A stretch of DNA of 64,000 nt from Arthrobacter sp. SLBN-100 (GTDB taxonomy: Bacteria > Actinomycetota > Actinomycetes > Actinomycetales > Micrococcaceae), in the NCBI RefSeq assembly GCF_006715305.1, contig NZ_VFMY01000001.1, positions 4,154,001 to 4,218,000 on the forward strand, read 5' to 3'. This document shows positions 1 through 64,000 of the stretch, in pieces. The translations under genes and the position numbers were made by a program. How positions within the stretch are numbered: the stretch's first letter is position 1; the number at the start of each line of letters is the position of its first letter. The notes beneath the pieces are model-generated. The model was not told the origin of the DNA. It did not search any database and saw nothing but the letters and a program-made list of their open reading frames with translations.

Positions 1-585
1 TATTTCGTGCAAGAGCTTGGGTACCAGGTGTGGGCAGTGGCCGAGGGCGAGGTCATCACGCTTGAGGACGTAGACGATGCAAAAGACGCTTACGAGGCGA
101 AGCTCGACTCGTCCTTCTTCCGGGTCCGTTTGGACAGGGCCACACAGTTACAGATTGCATGCATGCGCGCCATGGCACAGCTTGGTCCGGAGTCACAAAA
201 AGCCGCGGATGTGGCCGCTGTCATGGGGCGCGAGTCCACGCAGTTGGCTCCTACCAGGTCCGAGCTCATCAACATGGGGCTGCTTTACACGCCCTCCCAT
301 GGCTACGCGGGATTCACAGTGCCTCACTTTGACCGCTTCATGCTCCGAGCGGTACCCGAATTAGACGTACCTCCTGTCCAGAAGAGGCGCTCACGGGGTA
401 AGACGTATGAGGCAACGGGTGGCCGGCAACAAAAGCAGACCACTCGCCGTCGTCATGGGGTCAGTGTGCAGCTCAACGTCCCGGCAGGTGCTGGAACTCA
501 CTGGCGGTACCGGGGCGGAGCCCAACGGCGGGAGGCAAGTTCCGCCGTCGTCCTTCCCTTCCTTCGTGCTGGAGCGCCGTTGTAG
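1..585 (+). CDS. AAA ATPase, Orc/Cdc6-like, C-terminal part (5' end outside window)
   Basis: The frame is open from the first base, so the gene starts upstream of the window and its P-loop ATPase domain is not visible. What is seen is the C-terminal winged-helix part typical of Orc1/Cdc6-like bacterial AAA proteins: a YFVQELG segment, then MRAMAQLG, then a conserved PTRSELINMGLLY followed by a G-F-TVPHFD-F ending. In the family this module binds DNA or partner proteins; the cellular role of the bacterial versions is poorly known. After about residue 122 the reading becomes Arg/Gln-rich and unlike the family for some 70 codons, which suggests the ancestral stop was lost or that the tail is not conserved. 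No partner gene is visible downstream. Confidence 0.7.
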   Translation, partial: YFVQELGYQVWAVAEGEVITLEDVDDAKDAYEAKLDSSFFRVRLDRATQLQIACMRAMAQLGPESQKAADVAAVMGRESTQLAPTRSELINMGLLYTPSHGYAGFTVPHFDRFMLRAVPELDVPPVQKRRSRGKTYEATGGRQQKQTTRRRHGVSVQLNVPAGAGTHWRYRGGAQRREASSAVVLPFLRAGAPL

Positions 586-594
586 TGTCATGGC

Positions 595-1482
595 GTGATC
601 GTCCCCGATATTCCCCAGAACGCCGTGGCGGTTGCGGATCACTATGACGAGCTCGATCCGATTTATCGTCGGGTGTGGGGCGAGCATGTCCATCACGGGC
701 TCTGGGCGACGGGCCGCGAGACACCCGCCGAGGCCGTCGAGGCGCTGGTGGACATGGTGGGCGATCGGCTGGGCCTGATGCCCGGCGAGGCGTGCGTCGA
801 CGTTGGCTGCGGCTACGGCTCCACCGCAAGGCGGCTCGCGGTGACGTGCAGCGTCAGCGTCACCGGCTTCACGCTTTCCGCCGAGCAGGCCCACTACGCC
901 GCCGCGCATCCCGTACCCGACGTGGACATCCATGTCCGCGACTGGCTCGCCAACGGGCTGCCCGATGCCTCGGCCAATGCGGCATGGGCGATCGAGTCCA
1001 GCGAGCACATGGTCGATAAGCCCAGGTTCTTCGTCGAGGCGCATCGCGTGCTGTCGCCCGGCGGCCGATTCGTCGTCTGTGCGTGGCTCGCCGAGACCGA
1101 TGCCAGCGGTTGGAAGGTTCGCCACCTGCTCGAGCCGATCTGCCGCGAAGGGCGCCTGCCCTCGATGGGCACGCGCGAGGAGTATGAGGCGATGGCCATG
1201 GCGGCGGGCTTTGCGATCACCGGCTATGAGGATGTCAGCCGCCGCGTCGCCCGCACCTGGCCGATCTGCGCCGGCCGGCTCGTGAAGGCCTTGCTCGTCG
1301 ATCCCGAGACGCGTCGCCTCGCCCTTGGTGGACGCAATCGCATCTCCGTTCTCAGCATTCCCCGCCTGATCCTGGCCTACCGCACCGGTGCGATGCGCTA
1401 CGGGATATTCACGCTGTCGAAGGCCGGGGAGAACGGGGAGCTACGCGAGTCCGGCAAACCAGCGCAGCAGAAGCCGGCCTGA
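595..1482 (+). CDS. class I SAM-dependent methyltransferase
   Basis: A 295-residue protein with the Rossmann methyltransferase core. Motif I is seen as CVDVGCGYGS near residue 65, and the post-motif region has ESSEHMVDKPRFF followed by VLSPGGRFVV. The layout resembles the tocopherol/sarcosine-type small-molecule methyltransferases and the mycolic-acid cyclopropane synthase-like family; the substrate cannot be told. The start is GTG at 595; the ATG at 590 stops at once. There is no good Shine-Dalgarno sequence, so a leaderless message or a later start is possible. It stands alone between a truncated ATPase gene and an oppositely oriented HNH gene, so context does not suggest a pathway. Confidence 0.75.
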   Translation: MIVPDIPQNAVAVADHYDELDPIYRRVWGEHVHHGLWATGRETPAEAVEALVDMVGDRLGLMPGEACVDVGCGYGSTARRLAVTCSVSVTGFTLSAEQAHYAAAHPVPDVDIHVRDWLANGLPDASANAAWAIESSEHMVDKPRFFVEAHRVLSPGGRFVVCAWLAETDASGWKVRHLLEPICREGRLPSMGTREEYEAMAMAAGFAITGYEDVSRRVARTWPICAGRLVKALLVDPETRRLALGGRNRISVLSIPRLILAYRTGAMRYGIFTLSKAGENGELRESGKPAQQKPA

Positions 1483-1563
1483 TCGCAGGCACCGCTCAAA
1501 CGCCTTAGGCTTGCCGGAGCAACGGTCCGGCCGCAAGGCACATCCGGCGGCGGCGCACTGCCC

Positions 1564-2139
1564 TCAGGGGAGCGGCTGCCGTTCGCCCACGCTGAGGGAG
1601 GACGACGGCGGCAGGTAGTCACGCCGTCGTCGTTCCATCCGGCGCTGCTGGCCCGGTGACGGGACCCTGGCCCGCTTGGCACGGTTGCACCCGGCGCAGG
1701 CCGCCACGAAGTTCTGCAGACTGGTGGACCCGCCCTTGGACCATGGATAAAAGTGGTCGCCGTGTTCGGCGGGGCGGCCGCAGCGCCGGCCGAATCCGGC
1801 TTCCAACTCGCACCGGCCGCCGGCCCGGGCCATCCCTTCGCGGCGCTGCTGGCGGGTGAAACGGCGCAACGGGTCCCTGCGCCGGACGTCCAGGCTGGTG
1901 ACGACGGCGGCGGCAATGCCCAGCACGGCGGCGGCCACGCCGGGGAGCGCAACCGCGGCGAAGACGCCCTCGACCATCCCGCGCAGAACCTCCGCGGCGG
2001 AGGATGGCCGCACTCCGGCACCCGGTGTTGCGTTAGCGATGAGCGCCGACATCAGCGCAACGGCGAGCCACACCATCACCGTCGAGTACGCGAGGCGAAG
2101 GCCCTGTCGTGTCCAATAGATGCGGCTGAGTTCCGGCAT
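1564..2139 (-). CDS. HNH endonuclease-like protein with N-terminal membrane segments
   Basis: A 191-residue protein with two parts. Residues about 18-38 and 58-82 are hydrophobic and look like two membrane segments. Residues about 108-165 form an HNH/treble-clef zinc module: a Cys at CELEAGFG, a second Cys in RRCG, then HGDHFYPWSKGG, then SLQNFVAACAGCNRAKRAR. The DH pair and the CxxC match active HNH enzymes. HNH domains cut DNA in restriction, homing and repair systems. A membrane tether on such a domain is unusual and might mean it acts on incoming DNA, but that is inference. The C-terminus is Arg-rich, then Ser-rich. The gene is not in an operon. Confidence 0.75.
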   Translation of the reverse strand: MPELSRIYWTRQGLRLAYSTVMVWLAVALMSALIANATPGAGVRPSSAAEVLRGMVEGVFAAVALPGVAAAVLGIAAAVVTSLDVRRRDPLRRFTRQQRREGMARAGGRCELEAGFGRRCGRPAEHGDHFYPWSKGGSTSLQNFVAACAGCNRAKRARVPSPGQQRRMERRRRDYLPPSSSLSVGERQPLP

Positions 2140-2327
2140 TGATTCCCCCCCAAATTTCCGTTCGCCGGAAGGCCGTCGCCCCGGATCCCTAGGGAATCGT
2201 ATAGGCCGGACGCCGGCCGGTGTCCCAGGTTTAGCTCAGTTTTTGCTGAGCTTCCGCGTCCCACGGGTGGCCGGATGTGGCGCACGCGGCTCCGGACATG
2301 AGGATCAGCCCGTGCGACAATGGCGCC

Positions 2328-2807
2328 ATGACCTACGAGCAGCATTCCTCCGCCGCGCCGGAACTGGACCGCACCTCCCACCCCGCATTCGAAGCCGCCC
2401 ATCGGGCCGCCCAAAAGAGCCTGGCCGAAGGCGGCGTCCCCATCGGCGCAGCGCTCGCCCGGGACGGCGTGGTCATTGCCAGCGGGCATAACGAACGGGT
2501 CCAGAACGCCGATCCGATCGCGCATGGGGAAATGTCCGCGCTCCGCGCCGCCGGCCGGCAGAAGAGTTACCGGGACACCACGCTCTACACCACCCTGGCC
2601 CCGTGCGCGATGTGCGCCGGAACCATCATCCAGTTCAAAATCCCCCGCGTGGTGGTGGGGGAAGCACATACGTTCGACGGCGAGTTGGAGCTTCTGCGGT
2701 CACGTGGGGTAGAGGTCCTGGTCCTGGATGATCAGCGCTGCGTGGACATGATGCGCACGTTCCAGTCTGACAACCCGGAGCTGTGGGCGGAGGACATCGC
2801 CGAGTAG
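2328..2807 (+). CDS. cytosine deaminase, fungal Fcy1-like (CDA fold)
   Basis: A zinc nucleobase deaminase of about 159 residues. The zinc site is seen as AHGEMSAL (His and catalytic Glu) and TLAPCAMCAG (two Cys). The rest follows the yeast Fcy1 type closely: GGVPIGAALARDG, YRDTTLYTTL, VVVGEAHTF and the PELWAEDIAE end. This supports a role in turning cytosine, and possibly related pyrimidines, into uracil for salvage in the cytoplasm. Other members of this wider group are creatinine, guanine or isocytosine deaminases, so the substrate is likely but not certain. The chosen ATG starts MTYEQHS; in-frame starts at 2277 and 2298 would add 10-17 poorly conserved residues. Confidence 0.85.
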   Translation: MTYEQHSSAAPELDRTSHPAFEAAHRAAQKSLAEGGVPIGAALARDGVVIASGHNERVQNADPIAHGEMSALRAAGRQKSYRDTTLYTTLAPCAMCAGTIIQFKIPRVVVGEAHTFDGELELLRSRGVEVLVLDDQRCVDMMRTFQSDNPELWAEDIAE

Positions 2808-2874
2808 GCCCGAATGATTTCCGGGCCTGCAACCAGCTGCGCCTTCACTGCATAACGATCGGTGGGGGAGCCTT

Positions 2875-3225
2875 CTACTTGGATTGCTTGTCCACGGATA
2901 GACCTTCTTTGAGCCATAGTGTGTCGTCCTGGACCCGGTCCAGTTCATCCGACGCAAAGTAGGCGTGACCCGTCAACAGGCCGGACCTGTCCACTTTCAC
3001 ATAACCGATCCGCAGCAACCTCTCCGCGGTATGGTGGGGCAATTTTGAGGTGGCAGCAAAAGCGTCAATCCCGGTGTTAACGAGGCCCCCTGTTTCCGGG
3101 TCGGTCTGCCCTTCCGCGGTAACGGCCTCCGGGTCACCCATTTTCAGGTCCTCGACCTTGCCGACCTTTTTCCCATTGGACGCTACGACGTGCATTCCTT
3201 CACGCACCTGTTCGATGACCGCCAT
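2875..3225 (-). CDS. DUF2171 domain protein
   Basis: A small soluble protein of 116 residues. It opens with MAVIEQVREGMHVVASNGKKVGKVEDLK, here split as VREGMHVVASNG and KKVGKVEDL, which is the PRC-barrel-like beta fold of DUF2171 proteins. No enzyme motif is visible. Family members are often near stress genes, and their role is unknown. The start at 3225 is preceded by AAGGAGAAGCC, a strong ribosome site, and is preferred over an ATG 21 bases upstream. The protein ends in the charged tail LKEGLSVDKQSK. Confidence 0.75.
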   Translation of the reverse strand: MAVIEQVREGMHVVASNGKKVGKVEDLKMGDPEAVTAEGQTDPETGGLVNTGIDAFAATSKLPHHTAERLLRIGYVKVDRSGLLTGHAYFASDELDRVQDDTLWLKEGLSVDKQSK

Positions 3226-3316
3226 GGCTTCTCCTTCATGCCGCAACCACTGAGGTTCACAGTGTAGGACTGCGGGGCCGCCAGTAATAGAGGGGGAACT
3301 GGGTTGGTACAGGGGC

Positions 3317-3650
3317 CTATCGTTGCTCCCGGCTGACCTCAGCCTGAACCCCCGCGTCCCGGAACCTCTGCACCTGCTCGGGGTCGGCGCCGTAGTCCGT
3401 CACGAGGGCCCACGGCAGGGCCAGACGCGCCCAGGCGTGGAAGGGCCGCAGCCCGAGTTTCGACGAATCCGCCAGCACATACACGTCGCGGCCCCGGCGG
3501 GCGATGAGTTCCTTGAGGCGCGTCTGGGCGTGGTCCTCGGTGGTGACGGCGTCGAGCGGGATGCTCTCCCCGGGCACGATCACTGACGCCCGCCGCCCAA
3601 CGGGCGACGTGCTTCTGCTCAAACGCCTCGCCGGTGCGCGCCCAGCTCAA
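3317..3650 (-). pseudogene. broken DeoR/GlpR-family regulator, remnant
   Basis: The fragment is a decayed relative of the intact DeoR gene at 10804-11577. One frame gives RTGEAFEQKHVARWAAG, matching the middle of the intact protein, then the reading shifts near position 3595 to another frame that gives PGESIPLDAV and HAQTRLKELIARRGRDVYV, then ADSSKLGLRPFHAWARLALP. The helix-turn-helix half is missing, and about 90 residues between LDA and VTxED are deleted. Another six residues before HAQTR are lost. With the DNA-binding part absent and a frameshift present, it cannot make a working repressor. It is either a partial duplication of the downstream gene or the remains of another DeoR gene. Confidence 0.8.
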
Positions 3651-3770
3651 GCATCGAAGGCAAGCTCAAGCAGCGAGGGCAGCGGCCAGTGCCGAGGCTA
3701 ATTGGCTCAAGACTTTTGAGTCGGGATCACCAGGCGCTGAGACCGATGTGACGGCCAGAACGCCAGCCGA

Positions 3771-4592
3771 TCAGTCCGCGCGGAACATCGCCCTCGCGGT
3801 ACGGCCGATAACGCTGGTCATGGTCGCGTCCACCGCGCCGCCGACCACTCCACCGACAAGAGGTATACCTTTGGCCAAGACAACGAGCCCACGCTTCGTG
3901 CCGTACTTGGCCAGCAGCATGAAACCGACCTTCTTGTTGATCTCACGAATCAGCGCGATCGGGACCTTCTTGATCGCCTCCATGGCCACCTTCTGGCCAA
4001 CCTTGATGCCGATTGTCTTCGCAATTTGCTGTGCATTGGAGCCCACCGCGATGAGTGTGACCACCGTCCGGACGTGCGGATCCTTGGGATCGTACCCGCG
4101 CAAATAGGCGATGGCCGCGGCAAGACGTGCATTGATGACAAGTGCGCCAGCCATGTTCGCGGGAACGGTTAGTGGCATGGCGATGAACCCACCGAGCCCG
4201 GTCACGAAACCGTTAACGCTGGCCGCTTCGACCGACTCGAGGATCAGCCTTGAGATCGCCTTCTCGATATCGTCACCCTCGTCCGGCCTGGCTTTCCGTG
4301 TCTGGTCACCGTTGGGCTCGTACCGGCTTCCTTGGACTCGGGCCAAACGATCCTCCGCCCAGGCAATCGATCCTGTCAGCGGACCGACACCGGTGTCCAC
4401 TACTGTGGCCACCAACTTCTGGAGCTGGTGGGCCGCCTTCTCAGCGGTCGTCGTCGGCGTCTCGTCGGGTTCGGGCACGGTAGCTGTTGGCGTCTCGTCG
4501 GCCTCGGGCGCGGTAGCAGACGGGGTCTCGTCGGGATCGAGGACGGTTGCAGTCTCCGTCTCCTCGGGCTCGATCGCGGTCGTGTTGGTCAT
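3771..4592 (-). CDS. EcsC family protein with acidic N-terminal repeats
   Basis: A 273-residue protein. Residues 1-50 hold an imperfect repeat of about 11-12 residues, (P/A)DETPTATVPE, seen three to four times, rich in Glu, Thr and Pro and probably unstructured. Residues from about 110 to the end match the EcsC family: GFVTGLGGFIAMPLTVPANM, then YLRGYDPKDPHVRT, a Gly-rich GIPLVGGVVGGAVDA near the C-terminus. EcsC proteins are found near ABC transporters and in membrane stress settings; the biochemical role is not established. The hydrophobic middle segments suggest membrane contact. The gene stands alone. Confidence 0.8.
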   Translation of the reverse strand: MTNTTAIEPEETETATVLDPDETPSATAPEADETPTATVPEPDETPTTTAEKAAHQLQKLVATVVDTGVGPLTGSIAWAEDRLARVQGSRYEPNGDQTRKARPDEGDDIEKAISRLILESVEAASVNGFVTGLGGFIAMPLTVPANMAGALVINARLAAAIAYLRGYDPKDPHVRTVVTLIAVGSNAQQIAKTIGIKVGQKVAMEAIKKVPIALIREINKKVGFMLLAKYGTKRGLVVLAKGIPLVGGVVGGAVDATMTSVIGRTARAMFRAD

Positions 4593-5152
4593 CGTGGTTC
4601 CTCTCTAAGCTTTTGCGTGAGTGTACCGAGGGTGGGAAGAAGCGTGCGACAGGACAGCTCGGTGGCTCGGCGTGTCCGCGCCGAAGGACCTCCCGAGCGC
4701 GACGTCCAAAATGCCAGTTCTAACTGTGCTGTCCGCTTTTCCCAACACGGCGACTGCGACATGTGCCGGACGAGGCGGCGCTGATCGAGGCGCTGTCCGT
4801 GGCGCATCACGCGGTGGCGCGCAGGAGCTCATTCAGGCGCGGAAGGAATAGGCCACCTCCAGCGGCGTGGCCGACCACGTTCTGGACCCAGCCAGGAGGA
4901 CGTCCCCCGCGCGGGTGCTGGAGTGAACGTGGTCCTGGACACCATGCTGCAGGCTGTCCGGCCCGGTGGAGTGATGGTCAATATGCTTATTTGCGAAGGG
5001 CCAGAAATCAGCAGGCAGCCCTGGAAGTCTTCGATTCTGCGTTTGGCCCCGCCGGCCCTGGGTTTGGGCCGGCACGGTCAGGCAGGGCGGGGCTGAAGGG
5101 TTAGAACGGAGGGGCTCGCGGCGGAGGCTTGCACGGTTCTAGTCCGAGAAAG
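4593..5152. other. gene-free stretch of 560 bp
   Basis: No convincing gene is seen here in either strand. Short open frames exist (for example 4763-5104 plus) but they have Arg/Gly/Pro-rich translations with no family resemblance and no ribosome site. The stretch separates the EcsC gene from the 3' end of the exporter operon. It may hold the remains of decayed genes that can no longer be recognised. Confidence 0.4.
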
Positions 5153-5728
5153 CTAGTCCGCTTCCTCGAGGCCTTCTTCCTTGGCGACTGTTGCCCGTGC
5201 CGCCGCGAAACCCGGTGCGCTGGCCTCAATATCGAACTTCACTTCGTTGGGTGAAGTCCGGTAGATGCTGAACTTGTTCTCCGGGTAGTGGCCTTCTCCC
5301 GATTCGTTGTCGAAATAGACCGTTGCTTCCTTGCTGGGGGCGATGGCCAGGCCCTCGAGCTTCTGGTAGTAAGACTCCGTCTTTCCGGTCGGCGTCTCGG
5401 TCATCGTGTAGTAGACCTCCACCCCGGTGATCTGTTCAGCAGAGGAGTTCTTGATGGTGAACTGCAGCCTGTCGCTGACCTCCTTGCCTGACGCTTTGTC
5501 CACATTGTTCTCCACCATGGTCTCCCTGATGGCCAGGCCCGTTTTTGTGCCGGTATTGGTGATCGGGTTCTTCGTGACGGGCAGAACAGCCGGGCCGGAT
5601 GTGGAGCCGGCGGCGGGAGAGTTCGTCCGCGGCGCGCTGCCGGTGCCGGTGCCCTGCGACGCCTCACAGGCTACGAGGCCGATGAGTGCTGCCGCAGCGA
5701 TGAATACCAGGGCAAGGAGCTTTTTCAT
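5153..5728 (-). CDS. lipoprotein, last gene of the ABC-2 exporter operon
   Basis: A 191-residue secreted lipoprotein. A signal peptide MKKLLALVFIAAAALIGL is followed by a lipobox LVAC with the modified Cys at residue 21. Next come a Gly/Ser/Pro linker and a globular part with LQFTIKNSSAEQITGVEVYY, which looks like an immunoglobulin-like beta sandwich. No enzyme motif is visible. It begins one base after the permease stop, so it is almost surely cotranslated with the transporter. It could be a surface partner or substrate of that transporter. Confidence 0.75.
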   Translation of the reverse strand: MKKLLALVFIAAAALIGLVACEASQGTGTGSAPRTNSPAAGSTSGPAVLPVTKNPITNTGTKTGLAIRETMVENNVDKASGKEVSDRLQFTIKNSSAEQITGVEVYYTMTETPTGKTESYYQKLEGLAIAPSKEATVYFDNESGEGHYPENKFSIYRTSPNEVKFDIEASAPGFAAARATVAKEEGLEEAD

Positions 5729-5729
5729 A

Positions 5730-6698
5730 TCAGGGGAGCTTTCTCAGTAGGGTCTCGCGGGTGGTGGCAAGGAAAGCTGCGGCCACCGTAAAGACGGAGG
5801 TGGCCAACAGCCAGAGGCTGTTGTGGGAGGTGGCGTCCCAGACGGCGCCGAGAGGCACTTGGTTGTACTGGGTTTTGACTCCCAGGTAGGCAAAGACGGC
5901 ACGCTCGTACTGCTTGGTGGTGGACGTCTGCTCCACGAAATCGCGCCCGGTTTCATAGCTGGCAAAGTGGGTGAGGAGTGCCTTCTCGTTGGTCCTGTCG
6001 ATGTGCAGGCTGGCGAAGAGGCCGCCGGGGATCTGGTTGTCCGGGTCCATGGTGTCACCGATCTGCGGGATGACCAGGACGATAACGAGCCAGAGCACGA
6101 GGGCAAGGACAAGCCCGCTGGCTGGCTGCCGGGTGAGCGAAGCCAGGGTAAGGGCCAAAAGCGACCACATGATGAAGTAGACGCAGGTGTGTGCCGCGGC
6201 GATGGCCAGGCGGAGGAAGTCCTGGCCCCCCAGCTGTGCCTGGCCGGCCAGCAGGACTGCCAGTGCGATCACGGCAAACAGCGCCACCACTACCACCAGC
6301 CAGACAATGGCTACCGCGAGAATCTTCCCTCCCGCAAAGGCATGCCTGCCAAGCGGCCGGGTAAAGAGCAGCTGGAGCGTGTTGCTGCCTTTTTCCTTTG
6401 CCACGAGCCCGTAGCCGAGGATTACAGCGAAAAGGCTGCCAACGATTTCCAGATATTCAATGCCTCCCCGAAGCATCTGCAGGGGGAAGAGGTTGGGGGG
6501 AGGGGTGGGAGAGCCACCTGCGGCCTTCAGCGCGTCAGCATAGGCGGTGTACTCCGCCAGTTTCACGCGGTAGTCCGCGGCCGCGACCAGCACGGAGAGG
6601 AGGATGACCGCGCTCAGGAAAACGAGGAGCATCGCAATTGCCCTGCTGCGGGAAAGGTCCTTCAGTTCCTTCCGGCAAAGGACTCCGACCTCAGCCAT
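5730..6698 (-). CDS. ABC-2 type transporter permease (second permease)
   Basis: A 322-residue membrane protein of the ABC-2 permease type. Six hydrophobic segments are visible: near residues 20-40, after the NLFPLQMLRGGIEYLEIVG loop, three in the middle and one near the C-terminus. The segment GYGLVAKEKGSNTLQLLFTRPLGR is the usual cytoplasmic coupling region of such permeases (shown here as LVAKEKGSNTLQLL). Its start overlaps the preceding permease by 8 bases. Together with the ATPase at 7590 and the other permease it would form a heterodimeric exporter or lipid/protein transporter in the cell membrane. The cargo is unknown. Confidence 0.8.
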   Translation of the reverse strand: MAEVGVLCRKELKDLSRSRAIAMLLVFLSAVILLSVLVAAADYRVKLAEYTAYADALKAAGGSPTPPPNLFPLQMLRGGIEYLEIVGSLFAVILGYGLVAKEKGSNTLQLLFTRPLGRHAFAGGKILAVAIVWLVVVVALFAVIALAVLLAGQAQLGGQDFLRLAIAAAHTCVYFIMWSLLALTLASLTRQPASGLVLALVLWLVIVLVIPQIGDTMDPDNQIPGGLFASLHIDRTNEKALLTHFASYETGRDFVEQTSTTKQYERAVFAYLGVKTQYNQVPLGAVWDATSHNSLWLLATSVFTVAAAFLATTRETLLRKLP

Positions 6699-7593
6699 GG
6701 AGTTCCCTCCTCATGTGGCTCGGACCCGCCATCAGCAGGGCAAGGCAGGCTGCGAAGAAAAAACCGAGAATGACCAGCAAACCGCCTTCCGCAGTGCCCG
6801 CTGCATGGGGATCTTCGAGGATCAGCGCTGTGGTGCTCTTGAACTGTTCGCCCAGGGACAACGGCCCGGTCAGTGCACTGGTCAGCTCGAAAAAACCGGA
6901 CTCCGCGGGCGCAGTTTTGGATATCGGGTTCAGCAGCGAGACGGGATGGGCCGCGGTGCCCAGCAGGGGCAGGATAAAGATGACGATGCTCCAGACCACG
7001 ATCGGGACCAGGAGCCCGGAGGTTGCGGTCGCGCAGCGGATGCCGTTGAGCATTCCAAGCGTGACGAAGGGAATCAGGAACAGCCACGCGACCCCGAACA
7101 GGGCCAGGATGCGAGCGCCTTGGGCTGGCGTGGGAAAGGAGCCCGTGGCGACTGCAATGCAGGCAACGGTCACAAGGGCGGCAACGGCAAGGATGAACAG
7201 GAGCAGCAAGCCGGTTCCGGCCAGCTTGGCCGCAAGGTATTTGGCGGGGTGCACGTCCCGGGACAGCACCAGGTCCATGGTGCGTGCCCGCCGGTCGCGC
7301 AGGGTGGACTGGGCGCCCATGACGATGGCCAGCAGGGCAGCGATCAGGATGATGTAGATCACCGTGTTCCTGGCGTAGTACAACGGCGAGATTGTTGTGA
7401 AGGGATTCGGAGCCGACGTCAGCCCCTCCCTCACGGCCTCCTGGTACACCTCTGTGACAGTGCCTTTCGCTGCGGAACTGATGAATGCCGACGCGGCGAC
7501 CATCGCCATGAAAACCACCAGCAGGAACTGGGGAAGCCGTTCCCGCCTGGCCGCGACGGTCTCCTGCCTGATGGTGGCAACCCAGACGCTCAT
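6691..7593 (-). CDS. ABC-2 type transporter permease (first permease)
   Basis: A 300-residue permease with an N-terminal helix, a large extracytoplasmic loop, then about five membrane segments. The segment AQSTLRDRRARTMDLVLSRDVHP is the ABC-2 coupling region (seen as RRARTMDLVLSRDVHP). The ATG overlaps the ATPase stop by four bases and its 3' end overlaps the next permease by eight, so the three genes are translated as a unit. Its relation to the second permease is remote, as is usual for NosY-like pairs. Confidence 0.8.
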   Translation of the reverse strand: MSVWVATIRQETVAARRERLPQFLLVVFMAMVAASAFISSAAKGTVTEVYQEAVREGLTSAPNPFTTISPLYYARNTVIYIILIAALLAIVMGAQSTLRDRRARTMDLVLSRDVHPAKYLAAKLAGTGLLLLFILAVAALVTVACIAVATGSFPTPAQGARILALFGVAWLFLIPFVTLGMLNGIRCATATSGLLVPIVVWSIVIFILPLLGTAAHPVSLLNPISKTAPAESGFFELTSALTGPLSLGEQFKSTTALILEDPHAAGTAEGGLLVILGFFFAACLALLMAGPSHMRRELHG

Positions 7594-8327
7594 GATGGGG
7601 TTCCGGCTGCAATCCAGAGGTAGATCTCCTCCAGGGAGTCCTGCCCAGGGAAGGAATTCAGGGTCGCGGCGATGGAGTCCTGGTAAATGAGCTGGCCTGC
7701 ACTAAGGATGCCGATGCTCGTGCAGGTGCGCGTGACTTCCCCCAGGAGATGGGTGTTCATGAAGACTGTCATCCCCAGTTCCCGGTTGAGCCGGATGATG
7801 ATGTTCCTAAGTGTGGCCACGCCCTGGGGGTCCAGGCCGGAAGTCGGTTCATCGAGGAACAGGACCTCCGGTTCATGCAGGATGGCCTGGGCTATGCCGG
7901 CCCGCTGGCGCATGCCTTTGCTGAAGGTGCCCATGCGCTCACGTTCGTGGCCGGGGAAATCGACGATGTCCAGCACCAGGCGGATCCTGGCGGCTGGATG
8001 CTGCACACCGGAAAGCTGGGCGAAGAACATCAAATTCTCATCCAGCGTGAGGTTGTCATAGAACTGGACGTTTTCCGGAAGGTATCCGATGACCCGGCGG
8101 ACCTCTGCGGGCTGCGCCCGAATGTCCCGCCCGGCCACCGATGCCGTTCCCGACGTCGGGGGCAGCAGCGTGGTCAGGACGTTCACCGCCGTCGTTTTGC
8201 CTGCCCCGTTGTGTCCGAGCAGCCCGAAGATTTCACCCCGGGGGACGGAGAGCGTGAGGTGGTCGAGTGCTGTTTTCTCACCGTACTTCTTGACCAGGCC
8301 TGTGGTTTGAATCGCCATGTCCGTCAT
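7590..8327 (-). CDS. ABC transporter ATP-binding protein
   Basis: A 245-residue ATPase with all ABC motifs: Walker A GHNGAGKTT near residue 38, the signature FSKGMRQRAG, Walker B EVLFLDEPTSGLDP, and the H-loop THLL. It powers the ABC-2 exporter encoded by the next two genes. The CcmA-like subclass moves lipids, peptides, antibiotics or proteins outward. The gene heads the operon ATPase-permease-permease-lipoprotein. Its promoter must lie in the 123 bases shared with the divergent sensor kinase gene at 8451, which suggests that the two-component system controls the exporter. Confidence 0.85.
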   Translation of the reverse strand: MTDMAIQTTGLVKKYGEKTALDHLTLSVPRGEIFGLLGHNGAGKTTAVNVLTTLLPPTSGTASVAGRDIRAQPAEVRRVIGYLPENVQFYDNLTLDENLMFFAQLSGVQHPAARIRLVLDIVDFPGHERERMGTFSKGMRQRAGIAQAILHEPEVLFLDEPTSGLDPQGVATLRNIIIRLNRELGMTVFMNTHLLGEVTRTCTSIGILSAGQLIYQDSIAATLNSFPGQDSLEEIYLWIAAGTPS

Positions 8328-8450
8328 GAAGAGGACGGTACGCCATGCTGGATAAGAGGAAGCTGAGAATTCACCTCCGCGAAACCGGGCTTTCTCCGCA
8401 GCCTACAGAAGGGGTTTGTCCCTCGCCCCCGAACGGACCATCCTTAAGGC

Positions 8451-9935
8451 ATGGATCCCCAAAGCACGGGTCCCCGCCGCCTTGCGGCGCGCTTCCGTCC
8501 CGGCAGGACACGCTGGGGCGTCCGCAAGCGTGCCACGGCCAGCGCGGTGGTGGTGGTGGCAGGTGCGCTCCTCGTCGCCGGGTCCGTCCTGCTGATCCTG
8601 TTGCAGACATATCTCAGCGCATCCACTGAGACCGCAGCCCGGCGCAAGGCTGACGACGTGATTGCCCAGATGGCAGATCATGACGTGGAAGAAGCCGCCG
8701 AATACATCATGAACACCGCTCATGCCGGCCAATACGTGCAGATCCTGACGCCTGCCGGAACTGTTTTCGCGTCCTCTGATTCCGCCGGAGCTGCACAGCC
8801 CTTGACTGCCTTGCGGCCATCAGCCGGAGAGATCCTGACACAGAAAGCGTCCGGACTGCCCGAGGTGGGCGACATCGATGATTTCCTTGTAGTCGCCAAG
8901 GGGGTCCCGGTACGCGGGGAGACCTACACGGTGGCGGTTGCGTCCACAGTTCAGGTCCAGGCGGATGCCGTCTCAACCGTCGCATGGCTCATGCTGGGTT
9001 TGGCGCCGGTGCTGCTGCTGGCTGTTGGCCTGCTGGTGTGGGAGCTGGTGGGGCGTTCCCTGCGCCAGGTGCAGCGGATCCGGCGGCAGGTATCGGGTAT
9101 CAACGTTCATAGGCTGGGCGGACGGGTGGACGTGCCGCCGACTGCTGACGAGATCACTGCCCTGGCCTTGACGATGAACAGCATGCTGGACAGGCTCCAG
9201 GCTTCCGAACAGGAACAGCGGCGGTTCGTCTCCGATGCCAGCCATGAGCTCCGGAGCCCGCTGGCAACCCTCAGTGCTGCGGTTGAGGTGGCTTCCGCGG
9301 ACCCCACCGGCGCAACATGGAACGAGTTGAAGGATGTCCTCGCCGGTGAAACAGCCCGGATGCGTTATCTCGTCGAAAACCTGCTGACCCTGGCCAAATC
9401 CGACGACGGCGGGCTACGCATCGACATGACCGACGTGGACTTGGACCATGTGGTGCAGGATGAGATCCGCCGCCTGCGCGCCACGAGCCCGCACCGCATT
9501 GAAGCGGACCTCCGGCCCGTGCGGATCACGGGTGACCCGATGCGGCTGGGGCAGGTGCTGCGCAACGTGCTGGACAACGCGGACAAGCATGCCCGCTCCC
9601 GCATCAGGATCACCCTGGACACGCGCCCCGGCGAGGCCGTCCTCGCCGTCGACAACGACGGCGACCCCGTGCCTGAAGGCGACCGTCTCCGGATTTTCGG
9701 CCGCTTTGTCCGGCTGGATGAAAGCCGGACGCGGGGAAGCGGGGGCAGCGGCCTGGGCCTGGCCATCGCGGAAAGCATTGTGGCAGCGCATCACGGCACC
9801 ATCAGTGCTGCCGAAAGCCCGGCCGGCGAGTGCCGGTTCGAGCTCGTCTTCCCGTGCGCCGGTCCGGTCGAGCTTCCGGACCATAATCGCGGTGACCGGC
9901 TGCTGTCTCCGTTCCCAAAGCTAAGTCCGCCGTGA
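8451..9935 (+). CDS. sensor histidine kinase
   Basis: A 494-residue membrane sensor kinase. TM1 lies at about 30-55, an extracytoplasmic sensor part at 56-175, and TM2 at 176-200. A HAMP linker follows at about 201-255. The phospho-acceptor His is in SDASHELRSPL at residue 265. The ATPase domain shows the N box VLRNVLDNADKHA, then DNDGDPVPEGDRLRIFGRF and the G2 box GGSGLGLAI. It should phosphorylate the response regulator at 9921. Unusually, that regulator gene faces this one and the two coding ends overlap by 15 bases. The kinase gene is divergent from the exporter operon. Confidence 0.85.
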   Translation: MDPQSTGPRRLAARFRPGRTRWGVRKRATASAVVVVAGALLVAGSVLLILLQTYLSASTETAARRKADDVIAQMADHDVEEAAEYIMNTAHAGQYVQILTPAGTVFASSDSAGAAQPLTALRPSAGEILTQKASGLPEVGDIDDFLVVAKGVPVRGETYTVAVASTVQVQADAVSTVAWLMLGLAPVLLLAVGLLVWELVGRSLRQVQRIRRQVSGINVHRLGGRVDVPPTADEITALALTMNSMLDRLQASEQEQRRFVSDASHELRSPLATLSAAVEVASADPTGATWNELKDVLAGETARMRYLVENLLTLAKSDDGGLRIDMTDVDLDHVVQDEIRRLRATSPHRIEADLRPVRITGDPMRLGQVLRNVLDNADKHARSRIRITLDTRPGEAVLAVDNDGDPVPEGDRLRIFGRFVRLDESRTRGSGGSGLGLAIAESIVAAHHGTISAAESPAGECRFELVFPCAGPVELPDHNRGDRLLSPFPKLSPP

Positions 9936-10610
9936 AGCTGCGTCCGCGGAGAGGACGTAGCCCATTCCCCGAACAGTAGTCAGGGTATGGAGATTGAACG
10001 GAATGTCGATCTTCCTCCGGAGGTAGCCGATGTACACCTCCACCACGTTGTCGCCGCCTTCGAAAGCGGGATCCCACACGTTGTCCAGGATCTCCGCCTT
10101 GGACACCACCTGGTCATGGCGCCGCATCAGGTATTGCAGCAGTCCGTATTCACGTGCGGTCAGAACGATCGCGCGGTCACCCCGGCAGACCGTACGCCGG
10201 GCAGGGTCCAGGACCAGCGTCCCCAGCGACAGCACAACAGGCCGTTCGGGGGCGCCGCGGCGAACCAGGGCGCGGATGCGGGCAATCAGGATCAGGAAAC
10301 TGAACGGCTTGGTAAGGTAGTCATCGGCCCCGAGGTTGAAGGCATCGGCCTGGTCGTATTCCCCGTCCTTCGCCGTCAGCATCAGCACCGGCGTCCAGAT
10401 TCTCCGTTCCCGGATTTCCTTCAAGACTTCATAGCCGTTCTTCAGCGGCAGCATGACGTCCAGGAGGATGACGTCATAGATGTTCTCGGTCGCCGCCCAC
10501 AACCCGCTGACGCCGTCATGGGTGACCTCCACGACGAATCCCTCATTGGACAGGCCTCGGCGCACGGTTTCACCCAGCATCCGTTCATCCTCGACCATCA
10601 GCACCCGCAT
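9921..10610 (-). CDS. OmpR/PhoB-family response regulator
   Basis: A two-domain regulator of 229 residues. The receiver domain has the acidic pair VEDE near residue 9, the phospho-acceptor Asp in VILLDVMLP at about residue 51, and the Lys in LTKPF. The C-terminal winged helix shows LTAREYGLLQYLMRR and YIGYLRRKID, then TVRGMGYVL. The start at 10610 gives MRVLMVEDE and has AAGG upstream; an ATG 18 bases earlier adds six residues with a poorer site. The gene faces its probable kinase partner tail to tail. A regulator and kinase that converge are rarer than a single operon and imply separate promoters. Confidence 0.85.
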   Translation of the reverse strand: MRVLMVEDERMLGETVRRGLSNEGFVVEVTHDGVSGLWAATENIYDVILLDVMLPLKNGYEVLKEIRERRIWTPVLMLTAKDGEYDQADAFNLGADDYLTKPFSFLILIARIRALVRRGAPERPVVLSLGTLVLDPARRTVCRGDRAIVLTAREYGLLQYLMRRHDQVVSKAEILDNVWDPAFEGGDNVVEVYIGYLRRKIDIPFNLHTLTTVRGMGYVLSADAASRRT

Positions 10611-10803
10611 GGGCCCCGCCTTCTTCATTGGAGACGAAATACACGCTATCTACAGGGTAGGCCCGCACCCCTGCAAAAACCTTGGGGTCCCGGGTTGTGG
10701 ATTCTGCTGGCTGCGGATGGCGCTGTTGGATTGGGCTGCGAAGTGGGAGGCGGGATCTGGCGGGGGACCCTCTCCGCCAGGGCTTCTGTTGGGGTTACTT
10801 GCC

Positions 10804-11577
10804 TCAACCACCGACCTTCGCCACCTCAACCGCAACCCCCGCCTCGCGAAACTTAGCCACCTGCGCCGGGTCGGCGCCGTCGTCCGTCACCAGCGTCCAA
10901 GGCAAAGCCAACCGGGCCCACGCATGGAACGGCCGCAGTCCGAGCTTGGATGAATCGGCCAGCACGTACACCTCCCGGCCGCGGCGGGCCATGAGCTCCT
11001 TGAGCCGGGTCTGGGCGTGGTCGGCCTCGCAGATGCCGTCCTCGGCCGTGACGGCGTCGGCGCCGAGGAAGACCCGGTCGAAGCTCATCCGCTCCAGCGC
11101 CGCCTCGGCCAGCGGTCCCACAAAACTCTGCGAAACGTTGCGCAGCCGGCCGCCCAGGCAATCCACCTCGATGCCCTCGGACTCGGCCAGCTCCTGCAGG
11201 GTGTTGATGCCCGGCGTGGTCACGGACAGCTTCTCGAACCCCCGCAGTTCGTGGGCCAGGGCACCTGCGGTGGAGCCGGCGTCGAGCAGGATGTTCTCCC
11301 CGGGCCGGATAACGGATGCGGCCCACCGGGCGATGGCGTGCTTCTGCTCGAACGCTTCCCCGGTGCGCTGCCGCAGCGACGCCTCCGGGTGGGCGCCCAG
11401 GGCCATGGCACCGCCGTAAGTGCGGGCCAGCCGGCCCTGCCCGTTCAGGAGCGCCAGGTCACGGCGGATGGTGGACGCAGTCACCTCGAACCGGGCGGAC
11501 AGTTCCTCCACGGACGCCAGGCCGGTGGTCACGGCAAGGTGGTAGATCTCCTCGCGCCGCGCGTTTGCGCTGAGCAT
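10804..11577 (-). CDS. DeoR/GlpR-family transcriptional regulator
   Basis: A 257-residue repressor. The N-terminus carries the DeoR helix-turn-helix: REEIYHLAVTTGLASVEELS and TASTIRRDLALLN. The C-terminal DeoR sensor domain shows ILLDAGSTAGALA, FLGADAV, then HAQTRLKELM, and ADSSKLG. The sensor domain of this family binds phosphorylated sugars. Start 11577 is chosen because AAGGAGG lies six bases upstream; the frame is open 66 bases further. The gene lies beside the kinase-dehydrogenase gene on the same strand and most likely controls the acid-sugar cluster; the sensed ligand may be a phosphorylated sugar acid. Confidence 0.85.
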   Translation of the reverse strand: MLSANARREEIYHLAVTTGLASVEELSARFEVTASTIRRDLALLNGQGRLARTYGGAMALGAHPEASLRQRTGEAFEQKHAIARWAASVIRPGENILLDAGSTAGALAHELRGFEKLSVTTPGINTLQELAESEGIEVDCLGGRLRNVSQSFVGPLAEAALERMSFDRVFLGADAVTAEDGICEADHAQTRLKELMARRGREVYVLADSSKLGLRPFHAWARLALPWTLVTDDGADPAQVAKFREAGVAVEVAKVGG

Positions 11578-11638
11578 TCCCGGCCTCCTTCCCGTGGCAG
11601 TGGTACCCATGCTAGTTCCGGCCTCGGGTTTCGCTAGG

Positions 11639-11710
11639 CTCAACCACCGGGGGACCGCTCAACCACCGGGAGATCAGGCTCAACCACCGGGGGACCGCTC
11701 AACCACCGAC
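11639..11710. repeat. tandem cluster of the GGTTGAGC repeat
   Basis: Four copies of GCTCAACCACCG are spaced about 19-21 bases apart. They are an inverted-orientation form of the dispersed element seen elsewhere in the window (CCGGTGGTTGAGCC followed by TGTCGAAACCCG). The cluster fills the gap between the kinase-dehydrogenase gene and the DeoR gene. The stop codon of the kinase-dehydrogenase gene (TGA within GGTGGTTGAGC) lies inside the first copy, so the last residues VVGG are repeat-encoded. Confidence 0.75.
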
Positions 11711-14098
11711 GACGGACGGCCGGGTGGCCATCTCCGCCGCCTGGTGCAGCGCCTCCACCATGGACCGCGGATCCGCGATCGCCTTGCCGGCGATGTCGAA
11801 GGCGGTGCCGTGGTCCACGGACGTGCGGATCACCGGCAGGCCCACCGTGATGTTCACGCCGGCCTCGATGCCCAGCACCTTCACCGGCCCGTGCCCCTGG
11901 TCGTGGTACATGGCCACCACCAGGTCGTAATCACCCCGGCCGGCCAGGAAGAACAGCGTGTCCGCGGGCAGCGGGCCCACCGCGTTGATCCCTGCAGCCT
12001 GCGCGGCCTTCACGCCCGGCTCGATCTTTTCCGCTTCCTCGCCCTGGCCGAACAAGCCGTTCTCGCCGGCGTGCGGGTTGATGGCGCAGACGCCGATCTT
12101 CGGGTTCGGGATGCCCGCGCGGACCAGCGCCTCGTGGCCCCGGCGGATGGTGCGCTCCACCAGATCCGGGTTGATCTTGCGGATCGCATCCATCAGCCCG
12201 ATGTGAGTGGTCACGTGGATCACCCGGATCTTGGGCGTGGAGAGCATCATGGACACTTCCTCGGTGCCGGTCAGGTGGGCCAGCAGCTCGGTGTGCCCGG
12301 GGAAGATGTGCCCGGCGGCATGCAGCGCCTCTTTGTTCAGCGGCGCGGTGCAGATCGCCTGCACCTTCCCGGCCATCGCCAGTTCGCTGGCCACCCGGAT
12401 GTACTCGTACGCGGCGTGGCCGGCCACGGGGGAGAGCTGCCCCCACGGCAGGTCCTCGGGCAGCAGCGCCAGGTCGATCACGTTCACCCGGCCCGGGGTG
12501 AACACGGCATCCTCAACGTTCTCAATGCTCTGGATGTCCGCCTCGATACCCAGGACGTCCGCGGCCTGGCGCAGCCGCAGTGCGTCGCCGACCACCACCG
12601 GCCGGCATTCGGCATTGCTCTGCGGATCCAGCACGGCGGCCACCACTACCTCCGGCCCCACGCCGGCGCCGTCGCCCATGGTGACGGCCACGTTGGGGAG
12701 TTGCGCGCGATCAGTGTTGTTCATGGAGGGTCCTTTTCGGGGCAGGAACGGCTGGGGCGCCGTCGGGAGGGTGTACGGCGGGGAGGATTCCGCTGCAAGG
12801 GAGTATGGGTAGCCGGAGAGTGCGGCCACGATGGTGCGGAGGCTGTCCGGGCCGCCGAAGCTTCCGGGGCGGGTCACCACCGGCATTCCGGCCGGTGTGA
12901 GGGCCAGGACGGCCCCGTGCTCAATCTCGCCCAGCACGTCCAGCCGCTGCACGCCCAGGGCATCCAGCACCGAACGGGCCGTTTCCCCGCCCGTAAGCAT
13001 CAGCGGGCGGTCCTCCGCCAGGGGAGCCACTGCCCTGGCCAGCGCGGCGGCAATACGGGACGACGACGCCGAATCCACCGTGGAAGCATCCACCGTCACC
13101 GCCGCAGGACCTGCTTGAAGTGCCTCTTCGAGCGGCGCGAGGTCCGGGGTTCCGGCCAGCAGGTCGGCCGGCAGGAGCGTGATCACGGGAACGGCGTCGC
13201 CGGCCAGGTTGTGCAGCTGATCCCGCGCCGCCCCGGATGCGGAGCCCACCACAAGGAGGGGAAAGTTTCCCGGCTTCCGGGCGCCCAGGGAACGCACGAC
13301 GGCGGGACTGGCCTTGGGTGCCTGGCCGGCGGTCCGTGCCAGCGCGGCTCCGAGGGCGGAAGCGCCTGCGAACCGGAGGCCCGGGATGCTGCGGCCTGAG
13401 CACGCGATGGCGTCCAGATCCTCTGGGGTTTCGGCGTCGCAGATGACCACCGGGACGGGACGCGTGGCGAAGGCCGCCGTGAGTGCCGCAGTGAGCGTCT
13501 CCATCCCGGAGCGGACGGTGGCCAGGTCAACCACCACCGTGGCCAGCGGATGCAGCGCCTCGGCGATCGTCTCCGGGGGAGGGGACGATTCGGCGTTCCA
13601 CAGAGCGGTTTGATGCAGCGGAATACCCTGGTGATGAATGGTGCCGTTGACCGTGCTCCGGCCCAGCGGCGGCAGGGCCGGGGCCAGGATGACGGGACCT
13701 CCCTCCGCCAGGACCGAGAGCTGTGATGCCACCGGTCCGCGGAGCAGGGAATCGATCTTGAGGAACACAACGGCCGGGCCATCGGCCGGGGGCTGCGCGT
13801 CCAGGACCTGGCGCAGCCGTGCGGCCGCCGCTTCGGCGGGGAACCTCCGGTTGTCCGTGTCCAGGACCAGGAGGGCCGCGTCCGGCGGAAGGTGCCGCAG
13901 GTCTGACGCCAGCTCCTCCGGAAGGTGCGGCAGGAGCCGGACCTGCGGGCCGCCATCGTCCGCTGTGAACTGTCCGGGACGCCCGCCTTGCGCACTCTGT
14001 GCACAAGGGTTAATCAAGATTTGCGCAGGTGCCAGGAGGCCGGCAGCCGTCTCAGCCGCGCCGGAAAGATCATCAGCAATAGCGATAATCCGCTGCAT
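11699..14098 (-). CDS. fused four-carbon acid sugar kinase (DUF1537) and PdxA-type 4-phospho-tetronate dehydrogenase
   Basis: One open frame of 799 residues. Residues 1-450 are a DUF1537 sugar-acid kinase: RIIAIADDLSGAAETA at the start, DTDNRRF, FLKIDSLLRGPVA, and LMLTGGETARSVLDALG near the end. Residues 459-799 are a complete PdxA-type dehydrogenase: VAVTMGDGAGVGPE, then three metal-binding histidines in FPGHTELLA, VTTHIGL and MYHDQGHGPVKVLG. In known pathways separate DtnK/DenK and PdxA2 proteins phosphorylate D-threonate or D-erythronate at O4 and then oxidise and decarboxylate it to dihydroxyacetone phosphate. The start has AAAGGAGG five bases upstream. An internal ATG at 12724, preceded by AAAGGA, could make a free PdxA part. 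The frame has no stop between the two parts, which is unusual. It is divergent from the importer operon. Confidence 0.85.
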   Translation of the reverse strand: MQRIIAIADDLSGAAETAAGLLAPAQILINPCAQSAQGGRPGQFTADDGGPQVRLLPHLPEELASDLRHLPPDAALLVLDTDNRRFPAEAAAARLRQVLDAQPPADGPAVVFLKIDSLLRGPVASQLSVLAEGGPVILAPALPPLGRSTVNGTIHHQGIPLHQTALWNAESSPPPETIAEALHPLATVVVDLATVRSGMETLTAALTAAFATRPVPVVICDAETPEDLDAIACSGRSIPGLRFAGASALGAALARTAGQAPKASPAVVRSLGARKPGNFPLLVVGSASGAARDQLHNLAGDAVPVITLLPADLLAGTPDLAPLEEALQAGPAAVTVDASTVDSASSSRIAAALARAVAPLAEDRPLMLTGGETARSVLDALGVQRLDVLGEIEHGAVLALTPAGMPVVTRPGSFGGPDSLRTIVAALSGYPYSLAAESSPPYTLPTAPQPFLPRKGPSMNNTDRAQLPNVAVTMGDGAGVGPEVVVAAVLDPQSNAECRPVVVGDALRLRQAADVLGIEADIQSIENVEDAVFTPGRVNVIDLALLPEDLPWGQLSPVAGHAAYEYIRVASELAMAGKVQAICTAPLNKEALHAAGHIFPGHTELLAHLTGTEEVSMMLSTPKIRVIHVTTHIGLMDAIRKINPDLVERTIRRGHEALVRAGIPNPKIGVCAINPHAGENGLFGQGEEAEKIEPGVKAAQAAGINAVGPLPADTLFFLAGRGDYDLVVAMYHDQGHGPVKVLGIEAGVNITVGLPVIRTSVDHGTAFDIAGKAIADPRSMVEALHQAAEMATRPSVVGG
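13987..14009. promoter_or_regulatory. inverted repeat, probable second DeoR-family site
   Basis: Arms CCTTGCGCA and TGCACAAGG are separated by CTCTG and match at eight of nine positions. The left arm shares TTGCGCA with the perfect palindrome at 14178-14194, about 190 bases away. It lies within the first 40 codons of the kinase part, where a repressor could form a loop with the promoter site. Binding by the adjacent DeoR protein is inferred. Confidence 0.5.
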
Positions 14099-14177
14099 TG
14101 CTGCCTCCTTTGGCGAGTGGCTGGATCCGGTGCTTGACCCATGAGAACTTGGGGTTGCACAAAACACGCTAAACCAC

Positions 14178-14194
14178 TTGCGCACTATGCGCAA
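14178..14194. promoter_or_regulatory. perfect inverted repeat in the divergent acid-sugar promoter
   Basis: TTGCGCA-CTA-TGCGCAA is a perfect palindrome with a three-base spacer in the 193 bases between the kinase-dehydrogenase start (14098) and the importer start (14292). Such a site is well placed to control both directions. The DeoR-family regulator at 10804 is the nearest candidate. Confidence 0.6.
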
Positions 14195-14291
14195 TGGTGG
14201 CATTGTGATCGGAGTAACAGCAGCGGGGCGCGTATCAGCAGGATGCAAACGCCTCGGCCGGCAGGTGCCGGCCCTTACTTGGAGGTCAAAG

Positions 14292-15923
14292 ATGACTCGT
14301 TCCAACAGCGTTGACGGCGGCAGCAATTTCCTCGGCGAGGTAGCGCAGCGTTCGCTGTCCCGGCGTTCAATCCTGCGGTGGGGCGCCCTGGCCGGAGCCG
14401 GCGCAGTGCTGGCCCCCGCCGTCACCGCATGCGTGGGCCCCAGCGCTCCGAACGGCGGAGGCGGAGCCACCGGCACCAGCACGCTCACCTTGGGACTCAA
14501 CCGCTCGCTGGTCAGCCTGGACAACAAGCTCAACCAGTTCGACGCCGCCGTCACCGTCCAGCGCGCGGTCCGTCAGGCACTGACGGAAATCGGTGACGAC
14601 CTCAAGCCCCGCAACGTCCTGGCCGAAAGCTTCGAACTCACCAGCCCCACCCAGTGGACCGTGAAGCTCCGCAACGACATCAAGTACTCGGACGGCACCC
14701 AGGTGGCCGTGGAGGACGTGGCCAAGGCGCTGGAAATGTACAGCCAGGTCAACGGCTCCTTCCTGGCCCCGCAGTTCCCGGAATGGCCCAAGGTCACCAA
14801 GAAGGACGAACTGACCTTCACCCTGGACACCAAGGCCCCGCTGCCCGTGCTCAACACCCTGATGTCCAACATCCTCATCACCCCCGCCGCCGCCAACAAG
14901 CCGGAGGAACTGCAGGAGGGCGTGGGCACCGGCCCCTACAAGGTGGCCTCCGCGGACCGCGGCACCGGCACCTACAAGCTGGTGGTCAACGAGAACTACT
15001 GGGGAGACAAGCCCAAAGTGGCCGAGGTGAATGTCCGCTTCATGTCCGAGGAATCCAGCCGCGTGGTGGCCCTCCGGTCCGGCGAGGTGGACGTCATCGA
15101 CTCCATCACCCCGGACTCCGTGGCCCAGCTGAAGTCCGTGGACGGCATCACGGTCGAGTCCGTCACCGGCACCCGCTACAACCAGCTCTTCTACAACTTC
15201 CGCAAGCCCGCGGACAGCCCCATGTCCGATCCCAAGGTCCGCGAGGCGCTCTCCTACGGGTTCGACAGCAAGTCCGTGGTGGACGGCATCCTCGGCGGCA
15301 CCGTCACCTCCGCCAAGGGCGTTGTCCCGCAGACCCTGGCCGGCGCCGTGGAAACCGGCGAGTACAAGTACGATCCCGCCAAGGCCAAGTCCATGCTCGC
15401 GGACCTGGGCGTCTCCAACCTCAAGGTCAAAGTCATCTGGGAAACCGGCGAATTCGCCGGCGACGTGTCCATCATGGAAGCCCTGGTGGAAATGATGAAG
15501 CAGATCGGCGTGACCGCCGAGCTGCAGCAGTTCCAGCCCGGCGGGGACATCTCCACCTGGCGCCAGGGCAAGGCAGGGGACTGGGACATCCTGGGCAACG
15601 GCTACGGCAACCAGACAGGCCTGGCCCTGACCAACCTGCAGGGCATGTACGCCGGCACCGCCGAAAAGGAAGCCACCCGCGACACGTACCACGGCTTCGT
15701 TTTCCCCGAGATCAGCAGCCAGATCATCACCGCCACCTCCGAGACGGACCAGGCCAAGAGCACCCAGCTGCTCACCCAGGTCCAGAAGGACATCTGGGCC
15801 AAATGGCCCTGCATGTGGGCGTTCATCCCCAACGCCGTCCTGGCCCGCCGCACCCGGGTGGAAGGCATCAAGCTGCGGCCCATCAACTCCTACCAGCTCT
15901 CAAACGTCTCGGTGAACGGCTAG
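14292..15923 (+). CDS. ABC importer substrate-binding lipoprotein, family 5 (Dpp/Opp type)
   Basis: A 543-residue extracellular binding protein. The N-terminus has a twin-arginine-like SLSRRSILRWG followed by a hydrophobic run and a lipobox AVTAC, so it is probably a Tat-exported lipoprotein. The family 5 fold is clear: FELTSPTQWTVKLRNDIKYS (seen as WTVKLRNDIKYSDGT), GTGPYKV, NENYWGDKP, then the C-terminal lobe with DPKVREALSYGFD. Family 5 proteins bind peptides, nickel or oligosaccharides; the cluster suggests a sugar acid or a conjugate of one. Start 14292 has GGAGGT six bases upstream. It is first in the operon with the permeases and ATPases. Confidence 0.85.
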   Translation: MTRSNSVDGGSNFLGEVAQRSLSRRSILRWGALAGAGAVLAPAVTACVGPSAPNGGGGATGTSTLTLGLNRSLVSLDNKLNQFDAAVTVQRAVRQALTEIGDDLKPRNVLAESFELTSPTQWTVKLRNDIKYSDGTQVAVEDVAKALEMYSQVNGSFLAPQFPEWPKVTKKDELTFTLDTKAPLPVLNTLMSNILITPAAANKPEELQEGVGTGPYKVASADRGTGTYKLVVNENYWGDKPKVAEVNVRFMSEESSRVVALRSGEVDVIDSITPDSVAQLKSVDGITVESVTGTRYNQLFYNFRKPADSPMSDPKVREALSYGFDSKSVVDGILGGTVTSAKGVVPQTLAGAVETGEYKYDPAKAKSMLADLGVSNLKVKVIWETGEFAGDVSIMEALVEMMKQIGVTAELQQFQPGGDISTWRQGKAGDWDILGNGYGNQTGLALTNLQGMYAGTAEKEATRDTYHGFVFPEISSQIITATSETDQAKSTQLLTQVQKDIWAKWPCMWAFIPNAVLARRTRVEGIKLRPINSYQLSNVSVNG

Positions 15924-15926
15924 CCC

Positions 15927-16862
15927 ATGCTTCCATATGTCGCCAAGCGCTTGGGCCAGAGCCTGCTCACGATCTTCCTGACCGTGTCCACAGTCTTTGT
16001 CCTGATCCGCATGGCACCCGGCGACCCGGCCTACGCCCTGGCCGGGCCGCTGGCCACCACCGGGGACCTCGAAAAAATCCGCACCTCCATGGGGCTCAGC
16101 GAACCCCTGATCACCCAGTACGGCATCTTCCTCAAGGAGCTCGGCGCCGGAAACATCGGCAAGTCCTACTCGTTCCAGGCCCCGGCCCTGGAAGTGGTGC
16201 TGTCCCGGCTCCCGAACACCATTTTCCTGGCGGTGCTCGCGATCCTGCTGGCCATCGTGGTAGCCATCCCGCTGGGGGTCTGGATGGCCAAGCGCGCGGA
16301 CACCAAGCGCGAACTTGGCGTCAACGTCCTCACCATCGCCGGGCAGTCCATGCCGGACTTCTGGATCGGCATCATGCTGCTGACCCTGTTCGCCGTGGTG
16401 TTCCCCATCTTCCCGTCCTCCGGTTTCACCAGCTGGTCCGGGGTGGTCCTGCCGGTCACCACGGTGGCCATCCTGCAGATCGCCCTGGTGTCCCGGATGG
16501 TCCGCCGGGAGGTGGGCACCAACATGGCAGCCCCGTACCTCACGGTGGCCAGGGCCCGCGGCACCGGCGAGCAGAAGCTCACCTGGGCCTACGCCATGCG
16601 CAACTCCTCCATCCCCATCCTCACGGCCCTGGGGACCAGGTTCGCCGGCATGCTCAACGGCGTGGTGGTGGTGGAAGTGGTGTTCAACTGGCCAGGCCTC
16701 GGCTCGCTGGTGGTCCGGGCGCTGGAAACCCGCGACTACCCCCTGATCCAGGCCACGGTACTGGTGACCTCGGTCCTCGCCGTCGGCGTCCAGCTGCTGA
16801 TCGATCTGTGCTACCCGCTGCTGGACCCCCGCGTCCGGCTTGGAAAGGTGTCCGTGGCATGA
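15927..16862 (+). CDS. ABC importer permease, DppB/OppB type
   Basis: A 311-residue membrane permease with about six helices. The start MLPYVAKRLGQSLLTIF and the APGDPAY motif after the first helix are diagnostic of DppB-type permeases. The EAA-like coupling loop is seen around TVARARGTGEQKLTWAYAMRN (ARARGTGEQKL). It begins three bases after the binding-protein stop and its stop overlaps the next gene by four bases. It forms the pore together with the DppC-type permease. Confidence 0.87.
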   Translation: MLPYVAKRLGQSLLTIFLTVSTVFVLIRMAPGDPAYALAGPLATTGDLEKIRTSMGLSEPLITQYGIFLKELGAGNIGKSYSFQAPALEVVLSRLPNTIFLAVLAILLAIVVAIPLGVWMAKRADTKRELGVNVLTIAGQSMPDFWIGIMLLTLFAVVFPIFPSSGFTSWSGVVLPVTTVAILQIALVSRMVRREVGTNMAAPYLTVARARGTGEQKLTWAYAMRNSSIPILTALGTRFAGMLNGVVVVEVVFNWPGLGSLVVRALETRDYPLIQATVLVTSVLAVGVQLLIDLCYPLLDPRVRLGKVSVA

Positions 16863-17779
16863 GTACCGTCAACGAAATCCCGCTCGCCGCCCAGGCCATG
16901 AAACGGCCGACGGCGGTCACCAGGCAGCTGCTCCGGCGTTCCTCCGCGGCGCGGCGGGAGCGCTCGGCCAAGGTGAAGATGGTGCTGGGAGGCTTCCTCA
17001 CCGCCGTCGTGGTCCTGCCCATCATCCTGGCGCAGGTCCTGCCGCTGCCCGACGTCGATGCCCAGGCCATCACCTCCCGCTTCCTGCCGCCGCTGAGCGG
17101 TGGCCACCTGTTCGGCACCGACCAGCTGGGCCGGGACATCCTCTCCCGCGTGCTGCACGGCGGCCAGGTGTCGCTGACCATCGGGGTGCTCGCCGTCGTC
17201 ATTTCCGGCATCGTGGGCGTGGTGCTCGGCGCGCTGGCCGGGTTCTTCGGCGGCTGGGTGGACGCGGTGGTCTCCCGCCTGATCGAGGCCCAGCTCTCGC
17301 TGCCCCTGCTGATGATGCTCCTGCTGGTGGTGGCGCTGTTCGGCCCCTCCGTCCCCGTGATCACGTTCGTCATCGCCATCGCCCAATGGCCGGAACCGGC
17401 CCGCCTCACCCGCTCGCTGGTGCTGGTGGAACGCGAAAAGCCCTACGTGCAGGCCGCGAAAGTCCTGGGCCTGCCGCAGATCACCACGCTGGTGAAGCAC
17501 ATCATCCCCAACGTCATCAACCAGGTCATTGTGGTGGTCCTGCTGCTCCTGGCCACGGCCGTGCTGATGGAAAGCGCGCTGAGCTTCCTCGGCGCCGGCC
17601 CGCAGCGGCCCTTCGCCACGTGGGGCCGGATCATCTCCGACGGGCAGGACTTCATCACCACCTCCTGGTGGATCGTCACCCTCCCCGGTGCCGTGATCGC
17701 CACCCTGGTGGTGGGGGTCAACCTGCTGGCCGACGGCCTGCGGGACCGCGTGCGCCGCCGGAAGGGAGCAACCGCATGA
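16859..17779 (+). CDS. ABC importer permease, DppC/OppC type
   Basis: A 306-residue permease of the DppC class. A cytoplasmic N-terminus rich in Arg precedes TM1 at about 38-60. The class marker HLFGTDQLGRDILSRVLHGG is present (GTDQLGRDILSRV). The coupling loop AAKVLGLPQITTLVKHIIPN and the ending ESALSFLGAGPQRPFATWG are also typical. ATGA overlaps join it to the genes on both sides, so translation is coupled. Confidence 0.87.
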   Translation: MSTVNEIPLAAQAMKRPTAVTRQLLRRSSAARRERSAKVKMVLGGFLTAVVVLPIILAQVLPLPDVDAQAITSRFLPPLSGGHLFGTDQLGRDILSRVLHGGQVSLTIGVLAVVISGIVGVVLGALAGFFGGWVDAVVSRLIEAQLSLPLLMMLLLVVALFGPSVPVITFVIAIAQWPEPARLTRSLVLVEREKPYVQAAKVLGLPQITTLVKHIIPNVINQVIVVVLLLLATAVLMESALSFLGAGPQRPFATWGRIISDGQDFITTSWWIVTLPGAVIATLVVGVNLLADGLRDRVRRRKGATA

Positions 17780-18624
17780 GCGTGCTGGAGGTCAGGGACC
17801 TTTCCGTTGAACTGATGACCACCGCCGGCGTGATCCGCGCCGTGGACGGCATCTCCTTCTCCATCGACGCCGGGCAGACCGTCACCATCATCGGTGAGTC
17901 AGGTTCCGGCAAGAGTACGACGGCGATGGGCCTCCTGAGGCTCCTGCCGGACGACCTCGCCGTCATCTCCGGCCACGCCGTGCTGGACGGGGTGGACGTG
18001 GTGACCGAGCCGAAGAAGTTCGCGAAGCTGCGCGGCCGGTCCGTGGCGCTTATCCCGCAGGACGCCATGACGGCGCTGTCCCCGGTGCACACCATCGGCA
18101 AGCAGTTGGGGCAGGCGATCCTGCGGAAAGGCCCCGCGTCCAAGGCCGACCTGAACCGCCGCTCCGTGGAGCTGCTGGGGCAGGTGCGCATCCCGCAACC
18201 GGAGGCTCAGCTGAAGAAGTACCCGCACCAGCTCTCCGGCGGCATGCTCCAGCGCGTCCTCATTGCCATGGCGCTCGCCGTCGACCCCGTGCTGCTGGTG
18301 GCCGACGAACCCACCAGTGCCCTGGACGTCACCGTGCAGGCCGGCATCCTGGACCTGTTGATGGAACTGCAGGAACGGACGCACGTGGCCATCCTGATGA
18401 TCACGCACGATTTGGGCGTGGCCCGGCTGGTCTCTGACCGGATCCACGTGATGAAGGATGGCAGGTTCGTGGAAAGCGGCGAGGTGGAGCAGATCGTGGA
18501 GCACCCGCAGACCGAATACACCAAAAAACTCCTGGCCGCGGTGCCCAAACTGGGCCACTGGGACGGCGAACCGCACCCCGGGGTTGAGTCAAGCCCCGCA
18601 AGCCTGGATGGAGCACGATCATGA
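17776..18624 (+). CDS. ABC importer ATPase, DppD/OppD type
   Basis: A 282-residue ATPase with Walker A GESGSGKST, signature LSGGMLQRV, Walker B LLVADEPTSALDV and H-loop ITHDLG. It pairs with the next ATPase to drive import. It is shorter than the usual 325 residues of DppD proteins and lacks the Cys-rich C-terminal oligopeptide extension, which carries the iron-sulfur cluster in several peptide importers. This fits a non-peptide substrate but does not prove it. Confidence 0.85.
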   Translation: MSVLEVRDLSVELMTTAGVIRAVDGISFSIDAGQTVTIIGESGSGKSTTAMGLLRLLPDDLAVISGHAVLDGVDVVTEPKKFAKLRGRSVALIPQDAMTALSPVHTIGKQLGQAILRKGPASKADLNRRSVELLGQVRIPQPEAQLKKYPHQLSGGMLQRVLIAMALAVDPVLLVADEPTSALDVTVQAGILDLLMELQERTHVAILMITHDLGVARLVSDRIHVMKDGRFVESGEVEQIVEHPQTEYTKKLLAAVPKLGHWDGEPHPGVESSPASLDGARS

Positions 18625-19514
18625 GTTCCCAGTTGAATACGCCTGCGGCTGCCGGGACGGACCTGGTGCTGTCGGTTCGGAACCTCACGGTGGACTACGC
18701 CGTGCACCGCACCAGCTTCCGGGCCGTCGAGGATGTCAGCTTCGACGTTCCACGCGGCAGCACCGTGGCCATCGTGGGGGAGTCCGGCTGCGGCAAGTCC
18801 ACCATCGCCAAGGCGATCGTCCGCCTGCTCACGCCCACTTCGGGGGAGATCCTGGTCAACGGCCAGGACATCGCGCGGATGCCGGCACGGCAGCTGCGGC
18901 CGCTCCGGGCCAAGGTGCAGATGGTCTTCCAGGATCCCTACGGGTCGCTGGACCCGCACCTGACGGCCGAGGACATCGTGGCCGAGCCGCTGACCCTGCG
19001 CGGAATCCGGTCCGGCAAGGAACGCCGGGCGGAAGCGGCCAAGCTCATCGACCAGGTGGGATTGCCCGCGTCCGCCTTGGGCCGGCGGCCGGCCGAGTTT
19101 TCCGGCGGGCAGCGGCAGCGCATCGGCATCGCCCGGGCCCTGGCCTCAAAGCCGGAACTGCTGGTGTGTGATGAGGCCACCAGCGCGCTGGACGTTTCGG
19201 TCCAGGCGCAGGTGCTGGAACTCCTCGCGGACATCCAGCGGGACAGCGGGCTCACGTACCTGATGATCAGCCACAACCTGGGCGTGGTGCGGGAAAGCAG
19301 CAGCCATGTGCTGGTGATGTCCAAGGGGAAGATCGTGGAGCAGGGGCCCACCGAACAGGTCCTCACCCGCCCGCAGGATCCCTACACGCGGGCGCTGCGG
19401 GCAGCGGCTTTGGATCCGCTGACCATGACGGGACGCAAGCCCCGTGAAGTGGTATCAAGGCTGAACAAGGTAGCGCTGCAGGGCGAACCCGTACTGATGG
19501 AGGAAGCAAGCTGA
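18621..19514 (+). CDS. ABC importer ATPase, DppF/OppF type
   Basis: A 297-residue ATPase with Walker A GESGCGKST, signature FSGGQRQRIGIARAL and Walker B LLVCDEATSALDV, where Ala replaces the common Pro. The H-loop is ISHNLG. It completes the five-gene importer. Its stop overlaps the start of the aldo/keto reductase gene by one base, so the reductase belongs to the same transcript. Confidence 0.87.
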   Translation: MSSQLNTPAAAGTDLVLSVRNLTVDYAVHRTSFRAVEDVSFDVPRGSTVAIVGESGCGKSTIAKAIVRLLTPTSGEILVNGQDIARMPARQLRPLRAKVQMVFQDPYGSLDPHLTAEDIVAEPLTLRGIRSGKERRAEAAKLIDQVGLPASALGRRPAEFSGGQRQRIGIARALASKPELLVCDEATSALDVSVQAQVLELLADIQRDSGLTYLMISHNLGVVRESSSHVLVMSKGKIVEQGPTEQVLTRPQDPYTRALRAAALDPLTMTGRKPREVVSRLNKVALQGEPVLMEEAS

Positions 19515-20491
19515 TGCAGGGAACCACGGTGGCAGGCCTGGAGCTTCCCATCTCTCAACTGGCGCTGGGTACCATGACCTTCGGCGACACCGCATCGGAG
19601 GAGGTGGCGGCGGGCATGCTGGCCGCCGCGCTCGAGGCCGGGATTACGGTGGTGGATACCGCCAACGGCTACGCGGGCGGAGCCAGCGAGGAAATCCTGG
19701 CGAAGCTCCTCCCGGCGCACCGGGACGCCGTCGTGCTGGCTTCCAAAGCCGGGATGCCGCACCCGGACGCGGGGGACAACTCGCCGCTGTCAGCCGAGGG
19801 GATCCGCCGCTCCGTCGATGGCAGCCTCCGCCGGCTCGCCACGGACCGGCTGGACCTTTTCTACCTCCACCAGCCGGACCGGAAGGCGCCGCTGGAAGAA
19901 ACGCTCGACGCCGTCGGGCAGCTGATCCGCGACGGCAAGGTGGGCGCGTGGGGCGTGTCCAACTTCGCCGCCTGGCAGATCAGCGAGCTGAACACCGCCG
20001 CCGACGCCGCCGGGGTGCCGCGGCCGGTGGTGGCCCAGCAGCTGTACAACCTGCTGGCCACGCGCATCGAGGACGAGTACCTGGAGTTCGCCCAACACAG
20101 CGGGCTGCTGACCATGGTCTACAACCCGCTGGGCGGCGGACTCCTCACCGGCAAGCACTCGTTCACGGAGTCGCCCGCCGAAGGCCGGTTCGGCACCTCG
20201 CGGCTGGCCGAGATGTACAAGCAGCGGTACTGGGACCCCCGGCTTTTTGACGCCGTGCGCCAGCTCGCCGAGATCGCGGACGGCGCAGGCCTGCCGCTGC
20301 CGGAGCTGTCCTTCCGCTGGCTGCTGAGCAAGCCCGGCGTGGGCTCCGTCCTGCTGGGCGGCTCCAAGCTGGAACAGCTGCAGGCGAACATCGCCGCGGC
20401 CGCGAAGGGCCCGCTGCCGGAGGACGTGGTGGCGGCGTGCGATGCCGTGGCCGCAGAAATCCGCGGGCCCATGCCCAAGTACAACCGCTGA
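19514..20491 (+). CDS. aldo/keto reductase
   Basis: A 325-residue NADPH-type oxidoreductase with a TIM-barrel fold. The catalytic set is visible: Asp and Tyr in VVDTANGY, Lys in VLASKAG and His in FYLHQPD. The C-terminus has SVLLGGSKLEQL, which forms the cofactor-binding end. In this cluster it could oxidise or reduce a sugar or sugar acid before phosphorylation. Its start overlaps the transporter ATPase stop, which ties its expression to uptake. The exact substrate is unknown. Confidence 0.85.
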   Translation: MQGTTVAGLELPISQLALGTMTFGDTASEEVAAGMLAAALEAGITVVDTANGYAGGASEEILAKLLPAHRDAVVLASKAGMPHPDAGDNSPLSAEGIRRSVDGSLRRLATDRLDLFYLHQPDRKAPLEETLDAVGQLIRDGKVGAWGVSNFAAWQISELNTAADAAGVPRPVVAQQLYNLLATRIEDEYLEFAQHSGLLTMVYNPLGGGLLTGKHSFTESPAEGRFGTSRLAEMYKQRYWDPRLFDAVRQLAEIADGAGLPLPELSFRWLLSKPGVGSVLLGGSKLEQLQANIAAAAKGPLPEDVVAACDAVAAEIRGPMPKYNR

Positions 20492-20563
20492 CCTTTGCCT
20501 GCCTTTACTGCCCGGCTGAACTTTCGTTACCAACTCTCGTTACCGACTGAAGAGGAAACTGCC

Positions 20564-21328
20564 ATGACTGCCGCATCGTTCGCAGCCAAAGCCCGAGCCA
20601 ATGAGCCCGTCATCGGATACTGGGTGGTGCTGGACTCGCCGGTGTCCACCGAGCGGGTGGCGCGGCTGGGCTATGACTACGTGGCGCTGGATGCCCAGCA
20701 CGGGCTGATGGGGTACTCCGGGTGGCTGCACGGCCTGATGGCAATTGACGCCGCCGGGGCTGCGGGGATTGTCCGGGTTCCGTCCAACAACGCGGCGTTC
20801 ATCGGGCAGGCGCTCGACGCCGGGGCCGCCGGGGTGATCGTGCCGCTGGTCAACAACGCCGAGGAAGCTGCCGCCGCCGTCCGGGCCGTGCGCTATCCGC
20901 CGCACGGAATGCGGTCCTACGGCCCCATGCGGTCGGCGCTACGGATCGGACCCGTACCCGCCGAGGCCGACGCGACCGTGCTGTGCCTGGCCATGATTGA
21001 AACACCCGAAGGTCTGGAAAACGTCAAGGAGATCTGCGCGGTACCGGGGATCGACGGCGTGTATATCGGCCCGTCCGACCTGTGCCTGGCGGTGGGCGGC
21101 AAGTTCCCGAACGATCCCGACGTGGCCGAGGAGTTCAACGCAGCCCTGGTGACCATCCGCGAGGCAGCACAGGACGCCGGCGTCATCGCCGCCATCCATA
21201 CGGCGAGCGGCGAGATTGCCGCCCAGCGGATCTCGGAGGGCTTCACGTTCGTCACCGTGGCCTCAGACCTCACGCACCTGGAGATCGCGGCCGCGAACCA
21301 TCTGGCCACTGCCCGCTCCGGTGGTTGA
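20564..21328 (+). CDS. HpcH/HpaI-family aldolase
   Basis: A 254-residue class II pyruvate-type aldolase. Conserved segments are DYVALDAQHGLMGY (His base), IVRVPSNNAAFIGQALDAGA, then a metal-ligand Glu in MIETPEGLENV and Asp in YIGPSDLCLA. Family members split 2-keto-3-deoxy sugar acids into pyruvate and an aldehyde. The start at 20564 has GAGGA upstream; the frame is open for 69 more bases. Its stop codon lies within a dispersed repeat, and its last residues (SGG) are encoded by it. It closes the acid-sugar operon. Confidence 0.85.
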   Translation: MTAASFAAKARANEPVIGYWVVLDSPVSTERVARLGYDYVALDAQHGLMGYSGWLHGLMAIDAAGAAGIVRVPSNNAAFIGQALDAGAAGVIVPLVNNAEEAAAAVRAVRYPPHGMRSYGPMRSALRIGPVPAEADATVLCLAMIETPEGLENVKEICAVPGIDGVYIGPSDLCLAVGGKFPNDPDVAEEFNAALVTIREAAQDAGVIAAIHTASGEIAAQRISEGFTFVTVASDLTHLEIAAANHLATARSGG

Positions 21329-21437
21329 GCCTGCCGAAACCCGCTCTGGTGGTTGAGCCTGTCGAAACCCGCAACCCGCCCCGGTGGTTGAGCCTGTCGA
21401 AACCCGCAACCGAGGTTCCGACAGGCTCAACCGCCGG
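21317..21437. repeat. four copies of the GGTTGAGCC/GTCGAAACC repeat, forming a hairpin
   Basis: Three copies in one direction (from about 21319, 21347 and 21381) and one inverted copy (to 21436) follow the aldolase gene. The last direct copy and the inverted copy can pair over more than 20 bases, with CCGGTGGTTGAGCC pairing with GGCTCAACCGCCGG. The hairpin could stop or protect the transcripts of the acid-sugar operon and of the convergent gene at 21449. Confidence 0.75.
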
Positions 21438-21448
21438 CTGCCGCCACG

Positions 21449-21856
21449 TCAAAGGCCGCAGAAGTCCGACGTGTCCCTGCGAATCACGTCGTTGGTGACG
21501 ACCGACAAGGAGTTCATGCGGCAGGTCTCGCCATTCTCGGTTAACGTGTTGTGGCTACTAAACTTTGACACCTTTTCGTTCGCTATCTCGTGCGTTTTCC
21601 AGTCGGACGAGTACTGGTTGGAGCCATTGTCCAAAGTCTGCTGCTCGCGGTTGTTGATCACGTAGTGGTTTTCGCCATGCTGTTGAGTCACGGTGCGGTA
21701 GTCAAATGACCCGTAAGGGCTGCTGTATTTGGTGCGTTCCACATAAGCGCCGTTGCTGCCCGGGTCGGACGGCGGCGCCGCCTGGGCGGGCGCGGCAGTG
21801 AGGGCGAGGGCCAGGCCAGCGCCAGAGGCGACGACCAATCGGGCCAAACGGTTCAT
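21449..21856 (-). CDS. small secreted protein
   Basis: A 135-residue protein with a Sec signal peptide: MNRLARLVVASGAG, a hydrophobic core and a likely cut after PAQAA near residue 27. The mature part is polar and rich in Asn, Ser and Tyr, with two Cys near the C-terminus that could form a disulfide. I do not recognise a family. The GC content is lower than that of its neighbours (many AAC/ACA/TAC codons), which hints at different selection or transfer. It converges on the repeat cluster. Confidence 0.65.
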   Translation of the reverse strand: MNRLARLVVASGAGLALALTAAPAQAAPPSDPGSNGAYVERTKYSSPYGSFDYRTVTQQHGENHYVINNREQQTLDNGSNQYSSDWKTHEIANEKVSKFSSHNTLTENGETCRMNSLSVVTNDVIRRDTSDFCGL

Positions 21857-22152
21857 CGTGGGGGTCCTTCCGCTTCTTGGTCGGGCTCCCCAGCACGCAG
21901 TGAATAAATCATAACGATTGCGTAAATCGCCGTCAACGCGTTAGCCGTTGCTGCCGCCGCTGCTCAAACGCGCGCGCCGAATTCGAACGGGTTCCGCCAG
22001 GACATCCACGGACGTCAGCGGTGGTGGCTGCCTTCATGGGCATCGCGCACCCCTTGACAGCCGGTCCAGCGCTGAGCATTATCAAGGTGCCGGCGCGCCT
22101 CGCTGTCTATCGCAGGCCGACAAGTGGTCCGGCTACTTGAAGGGGGTGCCGG

Positions 22153-23127
22153 GTGCAGCCAGCCCTCCCTCCTCTTAGAGCCTTCCGCATTTTGGCCGCA
22201 ACCGCTGCGGCCCTCCTGGCGGTCTCTGCCGCAGGTTGCACCAGCCCTCCGGAGGTCCGGATCGCTGCTGTGGGTGACATGAACGACTACAAGAACTATT
22301 CGCCTGATAGCCCGTCCGGCAGGAACGGTGCTGCGATCACCCAGCTCGTGGAGAACGATGAGATTGACGCGTTCCTGGGGCTCGGGGACTTCCAGTACTC
22401 CACGGCGTACTGCGAAGACTACGTGCAGTACTGGGATCAGCTGTGGGGTGGCACGAAACCAAAGTTGTACTGGGTGTCCGCCCCAAACCACGACTGGGAA
22501 CCCGGCCGCAACGAAGACCTCGACAACTTCATGAATGGCCAGTGCCCCGGGTCTACAGCAAAGGCTGCGATCAACCAGGAGCGGGGATTCATCAGGAACG
22601 GGAAACCCTACTCGAAGGACTTTGGGGACTGGCACTTTGCCTTCCTGTCGTCCGCGCTCTGGCGGTACAACCCTGCAGAGGCCCAGAATCTAACGGCGTG
22701 GCTGGACAACGACCTGGCTGCTGCCAAGGCGGCGGGTAAGCATCTGGCAGTGGTGTACCACGAGCCGTACTTCACATCGAACACGGACGAACATGAGCGG
22801 GCTGCCGATCACAAACCCTGGATCGACGTGATGTGGAAGCACCGGGTCCGGCTGACCCTGTCTGGATCGCAGCACAACTACGAACGGTCCTGTCCGGTGA
22901 ACAACGATGATGAGTGCGTCAGTGACGGGATGACTGCGTTCCAGGTTTCCACTGGAGGTACGGCTCTCCGCTCCTTCCTCACCAGCCCGCCGTACATCGA
23001 GAAGCGGTTCAGTGACACGCACGGCTTCCTTCGGCTGACACTGCGGCACGACGGGTCTTTCGACTGGAACTTCGTTGCAACGTCAGGCTCGAGTACGGAC
23101 GAAGGCACGCGTTCGGCACCGCAGTAA
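22153..23127 (+). CDS. metallophosphoesterase lipoprotein
   Basis: A 324-residue exported protein with a lipobox SAAGC near residue 29. The calcineurin-like fold is seen through AAVGDMNDY, LGLGDFQY, APNHDWE, VVYHEPYF and a final GSQHNYER. The last motif is normally GHxHxYER; here the first His, a metal ligand in the family, is Ser. The enzyme may therefore bind only one metal or have changed activity. The closest familiar forms are acid-phosphatase-like surface phosphoesterases. The start is GTG with AAGGGGG upstream. Confidence 0.8.
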   Translation: MQPALPPLRAFRILAATAAALLAVSAAGCTSPPEVRIAAVGDMNDYKNYSPDSPSGRNGAAITQLVENDEIDAFLGLGDFQYSTAYCEDYVQYWDQLWGGTKPKLYWVSAPNHDWEPGRNEDLDNFMNGQCPGSTAKAAINQERGFIRNGKPYSKDFGDWHFAFLSSALWRYNPAEAQNLTAWLDNDLAAAKAAGKHLAVVYHEPYFTSNTDEHERAADHKPWIDVMWKHRVRLTLSGSQHNYERSCPVNNDDECVSDGMTAFQVSTGGTALRSFLTSPPYIEKRFSDTHGFLRLTLRHDGSFDWNFVATSGSSTDEGTRSAPQ

Positions 23128-23151
23128 AAGCCTGCGCCGCAGTCAACTGCC

Positions 23152-23190
23152 GACCTGCTGGCGGACTCGTCCAAAGTCGGCCTGCGGCCC
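23152..23190 (+). pseudogene. short DeoR-like C-terminal remnant
   Basis: Thirteen codons read DLLADSSKVGLRP, very like the ADSSKLGLRP segment of the DeoR genes at 10804 and 3317. No other DeoR sequence surrounds it. It could be a trace of a lost gene between the phosphoesterase and the SDR gene, or chance; the match is short. Confidence 0.35.
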
Positions 23191-23310
23191 GGCCCGCATT
23201 CCTGCACCGTTGGTTCGGCACTCATCTGCGGGTCTTTGGACTCTGCCCGGGCGGAGGGCTCGCCGGGCAAGATGGAGCCGGACGTTGTCGGGCCAGGGAA
23301 AGAAGGCATC

Positions 23311-24093
23311 ATGCCTCGCATATGTGTTGTCACAGGCGCTGCCTCGGGCATCGGCAAGGCGACAAAGGAGCTGCTCGAGCACCGGGGTGAACGCGTTATC
23401 GGAGCCGACATCCACGACGCCGACGTGCTGGTGGATCTTTCCACAACAGAAGGGCGCAGGGCCCTGGTCGAGGAGGCGGGCAGGCTCAGCGGCGGCTCGA
23501 TCGACGCGATTTACGCGATCGCTGGTGTGGCCGTCATGGCCCCCGCCACTGTAGCCGTGAATTTTTTCGGCAGCGTCGCCACGCTTGAAGGGCTCCGGCC
23601 CCTTCTGGCCGGGTCAGAGTCCCCGCGGGCCGTCCTCGTCTCATCGATGGCAGCCCTCATGGCAAGCGACGACGAACTCGTCGCCCTGCTTGCCGCCGGG
23701 GACGAGACGGCAGCCCTGGCCCGCGCCCAGGTCCTGGCCAAGGAGCCGACCACCACCGGCCAGCTCATTTACGCTTCGACCAAGCTGGCGCTCTCGCGGT
23801 GGGTCCGACGTCAAGCCGCCACAACAGCATGGGCCGGGGCCGGGATCCCGCTGAACGCAGTAGCGCCGGGCATCATCGTCACCCCCATGACAGCTGAGCT
23901 GATCTCCACTCCAGCACGGCGCAGAGCGCTGCTGGGAATCGTCCCGATGCCGCTGAACGGCATCGCCGAGCCTATCGTCGTCGCCCGCCTGCTGGCCTGG
24001 CTGAACAGTGAGGAGAACACGCACCTGTGCGGGCAGATCATCTACGTCGACGGCGGCAGCGACGCGGTCCTGCGGGGAGACTCCGTCTGGTGA
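23311..24093 (+). CDS. short-chain dehydrogenase, HsdA-like
   Basis: A 260-residue SDR. The NAD-binding motif is TGAASGIG, followed by ADIHDADVLVDLST, which matches the 3-alpha-hydroxysteroid dehydrogenase (HsdA) subgroup. The catalytic Ser is in VLVSSMA and the YxxxK in YASTK. A long insert between them (DELVALLAAGDETAALARAQ) is also typical of that subgroup. It ends with YVDGGSDAVLR. The natural substrate is probably a secondary alcohol; steroid use is only a family hint. Start 23311 has AGAAGG upstream. Confidence 0.82.
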   Translation: MPRICVVTGAASGIGKATKELLEHRGERVIGADIHDADVLVDLSTTEGRRALVEEAGRLSGGSIDAIYAIAGVAVMAPATVAVNFFGSVATLEGLRPLLAGSESPRAVLVSSMAALMASDDELVALLAAGDETAALARAQVLAKEPTTTGQLIYASTKLALSRWVRRQAATTAWAGAGIPLNAVAPGIIVTPMTAELISTPARRRALLGIVPMPLNGIAEPIVVARLLAWLNSEENTHLCGQIIYVDGGSDAVLRGDSVW

Positions 24094-24216
24094 GCACCGC
24101 ACCCGGCGCGTCGGCCCTCCCTCAACAGCGGACTTAAGTCCCTGTTCCGGATGAACCCTCAGGCGTAGCTTGAAAGTGGGTGCCGCAACGGCGGGGCCCG
24201 CACGCAAGGGGGCATC

Positions 24217-24921
24217 ATGACCAGAGCCAGGCTTTCGGCATTCGGCATTCTCGGGCTCTCCGGCCTGATCGTGCTCACAGGCTGTTTCGGCCCTCCCGCC
24301 CCAGCCCCCACGAGCAGCTCTGCCGCCCCGACCAGCGCGGCCACTTCCACCGCCACGGCGACCACGACGGCGAGCCCAACCACCACGACGGCGGGCCCCA
24401 CCGCGCCGAGCACGACGTCGGCCGCCCCTGCCTCCACAACGGCCGCCCCGCCGTCGTCCGAAGCCGCGAGCCCGCCGGCGACAGAGGAACCTACTGCCCC
24501 GGGGCTCCCGGAGCAGGTCGCCCCGCTGACCGTCTACTACGTCGCCATCGATGACAACGGGATCTCCGGACCCAGGATCGGCTGCGGCGACAGCCTGGTC
24601 GCCACCACCACGGCGCCGGTCCGCTTCACGGACCAGGTGGGCCCCAGCATCGGGACCTTGCTCGCGAACAAGAGCCGCGACGTGGGCCTTTCGGGGCTCG
24701 TGAACGTCCTGTACCAGTCGAACCTCACGTATGTGGGCGGGGAACTGAACGGCAGCACCATCACCATCTGGCTCACCGGGCAGTTCATGCTCGGAGGTGT
24801 CTGCGACATCCCGCGCGCGAAGGCGCAGCTGGAGTACACCGCCATGGCCGCTGCCGGTGCCACAAGCGCCCAGGTGTTCGTCAACGGCCGCCCCATTGAC
24901 GAGGTACTCAGCCTTAAGTAG
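24217..24921 (+). CDS. GerMN-domain lipoprotein
   Basis: A 234-residue exported lipoprotein with lipobox VLTGC. Residues about 28-92 are a long linker of Ala, Ser, Thr and Pro, probably extended across the cell wall. Residues about 97-234 look like a GerMN domain: LTVYYVAIDDNG, GCGDSLV, then TLLANKS and a final FVNGRPIDEVL. GerMN domains are found in cell-wall-associated lipoproteins of actinobacteria (LpqB) and in germination proteins. The function is not known. Confidence 0.78.
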   Translation: MTRARLSAFGILGLSGLIVLTGCFGPPAPAPTSSSAAPTSAATSTATATTTASPTTTTAGPTAPSTTSAAPASTTAAPPSSEAASPPATEEPTAPGLPEQVAPLTVYYVAIDDNGISGPRIGCGDSLVATTTAPVRFTDQVGPSIGTLLANKSRDVGLSGLVNVLYQSNLTYVGGELNGSTITIWLTGQFMLGGVCDIPRAKAQLEYTAMAAAGATSAQVFVNGRPIDEVLSLK

Positions 24922-24969
24922 CGAACCCGAGGGAGCCGGCGGACTGGAAAGCGGCGCAAGGAGACCGTA

Positions 24970-25299
24970 ATGAACTGGGACCTGGGATTCGCAGGGTTGG
25001 GATTGCTCGCGGCCATGTCGCTGGGATTCGGCCTTGTTGCCCACCTGATCGTGGGCAAAGGGTTGACCCGATGGTTGTGGCTCTTCTCGGCAATCCTGTA
25101 TTTCTGCGCCGGGATCCTGGTTAGCGAAGTCTTTTTTGGCTGGGCGACCGAGCGGGAGTTGCAGCCGAACATTGACGGGTTGTCCTTCGACGAAGTGCAG
25201 CTGGTGACTCTCGCCGGCCTCGTTGCCGCCCTTGTGGCGCGGTACGTGGTCCGAAGGCGCGCGCGGACCGAGGGACGGGCGCAGAAACCCTCCGGCTGA
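24970..25299 (+). CDS. small three-helix membrane protein
   Basis: A 109-residue hydrophobic protein with three predicted membrane segments (about 7-28, 35-55 and 73-93) and a basic C-terminal tail RRRARTEGRAQ. No family is recognised. The ATG has AAGGAGACCGTA upstream, a strong site, so it is very likely made. It follows the GerMN lipoprotein by 48 bases and may be cotranscribed with it. Confidence 0.65.
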   Translation: MNWDLGFAGLGLLAAMSLGFGLVAHLIVGKGLTRWLWLFSAILYFCAGILVSEVFFGWATERELQPNIDGLSFDEVQLVTLAGLVAALVARYVVRRRARTEGRAQKPSG

Positions 25300-25363
25300 G
25301 GATGTGCGCCTGTTGGCAGGATCCTTGCATGGGTCCGCACCCGGTTTTTCTGAAGGGCACAGA

Positions 25364-26029
25364 ATGCGGCAAACAGACAGGTGGCGCCGGGTGGCGGCGA
25401 CAGTGCTGCCGGCAGCAGTACCTGCAGCGATGCTCCCGGTTTTCACCTACAGCGTGCGAAGGTTCGGGCAGCGGCGCGGCTACCAGGCAGGATTCGCCGT
25501 CTATTGGGCACTCTGCTGGAGCCTGGCCACTGCAGTTGCCGGCCGCCGTCGGCTCGCCGAACTGTGGAAGTCAGCCGGCAGCCCCTCGCCGGGGTCCAAG
25601 GTGCTGCTGTGGAGTGTCCTGCTCATCCCGCCGGCCGGCGCCGTCGCCACCGAACTGATCCCGAATGCCAGGAAGGCCGGACTGCCGGCGGCGCTGGCCG
25701 CCGTCGGCATCGGGGTCACCAACGCCCTCGCCGAGGAGGCGCTGTGGCGGGGTGTGCCCCTGGCGGTCTTCCCTGGCCGGAAGGTCCGTGGCTGGCTCTG
25801 GCCCTCCCTGTGTTTCACCGTGTGGCATCTGGTCCCGCTGTCCGTGCGTCCCCATCCGCGCGGACGCTGGCCGGTGCTGCTCGGCGCGGGCCTGATCGGC
25901 CTCGGCTACGGATGGTCGGCCCAAGGCAGCGGCTCGCTCCTGGCAGTGTCCATTGCCCACGCCGCCACGGATTCCTGCGGCGTCCGCGTCGCCCGGGATG
26001 TCTGGCTTCCTGCACCGGAGCCCACCTGA
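25364..26029 (+). CDS. CPBP-family intramembrane protease
   Basis: A 221-residue membrane protein of the CAAX-protease/bacteriocin-processing (CPBP, Abi) family. The three active-site motifs are seen: NALAEEALWRGV (EExxxR), CFTVWHL (FxxxH) and SIAHAATD. Four to six hydrophobic helices surround them. In other bacteria such proteins process peptides or act in bacteriocin immunity; the target here is not evident. The ATG at 25364 is preferred over earlier starts because GAAGGGCAC precedes it and the upstream part is not family-like. Confidence 0.82.
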   Translation: MRQTDRWRRVAATVLPAAVPAAMLPVFTYSVRRFGQRRGYQAGFAVYWALCWSLATAVAGRRRLAELWKSAGSPSPGSKVLLWSVLLIPPAGAVATELIPNARKAGLPAALAAVGIGVTNALAEEALWRGVPLAVFPGRKVRGWLWPSLCFTVWHLVPLSVRPHPRGRWPVLLGAGLIGLGYGWSAQGSGSLLAVSIAHAATDSCGVRVARDVWLPAPEPT

Positions 26030-26192
26030 CAGGTCCTGCCGAGGCGGACGCGCCGCATCCGTTGCCGGTGGATGAGCCTGCCAAATTCCCTGGCGGCGGG
26101 GGCTTTGTGCCCTACTTCGGGTACCGGCCCCGGCCTAGCCTGAGATAAGCAGGGTGGCGCACGGCCGCCTGCCGGATCCCGGGAGGCACAGG

Positions 26193-26903
26193 GTGAAATC
26201 GGCAAACGCAAGCATCATCGCAGGCACCGTCCTCATTGCGTCGGGTGTGCTGTTGCTGCTGGACCGGCTCGGCGTGATGGACACCGTATCCGTTGTGGCG
26301 CCGCTGATCTTCGCGGCGGTGGGGGTCTTGTTCCTGTCCCTGTTCGCCCGCCGCCGGGAGAACTGGTGGGCGGCAATCCCCGGCTCGGTGTTCCTGGGCC
26401 TGGCCGCGGTGGTCACCACCACGCAACTTACGCAGGGTGAATGGGGTGCCGCGTTCCTGTTCGTCTTCATGGGTGCCGGATTTGCCGCCACCTACCTCCG
26501 CGAAGAGGCCAACTGGTGGGCCCTGATCCCCTCTGGGGTGATGTTCACGCTGGCACTTATCGTGGCCCTCCCGCGCGAGCTCCAGGGCATGCCCGTTGCG
26601 GCGATCCTGTTCCTGGGCCTGGCGGCCACCTTCGGCGTGATTGCCTTTGTCCCGATCCGGGCCTCCGGTCACGGGGGCACTTCCGTTCACGCCGGGCGGA
26701 TGACGTGGCCGCTGATTCCGGCCGCCGTTCTTGCTGTGCTGGGAGTGATCTTCGCGCTCCAGGCCACGGCGCTGCTCATATCCCTGGAGTTGGTGGTCCC
26801 GGCCGTCATGATCCTGGCGGGGATCACCCTGATGGTTTACGCCTACCTTACCCACCGCGACGGACGGCGCAAGACGCACAGCCCTGGCCCCACCGTTGGC
26901 TAA
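26193..26903 (+). CDS. polytopic membrane protein, LiaF/LiaI-like TM repeats
   Basis: A 236-residue protein with about eight membrane segments in four pairs. The N-terminal pair, GTVLIASGVLLLLDRLGVMD, resembles the LiaI/LiaF membrane domain, but no cytoplasmic LiaF domain follows. Repeated NWWA-IP motifs (ENWWAAIPG and ANWWALIPS) show that the first half arose by internal duplication. The GTG start has GGGAGG six bases upstream. The function is unknown. Confidence 0.68.
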   Translation: MKSANASIIAGTVLIASGVLLLLDRLGVMDTVSVVAPLIFAAVGVLFLSLFARRRENWWAAIPGSVFLGLAAVVTTTQLTQGEWGAAFLFVFMGAGFAATYLREEANWWALIPSGVMFTLALIVALPRELQGMPVAAILFLGLAATFGVIAFVPIRASGHGGTSVHAGRMTWPLIPAAVLAVLGVIFALQATALLISLELVVPAVMILAGITLMVYAYLTHRDGRRKTHSPGPTVG

Positions 26904-26980
26904 GGCTACCCGGCCCGGCCAGGCCCGGGCCGCCACGTGTTACCCAACAAGCCTGCAGTGTTTGTTGCCGAAAACGTCCG

Positions 26981-27016
26981 TGGCCCCGGCAACAGCCGGA
27001 GCTGCGGCCGGGGCCA
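26981..27016. terminator. GC-rich hairpin after the membrane protein gene
   Basis: TGGCCCCGG and CCGGGGCCA are a perfect inverted repeat separated by 18 bases that contain a smaller GCCGG/CCGGC pair. It lies between two converging genes and could act as a factor-assisted terminator. No T-run follows on either side, so it is weak evidence. Confidence 0.4.
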
Positions 27017-27067
27017 TGGACCTGTATTGATGCGGGTCTGCGCGGGGTCTGCCGCCTGGCGAGTGGC

Positions 27068-27517
27068 TTAGGCGCGTGCCTTGTGGCCCTTGGTGAGGAC
27101 CAGGGCCAGGGCCACCATCCCGACGCCGAGCAGCAGGTGCAGGATATTGTCGAAGCTGTTCAGCGGCACGAAATTTCCGTCGGAATCCTGGGGGATGACC
27201 AGGCCGTAGACGAAGAGCACCAGGTAGATGATGCCGCCGTAGAGCAGGTAGGAACGGGCGCCGGTGGCGGTCCTTGCGAAGGCAATGCCGGCTGCCCCGA
27301 ACAGCAGGTGGACGATGTTATGCAGGACCGAGACCTGGAAGAGGCCCAGCAGCAGGGCCTCGGAGTCGTGGCCGGCGAAGGCCAGCTGGTCGTAGTTGCT
27401 GGTGATGCCCGGAACGAAGCCCAGGACGCCGACCAGCAGGAACACGGCGCCGACAGCCATCGATGCCTTCTGGACGTTGGTGCGGGCCGCCGTGCCCGTG
27501 CCGGTGTGAGTTGCCAT
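27068..27517 (-). CDS. DUF4383 membrane protein
   Basis: A 149-residue protein with four membrane helices. The conserved DUF4383 features are LLVGVLGFVPG, FQVSVLHNIVHLLFGAAG (seen as HNIVHLLFGAAG) and NSFDNILHLLLGVGM. The paired HN-VH and DN-LH motifs in helices 2 and 4 look like possible metal or heme ligands, but the role is unproven. The start has GGAGATCACC directly upstream. Actinobacteria often carry several such genes. Confidence 0.82.
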   Translation of the reverse strand: MATHTGTGTAARTNVQKASMAVGAVFLLVGVLGFVPGITSNYDQLAFAGHDSEALLLGLFQVSVLHNIVHLLFGAAGIAFARTATGARSYLLYGGIIYLVLFVYGLVIPQDSDGNFVPLNSFDNILHLLLGVGMVALALVLTKGHKARA

Positions 27518-27756
27518 GGTGATCTCCTGAATGCGATATACGGGATTTATGGAAGAGCAGGCCTTTACCTGCTAACCCAAAGGGTTATGCCAGCTATTCG
27601 GGCCCTACCGCGTTTCGGATGGCTCGGTTGGGAAAAGTTTTTTGAACTCTTTCGGTGCCGGCCGCACTAAATGGCGCGTGCCGGCGGGTTTCGCTCCCCA
27701 CCCGCACCCTAACCGCGCAAGCTCGGCCAGGGAACCCTGCGGGCGTGGGCCCAGGC

Positions 27757-28257
27757 TCAACCACTGAGTTCGAGCGTGAACACCCACAGCAGCACGTCCC
27801 CGCCCGGGACGTACCAGTCCCGCTCGGGGACGCGGCGGAAGCCGAGCGACTCATAAAGGCCATGGGCGCGTTTCATAAATGTGGCGCTGGTGATGCTGAT
27901 TGCCTCGATGCCGGGGAGCTGCCGGGCGTGCTCCATCACCTTTCCCACCACCGCCCGTCCCAGCCCGCCGCCCTGGCACGCCGGATCCACGGCCAGCATG
28001 CGGAACTCCAACTCCATGTCCCTGGCGATCTCGCTGTACGGCTGGCCGGCGAACGTCAGCGTCACCGCGGCCACTACTTTCCCGGCCGTTTCCGCCACCC
28101 AAACCTGCGCATGCTCGGCCCGGTGCTCCACATCCTCAAGAACGCCCATGTAAGGGTGGTCCGCTGCGAAGTGCCCGGCGTGCAGGTAGGCTTCGCGGGT
28201 GATGCGGCGGACGTCCGGAAAGTCCGACGGCGTTGCCCGCCTGAACGCAAGGCTCAC
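27757..28257 (-). CDS. GNAT-family N-acetyltransferase
   Basis: A 166-residue acetyltransferase of the GNAT fold. The acetyl-CoA loop is seen as CQGGGLGRAVVGKVM, and the C-terminal part shows AHGLYESLGFRRVPERDWYV. The substrate cannot be predicted. The ATG overlaps the ribokinase stop by four bases, so the two genes are translated together; acetylation may modify a product or act as self-protection in the same pathway, but this is only suggested by position. Confidence 0.82.
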   Translation of the reverse strand: MSLAFRRATPSDFPDVRRITREAYLHAGHFAADHPYMGVLEDVEHRAEHAQVWVAETAGKVVAAVTLTFAGQPYSEIARDMELEFRMLAVDPACQGGGLGRAVVGKVMEHARQLPGIEAISITSATFMKRAHGLYESLGFRRVPERDWYVPGGDVLLWVFTLELSG

Positions 28258-29120
28258 CTCGCGCCCACGGTTGCGGCGGCCCGCTCAACGTAGTTGCCCA
28301 GCGGTGCCAACTGCGGCTGGGAGGAGGGATCGCCCACCGCGTCCCCACCCACGGCATTGGCCACTGCCAGCGCCCGTGCATAGTCCAGTCCCTGCTGCAG
28401 GGCCAGTACCAAGGCGGCGCAGAAGGCATCCCCGGCGCCGATGGTGTTCGCCACCGCCACCGAGGCCGACGGAGCCTCGGCCACTTTCCGCCCGTGCTCA
28501 AACATCGCCGAGCCGTCGCCGCCATACGTCACCGCCACCAGCCTGGCCGACGCGAGCGCCGGGATCAGGGCATACTCGCTCTCGTTCACGATCACCAGGT
28601 CGCAGCGCTCCAGCAGCTCCGCCGGCAGGTCCATGGCGGGCGCCGCGTTCAGGACGAAGTAGCCCTTGGACCGCCGGGCTGCCTCGAGCACCACAGGCAG
28701 GCCCACCTCCAGCTGGCACAGCACCGTCCCGCCCGGGCCGAAGTCCACGCCCTCAAGGGACAGGTGGGAGTTGGCGCCCGGGCACACCACGATCTGGTTC
28801 TCGCCGTCGCGGTCCACCACGATCAGTGCGGTCCCCGTCGATTCCGGCAGGACCGCCACGTCGGCAGTGTCGACGCCGGCACTTGCCAAGGCGTCCAGCA
28901 TCCTCCGCCCCTGGGCGTCGCCGCCCACGGCACCCACCATCCGGGCGCTTCCTCCCAGCCGGGCTGCTGCCGCGGCCTGATTGGCGCCCTTGCCGCCCGG
29001 CTGCTCCGAAAGGACTGCATCGCCGATGGTTTCGCCCGCGGTGGGGAGCCGTTCGGCGGTGGCGATCAGGTCCAGGTTGATACTGCCGACAACGGTGAGG
29101 GCAGGAAGTTGGTTGCTCAT
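28254..29120 (-). CDS. rbsK: ribokinase (PfkB family)
   Basis: A 288-residue sugar kinase. PfkB signatures are PGGKGANQAAAAARLGG near residue 40 and the catalytic DTIGAGDAF-type box, seen here as NTIGAGDAFCAAL, near residue 230. These are typical of ribokinases that phosphorylate D-ribose released from nucleosides. The start MSNQLPALTVVG is preceded by AAGGAATCTC. It is divergent from the MFS gene and near a nucleoside hydrolase gene, which together suggest nucleoside uptake, hydrolysis and ribose phosphorylation. Confidence 0.85.
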   Translation of the reverse strand: MSNQLPALTVVGSINLDLIATAERLPTAGETIGDAVLSEQPGGKGANQAAAAARLGGSARMVGAVGGDAQGRRMLDALASAGVDTADVAVLPESTGTALIVVDRDGENQIVVCPGANSHLSLEGVDFGPGGTVLCQLEVGLPVVLEAARRSKGYFVLNAAPAMDLPAELLERCDLVIVNESEYALIPALASARLVAVTYGGDGSAMFEHGRKVAEAPSASVAVANTIGAGDAFCAALVLALQQGLDYARALAVANAVGGDAVGDPSSQPQLAPLGNYVERAAATVGAR

Positions 29121-29202
29121 GAGATTCCTTAGAGGGGTGGAGCCGGAAGCGGCCGGATTAGGAAATAGTTTACGGCACGGTTGTACTTGTCCGTCATACA
29201 TG

Positions 29203-29215
29203 GTTGTATAACAAC
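29203..29215. promoter_or_regulatory. inverted repeat in the rbsK/MFS divergent promoter
   Basis: GTTGT-ATA-ACAAC is a perfect inverted repeat lying between the ribokinase start (29120) and the MFS start (29262). A partial copy GTTGTACTTGT lies 23 bases upstream. GntR-type regulators bind short palindromes of this kind, and the GntR/UTRA protein at 33125 is a candidate. Confidence 0.5.
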
Positions 29216-29261
29216 TCACATCCCAAGCGCAGGACGGCCTGCAGAAACAAAGGAGTTTGAT

Positions 29262-30701
29262 GTGAACACCCCAACCCCCGCCGCGCCCCCGGCACAAGCC
29301 TCGCCCGCCGGCACCGTCCCTGCCGCCGACGCCGCGAAATTTACCGGCCGCCGCGCGGCCCTGCTGATCAGCACGCTGCTGCTCGGCGTGCTGTCCTTCC
29401 AGCTCAACGCCAGCATGGTTACCCCTGCACTGCCGCAGATCGCCGCAGAGTTCGGCCAGGGTGCGGACAGTGCCGCGCCCGTCCAGTCAATGTTCTTCCT
29501 GGCCGGTGCCATCGCCGGGCCCGTGATCGGCCGGTGGAGCGACTTCATCGGCCGCCGCGCCGCGCTGCTCCTGGTCCTCGGCATCATGGCAGCCGGAACC
29601 ATCCTCTGCATTACAGCCCCTACGCTGCCGCTGCTCGTCACCGGCAGGTTCCTGCAGGGCGTCTCCAGCGCCGTCTTCGCGCTCGCCTACATTGTGCTCA
29701 GCGAGAACCTCCAGGCCAAGGTCTTCGGCACGTCCGTGGGCATCATCGCCGCCATCAACGGCGGGATCGGCGGCGTTGACGGCTACGTGGGCGGGCTGAT
29801 GGCCGAAACGCTCGGCTTCCGGTCCATCTTCGTCGTCGTCCTGGTCCTCACCGCCATTGCGGCCACGTGCATCATCCGCATGGTACCGAAGGGCCGTCCG
29901 CACGGCGTCGGCGGCGCCATGGACTGGTGGGGCGCCGGATCCCTCTCGCTCTTCCTGGTGTTCATCACCTACTTCGTCTCCGACGGTTCGGCAGTCGGCT
30001 GGACCGCGCCCTCCACCCTCGCCCTGCTGGCCGGCACGGTGGCGTCCTTCGCCGCCTTCTGGATGATCGAGAAACGCCGCAGCCACCCGCTGATCGCCGT
30101 CCACCACCTGCGTTCCCGCCAGGTGTGGCCGGTCATCGCCACCACCGTTTTGACGCTCGCCGGCATCTTCGCGATCATCAACTTCACGGTGGTGCTGCTC
30201 AGCCAGGACCCCGACGGCGGCTTCGGACTGAGCGCGTCCGTCTCGGCGCTGCTGTTCCTCACCCCGGCAGCACTCATCGGCGTCTTCGCCGCCCCGCTGG
30301 CCGGCTGGCTGGCGGACCGCCGCGGCTGGATCAAGACCCTCCGGTTTGGCACAGGACTCAGCCTGGCCTGCGCCATCGTTGCCGCCACCTTCTCCGACAA
30401 CCAGGCCGCAGTGCTGATCGCCGTCGCGGCCCTGGGCATCTTCTACAACGGCTTCTTCCTCACCGCCATCAACGGACTCTCGGTGCTCCTCTCACCCAAG
30501 GAGGCCCCGGCCGCCCTGCCCGGCATCAACGGTGCCTCCTTCGGCATCGGGGCGAGCCTCGGCGTCGTCCTCGTGGCACCGTTCGCCGCGCAGGCCACGG
30601 CAGCCGGGTACGCAACAGCCCTCTGGATCTCGGTAGCCATCACCGCCGCCGCGTTCATCGTCAGCCTCTTCGTCGCCGCCCCCAAGGGCCAGACCGTCTA
30701 A
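29262..30701 (+). CDS. MFS transporter, probable nucleoside importer
   Basis: A 479-residue transporter with about 14 membrane helices, DHA2-like. The MFS motif A is seen as GRWSDFIGRRAALL after helix 2, and a second cytoplasmic motif GWLADRRGWIKTLRFG in the second half. The GTG start has AAAGGAG six bases before it. It lies with a nucleoside hydrolase and ribokinase, so nucleoside import is a reasonable inference. Drug efflux is the more usual role of this subfamily and cannot be ruled out. Confidence 0.75.
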   Translation: MNTPTPAAPPAQASPAGTVPAADAAKFTGRRAALLISTLLLGVLSFQLNASMVTPALPQIAAEFGQGADSAAPVQSMFFLAGAIAGPVIGRWSDFIGRRAALLLVLGIMAAGTILCITAPTLPLLVTGRFLQGVSSAVFALAYIVLSENLQAKVFGTSVGIIAAINGGIGGVDGYVGGLMAETLGFRSIFVVVLVLTAIAATCIIRMVPKGRPHGVGGAMDWWGAGSLSLFLVFITYFVSDGSAVGWTAPSTLALLAGTVASFAAFWMIEKRRSHPLIAVHHLRSRQVWPVIATTVLTLAGIFAIINFTVVLLSQDPDGGFGLSASVSALLFLTPAALIGVFAAPLAGWLADRRGWIKTLRFGTGLSLACAIVAATFSDNQAAVLIAVAALGIFYNGFFLTAINGLSVLLSPKEAPAALPGINGASFGIGASLGVVLVAPFAAQATAAGYATALWISVAITAAAFIVSLFVAAPKGQTV

Positions 30702-30730
30702 CCCGCTTCAACCGAAAGAGAACCACCGCC

Positions 30731-31714
30731 ATGACCGCCACCAACCCGTTCTACCTGGACTGCGACACCGGAATCGACGACGCCCTCGCCCTGGCCTACC
30801 TGCTGGCCGCCCCCACCGCCGAGGTAATGGGCATCGGGACCGTCAGCGGCAACGTCAGTGCCGCCGTCGGCGCCCGCAACACCCTGGACCTGCTCCAGCT
30901 CGCCGGCCACGCCCACATCCCCGTGGCCCTCGGCGCCCATGACCCGCTCGCCGGTTCCTTCGCCGGAGGGGCGCCGTGGGTGCATGGCGAAAACGGAATC
31001 GGCGAGGTTGTGCTGGACGCGGCCTCTGCCTCCCTGGTACCGGAAACCGCCGCGGAGATGCTGGTTCGTTTGGCCCACGCCCATGCCGGCGCGCTGAAGG
31101 TGCTCGCCATCGGCCCGCTGACCAACATCGCCGAGGCGCTCCGGCTGGAGCCTTCCTTGCCGTCCCTGGTGGATTCGATCACCATCATGGGCGGAGCCGC
31201 ACTCGCCCCCGGCAACATCTCCCCGGTGGCCGAGGCCAACATCTTCAACGACCCCGAGGCCGCCGCCCTGGTCCTGGCCGCCGGCTGGGAAGTGACCCTG
31301 GTGCCGCTGGACGTGACCATGGCGTCCGTTCTCGAGGAGCCGCACCGGCAGCAGCTGCTGTTGTCTTCGGGTCCGGTGCCGCGGGCGCTGGGGGAGATGC
31401 TCGGCTACTACTTCCGGTTCTACGAGGACATCTACGGCCGGCCGTGCTCCGCCATGCACGATCCACTGGCGGCCGCGCTCGCTGTTGGTGCTGTCAAGGC
31501 GGCCGTCGCACCGGTGGTGCGCGCCGCCGTCGACACCTCCTCCGGGCCCGGCCGCGGGCAAACCGTGTGCGACATGCGCGGGCTGTATGCGGGCTACCCT
31601 CAGCAGTCCGGAGCGCGGTGCCGCGTGGTGCTGTCGCTGGAGGAGGACTTCGCCCCGCATCTGGTGGAGACGCTGCTGACGCTGCAACCGGTGGTTGAGC
31701 CTGTTGGTGGTTGA
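30731..31714 (+). CDS. inosine-uridine-type nucleoside hydrolase
   Basis: A 327-residue hydrolase that splits ribonucleosides into base and ribose. The calcium-binding DCDTGIDDALAL cluster opens the protein, and the second part of the site is seen as TIMGGAA, NIFNDPEAA and MHDPLAAA. It follows the MFS gene by 29 bases in the same direction. The C-terminal residues VVEPVGG and the stop codon come from a dispersed repeat, so the natural end may have been slightly different. The ribose would go to the ribokinase nearby. Confidence 0.87.
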   Translation: MTATNPFYLDCDTGIDDALALAYLLAAPTAEVMGIGTVSGNVSAAVGARNTLDLLQLAGHAHIPVALGAHDPLAGSFAGGAPWVHGENGIGEVVLDAASASLVPETAAEMLVRLAHAHAGALKVLAIGPLTNIAEALRLEPSLPSLVDSITIMGGAALAPGNISPVAEANIFNDPEAAALVLAAGWEVTLVPLDVTMASVLEEPHRQQLLLSSGPVPRALGEMLGYYFRFYEDIYGRPCSAMHDPLAAALAVGAVKAAVAPVVRAAVDTSSGPGRGQTVCDMRGLYAGYPQQSGARCRVVLSLEEDFAPHLVETLLTLQPVVEPVGG

Positions 31715-31772
31715 GCCTGCCGAAACCAGCTGAGCCGGTGGTTGGGCCTGCCGAAACCAGCTGAGCCTGTGG
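31687..31772. repeat. three copies of the GGTTGAGCC/CCGAAACC repeat
   Basis: Direct copies start at about 31688, 31705 and 31736, the second and third carrying GGTTGAGCCTGCCGAAACC or a near variant. The first overlaps the end of the nucleoside hydrolase gene and gives its stop codon. Confidence 0.75.
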
Positions 31773-31787
31773 AATGTGCCGGAGGTT

Positions 31788-31804
31788 TAGGGGCTTTGCC
31801 CCTA
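31788..31804. promoter_or_regulatory. palindrome upstream of the first subtilase gene
   Basis: TAGGGGC-TTT-GCCCCTA is perfect and ends 35 bases before the start of the protease gene. A related element lies at almost the same distance before the second protease gene. The pattern resembles the GGGAC-N-GTCCC box of DevR/DosR-type regulators, but the match is only partial. It probably marks shared control. Confidence 0.55.
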
Positions 31805-31839
31805 TCCAGTGCTTGCAGGATGGCGGAACAATTGCCCGC

Positions 31840-33108
31840 ATGAGAAAACTCTTCATCGCCGGTCTCACGGCGGCAATTATGGGGTTCGGCACCATTACTT
31901 TCGCAGGCCAGGGGAGTGCCGCACCTGATCCGTCCCATGTCGCCGGGCAGATCATGGTGAAGTTCCGGGACAACGGAGCCGCGGCGGGCGTCCTGCGCCA
32001 GCACGGGCTGACTGATGGCCCAGGGATCGGGGACACGGGAGCACACCTCGTTAAAGTTCCGGCCGGCAAGGAACTCCAGCTTGCGGACGCGCTGGGCAGG
32101 AACCCGGCAGTGGACTACGCCGAACCCGACAATGTGGTTACTGCCGCCACCTCTGACGAGTATTTCCCTCGCCAGTACGCGCTGCAAAATACGGGCCAGG
32201 CTATTAATAACACCGTCAATAAGCTCGTCATGGCTGCGGGTAAACCTGACGCGGATGTGGACGCCGTCGAAGCGTGGAACGTCCCCACGGTTAGCGGCAC
32301 CGTAGTTGCCGTACTCGATTCCGGTGTGGCAAGTGACAACCCTGACATCAACCCGAATGTTGTACTTCGGGGGAACTTCAGCAGTTCGGCAACAAAGACC
32401 GGGGACGTGGTCGCCAATGACTACTACGGCCACGGCACCCATGTGGCTGGCATCGTTGCCGCGACGGCGAACAATACAAGGGGCGTGGCTGGTACGTGCC
32501 CGGGCTGCACGGTTTTGGCCGGGAAGGTTCTGAACGACAGTGGCGTTGGGTCGAGTTCAGGCCTTGCGGAGGGGATCAACTGGGCCGTCAACAACGGCGC
32601 CAAGGTGATCAACATGAGCCTTGGAGTGCGGGCGTCACGCACCCTCGAAGCCGCCGTGAACAACGCATGGACGAAGGGAGCGGTGCTTGTTGCTGCAGCA
32701 GGCAATGGCGGCAACCAGGCCAAGATCTACCCGGGCGCATACCCTAATGTCATCGCGGTTGGCGCCACCGAGAACACGGATTCCAAGGCATCATTCTCAA
32801 CCTACGGATCCAGCTGGGTGGACGTCGCGGCGCCCGGAGCCAACGTCTACTCAACATTCCCGAACCACGACTTCGTCCTTAGAACGCAGTACAACCGCTC
32901 GCTTGGGTACGACGTCGGCAACGGGACATCGATGTCCTCAGCGATCGTTGCTGCCACTGCTGCGCTTGTCTGGAGCACCGATCTTGATGCAAGCCCGAAG
33001 ACAGTGCGGGAAAGGGTGGAATTTACCTCCGAGAAGAAGTCCGGCCAGGAATCCTACTGGGCGTATGGCCGTGTGAACGCCTGCAAAGCTGTTGGTGGCT
33101 GCAAATAG
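31840..33108 (+). CDS. secreted subtilisin-family serine protease (first copy)
   Basis: A 422-residue S8 protease with a signal peptide ending near TFAGQGSAA. Residues about 35-100 form an I9-like propeptide with GQIMVKFRDNGAAAGVL. The catalytic triad is visible: Asp in VAVLDSGVA, His in YYGHGTHVAGIVA and Ser in GNGTSMSSAI. The oxyanion Asn is in AAAGNGG. Paired Cys residues in TCPGCTV and the C-terminal CKAVGGC may form disulfides. It is closely related to the protease at 34512. There is no strong ribosome site. Confidence 0.88.
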   Translation: MRKLFIAGLTAAIMGFGTITFAGQGSAAPDPSHVAGQIMVKFRDNGAAAGVLRQHGLTDGPGIGDTGAHLVKVPAGKELQLADALGRNPAVDYAEPDNVVTAATSDEYFPRQYALQNTGQAINNTVNKLVMAAGKPDADVDAVEAWNVPTVSGTVVAVLDSGVASDNPDINPNVVLRGNFSSSATKTGDVVANDYYGHGTHVAGIVAATANNTRGVAGTCPGCTVLAGKVLNDSGVGSSSGLAEGINWAVNNGAKVINMSLGVRASRTLEAAVNNAWTKGAVLVAAAGNGGNQAKIYPGAYPNVIAVGATENTDSKASFSTYGSSWVDVAAPGANVYSTFPNHDFVLRTQYNRSLGYDVGNGTSMSSAIVAATAALVWSTDLDASPKTVRERVEFTSEKKSGQESYWAYGRVNACKAVGGCK

Positions 33109-33124
33109 CGCTGGACGCGGCCAG

Positions 33125-33907
33125 TCAGGACTGGAGGGACTGCATTACGGACAGGTGCCCGGCCCGGGCCGCGATCAGGCACTTGGCCAGGTAGAACGGC
33201 TGGTTGCCGTACCGAACGAACTGGGTGAGGACCAGTACGGGGTCGGACGGGCGGAGGTCCAGCAGCTTGGCACGGCTGGGGCCCACCTGGCTGAGGCTGA
33301 TCTGGCACTCGCCCGGGCCTGGCAGCCGGCCCAACTGGTTGTTGAGCGCGGCAAGCAGGCTGGTGCCGCCGTCGTCCTGTATCTCCAAGGGCGCGGCGGG
33401 GCTGCTACCGACGCTGACGGGCTGGGCGGAGACGTTCTCCTGGAGGTGGGCGATGGCCTCGCCGTCCCTGATCAGGACGGATTCCCAGAGCCAGCAGTCG
33501 GTGCCTGGCTCGACGCCGATGCCGGGGGCGACGAACTCGGAGGCGGCCTGCCGGACCACCTGCGTGCGCTTGACTTCGAGCTGCTGGCCGGGACCGGCGA
33601 GGACTTCCTCGAAGGGGCGGATGCGTTCGATGCCGATGCGGGGCAGTGTATCCGAAACGAAGCGTCCGACGCCGCGCCGCGCTCGGATGAGTCCGTCCTC
33701 TTCCAGCAGCATGAGGGCTTCGCGGACCACGGTGCGGCTGACTTTCATGTCCGCGCCGAGCTCCGTTTCAGTGGGGATCATGGAGCCGGGCGTGAGGAAG
33801 CCGTTGCGGATGGCCTCAGCAATCCGGGAGTACACCGCGACGCGGAGGGGGGAGCCGGGCTGGGCCACCACCGGCTGGGACAGGAACCGGGCCGCGTCCT
33901 GATGCAC
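33125..33907 (-). CDS. GntR-family regulator with UTRA domain
   Basis: A 260-residue repressor. The winged helix at about 20-90 shows VYSRIAEAIRNGFLTPGSMI, MKVSRTVVREALMLLEEDG and RRGVGRFV. The rest is a UTRA sensor domain with FEEVLAGPGQQL and VLTQFVRYGNQPFYLAK. UTRA domains bind small molecules such as histidine derivatives, sugars or amino acid phosphates. It lies after the nucleoside genes but on the other strand, with a protease gene in between. It may control the nucleoside cluster through the palindrome at 29203. Confidence 0.83.
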   Translation of the reverse strand: MHQDAARFLSQPVVAQPGSPLRVAVYSRIAEAIRNGFLTPGSMIPTETELGADMKVSRTVVREALMLLEEDGLIRARRGVGRFVSDTLPRIGIERIRPFEEVLAGPGQQLEVKRTQVVRQAASEFVAPGIGVEPGTDCWLWESVLIRDGEAIAHLQENVSAQPVSVGSSPAAPLEIQDDGGTSLLAALNNQLGRLPGPGECQISLSQVGPSRAKLLDLRPSDPVLVLTQFVRYGNQPFYLAKCLIAARAGHLSVMQSLQS

Positions 33908-33950
33908 GTTATGCCTCGCTTTAGTCTGGGGATTCCCAGCCTAACAAGTG

Positions 33951-34457
33951 CTACATGTTTGTTGGACAAGCAGCGGTGGTTGAGCCTGTCGAAACCCGTC
34001 CCGCCCGGTGGAGACGGTAGGCAAGGCGGACCGGGGCGGGGATCTCCTTGAACATCTCTTTCCGGTCTTGGGACGGATTCGTGGCCAGCATCATCCCGAG
34101 GTAGCCCACCAGGAACTTCTTGTCGAGCTGATCAATCCCGTGCTGGGCTGCCTCCTGCATTTCCTTCTCGGTCAGCACCCTGTCCACGACGGGCATGACC
34201 TCGGTGACTTCGCGGCGCAGGTGAATGTTGAGGACAGCCTTCAGGTCCTCGTAACGCTCCGCGAGTTCCCGGCCAACTTCAACATCTGCCGTCTGCATCC
34301 AGCGCAGGCGGACCGGCTCGATGTTCGCGAGGCGTTGTGTCACCTGCCGGTGCTGCTCAAGCATTTGCCCATGTGCAATGCGCAGGCTGGTGCCAGGTCC
34401 TTCATCTGCGCGTGGCGCGCATTCTTTGGGGCCTTTACCCCTAGCTACGTAGTGCAT
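33951..34457 (-). pseudogene. truncated hemerythrin-like (HHE) protein
   Basis: The reading frame holds the C-terminal half of an actinobacterial hemerythrin-like protein: MLEQHRQVTQRLANI, then LNIHLRREVTEVMPVV with the HxxxE iron-ligand pair, then KKFLVGYLGMMLATN. The first half with the HH..E ligands is missing, and the apparent N-terminus MHYVARGKGPKECA is encoded by the tandem promoter repeat at 34424. The C-terminal VSTGSTTA is repeat-encoded as well. It is most likely a remnant that cannot bind the two-iron centre, although translation is possible. Confidence 0.6.
33973..33998. repeat. single copy of the dispersed repeat
   Basis: GCGGTGGTTGAGCC followed by TGTCGAAACCCG is a full copy of the element found at six or more other sites. 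It lies in the 3' end of the truncated hemerythrin-like gene. Confidence 0.8.
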
Positions 34458-34491
34458 CCTTTGGGGCTTTTACCCCTAGCCGCGTAGTGCA
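34424..34491. repeat. tandem 35-bp duplication carrying GGGGC-N-CCCC palindromes
   Basis: Two near-identical units start at 34424 and 34459. Each begins CTTTGGGGC, continues with TTTTACCCCTAGC or one base different, then CGTAGTGCA. The second unit ends 21 bases before the second protease start. The palindrome core matches the element at 31788 before the first protease gene. Duplicate binding sites for one regulator are likely. Confidence 0.65.
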
Positions 34492-34511
34492 GGTTAAAGC
34501 AAGATAACGCC

Positions 34512-35789
34512 ATGACAAATATTGTTATGGCTGGTTTCGCAGCCATCATGATGGCATTCGGTGCCGTGACCTTTGCGCTCCCGGGCAACGCAGCCGCCCA
34601 GCCAGCCCACATAAAGGGGCAAATCATGGTGAAATTCCGCGACAACGGCGCCGCGGCAGGCATACTGCGCCAGCATGGCCTCAGCGAGGGGGACGGCATT
34701 GGCCGCACCGGCGCCCGACTCATCAAAGTGCCGGCGGGCAAGGAACTGCAGCTCATCGAAGCGCTGAGCCGGAACCGGGCCGTTGAATACGCGGAGCCGG
34801 ACGAGGTGGTTACTGCCGCTGACACGGACCCGTACTTTGACCGCCAGTACGCCCTGGAGAACCATGGCCAGTCATTCACGAACGCCGCCGCAACAGTAAC
34901 TGTGTCCGTGGGCAAAGAGGACGCCGACGTCGACGCCGTCGAAGCATGGAACCTCACCAGAGGAAACAGCACCAGGGTTGCCATCATTGATTCAGGTGTT
35001 GCCGTCGACCACGACGACATCTCGCCGCAGGTTGTGGATCGGGTCAACTTAAGTGGCACCGAAATCCGTCCAGGTCATCCCGAGGACTACGACAAATACG
35101 GCCACGGCACGCACGTCGCCGGTATCGTCGCCGCCATTGACAACAACTCCATGGGCGTGGCCGGCGTCTGCCCGGACTGCGACATCCTGGATGTCAAAGT
35201 GCTCAACGACAACGGGTCCGGCTCGAGCTCGGGCATTGCCAATGGCATCGACTGGGCGGTGGACCATGGTGCGAAAGTGATCAACATGAGCCTGGGCCAG
35301 CGCGTTTCATCCAGAACCCTCGAAGCTGCCGTCAACAAGGCGTGGGCCGCAGGGGTGGTGATCGTTGCCGCCGCCGGGAACGCCGGCACCCAGGCACAGG
35401 TCTACCCTGGCGCATACTCCAAGGTGATTGCGGTGGCGGCCACAGACAACAAGGACGTCAAAGCATCCTTCTCCAGTTACGGCAAGTGGGTGGACGTGGC
35501 GGCTCCGGGTGTCAACGTGTACTCGACGTTCCCGGTCGGCGGCTCGGTCCTCGTGAGCCAAAACGGCCGGTCCCCTGGTTATGACATCGAAAGCGGCACC
35601 TCAATGGCCTCGCCCATCGTCGCTGCTGTTGCTGCACTCACCTGGAGCACAGCTGCCGGCACCTCAAACGCAGCCGTCCGCGCAAAGGTGGAGTCCACGG
35701 CCGAAAAGATTACGGGCACCGGAAGTTCCTGGGCATATGGCCGCGTGAACGCCTACCGGGCAGTGGGCGGTACAGACCCTGGAGTCTAG
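34512..35789 (+). CDS. secreted subtilisin-family serine protease (second copy)
   Basis: A 425-residue S8 protease closely related to the one at 31840. The signal peptide ends near NAAAQ, followed by a propeptide with GQIMVKFRDNGAAAG, identical to its paralogue. The triad is Asp in VAIIDSGVA, His in YGHGTHVAGIVA and Ser in SGTSMASPIV, with Asn in AAAGNAG. VCPDCDI keeps the Cys pair, but the C-terminal Cys pair of the first copy is absent. A duplication separated by two genes on the other strand is the likely origin. Confidence 0.88.
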   Translation: MTNIVMAGFAAIMMAFGAVTFALPGNAAAQPAHIKGQIMVKFRDNGAAAGILRQHGLSEGDGIGRTGARLIKVPAGKELQLIEALSRNRAVEYAEPDEVVTAADTDPYFDRQYALENHGQSFTNAAATVTVSVGKEDADVDAVEAWNLTRGNSTRVAIIDSGVAVDHDDISPQVVDRVNLSGTEIRPGHPEDYDKYGHGTHVAGIVAAIDNNSMGVAGVCPDCDILDVKVLNDNGSGSSSGIANGIDWAVDHGAKVINMSLGQRVSSRTLEAAVNKAWAAGVVIVAAAGNAGTQAQVYPGAYSKVIAVAATDNKDVKASFSSYGKWVDVAAPGVNVYSTFPVGGSVLVSQNGRSPGYDIESGTSMASPIVAAVAALTWSTAAGTSNAAVRAKVESTAEKITGTGSSWAYGRVNAYRAVGGTDPGV

Positions 35790-35801
35790 GCACCGTTGTA
35801 G

Positions 35802-36557
35802 TCATGCAGCGCGCTGCCAGTGTTCCCGCAGCATGGCGGCCACCCGGTCCGGCTCGATCCGGTGCGGGGGATCGAAGTGGTGGCGCTCCGGAAACACCTC
35901 CAGCCGGAAGTCCGGGAAAACGCGGACGAGGCGCTCCGCATTATCCGCGTAGTCGTCAGGGTTGCTTCTGCCGCCGAGGATAAAGAGCACGGGCTTGGTG
36001 AAGGCGGCCAGCCGGGCCCGGTCCAGGTCATAGGACTTGAAGGTTTCCACGAACGCCCTGATGCCGGCCGGCCGCTTTGCCATCCACGGCGGCGGGGGAC
36101 CCGGCGGCGGTGGCGGAAGGACGACGTCGGGCCTTACTCCCAGCCGCATGAAGGCTGGCATGAACTGCTGGGGCGGCAGGTCGTTCAGCTGGTCGTACTG
36201 CTTCCACAGGTTGGCGTGCGCCGGGCTCCAGTCCCAGCTTCCGGCCCACGCCGGTTCCAGCAGGGCCAGGCTGAGCAGGCGGTCGCCATGCTTGGCGGTG
36301 AAGGCCAGCGCCGCCGATCCGCCGCCCGAATACCCCACGAGGTGGAACGCCTCCCAGCCGCGGGCGTCCGCTTCCCGCAGGATGCCGTCGATCTCGGTGT
36401 CCAGGCTCCAGCCGGGCGGGGGAGCGTCGCCTTCATAGAGTTCCAGGTCCTTGGCGACGGCCTGGACATCCGGCCCCAGCGACTCGAGAAGCGCACCGTA
36501 AGCGGGCTGGGCCGGGAGCACGCTCCCGGGAAGAAGGATGACCCGAACCCGTTCCAT
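35802..36557 (-). CDS. alpha/beta hydrolase
   Basis: A 251-residue hydrolase. The nucleophile elbow is GYSGGG near residue 74, the acid is probably in FILGGRSNPDDYADN, and the base His is in ERHHFDPPHRIEPD. The oxyanion region is LLPGSVLPAQPAYG. The lid carries an odd run of nine prolines broken by one glycine (PPPPPGPPPP), which should be stiff. The substrate cannot be told. It converges on the second protease gene with 12 bases between the stops. Confidence 0.8.
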   Translation of the reverse strand: MERVRVILLPGSVLPAQPAYGALLESLGPDVQAVAKDLELYEGDAPPPGWSLDTEIDGILREADARGWEAFHLVGYSGGGSAALAFTAKHGDRLLSLALLEPAWAGSWDWSPAHANLWKQYDQLNDLPPQQFMPAFMRLGVRPDVVLPPPPPGPPPPWMAKRPAGIRAFVETFKSYDLDRARLAAFTKPVLFILGGRSNPDDYADNAERLVRVFPDFRLEVFPERHHFDPPHRIEPDRVAAMLREHWQRAA

Positions 36558-36732
36558 GGCGGAATGCTACGCCGGGACGGCCAACCCCGCTACCACCTGC
36601 GGAAACGCCCAGTCCCGGCCATCCACAAACCGGCGCCTGGGTGCTATACCTGACCTAAGGCAACCAAATTTGCGGCGGTCTGCTGAGGGGCGTTCAGGAC
36701 CACCCGGGTGAGCTCCGGAGGCTGGAGGCGCA

Positions 36733-37221
36733 GTGCTGAGCAGAGCGGCGCGGATCGGGCCAGCCAGAGAGCTGCCCGGCATAAAGCGGCGCCGCCGCCA
36801 AGTGCTGGCCGCCGGCTTCGCCGCGTTCGCTCTCCTCACCGGCTGCAGCGGCACCGGCAGCACCATCTCGACGGCCGTTGAGGATAGTGCATCAGCCATC
36901 GCCACCGCCCGGCTTGCCCTTAGCCTCGATTCCGCGGGCAAGCTGACCAAGGCGGCCACCTCCACCGCACTGGACGACGCACTCAAGGAGCTGGAGACCA
37001 GCCGGGATTCAGTGCTGAAACTGCCTACCGCAAGCGAAGAGGACCGGGAGTCCGTCCACGAGGCACTCATCGTCCTGGACCTTTGCGCCGCAGCGATGAC
37101 AACCGCCCGGAACGCGGTAGCCAGCGGCGACGGCGCCCCGTCCATTTCGGACGGTGGCCAGCAGCTGTCCGAAGCGGCGGACCGCCTGTCCCGGCTGATC
37201 GCAAAGGACGGCGGAAAGTGA
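36733..37221 (+). CDS. lipoprotein of the Nramp/PRC-barrel operon
   Basis: A 162-residue exported lipoprotein with an Arg-rich start KRRRRQVLAAGF and lipobox LLTGC near residue 38. The mature part is helical, rich in Ala, Ser and acidic residues, with no recognised domain. Its TGA overlaps the GTG start of the Nramp-like gene, so both are translated as a unit. It may be an outside partner of that transporter. Confidence 0.75.
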   Translation: MLSRAARIGPARELPGIKRRRRQVLAAGFAAFALLTGCSGTGSTISTAVEDSASAIATARLALSLDSAGKLTKAATSTALDDALKELETSRDSVLKLPTASEEDRESVHEALIVLDLCAAAMTTARNAVASGDGAPSISDGGQQLSEAADRLSRLIAKDGGK

Positions 37222-38447
37222 AGCGGCTCCTCGGCGTCGCGCTTGGCGTCCTGACGGCGATCGGCGGATTCGTGGACATCGGCGACCTGGTGACCAACGC
37301 CGTCGTCGGTTCCCGCTTTGGTCTCTCGCTGGTGTGGGTGGTGGCCGTGGGCGTGGTGGGCATCTGCCTGTTCGCCAACATGTCCGGGCGGGTGGCCGCC
37401 GCGTCCGGCCGGGCGACCTTCGAGGTGATCCGCGAACGCCTCGGGCCGCGGGCCGGCCTGGCGAACCTGTCCGCGTCCTTCCTCATCAACCTGATGACGG
37501 TGACGGCGGAAATCGGCGGCGTGGCCCTGGCGCTCCAGCTGGCCAGCAGCGTCCATTACCTGTTGTGGATCCCGGTGGCCGCGCTCGCGGTGTGGCTGGT
37601 GGTGTGGCGGGTCAAGTTCTCGATCATGGAGAACGTCACCGGGCTGCTGGGACTGACCCTGATCGTGTTCGCCGTGGCGCTGTTCCTGCTCAAACCGGAT
37701 TGGGGAAACCTCGCCGGGCAGGCCCTGGCCCCTGCGGTGCCGGCCGAGGAAACCGCGTCCACCTACTGGTATTACGCCATCGCCCTGTTCGGCGCGGCCA
37801 TGACACCCTACGAAGTGTTCTTCTTCTCCTCCGGAGCCGTGGAGGAAGGCTGGTCCATCAAGGACCTGGTCCAGTCCCGGATCAACGTGCTGGTCGGCTT
37901 CCCGCTCGGCGGGCTGCTGTCCGTGGCGATTGCCGGCTGCGCCGCGGTGGTGCTTCTGCCAGCCGGGATTGCCGTGACGTCACTCTCGCAGGTGATTCTT
38001 CCAGTGGCGGAAGGCGTGGGCAAGGTGGGGCTGGCGTTTGTGCTGGTGGGCCTCGTGGCGGCCACCTTCGGCGCGGCCCTGGAGACGACCCTTTCCAGCG
38101 GCTACACGCTGGCCCAGTTCTTCGGCTGGTCCTGGGGCAAGTTCCGCCGCCCGGCCGAGGCCGCCCGCTTCCACCTGGCCATGATCATCTGCCTGTTCAT
38201 CGGACTGGCGGTCCTGGCCACCGGCGTGGACCCCGTGCTGGTGACCGAATACTCGGTGGTGTTCTCCGCGATCGCCCTTCCGCTGACGTACCTGCCCATC
38301 CTCATTGTGGCCAACGATCCGCAGTACATGGGCCAGCACGTCAACGGCCGCCCGGTCAACGTGCTGGCCATGGTCTACCTGGTGATCATCCTGGTGGCTT
38401 CGCTGGCAGCCATACCGCTGATGATCGTGACGGGAGCCGGATCATGA
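37218..38447 (+). CDS. Nramp-family transporter, divergent metal site
   Basis: A 409-residue protein with about 11 membrane helices of the LeuT/Nramp fold. The usual metal motif of helix 1, DPGN, is replaced by DIGD (residues near 20 in GGFVDIGDLVTN), and helix 6, normally with MPH, reads MTPYEVFFFSS. The Met and His that favour manganese and iron are thus missing, as in the Nramp-related magnesium and aluminium carriers. Magnesium or another hard ion is therefore plausible. GTG at 37218 overlaps the lipoprotein stop and is followed by two PRC-barrel genes with overlapping ends. Confidence 0.82.
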   Translation: MKRLLGVALGVLTAIGGFVDIGDLVTNAVVGSRFGLSLVWVVAVGVVGICLFANMSGRVAAASGRATFEVIRERLGPRAGLANLSASFLINLMTVTAEIGGVALALQLASSVHYLLWIPVAALAVWLVVWRVKFSIMENVTGLLGLTLIVFAVALFLLKPDWGNLAGQALAPAVPAEETASTYWYYAIALFGAAMTPYEVFFFSSGAVEEGWSIKDLVQSRINVLVGFPLGGLLSVAIAGCAAVVLLPAGIAVTSLSQVILPVAEGVGKVGLAFVLVGLVAATFGAALETTLSSGYTLAQFFGWSWGKFRRPAEAARFHLAMIICLFIGLAVLATGVDPVLVTEYSVVFSAIALPLTYLPILIVANDPQYMGQHVNGRPVNVLAMVYLVIILVASLAAIPLMIVTGAGS

Positions 38448-38851
38448 ACGCGTTCCGGGCGTTGGCGCCGCCGCCTGCCGTGGTGGGGCGCGTCCTGGAC
38501 GCGCAGCTCCACCTGCTGGACCGGCAGGTCCTGGATAACGACGGCGTCCCTGTCACCACGGTGGACGACCTCGAGCTGAGCGGGCCCGCTCTGGATGTGG
38601 AGCTGGCGCCGGGGACGCCGGCTCCGGTGATTACCGCCCTGCTGACCGGGGCGGTGCTGGGGACCCGCATCTTTGGTGGCAGGCCGCCGTCGTCCCGGCT
38701 GATCCGCATTCCGTGGAAAGACGTTGCCGGTGTGGACGTGGTGATCAGGCTCGGTGTCCGCGGCGGGAACCTCGACGCGACGTGGGTGGAGCGCTGGATC
38801 CGGGACAAGATCATCACGCGGATCCCGGGAGGCCGCCATGATCCTCGGTGA
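38444..38851 (+). CDS. PRC-barrel-like protein (first)
   Basis: A 135-residue soluble protein. The start VVGRVLDAQLHLLDRQVLDND, then VDDLELSG, fits a PRC-barrel fold, and the later IRIPWKDVAGVDVVIRL gives a second set of barrel strands. PRC barrels are adaptor domains found in ribosome maturation, photosynthetic reaction centres and magnesium transporters of the MgtE type. It overlaps the Nramp-like gene by four bases and the next gene by fourteen. It probably works with the transporter. Confidence 0.7.
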   Translation: MNAFRALAPPPAVVGRVLDAQLHLLDRQVLDNDGVPVTTVDDLELSGPALDVELAPGTPAPVITALLTGAVLGTRIFGGRPPSSRLIRIPWKDVAGVDVVIRLGVRGGNLDATWVERWIRDKIITRIPGGRHDPR

Positions 38852-39185
38852 CCAGGTGGGCGTTTCTGTTTATGACGACGGCGGCACGCGCCTGGGCAGG
38901 GTGGCCGACGCGCGGTTCGTGGTGGACGGTGCCCCGCGGCAGCTTCTGGCCGAGGCGCGCCTGCTCGGGCTGGTGGTCAGCCCGCACAGTGCCTCCTCGT
39001 TCCTGGGGTACGAGCGGACCGAACTCCGGCAGCCGTGGCCGCTGCCGGCGATGCTGCGGTGGCGGCACCGCGGCTCATTCCTGGTGCTGTGGGAAGACGT
39101 CGCGATGATCGGTGTGCAGGGTGTCCGGCTGAGGGAGGGGTTCACCGCGTACTCGCCCGCGCTGGAGCGTAGCGCGCAGGAGTAA
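38838..39185 (+). CDS. PRC-barrel-like protein (second)
   Basis: A 115-residue protein that also has PRC-barrel features: GVSVYDDGGTRLGRVADARFVVDG near the start (seen as DDGGTRLGRVADARFVV), then FLGYER and LWEDVAMIGVQGVRLREGF. It is the last gene of the four-gene operon. A pair of PRC-barrel proteins with an Nramp-type carrier resembles the soluble regulatory part of MgtE magnesium channels, but that link is inferred. Confidence 0.7.
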   Translation: MILGDQVGVSVYDDGGTRLGRVADARFVVDGAPRQLLAEARLLGLVVSPHSASSFLGYERTELRQPWPLPAMLRWRHRGSFLVLWEDVAMIGVQGVRLREGFTAYSPALERSAQE

Positions 39186-39200
39186 TCAGGGCGGTGACCG

Positions 39201-40331
39201 TCACCGCACGCGTATGTTGGAAGGCTTCCCGGGAACGTCCGAAGGCTTCATACCTGCCGCTTCCGCCTGAAGGATGCACCATTGACGCAGCTGCATCCCG
39301 AGAACCTTGGACAGCGAACCGTGTTTCTCCTTAATTAAGGGCGTTCCCACAGACCCGAACAGGGTGACGCTGATTCCCGCTTTGCCGTTAAGCTGCGGAT
39401 CGCTTACTACGGCGGCCCACGCCTGTTGCAGTGCTTTGGCTGCGGCGTCGGCGCTGCCGTTGACGCCCAGGAAACTCCGTGAAACGTGGGCTTGCATCCG
39501 CTGGTGCTCGGTCATCGCTGCGGTGGTCCTGCCCGTTGCTTTGGGTGGTGCGGGCTTCGTGATTGGCGGCTGCGTGTGTGCCGGTTGGTTCGCCTCGGCG
39601 GGGTGGCCATTGCTGCTTGCTGCCAGCTCCGTCAAGTCGGCGAGTTCCCCATGAAGCGCGGCGATCTGCCGGTGGATTTCGCTGATCCGCCGCGCGACGT
39701 CGATGCCCGCGTCGTTCTGCGGTGCGCCGAGGTGGGCCTTCACATGGGGGAGGCAAGTGGTGCGGAACAGTCCGCAGAGCGCGTTTGCCAGGTCAAGACG
39801 TGCGCCGTGACCTGGCAGGAGAAGGGGTGCCGGGCTTGCGGAATTTGAGATGACGGCCGCCAGTTCCCTAAGGCCCCCGTACACCTTGCCCCACCGGATC
39901 CGTTCTATGGCCGTCCGCTCATCCACCTGCGGGGAGTAAACGCTCTGCATCAGTCGTAGTTCCTGCGGATCAAAGCCAGGAAAGTGCTGCGGAAGGATGC
40001 CGGCGCGGAGGACTGCCCGCACAGAATCGAGCTGCTTGGAAACCTGCTCAAGGGGGTTGGCAACCATCAGCCCGCCTTCGAGCAGCCATCGCGTGCCCGT
40101 ATCGGTCGCTGAGACGACGCGCTGGGGAAAGCCCTTCCACTCGCTGACCATGATCGTCCCGCGCCGGGCGTTGTAGAAGAACCAGTCAACCTCCGCGACT
40201 GGCCGCCCGGGTGCGTCCACCCGGCAGTTGCTGAAAGCCCATACGTCGTCGTCGAGCAGTTCACCGAGCCTGGCAACATCGCGGGCGGACGGCCGGTGGG
40301 CAGCCGAATTGGTGGAAGGAAAATGCAGCAA
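39201..40331 (-). CDS. NERD-domain protein downstream of Wadjet
   Basis: A protein of about 376 residues. Residues 15-100 are a NERD (nuclease-related) domain: VARLGELLDDDVWAFSNCRV, then EVDWFFYNARRGTIMVSEWKG, which has the D-(X)-ExK pattern of the restriction-enzyme-like fold. The middle is coiled and then Pro/Ala-rich (about 240-280), followed by a conserved-looking C-terminal domain with HVSRSFLGVNGSADAAAKAL and LGMQLRQWC, which I do not recognise. TTG at 40331 is chosen because AGAAGG precedes it; the frame runs open to 40568, inside jetD. It lies on the strand of the Wadjet operon and directly after it, so a shared role in defence is plausible. Confidence 0.72.
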   Translation of the reverse strand: MLHFPSTNSAAHRPSARDVARLGELLDDDVWAFSNCRVDAPGRPVAEVDWFFYNARRGTIMVSEWKGFPQRVVSATDTGTRWLLEGGLMVANPLEQVSKQLDSVRAVLRAGILPQHFPGFDPQELRLMQSVYSPQVDERTAIERIRWGKVYGGLRELAAVISNSASPAPLLLPGHGARLDLANALCGLFRTTCLPHVKAHLGAPQNDAGIDVARRISEIHRQIAALHGELADLTELAASSNGHPAEANQPAHTQPPITKPAPPKATGRTTAAMTEHQRMQAHVSRSFLGVNGSADAAAKALQQAWAAVVSDPQLNGKAGISVTLFGSVGTPLIKEKHGSLSKVLGMQLRQWCILQAEAAGMKPSDVPGKPSNIRVR

Positions 40332-40534
40332 TGAAAGCCTTCTGGGGCGCTTGTGCCAGCGAAGGGAACCCCACCCCTTGGCCAGTCGCGCCTCGTGCGC
40401 TACGCCATCATCACCGGCGAGGCAGGCGCACCGCAAGTACAGGGCTGGGAAGGGTAGATGCCCACACCATGGTTGCTGTGGAGCAGTCCCTTGCTGTCTT
40501 TCTCGGGCTTGGCCGTTAGTAAGTTCCGTAAGGC

Positions 40535-41830
40535 TCAACCGCAGAGCTGCTTGAGCGCCCAGTCCCACCGGATCAGCTCCTGCTCCAGGCGGACCGCGGG
40601 GCCGTACCCGTCGTTCGCGAGTCCTTCGTAAACTGCCGACTCATGCGCCGTCAACCGGCTCAGCACCGCCTTGGACGGCGACGGCTCCCTGCCCCACACA
40701 TCACGATGCGCCAGCAGTGTTGCCTCATCCATGAGTACGCTCGCCACATGCGGGTGTACCGCCCGAAGCTGGTCAAGAATCTGGAAACCGTGGGTGTCCA
40801 GATCGCCCCAGTACAAGACCTCGCAGTTCCGCAGCCACCCGGCATCCCGCAGCGAGGAGAAGCCGTAACCTGCACCGTAGACCGCCAGCGTGTCCGCGTG
40901 CTCCGGGAGGGCCAGGAAATTGACCAGGTTCTCGGTGATCACCACCCTACTGACCGGCAGTTCCAGGGTGCCGAACGCCTCGGCAGTGACGGTCAGGTCC
41001 CGCACCTGGCCCAGCAGGGGCAGGCCTGGATCCAGCGAACGGAACCTGACGAGTTCGGGCGGATGCAGGAACCCGTGCCTTGTTGCGAAACGGGCGGCAG
41101 GAGTGCGTCCTGGCTGCCCCAGCAGCGAGCCAGGATCAACCGGAACATCGTCCAACTGTTCATCACCGCTGGAGTTGTTACCTGCTGACCGTGCAGAGAG
41201 CGCCTCCGCCAGCTCGTCGATCACCCGCCGGTGGTTCTCGACGAACTTGGTGTGCACCCCCGGCAGGCTGAGTTGCCGGACGTAAACCCCGGGCTCAGGG
41301 TTATCCCGCAGCCACAAGACAATACGGGCCGCAGCCAAAGCATCGGCACCGAGTTCCACCAGCTGCAGCGGCCGCCGCAGCGCCCATGTGCGGAAGGCAG
41401 GGTCCAGCCCCGACAATCCTTCGGCCAGCTCCACGAACCGGGCGGCGTCCCTGGTCCTGCCCGCAAAGGCGATTTCATCCCCGGCGGATGCAAATACAGC
41501 CGCCGCAGGCAATTGGTTGGAACCGATCGTGGTGCGGCCCACCTCGGCCGTCTCCAAAGTGAACGGCCCGACTGCGGCAAACAACTCGGCCGCCCACGCA
41601 CGGGCCGCCGCATAATCAGCCAAGAGCGCCGCCGCCGTCGGACGCTTCAAGGCACGACGGCGGGGGTACGCGCCGCTGGGATTCACCAGTTCGCGGAGGA
41701 GTGAGCCGCTGTTCCAGGCTTTCAGCGAAAGCGCCCGCAGGTCAGCCAGCGCGGTCCAGGACTCAGCGCGGTGGTCCCTTCCCAAACCTCGCAAGCCCGG
41801 TTCGGGGCCCGCGGGACGCCGCTTAGGCAC
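40535..41830 (-). CDS. jetD: Wadjet component JetD (Toprim nuclease)
   Basis: A 431-residue protein of the DUF3322/DUF2220 type. The N-terminal arm starts with WTALADLRALSLKAWNSGSLL. The C-terminal half is a Toprim domain, with the acidic Glu in VVITENLVNFLAL and the DxD in LYWGDLDTHGFQIL. In Wadjet systems JetD is the nuclease that cuts circular plasmid DNA after the JetABC loop-extruding motor has measured it. Its start overlaps jetC by eight bases. Length and motifs indicate an intact gene. Confidence 0.9.
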   Translation of the reverse strand: MPKRRPAGPEPGLRGLGRDHRAESWTALADLRALSLKAWNSGSLLRELVNPSGAYPRRRALKRPTAAALLADYAAARAWAAELFAAVGPFTLETAEVGRTTIGSNQLPAAAVFASAGDEIAFAGRTRDAARFVELAEGLSGLDPAFRTWALRRPLQLVELGADALAAARIVLWLRDNPEPGVYVRQLSLPGVHTKFVENHRRVIDELAEALSARSAGNNSSGDEQLDDVPVDPGSLLGQPGRTPAARFATRHGFLHPPELVRFRSLDPGLPLLGQVRDLTVTAEAFGTLELPVSRVVITENLVNFLALPEHADTLAVYGAGYGFSSLRDAGWLRNCEVLYWGDLDTHGFQILDQLRAVHPHVASVLMDEATLLAHRDVWGREPSPSKAVLSRLTAHESAVYEGLANDGYGPAVRLEQELIRWDWALKQLCG

Positions 41831-44800
41831 GCCGGTCCTTCTCGTCGCGGTATTCCTGGATGGTCATGTTGCGCAGCTGCGAATCGTCACCGTTGGTGTT
41901 GGCTACAAACCCCACATGCGAAACGAACGGCTCGATCACGTGGATCTTCTGCAGGGGTGTGACGATCAGCAGCTGCAGCTTCATCCGCTGGAACAGCTCC
42001 AGCCCGTACCGTGCCGATTCGTCTGAGCCACGGCCGAACGCCTCGTCAATCACCACGAACCGGAAACTCCGGCCGCTGCCGGCATTCCTGCCCGACGCCT
42101 TGCCTGATCCAAGCCCGAACTGGAAGGCCAGGGCCGCGGCGAGGATGGTGTACGCGAGCTTCTCCTTCTGGCCACCGGACTTGCCGCCGGAGTCCGTGAA
42201 GTGCTCGTACTCCTCGCCGGTTTCGGTCCATTTCTCGGAGGCAGAAAACGTGAACCAGTTCCGCACATCGGTGACCTTGGCTGTCCACTTCCGGTCGAGG
42301 TCGGTGAGCCCTTCGCGGCCCCGGAACCGGTCGATCAGCCGCTCCACCTGCAGGTACTTCTGCTCTGAGTACTGGTCCTCATCGCCAATGGTCCCCTCCG
42401 AGCAGGCGCGGAGGTCGCTGCCGAACTCGCGCACGTCCTGGTCGGAGGTGGCCTGGTGCTCGAGCTGGATGTGCCGGCCGGTGTTGTACGGAATTCCCGC
42501 CAGCGACTCGTTGATCTCGCCGATCCGGGCCACGATGTTCTGCCGCCGGCTGTCCAGGAAGGCGTTGAACGCCACCACCTCGCGGATGGTGTTCTGGTTC
42601 AGCAGGTTCTTGAACTGGTCCTCGAACCGGGGCAGATCATTGCCCACCAACTGCTCCAGGAGCCTGTTGTAGTCCGCGGCGGCCTCCAATGAGGCGTCGA
42701 AGTCAGTGGTCTCGTTCGGGTACTTGTTGCGGAAGTCGGCCATCTGCCGGATGGTGCCCTCCGCCGCCCGGGCGATCCGCTTGGACAGGGCATCGATGGT
42801 GTCCGTCAGCCCGGAACGGACGGTGCTCTCCACGGTGCCGGTGTTCCGGTACGTCAGCGGTTTGTCCCCGAGCGCCGCATCGGTGAGGCGTGCGACGGCG
42901 GCCAGCACCGCGCCGTCGTCCGTCACCGGGTTCCCGGCCAGGATGCCCCGGCACTCCTCGATGGCCTCGGCGATGTCCCCGGCATCCTTCTCGTTGGCGC
43001 CCAGCCGCTGCTGCAGCTTCCCGGCTTTGTCCTCCAGCCGTTCCAGCTGGGCGGCCACCTCGGCCTTCTTCGCCATGAGCTGCTGCAGGACATCGCTGGT
43101 GGTCTCCAGCGCGCGCTTCTCCGCTTTCAGGTCCTCGATGCCGCGGGCAGTGGCTTGCCAGCTGATCCCGCCGAATTCTGCCACTGAGCGGACAGTTCCC
43201 AATTGCTGGTTATACCGGCCCAGCGCGCCCAGTTCCGCGTTGACCTTGTCCAGCTGGCCGGCCAGCACCTTGAGCTGGCCCTGAACCTCGTCCTGTTCGG
43301 CGCGGAACCGGGCGATTTTGTCGTGGTTGTCCCAGCCCAGCACATAGTTGCGCCGGTCCGCCAGATCCTTGCGGTCGTCCTTCTCGTGCCTGCCCCGCCC
43401 GCCCTTGAGCTGGCCGTTCGCAGTCAGTGCCTTAGGGTAGCGGCGGAAGTCCGCCAGGTTGTCGCAGCAGAAGTAGTCGAACCGGCTGCTGAGTTCGTCC
43501 TGCAAGAAGTCCCTGAAAGGCGTGCCCTGCTTGATGGCGATCTTTGCTGCCAGCGTCCCCGGCTCAGGTTGCCGGTGGTTGAGCCCGTCGAAACCCGAAT
43601 CCCCGATCCGCAGGTACACCAGCCTGCCGCGCAGGTTGTTGGCATCCACCCAGGCGCTGACGGCAGCGTAGTGCTCCGCGGGAACCAGGAGGGAGAGGGC
43701 GAAACCGTGCAAGGTGCGTTCGGCGGCACCCTCCCACGCCGATTCGCCGTCGCGTACCTTGAGCAGCTCGCCCACATAGGGCAGCTCGGTTTCCTTGATC
43801 CCTGTTCCCTCGCCCAGACGGCGGCGGATGTCCAGTTGGGGGAGCGGAATCAGGTTGCGCCGGGCCTGCAGGCTGCTGAGCTCGGCGGCGATGTCCGCAG
43901 CTTTGGCCTTGCGCCCGGACTGCTGGATGGACACTGCTGTTCGGTCCTCCTGGAGAGCTTCGGACCGGCGCGCCAGGTCGTGCTCCACCTCGGTGAGCCT
44001 TGCCCGGTTGGCATCGAACAGGACGCGGTCCTCGGGAATCTGCAGGCCCAGGTCCGCCGCGGCGGAGGAGTACGCCTCGAACCGCTGCCGCTGTTCGGCG
44101 GACTTGGCCTCGAGGGCGGACAGTTCGGCGTCGATCGCCGTCAGCCGGCCGCCCCCGTTGGTGCGGATGTCCTCTTCCAATCCGGCGAGGTCCCGGCGCA
44201 ACTGCTTGATTCCGCCGCCGAGCCGGGCGGAATCCTCCTGCAACCGCAGGCCCGTCCGCTCCAGCTCGGCCTTGTGCTCCAGGCTGAGCTGCAGCTTCCG
44301 GTCCGTGAACCAGGGATGCAGCTGGTCGCGTTGCCGGCGAGCCAGTTCGTCGTCGGCGCTGAGCTTCGCATGCTGGTCCGCGCCCGCCTTGATGGGTGTG
44401 AGGAGGTTGATCTGGTCCTTGGCGCGGAGGACGGCGTCGTGGGCTTTCTTCAGGTCGTCGAAGTGGCTGATCAGCTTGGCGATGCGCTCGGCGACGTCGT
44501 CATCCTCCAGCATGTTGGTGCGCACGAAGGAAGTGATGTTCTCGACCTGCTTCATGGACACCGTACGGTGGAACAGCTCCATTGCCTGGTTGCCGCTGAT
44601 GCCGAATTGCCGTTTGAAGGCCGCCGCGTAGGGATCGAAGGTGTCATGGACCGACACACCGGCGGCCCGGAGCTTCTTCTTCAGCTTCATCGGGTCCTGG
44701 CCGAAGTTGGCGAAGTCTGCGGCAATGGACTGGTCCGCTTCCGCCAGCGAGTAGAACCGGTTGGGCGTCCCAGCCTCCTGCGTGGCCCAGAGCGTGATGG

Positions 44801-45239
44801 CCAGCGTGACGGACTTGCCCAGGACAGCATTGTGGAAGACCCCGAGCACCACGGTCAGCTGCCCTGTACCGCGGAGGGCCACCGGCCTGGAGTACTCGCC
44901 TCCGGTGCTTCGGGCGCTCTTGTGAAAACCCCTGACGTAGGACATCAGGGAGCGTTCTTTCTTCTGCGCCCCGGCGGCTTTGTTGTACTCGATCTTATGT
45001 GCGGGCAGCAACAGCGTGGTGATCGCGTCCACCACCGTGGATTTGCCCGAACCGATGTCACCGGTGAGCAGGCTGTTCGCCCCGTCCAGCAGGAACGTCC
45101 GCACCCCCTGGTGGAATGTTCCCCAGTTAAGCAGCTCCAGGCGCTGCAGCCGGAAGCCTGGGACAGTACCGCCGCTCTCCGCCGCGTCATCGAGGCTGAA
45201 CAGGCTCTCCTGGAAGTCCGTTTCAAGGTCCGCTGTCAT
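41823..45239 (-). CDS. jetC: Wadjet component JetC (SMC-like ATPase, MksB-type)
   Basis: A 1138-residue condensin-like motor. Walker A is GDIGSGKST at residues 60-68. The ABC signature SGGQKEKLAY begins near 1021, and Walker B FVVIDEA lies near 1063, followed by LLIVTPLQKI. Between the two ends long heptad-like stretches form the coiled-coil arms with a hinge region near the middle. JetC binds JetA and JetB and extrudes DNA using ATP. Near residue 550 nine codons (GFDGLNHRQ) are encoded by a copy of the dispersed repeat, without breaking the frame. It overlaps jetB by four bases. Confidence 0.92.
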   Translation of the reverse strand: MTADLETDFQESLFSLDDAAESGGTVPGFRLQRLELLNWGTFHQGVRTFLLDGANSLLTGDIGSGKSTVVDAITTLLLPAHKIEYNKAAGAQKKERSLMSYVRGFHKSARSTGGEYSRPVALRGTGQLTVVLGVFHNAVLGKSVTLAITLWATQEAGTPNRFYSLAEADQSIAADFANFGQDPMKLKKKLRAAGVSVHDTFDPYAAAFKRQFGISGNQAMELFHRTVSMKQVENITSFVRTNMLEDDDVAERIAKLISHFDDLKKAHDAVLRAKDQINLLTPIKAGADQHAKLSADDELARRQRDQLHPWFTDRKLQLSLEHKAELERTGLRLQEDSARLGGGIKQLRRDLAGLEEDIRTNGGGRLTAIDAELSALEAKSAEQRQRFEAYSSAAADLGLQIPEDRVLFDANRARLTEVEHDLARRSEALQEDRTAVSIQQSGRKAKAADIAAELSSLQARRNLIPLPQLDIRRRLGEGTGIKETELPYVGELLKVRDGESAWEGAAERTLHGFALSLLVPAEHYAAVSAWVDANNLRGRLVYLRIGDSGFDGLNHRQPEPGTLAAKIAIKQGTPFRDFLQDELSSRFDYFCCDNLADFRRYPKALTANGQLKGGRGRHEKDDRKDLADRRNYVLGWDNHDKIARFRAEQDEVQGQLKVLAGQLDKVNAELGALGRYNQQLGTVRSVAEFGGISWQATARGIEDLKAEKRALETTSDVLQQLMAKKAEVAAQLERLEDKAGKLQQRLGANEKDAGDIAEAIEECRGILAGNPVTDDGAVLAAVARLTDAALGDKPLTYRNTGTVESTVRSGLTDTIDALSKRIARAAEGTIRQMADFRNKYPNETTDFDASLEAAADYNRLLEQLVGNDLPRFEDQFKNLLNQNTIREVVAFNAFLDSRRQNIVARIGEINESLAGIPYNTGRHIQLEHQATSDQDVREFGSDLRACSEGTIGDEDQYSEQKYLQVERLIDRFRGREGLTDLDRKWTAKVTDVRNWFTFSASEKWTETGEEYEHFTDSGGKSGGQKEKLAYTILAAALAFQFGLGSGKASGRNAGSGRSFRFVVIDEAFGRGSDESARYGLELFQRMKLQLLIVTPLQKIHVIEPFVSHVGFVANTNGDDSQLRNMTIQEYRDEKDRRA
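43572..43597. repeat. dispersed repeat inside jetC
   Basis: CCGGTGGTTGAGCC followed by CGTCGAAACCCG, one mismatch from the usual form, lies within the jetC coding sequence. Read on the minus strand it encodes residues near 548-556 and keeps the frame open. An insertion in the middle arm or hinge part of the protein may be tolerated. Confidence 0.8.
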
Positions 45240-45901
45240 TTCCCCTCCTCCTGCGCCTCAGCCCGGCGCTCTGCGGCGGCCCGTTCCGCGGCGGGCGGCT
45301 CTCCGGCGAGCGTCGCCCGGTAGTCGGCCAGCCGCGCGTCGAACTCTTCCAGCCACTGCGCATCCACGTACGCTTTGAGGATTCGCACCACCTCATAGGT
45401 GTCCGCCTGCCCATTGAGTTTGCGCAGGAAACCGAGCTCCTGGACTTTCTTGATATCCGCGCCCAGCCTGTCCAGGATCTTCGCTTCGTTGCTGGATTCC
45501 GGCAGGAACACCGAAACCATGTCCGCGATGTCCTGCCCGGTCATGATGAGCCGGACTTCGCTGCTGTTGGTGTCGAACTCCAGCATGCGGCCGCGCAGCA
45601 GGGCCAGCAGCAGGCTGACGTTGAACGTCAGGGTCCGGCGGGCGATGAGCCGCGGCAGGCTGCGGTCCGGATCTTCACGCGACCGGAGGAACGCGTAGCC
45701 CTCCGATTCGTCCAGGATCAGGTCAAGGCCCAGCACGGAAACATAATCGCGCACGTGGGAGGTCAGGCCGAGCAGGGACTGCCAGACTTTCTCGTTGTCC
45801 TCTGCGTAGAGCACGCCTTTGAAGAGGTGGGTGACGACGGCGGGAAGCTCCTCGGACGTGCGGGCTTCGGTATCTGGGCTGGTGGGGTTAAGGGGGTTCA
45901 T
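45236..45901 (-). CDS. jetB: Wadjet component JetB (MksE-like, DUF4194)
   Basis: A 221-residue protein of the DUF4194 family. Conserved parts are VVTHLFKGVLYAEDNEKVW, YVSVLGLDLILDESEGYAFL (seen as LGLDLILDESEGYAFLR) and LPRLIARRTLTF. It is a winged-helix kite-type subunit that bridges JetA and the motor JetC. Start and stop both overlap the neighbouring jet genes by four bases, so the subunits are made together. The C-terminus is charged and Ala/Glu-rich. Confidence 0.9.
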   Translation of the reverse strand: MNPLNPTSPDTEARTSEELPAVVTHLFKGVLYAEDNEKVWQSLLGLTSHVRDYVSVLGLDLILDESEGYAFLRSREDPDRSLPRLIARRTLTFNVSLLLALLRGRMLEFDTNSSEVRLIMTGQDIADMVSVFLPESSNEAKILDRLGADIKKVQELGFLRKLNGQADTYEVVRILKAYVDAQWLEEFDARLADYRATLAGEPPAAERAAAERRAEAQEEGK

Positions 45902-47340
45902 GCCGGCCTTCCGAAGATGATCTGTTCAACAGTGGCTTCGCGGACGCTTCCGTCCGCCAGCTGCCACGAGAGGTGCTGGGAGCGCGCGGGATTGATGGTG
46001 GCCCAGTCGGATTCGGTGGCCAGCTGGAAGTAGCCGACGATTTCCGCGAGGCCCTGGGAGAGCGGGTATGCTGCCGTGACGTCGGCAAGGGTGGCCTGGT
46101 CCGCCTCGGCGAGGATGGCGTCGATATTGGCCTTCAGGCGTTCCTTGTCCACGTGGAACTGGTTGAACAGGGCGGCCGCGTCAACATCGCCGTCGTCGGC
46201 TGTTTCAATCAAGTCGTCCACCATCACCTTCCGGCTGGGCTCGTACAGCGGCCGCTCAAGCGGCAGCACCACGTCCACGGACGGCGCGTCAATCTCCATG
46301 AAGACGCCCGACGGCGGTGCCTCCCTGGTGGCAAGGGTGCCGGATTCGACGCTGCGGATCAGCTGCATGATGCGCTTGTTTTCCAGGAACACCTTGTCAT
46401 CGAGAAGCCTGCGCATCTGCTGGGACAGCTGGCGGACAGTGGCCTGCGTCTGCTCCACAGCCGGAAGCCAGTCCTGGTGCAGGTTCGCCACGGCGTCCAG
46501 GCTGTCGGTTCTTGCCAGCGCCTCGATCCGGGTGGCCCGCTGGAGCAGGTCCTGCAGTTCGCTGCGCAGCTGCGGGGACATCAGGTAGTCCCAGAAACCC
46601 TGGAACGTGCGGCCCTGCAGGGAGCTGCTGATGTCCTGCTGGTTGTTGAAGATCGATTCGAGGAGTTCGCCCTGGGTTCCGTCCCAGGTGGCGATCTGCT
46701 CCCGGACCTGGCGGTCCAGCTTGCGGAAGTTCTGTTCGACTTCGCGGAAATCCGACAGCAGGTCCCTGGCCAGGGCGGTCAGCTGCTGGAGGTGGTCCAG
46801 CGCTTCCGGGCCGGTCATCACGCGGATGTTGCCGTCTCGGATCCGCTGCATCTCGGCGTCGATCCCGTCCCGCTGCCGCTGCAGCTCGGCGAGCCGTACT
46901 TCCGGGTCCGTCTCGGACTGCTGCACCAGCTGTTTCAGGACCGCAAAGATGCTGGTGAGCCTGGATTGGGTGGCCACAAAGTCCCGTCCGCGCAGGTTCT
47001 CCACCCAGCGGATCACATCCTCGGCCGCCGGCGTCAGGTCGTAGTGCGGTTCGTCCGCGCCCGGGACGTAGTATTTCCGCAGCCAGGCCCTCTCGGGCGC
47101 GGCCCAGTCGTCCAGGTATTCGCCCGCGGGGCGCGGAAACCTGTCCTGGCCTTCAGTGTCCCGCAGCCCGAACAGCACGTCATCCAGCACATCGATAAGC
47201 TCTTGCCGGCCCAGGTTCCGCTGATTGGGTTCTGTGAAGGCGGCCATGAAGAAGGTCAGGGCCAGTGGGGCGTTCTGGGCGCGGAGCAGGGACCATCCCG
47301 CGTGGTTCTCCCGGAGGGAATTGATGGCGTAGTAGTCCAT
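45898..47340 (-). CDS. jetA: Wadjet component JetA (MksF-like kleisin, DUF3375)
   Basis: A 480-residue protein of the DUF3375 family. The start MDYYAINSLRENHAGWSLLR is typical, followed by FFMAAFTEPNQRNL and WLRKYYVPGADEPHYDLT. Coiled-coil stretches lie in the middle (EQNFRKLDRQVREQI). As the kleisin-like subunit it links the heads of the JetC dimer with JetB. It is the first gene of the operon; the promoter should be in the 102 bases before 47443, unless transcription comes from the toxin-antitoxin genes upstream on the same strand. Confidence 0.9.
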   Translation of the reverse strand: MDYYAINSLRENHAGWSLLRAQNAPLALTFFMAAFTEPNQRNLGRQELIDVLDDVLFGLRDTEGQDRFPRPAGEYLDDWAAPERAWLRKYYVPGADEPHYDLTPAAEDVIRWVENLRGRDFVATQSRLTSIFAVLKQLVQQSETDPEVRLAELQRQRDGIDAEMQRIRDGNIRVMTGPEALDHLQQLTALARDLLSDFREVEQNFRKLDRQVREQIATWDGTQGELLESIFNNQQDISSSLQGRTFQGFWDYLMSPQLRSELQDLLQRATRIEALARTDSLDAVANLHQDWLPAVEQTQATVRQLSQQMRRLLDDKVFLENKRIMQLIRSVESGTLATREAPPSGVFMEIDAPSVDVVLPLERPLYEPSRKVMVDDLIETADDGDVDAAALFNQFHVDKERLKANIDAILAEADQATLADVTAAYPLSQGLAEIVGYFQLATESDWATINPARSQHLSWQLADGSVREATVEQIIFGRPA

Positions 47341-47442
47341 GGAAGTCCTCTGGACGGAAATAGGCGTGTCGATGACGGATTAGGCCTAAGCTACACGTTG
47401 CCTCGGACAATTTCCGCGGAGCGGCGTGGATGTCCCATTGCA

Positions 47443-47847
47443 TTACGGGCCGCTGGCCTTGGCAGGCGATTGGACGTTCAGGCCAGCCTCAACAGCAGCC
47501 GCTACGAGTTTGACGTCATACGCAACAAGGACATCGGCTTGCAGCCGGATCGCGGTGGCCAGATGGATTGCGTCTGCACTGCGCAACCGGCCCGGCATTG
47601 CCGCTGCATACATAAGGTCTGATCTCGCCACATCAACAAGGTTGATGCCAGCCAAGACTCCATTTACCAATTCGGAAGGGATATCGCGACGGTGCCCCGC
47701 GCAATGGAGTTCGGTGTAGAGGAGCATTGACGAGACCAGTTGGTCTCCGAGGGATGCTGCCTTTGAAAGGTATTCGGCAACCCCCACTGATTCCGGTTCC
47801 GCCACCACGAGCTTCAGAACCGCTGAGGTGTCGACATGAATGATCAA
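47443..47847 (-). CDS. vapC: PIN-domain toxin, VapC-like
   Basis: A 134-residue PIN-domain ribonuclease. The acidic metal-binding residues are seen in MIIHVDTSAVLKL, LLYTELHCA, LRSADAIHLATA and VAYDVKL. Such toxins cleave RNA, often tRNA, when the antitoxin is lost. It overlaps the antitoxin gene by four bases. It lies upstream of the Wadjet operon in the same direction, 102 bases from jetA. Confidence 0.87.
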   Translation of the reverse strand: MIIHVDTSAVLKLVVAEPESVGVAEYLSKAASLGDQLVSSMLLYTELHCAGHRRDIPSELVNGVLAGINLVDVARSDLMYAAAMPGRLRSADAIHLATAIRLQADVLVAYDVKLVAAAVEAGLNVQSPAKASGP

Positions 47848-48110
47848 CGGTCCCCGCGAAGGTCATCCAAGATTTCACCAGTGCTTGTTTTCGAGGCGAC
47901 CCGGGGGAGGCTCCGGAAGTCAACGGGGCCTGTGATTGCAGGCCGGACCTGACCCGCCAGGAGAAGGCGTTCGAAGGGTGAAGCCGACGGTGGGATCAGC
48001 GTAGCCGTGATTTCGCCGTTGTTGGTGACATCAATGGTTTCGCCGTTCTTCACCCGCTCAAGGATTTTGCTGCTTTGGTTGCGTAGCTCGCGATGGGGAA
48101 TTGTTGTCAT
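47844..48110 (-). CDS. Phd/YefM-type antitoxin
   Basis: An 88-residue antitoxin. The N-terminal DNA-binding part MTTIPHRELRNQSSKILERV and GETIDVTNNGEITATLIP are typical of Phd/YefM proteins, and the C-terminal part binds the toxin. The start 48110 has GGAGGTGGCCC before it. The pair would repress its own promoter through the N-terminal domain. The combination of a Phd-type antitoxin with a VapC-type PIN toxin is common. Confidence 0.87.
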   Translation of the reverse strand: MTTIPHRELRNQSSKILERVKNGETIDVTNNGEITATLIPPSASPFERLLLAGQVRPAITGPVDFRSLPRVASKTSTGEILDDLRGDR

Positions 48111-48167
48111 GGGCCACCTCCGTAGCAATTGTAGCAAGCGAAGCAGTTCACTGCAGCATATGCTCCT

Positions 48168-49106
48168 TTAGAGGTAGTCGGCGGCCCGCTCACGTGCGAT
48201 CTCCAACAACGTTGAATGGAAGGCAACTTCAGCAGGGGCATAGACCTTGTCCTGGCGCTGTGCCAAAAGTATCCGCCGCAGCGGTGCGCTGGGCCCGAGG
48301 CTAAGTACCCTCACGTCGGGATGCTGGAGTGACACTGCAGTTTTCGGCACCATGGCCACGCCCATGCCGACGCTCACCATGGCCTGGGCTTCCTGGTAGT
48401 CGTTGGCCAGGAAGCCAATGGTTGGTTCGAAGCCGGCGTCGTGGGCCGAGCGCTGCAGGACCTCCACCACCGGGTGGGCCTCCGCCCGGACGATCCACGA
48501 CTCGTTGCGCAGGTCCTCCATGCTGACCTGGTCCCGTCCTGCCAGCTTATGGCCGCGGGCCACGAGGATCACCGTGCTCTCCTGAAAGACCTCGGTGACC
48601 CGGATGGCCTCGTCCTCAAAGCGATTCCAGGGGTAGTCCCAGAGCAGGCAGAGCCCGGTGACGCCCGACTCCAGGTCCGCCACCAGCTCGTCGAAGCGGG
48701 CGCTGCGCAGTGAAAGGCCGATGGCGGGGTAGCGCTTCTTGAAGGTCCGGATGACGATGGGCAGGAAGGACCCGGCCAGGGTGGGGAAGGTGCCCACCGT
48801 CAGCGATCCGCGCTTCAGGCCGGCGATCTGGCCCAGGTCGGACTGGGCCGCCTTCATCTGCCGGACGATTTTACGGGCGTGTCCGGCGAGGACCTGGCCG
48901 GCTTCGGTGGGCACCACCCCGCGTGAGCGGCGGTTGAGCAGGGGCTGGCCCACTTCCTGCTCGAGCTTTCGCAACTGCTGGGAGACGGCGGACGGCGTGT
49001 ACATCATCAGCTCGGCGGCGGCCGTGATCGATCCCTGCTCGACCACCTCCAGGAGAAGGGCAAGCCGCCGGATATCGAACAGAGGCTGCTCCTCTTCCTT
49101 AAGCAT
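48168..49106 (-). CDS. LysR-family regulator
   Basis: A 312-residue activator. The winged helix at about 12-70 has LLEVVEQGSITAAAELM, SAVSQQLRKLEQEVGQPLL and a typical RRSRGVVPTEAG. The effector domain has VGTFPTLAGSFLP and GVAMVPKTAVSL. It is divergent from the PrpF-like and MatC-like genes, so it should control them with a small organic acid as the signal. Confidence 0.88.
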   Translation of the reverse strand: MLKEEEQPLFDIRRLALLLEVVEQGSITAAAELMMYTPSAVSQQLRKLEQEVGQPLLNRRSRGVVPTEAGQVLAGHARKIVRQMKAAQSDLGQIAGLKRGSLTVGTFPTLAGSFLPIVIRTFKKRYPAIGLSLRSARFDELVADLESGVTGLCLLWDYPWNRFEDEAIRVTEVFQESTVILVARGHKLAGRDQVSMEDLRNESWIVRAEAHPVVEVLQRSAHDAGFEPTIGFLANDYQEAQAMVSVGMGVAMVPKTAVSLQHPDVRVLSLGPSAPLRRILLAQRQDKVYAPAEVAFHSTLLEIARERAADYL

Positions 49107-49195
49107 TCCTTTTCCTCTCTCTGCTTTTCGTTCATTTGCTGCATGAAACCCGTGAAGCCGCGCACGGTGCGGCGCTTCGCGTTCGTTCCTAGGTG

Positions 49196-49207
49196 CGTAG
49201 CCCTACG
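49196..49207. promoter_or_regulatory. inverted repeat in the LysR/prpF intergenic region
   Basis: CGTAG-CC-CTACG is a perfect inverted repeat in the 238 bases between the LysR start (49106) and the PrpF start (49345). A further TAGCCCT copy lies 20 bases downstream. LysR proteins bind such interrupted palindromes; no mapping data are available. Confidence 0.45.
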
Positions 49208-49344
49208 AAATCGTCGCTAGCCCTCAGTGAATGAAGTAACTCTACATTCCTCTTCACAAATCCAACATTGTCCTAAAGTGTGATCTGGCTCAATCTTTTC
49301 TCAGGCCCCCAAAAGTTATTGGGGCAAAGGAGAGGTGGAAGTCG

Positions 49345-50463
49345 ATGAAGATCGAAGCGGAATGGATGCGTGGAGGCACCAGCAAGTGCTGGGTGTTCGA
49401 AGCAGAGCACCTCCGGGAGGGTGGCGCCAGCCTCGATGTGCTGCTGCCGAGGCTCTTCGGCAGTCCCGACCCACGCCAAATTGACGGCGTGGGAGGCGCG
49501 ACCTCGACCACCAGCAAAGCCATAATCCTGCACCGGCCCGCCGACGGGGACATCGACGTCGAATACACCTTCGCCCAGGTGGGCATCGAAGAAGCCCGTG
49601 TGGACTGGGGCAGCAACTGCGGGAACGGCTCCGCCGTCGTGGGCCTGTACGCGATCGAAAAGGGCTGGGTGGTCCCCACCGGAGACGTCACCCGGATCGT
49701 CACACGCAACACCAACACCAACCAGGTCATCGTCCAGCGCGTACCAACACCTGCAGGCGTCCTGCCCGACATTCCGGAGGGACAAATGCCCGGCGTGCCG
49801 TTCCCCGGCTACCCGGTGGGGCTCGGCTTCCGGGACCCCGCCGGCAAGACTACCGGGGACCTGCTTCCTACGGGCGCGGCGACGGACATCATCACGGCCG
49901 GCGGAACCCGGTGGACCGTGTCAATGGTCGACGCCGGAGCGCCGGTCGTGATGGTCCGCGCCGAGGAGATGGGCCTGAACCCGGCCTGTTACCAGAGTTG
50001 GCGGGCAGGGGTGGAGCTGCAGTTGGACACCCTGGAGCAGATCCGGCGGCAGGCGGCCGTGCGGATGGGGCTGGCCCCCACTACCGCCGAAGCTGCCCGG
50101 GCCATCCCCAAACTCGCCATTGTGGCCGCCCCCGCCGAAGCCGCACTGGGCTCCGATGTCAACGTCATGATGCTCTCCATGGGCAAGCCCCACCCCGCCC
50201 TGGCCATCACCGGCAGCATCGCCCTGACCCTGGCCGCCCGCACCCCGGGCACCATATTGCACGCCATCACAGGCGGAAATGTAGGGACCACCCTGCGGCT
50301 GCGGAGCCCCGCCGGGGTGATTGAAACCTGGAGCGAGGAGCACAACGGAAGCCTGCTCGTCGGCGTGGACCGCACTGCCCGCACTATCGCCACCGCCATC
50401 ATCCATCTCCCCGAGGTTTCGGGCAGCCCAGCTGCTGCCGCCCTCGTGGGAGCCACTCAATGA
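49345..50463 (+). CDS. prpF: PrpF-family isomerase
   Basis: A 372-residue protein of the PrpF (DUF453) fold, two diaminopimelate-epimerase-like halves. Conserved motifs are WMRGGTSKCWVF, DGVGGATSTTSKA, DWGSNCGNGSAVVG, GAPVVMV and LSMGKPHPALAITGSI. Known members isomerise trans-aconitate or 4-oxalomesaconate. The usual Gly of MRGGTSKG is Cys here, next to the catalytic Lys. It is followed by a MatC-like carrier after 12 bases, so it may help use a tricarboxylate taken up by that carrier. Start has AAGGAGAGG upstream. Confidence 0.85.
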   Translation: MKIEAEWMRGGTSKCWVFEAEHLREGGASLDVLLPRLFGSPDPRQIDGVGGATSTTSKAIILHRPADGDIDVEYTFAQVGIEEARVDWGSNCGNGSAVVGLYAIEKGWVVPTGDVTRIVTRNTNTNQVIVQRVPTPAGVLPDIPEGQMPGVPFPGYPVGLGFRDPAGKTTGDLLPTGAATDIITAGGTRWTVSMVDAGAPVVMVRAEEMGLNPACYQSWRAGVELQLDTLEQIRRQAAVRMGLAPTTAEAARAIPKLAIVAAPAEAALGSDVNVMMLSMGKPHPALAITGSIALTLAARTPGTILHAITGGNVGTTLRLRSPAGVIETWSEEHNGSLLVGVDRTARTIATAIIHLPEVSGSPAAAALVGATQ

Positions 50464-50475
50464 GGAGTAAGCATC

Positions 50476-51921
50476 ATGACTAGTACTGCGAACCGTACCG
50501 CTGCACCCAAGGGCGACCTTCAAGATAACGGTCCCGAGCGCCCCAACCGCCGCCGCCGTATCCTACTGATGGTGGTGGCCGGCCTGACGATCCTGGGACT
50601 GGCTGCCCTCGTGCTGGGGGGTGGCATCCTCAACCCGGCTGCCACCTCGGAACCGGAGCACACCATGACAGCCGTACAGATCATCCCGCTCGTCATCCTT
50701 GTGGTGATGTTCGTCGTCGCCACCAAGTGGCCGCTGAACATCGGCGTGATGGGGCTAGTAGCCTCCTTCGGCGTCGGCTACTTCATGCTCGGGATGACGG
50801 ACAAGCAGATCCTCGAGGAATTCCCCGCCAGCATCGTCCTGACCATCATCGGCGTCACCTACTTCTTCAGCATGGCCCAGCGGAACGGCACCATCAACAT
50901 CATCGTCCAGACCTGCGTCCGCCTGGTCAGGGGCAAGACGATGCTGCTGCCCTGGGTCTTCTTCCTGATCGCTGCCGCGCTGACGTCGCTGGGCACTTTC
51001 TCGCCGGCCGCCGTCGCGCTGTTGGCACCGGCAGCCCTGGGCTTCGCTTACGAATCCCGCATCCACCCCGTTGTTATGGGCGCGTTCATCATCAACGGTG
51101 CCCACGCCGGCGGTTTTTCCCCGCTGTCCGTGGCCGGCGTGCTGGTCCACAACATTGCGGTTGAAAACGGGTTCCCCATTTCCCAGGGTGCACTGTTCAT
51201 CGCCAGCTTCGCCCTGAACCTCATCCTCTCAGTGCTGACCATCGTGCTGTTCGGCCTCCTGGGCAAGCTGCGCGACGGCGAAGGCGGCCAGCTCGCCGAC
51301 GTGGACACCACCAGCACCGGCCGCCCCCATGGCCAGCAGATCCTTACCCTGGTCCTGATCGCCGCGATGCTTGTCTGCACCTTGGGCTTCCACATGCCTA
51401 TCGGCTTCGTCGCCCTGTCCGCCGGGCTCCTGCTCGCCTTCGTGAACATCAAGGAACACCAGACGTTTATCGGCGGCGTCTCCTGGTCCACGGTCCTGCT
51501 GGTGGCCGGCATGATCACCTACGTCTCACTCCTGCAGCACGTGGGCGTCATCGACACCCTCGCCGAACAGGCCCTGGCACTCGGTGCACCCCTGCTCGTC
51601 GCGCTGGTCCTGTGCTACGTGATCGGCGTCGGCTCGGCCTTCGCCTCTTCCACCGCCCTGTTGACCGCGTTCATCCCGCTCGCCGGTCCGCTGCTGGCCA
51701 CCAGCGCCCTGAGCGCCTCCGGTACGGTCGCGGCTCTGGCCATTGCCGCCACCGTGGTGGATGTTTCGCCCTTCTCCACCGACGGCGCCCTGGTGGTTGC
51801 CAATGCCCGCGACAATGACCGGCAGCGCGTCTACAAGCAGCTGATGATGTACGCCGGCGGCGTGGTGCTGGTTGCTCCCGCTTTGGCCTGGGCCCTGCTG
51901 GTACCCACCGGCATCATGTAG
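50476..51921 (+). CDS. SLC13/MatC-type dicarboxylate or tricarboxylate carrier
   Basis: A 481-residue transporter with about 13 membrane helices. The layout fits the MatC (malonate/dicarboxylate carrier) group: an N-terminal helix, then AVQIIPLVILVVMFV and ALTSLGTFSPAAVALLAPAA, where the first conserved substrate loop lies, and ATVVDVSPFSTDGALVVAN in the second half with the matching loop. The RBS is GAGGAG. It should take up a carboxylate processed by the PrpF-like protein. A strong terminator follows. Confidence 0.83.
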   Translation: MTSTANRTAAPKGDLQDNGPERPNRRRRILLMVVAGLTILGLAALVLGGGILNPAATSEPEHTMTAVQIIPLVILVVMFVVATKWPLNIGVMGLVASFGVGYFMLGMTDKQILEEFPASIVLTIIGVTYFFSMAQRNGTINIIVQTCVRLVRGKTMLLPWVFFLIAAALTSLGTFSPAAVALLAPAALGFAYESRIHPVVMGAFIINGAHAGGFSPLSVAGVLVHNIAVENGFPISQGALFIASFALNLILSVLTIVLFGLLGKLRDGEGGQLADVDTTSTGRPHGQQILTLVLIAAMLVCTLGFHMPIGFVALSAGLLLAFVNIKEHQTFIGGVSWSTVLLVAGMITYVSLLQHVGVIDTLAEQALALGAPLLVALVLCYVIGVGSAFASSTALLTAFIPLAGPLLATSALSASGTVAALAIAATVVDVSPFSTDGALVVANARDNDRQRVYKQLMMYAGGVVLVAPALAWALLVPTGIM

Positions 51922-51949
51922 CCCGTACCCTCTGTCTGGACTTACCGGC

Positions 51950-51983
51950 AACGGCCCGTCAGTGCTTCGGCTGACGGGCCGTT
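51950..51983. terminator. hairpin terminator after the carrier gene
   Basis: AACGGCCCGTCAG pairs fully with CTGACGGGCCGTT over an eight-base loop, followed by GTCGTT. It ends the prpF-carrier operon and is suitable for the converging flavin monooxygenase gene too. Confidence 0.85.
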
Positions 51984-52001
51984 GTCGTTAAGAAGGCGGG
52001 T

Positions 52002-53300
52002 TCAGGGGCTCCGGCCCGCGAGGTGCTCCACCACGTGCTGGGCGTCGTCACCCACCAGTCCAAGCGTCGCGGAGGCGTGCCTCGTCAGCCAGGGAAGTCC
52101 GACGGCGTAGAGGCCGGGGACCTCAGTGACACCCTGGCTGTGCCGCGGATAGTTCCACTCGTCCAGCAGCGGGATGTCCAGGAAGCTGAAGTCCAGGCTG
52201 TAGCCAGTGGCCCAGATGATGGACCTGATGTTCTCCGCATCCAGGTCCAGCCGTCCGCCGGACTCCTGGGGAAGCCACGGATCGTCCGGGACCGGCTCGG
52301 CGGGCGGCGCATCGATGCCGGCGGCCTCAATGTAGGCATCCGCCAGCCTCAGGCGCTGGCTGAAGCCCGCCTCCACCAGCGCCAGACGTTCGGGAAGGTC
52401 GTCGCTGAAGGCGAGTACGCCGTCGTCCGCTCCCTCGAACCGGCCGTGCAGGCGGACGCCGCGGCGCCCCAGCTCCCGCACGTGGATGCTGTGGCCGCCG
52501 TCGTTGCCCGAGATTAGGGGATTGCACAGAAAACGGGCGGCGGGGGAGGGGAGGTTCTCCACCTGAAGGCCGTTGAAGCCATACTCCGGACCATGCAGGT
52601 TGAGCTGGAGGATCCAGTGGAGGACGTCCTGGCCGCGGTACCGGCGGGGCGCTTCCGGGCACGTTGAAACGGACAGGTGCACCTCGCGGCCGGCGTCCAG
52701 CAGGTCCTCGGTAATCTGGCCGCCGGACTGGCCGGTGCCCACCACCAGGACGGCGCCGTCAGGCAGCTGGCGCGGGTTGCGGTAGTCGTGGCTGTGCAGC
52801 TGGTGCACGTGAGCGGGGATGAACGCCGACGCCGGAGGGATGCGCGGGCGCTGGAAGGCGCCGTTTGCGAGGACGACGTTCGCCGCGGCCAGCGTGCCGC
52901 TGGTGGTTTCGGCCCTGAACGCGCCGTCTGCCCTGCTTATTCGGGTGACCTCCGTTCCCAGCTGCACCGGTGCGGCGATCCACTGGGCGTAGTCGCGGAA
53001 AAGGTCTATGACGGCATCCCGGGGGATGAAGGCGTCAGGCTCCCGGCCCTCGTAGGCGAGTCCCGGAAGCCTGCAGAAAAAGTTGGGCGTGTTCAGGTAA
53101 AAGGAGTCCCACCGGTCCTGCCACGCACCGCCGAGCCCGCTCCGCCGCTCCAGCAGCAGGTGCTCCACACCATGCCGGGTGAGCCAGTAACTGGCGGCCA
53201 GCCCCGCTTGGCCGGCACCAATGACCAGGGTGTTGATCATTCGCGGCAGCTCGCGGCCGGCGCTCGCCCCTTCACCGCTGGACGCCTTGGGTGTCTCCAT
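52002..53300 (-). CDS. flavin-containing monooxygenase, CzcO/TrkA-like
   Basis: A 432-residue flavoprotein. The FAD-binding motif is VIGAGQAGLAAS near residue 27, and a second dinucleotide fold VVGTGQSGGQI lies near 170. The FATGY-like motif is seen as IWATGYSLDFSFL. These resemble flavin monooxygenases and CzcO-type oxidoreductases. The substrate is unknown. Start 53300 has GGGAGAAAATT directly before it; 27 upstream codons are open but unconserved. Confidence 0.83.
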   Translation of the reverse strand: METPKASSGEGASAGRELPRMINTLVIGAGQAGLAASYWLTRHGVEHLLLERRSGLGGAWQDRWDSFYLNTPNFFCRLPGLAYEGREPDAFIPRDAVIDLFRDYAQWIAAPVQLGTEVTRISRADGAFRAETTSGTLAAANVVLANGAFQRPRIPPASAFIPAHVHQLHSHDYRNPRQLPDGAVLVVGTGQSGGQITEDLLDAGREVHLSVSTCPEAPRRYRGQDVLHWILQLNLHGPEYGFNGLQVENLPSPAARFLCNPLISGNDGGHSIHVRELGRRGVRLHGRFEGADDGVLAFSDDLPERLALVEAGFSQRLRLADAYIEAAGIDAPPAEPVPDDPWLPQESGGRLDLDAENIRSIIWATGYSLDFSFLDIPLLDEWNYPRHSQGVTEVPGLYAVGLPWLTRHASATLGLVGDDAQHVVEHLAGRSP

Positions 53301-53493
53301 AATTTTCTCCCGGTGCTCAGGAGGGAGTGGATCTGATGGCAGGATACGCCCGGACCGCCGCTGTGGTAATCCGTGTCCCAAAACTCATGTAGTGTTGATC
53401 CTGTTGTTGTGTTTATGCAGTTGGTAGTTCAGGCAGTACGCGCGGTCGAAAGTCCGCGTTCTTCTGAAGTAGCGGTTTTGAACACCCCACACC

Positions 53494-53536
53494 GGAGGAC
53501 CCGAAAGTCGGGACTTTTCCTCCACCTTCACGAAGG
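53494..53536 (+). promoter_or_regulatory. structured leader of the cold-shock gene
   Basis: Two hairpins can form just before the cold-shock start. One has outer arms GGAGG (53494) and CCTCC (53519) around CCCGA-AAG-TCGGG. The second, CCTTC-AC-GAAGG (53525-53536), covers the ribosome site GAAGGA. Cold-shock messages of other bacteria use such leaders to control translation. Here it is predicted from base pairing only. Confidence 0.5.
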
Positions 53537-53545
53537 ACAAAAATA

Positions 53546-53749
53546 ATGGCTACTGGTACCGTCAAATGGTTTAACGCTGAAAAGGGCTTCGGCTTCATTT
53601 CCCCCGATGACTCCTCACAGGATGTTTTCGCACACTACTCTGCGATCAACTCCAACGGCTTCCGCTCCCTCGAAGAGAACCAGAAGGTTTCCTTCGAAAC
53701 CGAGCAGGGCCCCAAGGGTCCCCAGGCCACCAACATCCAGGCTCTCTAA
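53546..53749 (+). CDS. cspA: cold-shock protein (CspA family)
   Basis: A 67-residue single-domain RNA/DNA chaperone. The two RNA-binding motifs are clear: [10 protein letters not shown] and DVFAHYSAI. The start [10 protein letters not shown] and the end [10 protein letters not shown] are typical of actinobacterial CspA proteins. It binds single-stranded RNA, opening secondary structure. The leader of about 150 bases is long and structured, and a strong terminator follows, so it is a single-gene transcript. Confidence 0.95.
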
Positions 53750-53788
53750 TTTTTTAGGGAAACTGGGGCCTCAGGGTTTCAATTTTTA

Positions 53789-53819
53789 GCAGGGCCGGTC
53801 ACTGACCGGCCCTGCTTTT
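53789..53819 (+). terminator. hairpin terminator after the cold-shock gene
   Basis: GCAGGGCCGGTCA pairs with TGACCGGCCCTGC around a very short loop and is followed by TTTTG. This is a classic factor-independent terminator. Confidence 0.88.
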
Positions 53820-53991
53820 GCTTAACCCGGTAGTGCTACCAACGGCTTCGGCCACGATGTTACGGGCAGCGCGGCAGCGGTCCCTGCGGCATTCGCGGCC
53901 GTGATCCGCAGGGACGGTCCTGGCCAGCACCGCTCATGCGGGCCAGGGCCGCCCATCCGGGAAGCAACCACCGGCGGCTCAACCCGCCTGT

Positions 53992-54726
53992 TCAGCGCAG
54001 CCCCATCGCGTTGCGGACCTCATCCAGAATGTGGTGCATCGCCGTCTCGGCGGCACCGGCGTCTCCTCCGGCCACGGCGGCGGCCACATCCTCGTGTGCC
54101 TGGAGCGCTTCGTTCCGCGGCTTGAACGGCATGAGCCCCTGCTTGGTCCGGCTGGTCAGCACCTCGGCCACCATGCCTTCCAGGGCAAGGAACATTTCGT
54201 TGCCGCAGCTCTCCAGCAGCAGGCAGTGAAACTCGATGTCCGCCGCCAGGAACGCCTCCAGCTCTCCGGCCTCGCCCAGGCGGCGCAGGTCGGCGGCAAG
54301 GGAAGTCAGCTTGGCCCGTTCGGCGGCGCTCGCCCTGCGGGCCGCCCCGGCTGCGGCAATGGGCTCGACGGCGATGCGCAGCTCCGTGAGACTGCTGTAC
54401 TGGATTTCCCGCCGGTCCGAGGCAAGCCGCCAACGCACCAGTTTGGGGTCGAAGACATTCCAGAACCGGCGTTCCTGCACCACGATGCCCACCCGGCGAC
54501 GCGAGTACACCAGGTTCATTGATTCGAGGACCTTCATGGTGTCCCGGGCCACGGTGCGCGAAATCCCGTATTCCTGCTGCAACCCCTCCAGGGTGAGCCG
54601 GCTTCCGGGCGGCAGGTCGCCGGAGGCGATCGCTACGCCAAGCGCCTCAACAACGCGCCCCTGCATGGCGGGGGAGGGTCCGCCGTCGTCCGCGTTGTCC
54701 GGGTCCTGTGGTGTCGCCGTCGACAT
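53992..54726 (-). CDS. GntR/FadR-family regulator of the gluconate genes
   Basis: A 244-residue repressor. The winged helix covers about 22-90: VVEALGVAIASGDLPPGSRL, EYGISRTVARDTMKVLESM. The C-terminal FCD domain has LTELRIAVEPIAAAGAARRA and FHCLLLESCGNEMF, with metal-binding His residues in DIEFHCLL and in MHHILDEV. Divergent from gntK, it is probably the gluconate-responsive repressor. Start 54726 is preceded by GGAAGGCAGGAAG. The frame is open for another 450 bases upstream without a family match. Confidence 0.87.
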   Translation of the reverse strand: MSTATPQDPDNADDGGPSPAMQGRVVEALGVAIASGDLPPGSRLTLEGLQQEYGISRTVARDTMKVLESMNLVYSRRRVGIVVQERRFWNVFDPKLVRWRLASDRREIQYSSLTELRIAVEPIAAAGAARRASAAERAKLTSLAADLRRLGEAGELEAFLAADIEFHCLLLESCGNEMFLALEGMVAEVLTSRTKQGLMPFKPRNEALQAHEDVAAAVAGGDAGAAETAMHHILDEVRNAMGLR

Positions 54727-54804
54727 CTTCCTGCCTTCCTCTGCGCGCCTGCGCGGTACCAGCCTACCCAAAGATGGCTGAAAGGTATGACTTGTGACAC
54801 GCAA

Positions 54805-54841
54805 AGATAGTATCTGTGCACGAAAAAGGTGATACCTTATC
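54805..54841. promoter_or_regulatory. two GATA-N-TATC palindromes in the gntR/gntK promoter
   Basis: AGATAGTATCT (54805-54815) and GATACCTTATC (54831-54841) share inverted GATA/TATC arms and are 15 bases apart. They lie between the GntR-type gene and gntK and are good candidates for the repressor's sites. No binding data are at hand. Confidence 0.6.
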
Positions 54842-54916
54842 TCCAGCGCGTTTCCTCCAAGGATGCGCAAAGAGCTTTCTTCCCTAAGCCAACGGCGTCT
54901 TCTTCGGAGGTAAAAC

Positions 54917-55453
54917 ATGCAGTATCCAGCCACGCACCTGGTGGTGATGGGCGTTGCCGGTTCCGGCAAATCCACCCTCGCGGCAGCTCTCTCCCAGCAG
55001 CTCGGGTGGGTCTGCGCCGAAGCGGACGAGTTCCACCCGCAGTCCAACATCGAGAAGATGAGCCAGGGCATTCCGTTACAGGATGAGGACCGCTGGCCCT
55101 GGCTGCAGGAAATCCAGAACTGGATGACAGTCAAGGCCCAAGCGGGTACAAGCACGGTGCTGACCTGCTCCGCCCTCAAGCAGAGCTACCGCCGGCTGCT
55201 GGCCCAGGCGGAGGGCCGCGTCCTTTTCCTGCACCTTCACGGTGAAGCGGACCTGATCGGCCAGCGCATGCAGGGCCGCGAGGGCCACTTCATGCCGCCC
55301 ACGCTCCTGCCCAGCCAGCTGGCCACCCTTGAGCCGCTGAGCGACGAGGAGATCGCTGCCGGAAGTCTCCGGCTGGACATTTCCAAGTCGCCGGAAGAGC
55401 TGGTCAAAACCATCATCGCCGCGCTGCAGCTTCCCGCAGACCAGGCATCCTAA
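54917..55453 (+). CDS. gntK: gluconokinase
   Basis: A 178-residue kinase that makes 6-phosphogluconate from gluconate. The P-loop is VMGVAGSGKSTLA, followed by EADEFHPQSNIEKMSQGIPL and DRWPWL, then LTCSALKQSYRRLL and GHFMPPTLLPSQLATLEPL. All are the diagnostic motifs. The start has GGAGG eight bases upstream. It lies 44 bases before the permease gene in one operon. Confidence 0.95.
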   Translation: MQYPATHLVVMGVAGSGKSTLAAALSQQLGWVCAEADEFHPQSNIEKMSQGIPLQDEDRWPWLQEIQNWMTVKAQAGTSTVLTCSALKQSYRRLLAQAEGRVLFLHLHGEADLIGQRMQGREGHFMPPTLLPSQLATLEPLSDEEIAAGSLRLDISKSPEELVKTIIAALQLPADQAS

Positions 55454-55497
55454 GCCTTCCCCCAATCCCCCCAACAATCCTGTTTCAAAGGAGAATC

Positions 55498-56901
55498 ATG
55501 ACCATCGAAGGATGGACCCAGACGCTGGGCGCAGGCCCGCTGCTGCTCATCGCCGCGGCCGCGATCGTCGCCCTGCTGTTCCTGATCATCAAGCTGCGGA
55601 TGCACGCGCTGATCGCCCTGATCCTCATCAGCCTTGCCACGGCCTTCGCCACCGGCATCCCCGCCAACCAGGTGGTGCCCGTCCTGATCAACGGCTTCGG
55701 CACAACGCTGGGCACCGTGGCACTCCTCGTGGGCCTCGGCGCGATGCTCGGCCGGATCGTGGAGACCAGTGGCGGCGCCAAGGTGCTGGCCGACTACCTC
55801 ATCGGCGTCTTCGGTGAGAAGCGCGCGCCGTTCGCCCTGGGCCTGGCCTCACTGATCTTCGGCTTCCCCATCTTCTTCGACGCCGGCCTGGTAGTGATGC
55901 TGCCCGTCGTCTTCGCCGTGGCCCACCGCCTGGGCGGGGGAGTGCTCCGCTACGGCCTGCCCGCAGCCGGCGCGTTCTCGGTGATGCACATCTTCCTGCC
56001 GCCGCACCCGGGCCCGGTCTCCGCCGCCGCCTTCTTTGACGCCAACATCGGCCTGGTCCTGATTGCGGGCCTCATCACTGCCATTCCCACCTGGTACGTC
56101 ACCGCCTACCTGTACGGCCTCTACACCGGCAAGAAGCTGGTCCTGCCCGTGCCGGAGCTCCTCGGCCACGCCAGCGCCGAAGCCGAATCCCACCCGCCAC
56201 GCTTCCGCACCATCGTGGGACTGCTGCTCCTGCCGCTGGTCCTGATCTTCCTGAACACCGGACTGAACACGCTGGCCACCTCCGGAGTGCTGGCCAAGGA
56301 AGTCAAGAACGAGCAGTGGTTCCAGGTCCTGCGCACCATCGGTGAAACCCCGGTTGCGCTGCTGATCGCCGTGATCGTGGCCATGTTCGTTCTTGGCGCC
56401 AAGCGCGGCAAGGATGCCGGCGCAATCGAGAAGCTGCTCGAATCCTCCCTGGGGCCGGTTTGCTCCGTCATCCTGATCACCGGCGCCGGCGGCATGTTCG
56501 GCGGCGTCCTGCGCACCTCCGGCATCGGCGCCGCACTGGCCGACGTCCTGGGCAACCTGGGCATTCCGCTCATCCTGGCCGGCTTCCTGGTCTCGGCCAT
56601 CCTGCGCATCGCCCAGGGTTCTGCCACTGTGGCCCTGACCACCACGGCAGGCCTCATCGCACCGGCCGTGGCGCTGGCCGGACTGAACGGCATGCAGGTG
56701 GCCGCCCTGGTTATCGCAGTGGCCGCCGGCTCCGTCGTGGTCTCCCACGTCAACGACTCCGGCTTCTGGCTGGTGGGCCGGTTCTTCGGCATGGACGTCA
56801 AGACCACGTTGAAGACCTGGACCGTGATGGAAACCTTCATCGGCGTGATGGGCTTCGCCATCGCAGCCGCGATTTTCCTGGTGGCCGGCCTGGCGGGCTG
56901 A
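55498..56901 (+). CDS. gntP: gluconate permease, GntP family
   Basis: A 467-residue transporter with about 12-14 membrane helices. GntP-family features include GFGTTLGTVALLVGLGAMLG, FFDAGLVVMLPVVFAVAHRL (the conserved loop near residue 130), IFLPPHPGPVSAA and VVVSHVNDSGFWLVGRFF. It imports gluconate for gntK. It starts after AAAGGAGAATC and is followed by a strong terminator. Confidence 0.93.
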   Translation: MTIEGWTQTLGAGPLLLIAAAAIVALLFLIIKLRMHALIALILISLATAFATGIPANQVVPVLINGFGTTLGTVALLVGLGAMLGRIVETSGGAKVLADYLIGVFGEKRAPFALGLASLIFGFPIFFDAGLVVMLPVVFAVAHRLGGGVLRYGLPAAGAFSVMHIFLPPHPGPVSAAAFFDANIGLVLIAGLITAIPTWYVTAYLYGLYTGKKLVLPVPELLGHASAEAESHPPRFRTIVGLLLLPLVLIFLNTGLNTLATSGVLAKEVKNEQWFQVLRTIGETPVALLIAVIVAMFVLGAKRGKDAGAIEKLLESSLGPVCSVILITGAGGMFGGVLRTSGIGAALADVLGNLGIPLILAGFLVSAILRIAQGSATVALTTTAGLIAPAVALAGLNGMQVAALVIAVAAGSVVVSHVNDSGFWLVGRFFGMDVKTTLKTWTVMETFIGVMGFAIAAAIFLVAGLAG

Positions 56902-56934
56902 CTTCCCTCCCAGCCACGGCTGACGAACAACAGC

Positions 56935-56970
56935 GGCGGGGCGCCCAGCAGAAATGCTGGGCGCCCCGCC
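56935..56970. terminator. hairpin terminator after gntP
   Basis: GGCGGGGCGCCCAGCA pairs perfectly with TGCTGGGCGCCCCGCC around GAAA. The stem of 16 base pairs is very stable and ends the gluconate operon. No clear T-run follows. Confidence 0.88.
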
Positions 56971-56981
56971 GTCGTAGTACC

Positions 56982-57008
56982 CGGGGTTTCGGCAGGCTCA
57001 ACCACCGG
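56982..57008. repeat. single copy of the dispersed repeat (inverted)
   Basis: GGGGTTTCGGCAGGC followed by TCAACCACCGG is a copy in the opposite direction to most. It lies between the gntP terminator and the TfoX-like gene. Confidence 0.78.
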
Positions 57009-57052
57009 AAATGGGGTTCGGGCTCAAGCCCGCGGTCGCACCCGCCCGCTGA

Positions 57053-57439
57053 CTACTGGCCGGCTGCCCGGGCTTTGGTGGCCTTTGGCTCTTTCGGCGG
57101 GAGCGTGGAAATGTACTCGAAGGCCTTGCGGATCCAGGCTTTCGCCCGTGCGTCGTCGCCGTCGCCTTCCTCGTTCCACATCGCCGGCAGTCCCGTGTAG
57201 CCGCCCATCGGCCGCTCGGCCGGCCCGAAGGGGACAGTCCGTTCCGCGCTTTCGAGTTCGTCCCGGTCCGCCGGGGAGAGCTTGATGCCGATAGTGGGTC
57301 CAAACAGCCCGGCGAACATGTTGCCGTTCACGAAGGCACCCAGGTTGCCGAACATGGGCTTGACCACCACGTCCGGGTGGTCCGGGACCAAGGACCTGAA
57401 CCGATCCTTGTCCTCGTCTGACGCTTTCGGCATCTCCAT
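57053..57439 (-). CDS. TfoX/Sxy N-terminal domain protein
   Basis: A 128-residue protein with a TfoX N-terminal domain: FRSLVPDHPDVVVKPMFGNLGAF (seen as VVVKPMFGNLGAF), FAGLFGPTIGIKLSP and FGPAERPMGGYTGLP. Members of this domain regulate competence in proteobacteria, but in actinobacteria the role is unknown. The tail is basic (KEPKATKARAAGQ). Start 57439 is preceded by AAAGGGAAACAC; a longer open frame upstream is not conserved. Confidence 0.8.
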   Translation of the reverse strand: MEMPKASDEDKDRFRSLVPDHPDVVVKPMFGNLGAFVNGNMFAGLFGPTIGIKLSPADRDELESAERTVPFGPAERPMGGYTGLPAMWNEEGDGDDARAKAWIRKAFEYISTLPPKEPKATKARAAGQ

Positions 57440-57585
57440 GTGTTTCCCTTTCCCGGACCTCGGCTGTGTGTGCAGGATATGCCCTGCCAGGTGCACCGGG
57501 GAACACCCGCACGCCCGCCGTCGTTGTGCCAAAAGGCAACGCACTCAAGCAGGCGTTGAGACCGGACCGACCAAAGGACTTACCC

Positions 57586-58410
57586 TTGACTCCTCGCACT
57601 ATCGTGATCACCGGCGCCAGCGACGGCATTGGCGCAGCAGCCGCCCGGACCCTGGCGAAGGCAGGGGAGCAGGTGGTCGTCGTCGGCCGGTCCGACGAGA
57701 AGACCCGCGCCATTGCCAAGGAGCTGGACGCGGACTACTTCGTCAGTGACTTCGCCGAACTCGCGCAGGTGCGCACCCTCGCCGCGCAGCTGATGTCCGA
57801 CTACCCGCGCATCGACGTCCTGGCCAACAACGCCGGCGGCATCATGGGCAGGCGCGCCCTCACCGTGGACGGCAACGAGTCCACCTTCCAGATCAACCAC
57901 CTGGCGCCGTTCCTGCTCACCACGCTGCTGATGGACACCCTTACCGCCAGCAACGCCAAGGTGATCAACACCGCCAGCGCCGCCAACGGCTTCGGCAAGC
58001 TGGACCTCTTCGACCTCACGGCCGAGCACGGCTACTCCACCAACCGCGCCTACGGCACCGGCAAGCTCGCCAATATCCTGTTCACCTCCGAGCTGGACCG
58101 GCGCTACGCAAGCCAGGGCATTACGACGGCGGCATTCCACCCGGGCGTGGTCCGCACCAACTTCGCGGCGGAGTCCACCAGCCCGTTCCGGCATGCGTAC
58201 AAGACCCTCCTCAACCGGTTCATGCTCACCCCGGACCAGGGCGCCGACACCCTGTTGTGGCTCATCAACGGCACCGCGGGCAAGGACTGGATCTCCGGCG
58301 CCTACTACGCCAAGCGCGCCCTGGCCAAGGCCAACCCGCAGGCCTATGACGCCGAACTTGCCCGGGGGCTGTGGGAGAAGAGCGAAGAGCTGGTTGCGCC
58401 CGCTTCCTAG
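57586..58410 (+). CDS. short-chain dehydrogenase/reductase
   Basis: A 274-residue SDR of the WW-domain oxidoreductase/retinol dehydrogenase-like group. NAD(P) motif TGASDGIGAA, then NNAGGIMGRR, catalytic Ser in NTASAANGFG and Tyr-Lys in AYGTGKLAN. The probable start is TTG at 57586, since AAAGGAC precedes it and the protein then begins at the first strand; a GTG 120 bases upstream is in frame. The 3' end overlaps the PaiB-like gene tail to tail by four bases. The substrate is unknown. Confidence 0.83.
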   Translation: MTPRTIVITGASDGIGAAAARTLAKAGEQVVVVGRSDEKTRAIAKELDADYFVSDFAELAQVRTLAAQLMSDYPRIDVLANNAGGIMGRRALTVDGNESTFQINHLAPFLLTTLLMDTLTASNAKVINTASAANGFGKLDLFDLTAEHGYSTNRAYGTGKLANILFTSELDRRYASQGITTAAFHPGVVRTNFAAESTSPFRHAYKTLLNRFMLTPDQGADTLLWLINGTAGKDWISGAYYAKRALAKANPQAYDAELARGLWEKSEELVAPAS

Positions 58411-59039
58411 GTTCGTGCCGTACCCCGCGCCTGCTCCACCTCCGCGGCAATCCCCGTCTGCCCTCTGGCGGTAAGCCCGGCCACCACGCCGTCAATGTCG
58501 GCATCGGGCCGGTTCTGGCTCAGCTTGGCCTTCGCCTCGATCCGGGTGATCACCAGTTCCACGCCCACGATGGCCCGCAGTTGGCCGGTGATGAAGCGCT
58601 CAGGCGCGTCGTCCACGCTCCACGGCTGGTCGAACCCAGCCTCGTGCACCCCGGTGAGCCGCCGGACCTGGCGGGAAATCCATTCCGGATCGTCATGGAC
58701 CACCAGCCGCCCGTAGACGTGGGCGGTTGTGTAGTTCCAGGTGGGAACAACCCGTCCATGTTCAGCCTTGGAGGCGTACCAGGACGGCGAGACGTAGGCG
58801 TCCGCTCCCTGGATGATGGCCAGCGATTCCGCGGCCGCGGGTTCGGACCACTGCATGTTGTTCCGGGCAACGTGCCCCTGCAGCGCTCCGCGCTCTCCGA
58901 CGTCGGGATCATAGACAACCGGCAGGAGCGTAGCGAGGAGGCCCTGCGGCGTCATGGTGACCAGGTTGGCCGCGCCGGGGCGGTCAAGGAGGTGCTGGAC
59001 CGTCTCGGGACTGGCGGTGAAATGGGCTGGGGTGTACAT
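58407..59039 (-). CDS. PaiB-type FMN-binding protein
   Basis: A 210-residue split-barrel protein: MYTPAHFTAS at the start, GHVARNNMQWSE, YVSPSWYASKAEHGRVVPTWNY (as SPSWYASK and VVPTWNY), and TRIEAKAKLSQNR near the end. These match PaiB-type proteins, which are annotated as negative regulators in Bacillus but look like flavin or heme binding enzymes. It is close to the EamA carrier gene on the same strand (3 bases apart). Confidence 0.87.
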   Translation of the reverse strand: MYTPAHFTASPETVQHLLDRPGAANLVTMTPQGLLATLLPVVYDPDVGERGALQGHVARNNMQWSEPAAAESLAIIQGADAYVSPSWYASKAEHGRVVPTWNYTTAHVYGRLVVHDDPEWISRQVRRLTGVHEAGFDQPWSVDDAPERFITGQLRAIVGVELVITRIEAKAKLSQNRPDADIDGVVAGLTARGQTGIAAEVEQARGTART

Positions 59040-59042
59040 GGT

Positions 59043-60020
59043 CTAGTCCTTTGCTGGCTGGAGGGTTCGGGCAGGACGGGCAACTCTGGGCGGAGCCGGT
59101 GCAGGTTGGAGCCGGACCCGGACGGCGGCGCCAGCGCAGAGGATGACCGCGAGTGCGCCGAGGGCTGTGGGCCATGTCAGGCTCTCGCCCAGCAGGAGGG
59201 CCGCCCAGCAGATGGTCAGGACCGGCTGGATGAGCTGGATCTGGCTGACCGAGGCGATGGGGCCGATGGCCAGGCCGCGGTACCAGGCGAAGAACGCCAG
59301 GAACATACTGACCACGCCGACGTAGGCGAACGCGAGCCACTCCATCGGCCCGGCCGACGGCGGTTGCTGGGCGATGGACACACCGGTCAGCAGCACCATC
59401 AGCGGCGCCGCCAGCACCAGTGCCCAGGAAACGGTCTGCCAGGCGCCAAGCTCGCGGGCCAGCAGGCCACCCTCCGCGTAGCCGACAGCAGCGGCAGCCA
59501 CCGAACCGAGGAGCAGGCCGTCCGCCCAGTGCAGCTGCCCGAAGCCGCCGGAGTGAAGGGAGGCGAAGACGACGGCTGCGACGGCGCCAGCCGTGGTGAC
59601 CAGCCAGAATGCCGGCGGCGGCCGTTCCCGCCCGCGGAGGACTGCGGCCGTTGCAGTAGCGGCCGGCAGCAAAGCGATCACCACAGCCCCGTGGCTGGCG
59701 GGGGTGGCGGTCAAGGCAAAGGAAGTCAGTAGCGGGAAGCCGACGACGACGCCGGCCGCCACTACGGACAGACGTGCCCATTGCATTCCGCGGGGGAGCC
59801 GCTGCCGGGTAAGTGCCAAGGCTGAACCTGCCAGCACGGCTGCCACCACTGCGCGTCCGGAGCCGATGAAGAGCGGCGACAGGCTGGCCACCGCCACTTT
59901 GGTGAACGGGACGGTGAACGAGAACGCCGCCACTCCAATGAAGCCCAGCCAGACTCCGGAGGCCTGCAGTGGCAGTATCACTGTGCGCTGGATAAGAGTA
60001 GCGCTACTATTGTCTCTCAT
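59043..60020 (-). CDS. EamA/DMT-family exporter
   Basis: A transporter of up to 325 residues with ten membrane helices in two EamA repeats: VAAFSFTVPFTKVAVASLSP in the first and FAYVGVVSMFLAFFAWYRGL with VSQIQLIQPVLTICWAALLL in the second. It probably exports an amino acid or similar metabolite. ATG at 60020 overlaps the start of the divergent MocR gene within a single CATG. GTG at 59981 is an alternative that would put the palindrome at 59991-60014 outside the coding region and may be the better start. Confidence 0.83.
   Translation of the reverse strand: MRDNSSATLIQRTVILPLQASGVWLGFIGVAAFSFTVPFTKVAVASLSPLFIGSGRAVVAAVLAGSALALTRQRLPRGMQWARLSVVAAGVVVGFPLLTSFALTATPASHGAVVIALLPAATATAAVLRGRERPPPAFWLVTTAGAVAAVVFASLHSGGFGQLHWADGLLLGSVAAAAVGYAEGGLLARELGAWQTVSWALVLAAPLMVLLTGVSIAQQPPSAGPMEWLAFAYVGVVSMFLAFFAWYRGLAIGPIASVSQIQLIQPVLTICWAALLLGESLTWPTALGALAVILCAGAAVRVRLQPAPAPPRVARPARTLQPAKD
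59991..60014. promoter_or_regulatory. 24-bp operator-like palindrome between EamA and MocR genes
   Basis: Arms GATAAGAGTAGC and GCTACTATTGTC pair at ten of twelve positions around a perfect core AGTAGCGCTACT. It lies between, and partly within, the start regions of the divergent genes. It is a very good candidate for binding of the MocR regulator. Confidence 0.65.
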
Positions 60021-61431
60021 GAACAACGATAGCAGTTCGCGGATCGCGGCGCACCTGAAAACCTGGATGGCTGGAGCCGCGCCCGGCGCCAAACTGCCGT
60101 CCACCCGTTCGCTGGTGGCCGAGTACCAGGCCAGCCCGGTGACGGTGCAGAAGGCGCTGCAAACACTGACAGCGCAGGGCCTTATCGAGAGCAGGCCCGG
60201 CGTGGGGACATTTGTGCGCGCTGCCCGGACCGCGAAGCCTTCTGACTACGGCTGGCAGACGGCGGCCCTGCGCTCACCTCGCGCGGCGCTGCCCCCGGCA
60301 TCGTCCACCATGCGCGACCTGCCGCTCGGCGTCATTTCCTTCCACTCCGGCTACCCGGCCCGCGAACTGCTGCCCGAACGGCTGGTGCGGGCCGCCCTCA
60401 CCCGGGCTGCCCGCGGCGACGCCGCCCTGTCCCGTCCTCCTGCGGCTGGCCTCCCGGAGCTGCAGTCGTGGTTCGCGCACGAGCTGGGTGCGTTGACGCC
60501 GGCCGGGACCACCCCGCCCAACCCAAGCGACGTCGTCGTGCTTCCTGGAAGCCAGAGCGGACTGAGCTCAATCTTCAGCGCGCTGGTGGGCAGGGGGCAG
60601 CCGCTGCTGCTGGAGTCGCCCACGTACTGGGGCGCCATCCTGGCTGCCGCGCAGGCGGGAGTCCGTGTGGTCCCGGTGCCCACCGGACCGGACGGTCCCG
60701 ACGCCGTGGAACTGACCCGGGCCTTCGAGGAGTCCGGGGCCAGGGTCTTTTACGCGCAACCCAATTACGCGAACCCCACCGGCGCCCAGTGGACGGCGGA
60801 GCGGCGTGACCAGGTGCTGGATGTGGTGCGTGCGCAGGGCGCGTTCCTGGTGGAGGACGACTGGGCGCACGATTTTGGCATCACCACCAGCCCCGTGCCG
60901 GTCGCTTCCCGCGACGACTCGGGCCATGTTGTCTACCTGCGCTCGCTCACCAAGAGTGTGTCCACGTCGATCCGGGTGGCCGCGGTGATCGCCCGCGGTC
61001 CTGCGCGGGAACGCATCCTTGCGGACCGCGCAGCCGAGTCGATGTACGTCAGCGGGCTGCTGCAGGCGGCCGCGCTCGACGTCGTCACGCAGCCAGGGTG
61101 GCAGACGCACCTGCGCAGCCTTCGCCACCAGCTTGAATCCCGCCGCGACCTGCTGGTCGCCAGCCTGCATGAGCACGCGCCGCAGGGCCACATTGAGCAG
61201 GTGCCCAAAGGCGGCCTGAACGTTTGGGTGCGGCTGCCGGACGGGACTGACCTGGCGCGGCTGGCCCGGGACTGCGAATCCGCCGGCGTGGTTATTGCTC
61301 CCGGCAACGAGTGGTTCCCGGCCGAACCGGCGGGCCCGTTCATCCGGCTCAACTACTCAGGGACGAATCCGGGTGCCTTTCCCGAGGGCGCCCGGATCGT
61401 CGGGGAGATGCTGGAACGGAACGGGGGCTAA
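60019..61431 (+). CDS. MocR/PdxR-type regulator (GntR helix-turn-helix fused to aminotransferase)
   Basis: A 470-residue regulator. The winged helix at about 8-70 shows KLPSTRSLVAEYQASPVTVQ (as LPSTRSLVAEYQ) and SRPGVGTFVRA. The remaining part is a fold-type I aminotransferase domain with PGSQSGLSSIF, YAQPNYANPTGAQW, VEDDWAHDF and the PLP Lys in YLRSLTKSVS. Such proteins sense PLP adducts of amines. Divergent from an EamA carrier, it probably controls that carrier. There is no ribosome site before the ATG, so the message may be leaderless. Confidence 0.88.
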   Translation: MNNDSSSRIAAHLKTWMAGAAPGAKLPSTRSLVAEYQASPVTVQKALQTLTAQGLIESRPGVGTFVRAARTAKPSDYGWQTAALRSPRAALPPASSTMRDLPLGVISFHSGYPARELLPERLVRAALTRAARGDAALSRPPAAGLPELQSWFAHELGALTPAGTTPPNPSDVVVLPGSQSGLSSIFSALVGRGQPLLLESPTYWGAILAAAQAGVRVVPVPTGPDGPDAVELTRAFEESGARVFYAQPNYANPTGAQWTAERRDQVLDVVRAQGAFLVEDDWAHDFGITTSPVPVASRDDSGHVVYLRSLTKSVSTSIRVAAVIARGPARERILADRAAESMYVSGLLQAAALDVVTQPGWQTHLRSLRHQLESRRDLLVASLHEHAPQGHIEQVPKGGLNVWVRLPDGTDLARLARDCESAGVVIAPGNEWFPAEPAGPFIRLNYSGTNPGAFPEGARIVGEMLERNGG

Positions 61432-61487
61432 GGGTCAGAGGGCGCATACGGTGCAGACGTCCACAATCATCCGCCGCCTGCGCGCTC

Positions 61488-62039
61488 CTAGTCGCCCCGG
61501 CGTCCGTAAACGGTGACCACGTTGCCCTTGCTGGTCCGGTACTGGTCCTGCAGCTCGAGCCTGGTGGTGGGGTCCCCATCTTCGAACAGGCGGCGGCCTG
61601 TGCCGGCGATGACGGGGTGGGTCATCAGCGTGAGTGAATCCAGCAGCCCCGCGAACAGCAGCTGCCGGGTCACGGAGATGCTGCCGCACACGGCGATCTC
61701 TCCGCCGTCGCGCTCCTTCAGCTTGCCCACGAACTCTTCCAGCGGGGCATCCATGAGGCGCGAGTTCTGCCATTCCAGCGGTTCCTTCAACGACCGGGAG
61801 GCCACAAACTTTTCCACCGAATTGATGAAGGCCGCGAAGTCCTGGTCCGCTGTAGCGGTGGGCCAGTATCCGGCCCATTCCTGGTAGGTGACCCGGCCCA
61901 GCACCACGGTGTCCACCGTTTCCATCATCTTGGTCAGGCCCGCACCGAGCTCGTCGTCGAAGCTGTCGAACTGGAACTTGAACGGTTCTGACACCACACC
62001 GTCCACCGAATGGAACAGACCGGCAGTGACTTTTCGCAT
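61488..62039 (-). CDS. dihydrofolate reductase-like (RibD C-terminal) protein
   Basis: A 183-residue protein of the DHFR/RibD reductase fold. MRKVTAGLFHSVDGVV, VVLGRVTYQEWAGYWP, IAVCGSISVTRQLL and LMTHPVIAGTGRRLFED are typical of the actinobacterial group often called dihydrofolate reductase family. The true substrate is not known. GGAGGTCCCTC directly before 62039 sets the start. Confidence 0.86.
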   Translation of the reverse strand: MRKVTAGLFHSVDGVVSEPFKFQFDSFDDELGAGLTKMMETVDTVVLGRVTYQEWAGYWPTATADQDFAAFINSVEKFVASRSLKEPLEWQNSRLMDAPLEEFVGKLKERDGGEIAVCGSISVTRQLLFAGLLDSLTLMTHPVIAGTGRRLFEDGDPTTRLELQDQYRTSKGNVVTVYGRRGD

Positions 62040-62269
62040 GAGGGACCTCCAGGGTGGCGCCAACGGTTCGGGCAATCCGGCATCGGCGCCGGCCAGGTCC
62101 ACGCTATTAGTTGAAGCTCCGGCAGGGAAGAGGGAAAACATAAACCGGTTTTGGGCTTAGGCGTTAGGTTCGTCACCACCGCCTGCGTGTTGCCGGGATT
62201 CGAGCCCCGGCAGCCCCATACTGGTCTTGAACGGCTGTTGCCGTGCCCCGGCCAGGCAGGAGGAAGTGC

Positions 62270-62716
62270 ATGGAAGCCCTGAAAAAAATCGTGTCCAACC
62301 AGTATTTCCCGGCCGCCGCGGTACTCACCGCAGTGGTCCTCTTCTGGGCCGTTGGCCTCCTGGGCGGACTCTCCCTCCTGAACAACAACCAGCCCCCGCT
62401 CACCACCCTGACCTGGATGCTCTTCGTCTACCTGGCGGCCGTGCTGACGCCGCTCGCCGGCATCCTGGCCGCCGTCGACCTGGTCCGCCGCTGGAAGCGC
62501 AACCGCGTGGCCGTGGCCGGGCCCGTCAACGAGGCCGCGCAGGAAACGGCAGTCTTTGAGGCTGAGCCGGCCCGGGACATGGTGGTCCATCCCGCTTCAG
62601 CTGTGGCGGCGTCGTCGGCTCCCGAAGCGGCAGCAGCCCAGCCCGGCCCCGCACTGTCCAAAGCCCCTCAGGCGACGAAGAACTCGAAGCAGCCAGGACG
62701 CAACCAAGCCGCATAG
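62270..62716 (+). CDS. small membrane protein with two helices
   Basis: A 148-residue protein. Two membrane segments lie at about 15-36 and 48-72, followed by a basic stop VRRWKRNR and a C-terminal tail rich in Ala, Pro and Glu. The ATG has GGAGGAAGTGC upstream. No family is recognised. It converges on the GGDEF-EAL gene. Confidence 0.68.
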   Translation: MEALKKIVSNQYFPAAAVLTAVVLFWAVGLLGGLSLLNNNQPPLTTLTWMLFVYLAAVLTPLAGILAAVDLVRRWKRNRVAVAGPVNEAAQETAVFEAEPARDMVVHPASAVAASSAPEAAAAQPGPALSKAPQATKNSKQPGRNQAA

Positions 62717-62725
62717 CGCGCTTCC

Positions 62726-64000
62726 TTACCGCGCTTTGAGTGCGTTGAGGGCTTCTTCGGCGTGGTGCAGGGCATACTCCAGCCGCGCGCCCGGCTCCGG
62801 CAGCGAGAAAAGGTACCCCTGCAGTGAGTCGCAGTCCAGGGCGGTGAGGTAGTCCGCCTGGGCCACCGTCTCCACACCCTCGGCAGTGACCGTCAAACCA
62901 AGGCTGTGGGCCATGTTGATCATGGAACTGAGGATGGGCAACCGCTCGGTGCCGGTGCGCACCATGGACACAAAGCTTTTGTCGATCTTTACCGTGTCCA
63001 CCGGCAGGTCCTGCAGCCTTCCGAGGGACGAATAACCCGTGCCAAAATCGTCCAGGGCAACCCGGGCGCCGGTGTCCCGCAGGGTGCTGAGCTGTTTGAT
63101 CAGGCTGCAGTCGGCGTCGAAAAATACGGACTCCGTCACCTCCAGCACCAGCTGGTAGGGTGCCACGCCGCTGGCCTCGGCGAGGCGAAGGACTTCATCG
63201 GCGAAATCCGGATCCTGCAGCTGGACGCCGGAAACGTTCACGGACAGGGACCGGGACGGGTCTTCGCTCAGCCACGAGGCCAGCTGCACCATGCCGAGGG
63301 CCATCACTTCGGCGCCGATTTCGTTGATCAGTCCGGTGCGTTCGGCCAGCGGGATAAAGACCGACGGCGGCACGCGCCCGCCGTCCCTGTCCCACCGTGC
63401 CAGCGCCTCGAACTTCACCACCTGGCCCATCCGGTGCGACACGATCGGCTGGAAGTCCACCGAGATCTCGCCCCGGGACACCGCCAGTTGCAGCCGGCTC
63501 TCCATGTCGGTCCGCTGCACCAAGGCGGTCATCATGTCGTCGTGGAACCGGAGGAAGCGGTTCTTTCCCGCGGCCTTGGCTGCGTACATAGCGATGTCCG
63601 CATGCCGCAGCAGTTCGGAGGCGCCCACGTTGTCCTGCCCGAGGGACGCGAGTCCCATGCTGAGGCTGGGCCGCAGCACCCTGCCGTTGATGGTGACGGG
63701 AACGTGCAGGCAGCGGACGATGCAGGCGGCGATTGCATCAGCATCAGGGCAGGCAGTCAGCAGCACTACGAATTCATCGCCCCCGAGCCTGGCCACCACA
63801 TCAGCGGTGGGGACGCAGCCGCGGAGCCGGCGCGCCACCTCGATGAGCATGTCGTCGCCGGCCTGGTGCCCCAGGATGTCGTTGACTTCCTTGAAATCGT
63901 CCAGGTCGAGGAGGAGAACGTCTACGGCCTTCAGCCGCGGCTCCTTGAGGGCGTCCGCCAGTCCGTCGTTGAACACGGCCCTGTTGGCCAGGCCCGTCAG
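62726..64000 (-). CDS. GGDEF-EAL cyclic-di-GMP protein, C-terminal part (5' end outside window)
   Basis: The frame is open to the last base, so the gene begins outside. About 424 residues are seen. The first 160 are a GGDEF domain with TGLANRAVF, LDDFKEVND and the intact active site RLGGDEFV. The rest is an EAL domain with FEALARWDR, VNVSGVQL, VALDDFGTGYSSL, VKIDKSFV and TAEGVE. Both catalytic motifs appear intact, so the protein may make and break cyclic di-GMP. Any N-terminal sensor or membrane part lies beyond the window. Confidence 0.9.
   Translation of the reverse strand: MTGLANRAVFNDGLADALKEPRLKAVDVLLLDLDDFKEVNDILGHQAGDDMLIEVARRLRGCVPTADVVARLGGDEFVVLLTACPDADAIAACIVRCLHVPVTINGRVLRPSLSMGLASLGQDNVGASELLRHADIAMYAAKAAGKNRFLRFHDDMMTALVQRTDMESRLQLAVSRGEISVDFQPIVSHRMGQVVKFEALARWDRDGGRVPPSVFIPLAERTGLINEIGAEVMALGMVQLASWLSEDPSRSLSVNVSGVQLQDPDFADEVLRLAEASGVAPYQLVLEVTESVFFDADCSLIKQLSTLRDTGARVALDDFGTGYSSLGRLQDLPVDTVKIDKSFVSMVRTGTERLPILSSMINMAHSLGLTVTAEGVETVAQADYLTALDCDSLQGYLFSLPEPGARLEYALHHAEEALNALKAR

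What the first reader, a model, noticed from the sequence alone, without database searches (positions are those of the whole stretch)
10804..21328. Acid-sugar catabolic cluster with a Dpp-type importer, an aldo/keto reductase and an HpcH aldolase
The set DeoR regulator, kinase-dehydrogenase, five-gene family 5 importer, reductase and pyruvate-type aldolase is coherent and tightly overlapping. Known tetronate pathways use other transporters and do not need an HpcH/HpaI aldolase. The extra aldolase and the shortened DppD ATPase suggest that the substrate is larger than a four-carbon acid, for example a sugar acid or conjugate cut to pyruvate plus an aldehyde. This may be an undescribed pathway.
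Basis: partly seen in the sequence, partly recalled or inferred. Interest (0 to 1): 0.75.

Follow-up and report, generated by a model that had tools for sequence, protein, structure and literature searches.

The report
Predicted pathway for plant sugar Dha
A set of soil-bacterium genes looks like an uptake and breakdown route for Dha, a rare acidic sugar that plants carry only in one type of pectin, and no bacterial route for using it was found in the papers searched.

Summary
The cluster is real: DeoR repressor, fused DUF1537 kinase-PdxA dehydrogenase, SBP5/Dpp ABC importer, aldo/keto reductase (AKR) and HpaI-type aldolase at 10804-21328. The gene order recurs across Actinobacteria.

I propose the substrate: 3-deoxy-D-lyxo-2-heptulosarate (Dha) of pectin rhamnogalacturonan II (RG-II). 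Route: aldolase gives pyruvate + D-threuronate; AKR gives D-threonate; kinase-PdxA gives DHAP + CO2, a one-carbon-longer GarL-GarR-GarK.

Support: (1) 30 of 32 complete operons also carry a sialidase-fold gene. (2) In 82 loci a reductase occurs only with an aldolase (46/48 against 0/34), and both are swapped for unrelated enzymes of the same class. (3) In one related family the module sits among RG-II-type pectin enzymes, and in three genomes beside a protein whose best PDB hit is the C-terminus of 5mqr.

Against: the window's genome lacks the sialidase-like gene; that protein's own match to 5mqr is very weak; no biochemistry exists; stereochemistry was worked by hand.

The parts
10804..11577 (-). 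DeoR-family repressor (a TTG start at 11643 is also possible)
   Evidence: Pfam DeoRC 3.4e-41; 89-95% identical to regulators of Dpp/HpaI-type operons of Pseudarthrobacter-like loci (L033, L034, L037, L049, L050, L061) and 93-94% to those of KdgT-type operons L044, L045, L047
11699..12724 (-). PdxA2-like domain (4-phospho-D-threonate dehydrogenase, decarboxylating; proposed) of the fusion protein
   Evidence: Pfam PdxA 1.6e-107; PDB 4jqp, 6e85 (named D-threonate 4-phosphate dehydrogenase), 2hi1; internal Met at 12724
12725..14098 (-). DUF1537 kinase domain (D-threonate kinase; proposed), N-terminal half of the fusion
   Evidence: Pfam SBD_N 5.5e-29, NBD_C 3.2e-22; start 14098
14178..14194 (.). 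Putative DeoR operator TTGCGC-N5-GCGCAA in the divergent promoter (pattern chosen after looking at the sequence)
   Evidence: Only exact match in the 64-kb window (0.02 expected); a like palindrome in 8 of 34 equivalent intergenic regions, this one included (letter-shuffled control at most 1), and upstream of the KdgT operons in L044 and L047 but not L045
14292..15923 (+). Family 5 solute-binding lipoprotein of the importer
   Evidence: Pfam SBP_bac_5 8.4e-70; RR motif and lipobox-like PAVTAC read by eye; PDB relatives include YliB, AgaA, agrocinopine- and dipeptide-binding proteins
15927..16862 (+). DppB-type permease
   Evidence: Pfam BPD_transp_1
16859..17779 (+). DppC-type permease
   Evidence: Open frame; 65-75% identical counterparts in the other full operons
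17776..18624 (+). DppD-type ATPase
   Evidence: Pfam ABC_tran in 16840-18624; start 17776
18621..19514 (+). DppF-type ATPase
   Evidence: Pfam ABC_tran 3.4e-37
19514..20491 (+). Aldo/keto reductase (D-threuronate to D-threonate; proposed)
   Evidence: Pfam Aldo_ket_red 2.1e-66; best PDB hit aflatoxin B1 aldehyde reductase member 2; Asp/Tyr/Lys/His motifs present by eye
20564..21328 (+). HpaI/GarL-type metal-dependent pyruvate aldolase (Dha to pyruvate + D-threuronate; proposed); alternative TTG start 20495
   Evidence: Pfam HpcH_HpaI 9.2e-36; best NCBIfam hits HpaI and GarL, below their cut-offs; PDB 6r62, 2v5j, 1dxe

Best explanation
The cluster encodes uptake and catabolism of 3-deoxy-D-lyxo-2-heptulosarate (Dha), a seven-carbon diacid of rhamnogalacturonan II, taken in as the free acid or as a small Dha-containing glycoside. 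Proposed steps: the SBP5/Dpp ABC importer brings it in; the HpaI-type aldolase cuts it to pyruvate and D-threuronate (2,3-dihydroxy-succinate semialdehyde); the aldo/keto reductase reduces the aldehyde to D-threonate; the DUF1537 domain phosphorylates C4; the PdxA domain oxidises and decarboxylates 4-phospho-D-threonate to dihydroxyacetone phosphate + CO2. DeoR would repress the divergent promoters through TTGCGC-N5-GCGCAA, probably sensing a late intermediate shared with plain D-threonate operons. In most relatives a sialidase-fold protein (F5, no signal peptide seen by eye in L033) would free Dha from its glycoside; the window strain has lost that gene. Shown: gene families, order, co-occurrence, displacement, genomic context in relatives, fold of F5. 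Inferred: every reaction and the substrate.
For: Gene families. HpaI's own substrate, recalled, is the 5,6-dideoxy analogue of Dha (4-hydroxy-2-oxoheptanedioate, giving pyruvate + succinate semialdehyde); the closest solved relative of the reductase is of AKR7A type, recalled as succinate semialdehyde reductase. Hand-worked stereochemistry: C5 and C6 of D-lyxo Dha become D-threo, and D-threonate is the known DUF1537/PdxA substrate (Zhang 2016, not held, recalled; DtnK named in PMC10971088, passages; PDB 6e85 name). Co-occurrence: reductase in 46 of 48 aldolase loci against 0 of 34; sialidase-like F5 in 41 of 48 against 0 of 34; KdgT permease 1 of 48 against 25 of 34. Displacement: HpaI and DapA/NanA-type aldolase never together (40 and 8 loci); AKR swapped for Fe-ADH and the ABC importer for a sodium symporter in L067, L099 and L123. 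F5 has the sialidase fold: AlphaFold2 mean pLDDT 86.3, and 46 of the 50 listed PDB hits are sialidases by title. RG-II context: five genomes of one family hold F5, DapA-type aldolase, SBP5, AKR, kinase, PdxA and DeoR among pectin enzymes. In G469 the order is F5-AKR-HpaI-693 aa protein, whose best PDB hit is the C-terminus of 5mqr (E 9.2e-11); 5mqr is, as I recall, B. thetaiotaomicron BT1020, which acts on the Araf-Dha side chain. Trees place the window's HpaI and AKR among F5-bearing clusters, with modest support.
Against: The window's genome has no F5 (the same query rings in 9 of 59 relatives), no BNR_2 protein (the family rings in 5 of 14 control genomes) and no 693-aa-type glycosidase by the one query tried; no RG-II glycosidase was seen beside its cluster. 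F5's own link to 5mqr is very weak: E 0.085 for one member, not among the 60 profile hits shown, not found with two other members, and not among the 50 fold hits listed. The kinase and PdxA domains score below the NCBIfam cut-offs for D-threonate enzymes. Of the RG-II-family loci only G469 has HpaI, the others a DapA-type aldolase; G462 has DapA, F5, importer and apiosidase but no PdxA or AKR in the 40 kb fetched. The loci were chosen by similarity to the kinase-PdxA protein (best 80 of a capped list) and many are close relatives, so the Fisher p-values overstate independence. Catalytic residues of F5 were not mapped. Sialidase folds also serve Kdo, Kdn and Neu5Ac (recalled).
Confidence: 0.66

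Rival explanations
1. Plain tetronate (D-threonate or D-erythronate) uptake and catabolism; the AKR and aldolase are passengers.
For: DUF1537 + PdxA is the textbook D-threonate pair (recalled; DtnK in passages of PMC10971088); a 93% identical DeoR and a like operator stand at KdgT-type operons without aldolase.
Against: The reductase (AKR or Fe-ADH) occurs in 46 of 48 aldolase loci and in 0 of 34 others; non-homologous replacement of both keeps the pair; KdgT is nearly absent from aldolase loci.
Confidence: 0.1
2. Another 3-deoxy-2-ulosonic acid, above all Kdo of RG-II: the aldolase gives pyruvate + D-arabinose, and the AKR acts on the pentose.
For: Kdo is the other 2-ulosonic acid of RG-II (PMC12168206, PMC12282258, passages); sialidase folds could release it.
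Against: It leaves the conserved kinase-PdxA (four-carbon acid) step without a substrate. None of the 11 gene families found in 29 or more loci is an obvious pentose gene, though the role of the short-chain dehydrogenase F9 is open.
Confidence: 0.09
3. A different C7 acid, for example 3-deoxy-heptulosonate (DAH) cut to pyruvate + erythrose, with the AKR acting as an aldose dehydrogenase to erythronate.
For: Some aldo/keto reductases oxidise aldoses (recalled; L-galactose dehydrogenases appear at the end of the list).
Against: The closest solved relatives are aldehyde reductases; Fe-ADH stands in for the AKR in some loci; the RG-II setting in relatives gives no reason for DAH (inference).
Confidence: 0.08
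4. A peptide or opine importer beside unrelated metabolic genes.
For: SBP5/Dpp is the peptide family; solved relatives include dipeptide-, AgaA- and agrocinopine-binding proteins.
Against: Importer, reductase and aldolase are one tightly packed unit found together in 32 of 82 loci.
Confidence: 0.04

Closest known systems
D-glucarate/galactarate branch GarL-GarR-GarK (recalled)
   Same: HpaI-family aldolase to pyruvate + semialdehyde acid, a reductase, a kinase
   Different: Three-carbon tartronate semialdehyde and glycerate there; four-carbon threuronate and threonate proposed here, AKR instead of GarR, and a decarboxylating PdxA step added
D-threonate pathway DtnK + PdxA2 (Zhang 2016, not held, recalled; DtnK in passages of PMC10971088)
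   Same: DUF1537 kinase and PdxA-type dehydrogenase
   Different: Here extended upstream by importer, reductase and aldolase; kinase and PdxA fused; KdgT permease absent
B. thetaiotaomicron RG-II enzyme BT1020, PDB 5mqr (identity and function recalled)
   Same: Its C-terminal part is the best PDB hit of the 693-aa neighbour of F5-AKR-HpaI in G469, with kin in G470 and partly G463; its N-terminal part is a sialidase-like domain (recalled), as is F5
   Different: Separate genes in the Actinobacteria; neither is in the window's genome; the F5-5mqr match is very weak (E 0.085) and absent and the lists shown
4-hydroxy-2-oxoheptanedioate aldolase HpaI
   Same: Family, aligned catalytic motifs, C7 2-keto diacid type of substrate
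   Different: Below the HpaI and GarL equivalog cut-offs (154.6 against 368.8 and 145.3 against 406.75 bits)

Membership tests
D-threonate catabolic pair (DtnK/PdxA2) | DUF1537 N- and C-terminal domains plus PdxA domain | tested here: met
   SBD_N, NBD_C and PdxA above Pfam cut-offs
D-threonate catabolic pair (DtnK/PdxA2) | Score above the NCBIfam equivalog cut-offs for D-threonate kinase and D-threonate 4-phosphate dehydrogenase | tested here: not met
   84.4 against 450 and 335.9 against 583 bits; the general PdxA model TIGR00557 is met (360.2 against 290.35)
D-threonate catabolic pair (DtnK/PdxA2) | Converts D-threonate to DHAP | not testable with these tools
   Needs enzymes
HpaI/GarL aldolases | HpcH_HpaI family with the acid/base, Arg and metal-site motifs | tested here: met
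   Pfam 123.6 bits against 25; LDAQH, VRV, AMIET, IGPSD align with their counterparts in 6r62; the catalytic roles are recalled
HpaI/GarL aldolases | Equivalog cut-off of HpaI or GarL | tested here: not met
RG-II utilisation locus | RG-II-type glycosidases beside the sugar-acid genes | tested here: not met
   None seen next to the window's cluster; present in relatives G048, G457, G459, G463 and G470
RG-II utilisation locus | Sialidase-fold Dha hydrolase candidate in the genome | tested here: not met
   Absent from the window's genome; present in 30 of 32 full operons
Dha hydrolases (sialidase-like; GH143 recalled) | Sialidase fold of F5 | tested here: met
   (TM-score 0.60-0.69 by query length, 12-16% identity)
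Dha hydrolases (sialidase-like; GH143 recalled) | Sequence or fold closest to the known Dha hydrolase 5mqr | tested here: not met
   E 0.085; not, nor in the lists shown
Dha hydrolases (sialidase-like; GH143 recalled) | Arginine triad, Tyr/Glu pair and acid/base residue | not tested
   Invariant Arg, Asp, Glu and Tyr exist in the family but were not mapped on an active site
SBP5/Dpp ABC importers | SBP_bac_5 + two permeases + two ATPases | tested here: met

The most novel reading that the evidence does not exclude
This is the first complete bacterial route for Dha, built as a C7 version of the glucarate pathway that drains into the D-threonate pathway. It has been assembled at least twice with unrelated aldolases and reductases, and in Actinobacteria it is usually paired with a cytoplasmic sialidase-fold Dha hydrolase and an SBP5 importer that takes up the glycoside whole.
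Probability: 0.48. Interest if true: 0.8.

Novelty: new variant of a known kind. Interest (0 to 1): 0.62.

Why it matters
In plants Dha is reported only from RG-II (PMC12168206, passages). No way for a bacterium to use it was found in the papers searched. A named substrate with a short enzymatic route makes an orphan acid-sugar cluster of soil Actinobacteria directly testable. It would give enzymes to make or measure Dha, for which standards are lacking (same paper), and would link the DUF1537/PdxA family to pectin turnover in soil.

Tried and rejected
Rejected: the shortened DppD as evidence of substrate size. Rejected: that a related solo HpaI in G016 (87% identical) marks another pathway; it stands alone there with no cluster. 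Led nowhere: a phylum-wide search for F5 (2 of 396 genomes; in the rows shown only four candidates per genome were scored); structure library pdb_via (not on the machine). A first co-occurrence count with a 10-kb limit (F5 in 34 of 41 aldolase loci and in 3 of 36 others; reductase in 39 of 41 and 3 of 36) missed HpaI lying just beyond 10 kb in L051, L080 and L087 (positions). It was replaced: 12.5 kb, somewhat changed identity limits, 82 of 93 loci with at least 6 kb on both sides, plus the window kept by exception (18 kb of it were used). Left out before that count: L036, L046, L048, L129-L131, the stretches L132-L142 of family f13, and duplicates L035 and L042. L043 counts there as F5-negative although its F5 lies just outside the stretch (in L130).
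Full report
What is there. The stated interval holds a complete, tightly packed cluster. On the minus strand lie a DeoR repressor (10804-11577) and a 799-residue protein (11699-14098) that joins a DUF1537 kinase to a PdxA-type dehydrogenase. On the plus strand lie a family 5 binding protein (14292-15923), two permeases, two ATPases, an aldo/keto reductase (19514-20491) and an HpcH/HpaI aldolase (20564-21328). The shortened DppD is true but ordinary for the family.

It is a conserved module. I took 80 loci from named genomes (the best of a capped list) and others from unnamed relatives. Of 93 loci with a kin PdxA, 82 could be scored (at least 6 kb on both sides, and the window). Thirty-two of the 82 have binding protein, permease, AKR and HpaI together, from Arthrobacter and Pseudarthrobacter to Nonomuraea, Streptomyces, Micromonospora, Kribbella, Rhodococcus and Mycolicibacterium. 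In 30 of these 32 a further gene, F5 (about 410 aa; Pfam BNR_2 for the two members tested), is near by; the two without it are the window and Frondihabitans L070. A short-chain dehydrogenase (F9) is found at 29 of 41 F5 loci.

Two kinds of kinase-PdxA locus. Loci with an aldolase (48 of 82) have a reductase in 46, F5 in 41 and a KdgT permease in 1. Loci without an aldolase (34) have a reductase in 0, F5 in 0 and KdgT in 25 (one KdgT member checked by Pfam). Nine of the 34 have neither. The KdgT kind reads as free D-threonate use; the aldolase kind as the same pathway with a longer upper part. Same-genus genomes of both kinds have a DeoR 93-95% identical to the window's. The palindrome TTGCGC-N5-GCGCAA lies in the window's divergent promoter (14178-14194) and 77-125 bases before KdgT in L047 and L044. 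It is in 8 of 34 divergent promoters, with single half-sites in all but two of the 34 (L058, L062). The pattern was chosen after looking, L045 has none, and L033 has one inside its kinase gene, so this is a lead.

Enzyme classes are kept while the enzymes change. HpaI (40 loci) and a DapA/NanA-type aldolase (8 loci) never occur together. In L067, L099 and L123 (Burkholderiales) the AKR is replaced by an iron alcohol dehydrogenase and the ABC importer by a sodium symporter, with F5 kept. Within one family, G469 has HpaI where the larger loci have the DapA type. So the required reactions look like a pyruvate aldolase, an aldehyde reductase, a kinase and an oxidative decarboxylase.

Which substrate. 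DUF1537 + PdxA is known for D-threonate (Zhang 2016, not held, recalled; DtnK in PMC10971088, passages). Working back: D-threonate from D-threuronate by a reductase, D-threuronate plus pyruvate from a 2-keto-3-deoxy-heptarate by the aldolase. With the right stereochemistry (worked by hand) this is 3-deoxy-D-lyxo-2-heptulosarate, Dha. In plants Dha is reported only from RG-II, in side chain D (PMC12168206, passages), which ends in beta-1,5-Araf (PMC12282258, passage). HpaI's own substrate is the dideoxy analogue of Dha (recalled), and the AKR is closest to AKR7A-type enzymes among solved structures.

Signs of RG-II from relatives. I wrote down the Dha hypothesis (note) before I knew what F5 was. 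F5 turned out to be a sialidase-fold propeller: mean pLDDT 86.3, pTM 0.87, with 46 of the 50 listed Foldseek hits titled sialidase or neuraminidase. Sialidase-type enzymes act on 3-deoxy-2-ulosonic acids (recalled). In the family of G048, 8 of 24 genomes have F5. Five of the eight (G048, G457, G459, G463, G470) carry a long locus with F5, DapA-type aldolase, SBP5, AKR, PdxA, DeoR and a kinase (37-68% identical to each other and to that of G469; in G459, G463 and G470 the match to the window's kinase is too weak to call). These loci also hold pectin enzymes, not the same in each: G459 has GH28, pectinesterase, two GH127, GH78, GH2 and a RuBisCO-like + DUF1537 pair; G463 only GH28 and pectinesterase in what I identified; apiosidase was found in G470 and G462. 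G466 is cut by a short contig. G462 has aldolase, importer, F5 and apiosidase but no PdxA or AKR in the 40 kb read, which does not fit. G469 has a compact F5-AKR-HpaI-693 aa set; the 693-aa protein, with kin in G470 and partly in G463, has as best PDB hit the C-terminus of 5mqr (E 9.2e-11). I recall 5mqr as BT1020, the B. thetaiotaomicron enzyme that removes Araf and Dha from RG-II; PMC10850190 (passages) states that GH142 enzymes of that species are beta-L-arabinofuranosidases for RG-II. Against this, F5 itself resembles 5mqr only very weakly (E 0.085), and 5mqr is missing and from the hits shown.

The window's own version. It is a mosaic: DeoR and PdxA are 95-96% identical to L033, but the kinase is 39%, binding protein 60%, permeases and ATPases 67-73%, AKR 65% and HpaI 67%. 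Trees place its HpaI and AKR among F5-bearing clusters and its binding protein between two groups of them; support for the exact places is modest, and in the AKR tree its neighbour L108 is a long branch. Its genome has no F5 or other BNR_2 protein and no 693-aa-type glycosidase (no positive control). I infer loss of the glycosidase step: this strain would use free Dha, or a glycoside that another enzyme or species opens.

Novelty. Nine literature searches found no Dha catabolic pathway (I saw listings, and passages of a few papers); the library holds only open-licence papers, so this is not proof. All enzyme families are known; the combination and the substrate are what is new. I file it as a new variant of a known kind (acid-sugar catabolic operon), confidence 0.66 for the Dha route, higher for the cluster family than for the window's own copy.

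Noticed in passing
window 3329-3638 (-): Degenerate remnant of a second DeoR gene (77% identity over 75 residues, in pieces), near the deaminase-like gene (by eye) 2328-2807; kin of that gene lie about 1 kb from the intact DeoR in L033 and L045 and farther off in L037 and L044. The present cluster may lie beside the decayed older site.
   Followed up: partly
window 11699-14098: Mosaic breakpoint inside one fusion gene: PdxA half 96% and kinase half 39% identical to L033.
   Followed up: partly
window 8451-10628: Histidine kinase (+) and response regulator (-) genes face each other tail to tail and overlap by 15 bases, an unusual arrangement for a two-component pair.
   Followed up: no
L129:11183-11944: Solo HpaI in G016, 87% identical to the window's, without kinase, importer or AKR, about 280 bases from a cold-shock-like gene; several genes after it match window 53.5-57.4 kb.
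   Followed up: partly
L052:601-1326 and family F9: Short-chain dehydrogenase found at 29 of 41 F5 loci; role unknown, perhaps a second redox step.
   Followed up: no
L130:1-2132: DUF1537 kinase + RuBisCO-like pair in the same locus as the Dha-type genes, like the recalled 3-oxo-isoapionate kinase/decarboxylase of apiose catabolism.
   Followed up: partly
L092:2541-4781: GH106-type rhamnosidase in the same stretch as HpaI, kinase-PdxA and an F5 fragment in Streptomyces viridochromogenes.
   Followed up: no
L084, L104, L106, L126: Aldolase loci with a transporter-like protein (f30; no Pfam hit for the member tested) and a 2-hydroxyacid dehydrogenase (f18), and without the Dpp importer.
   Followed up: no
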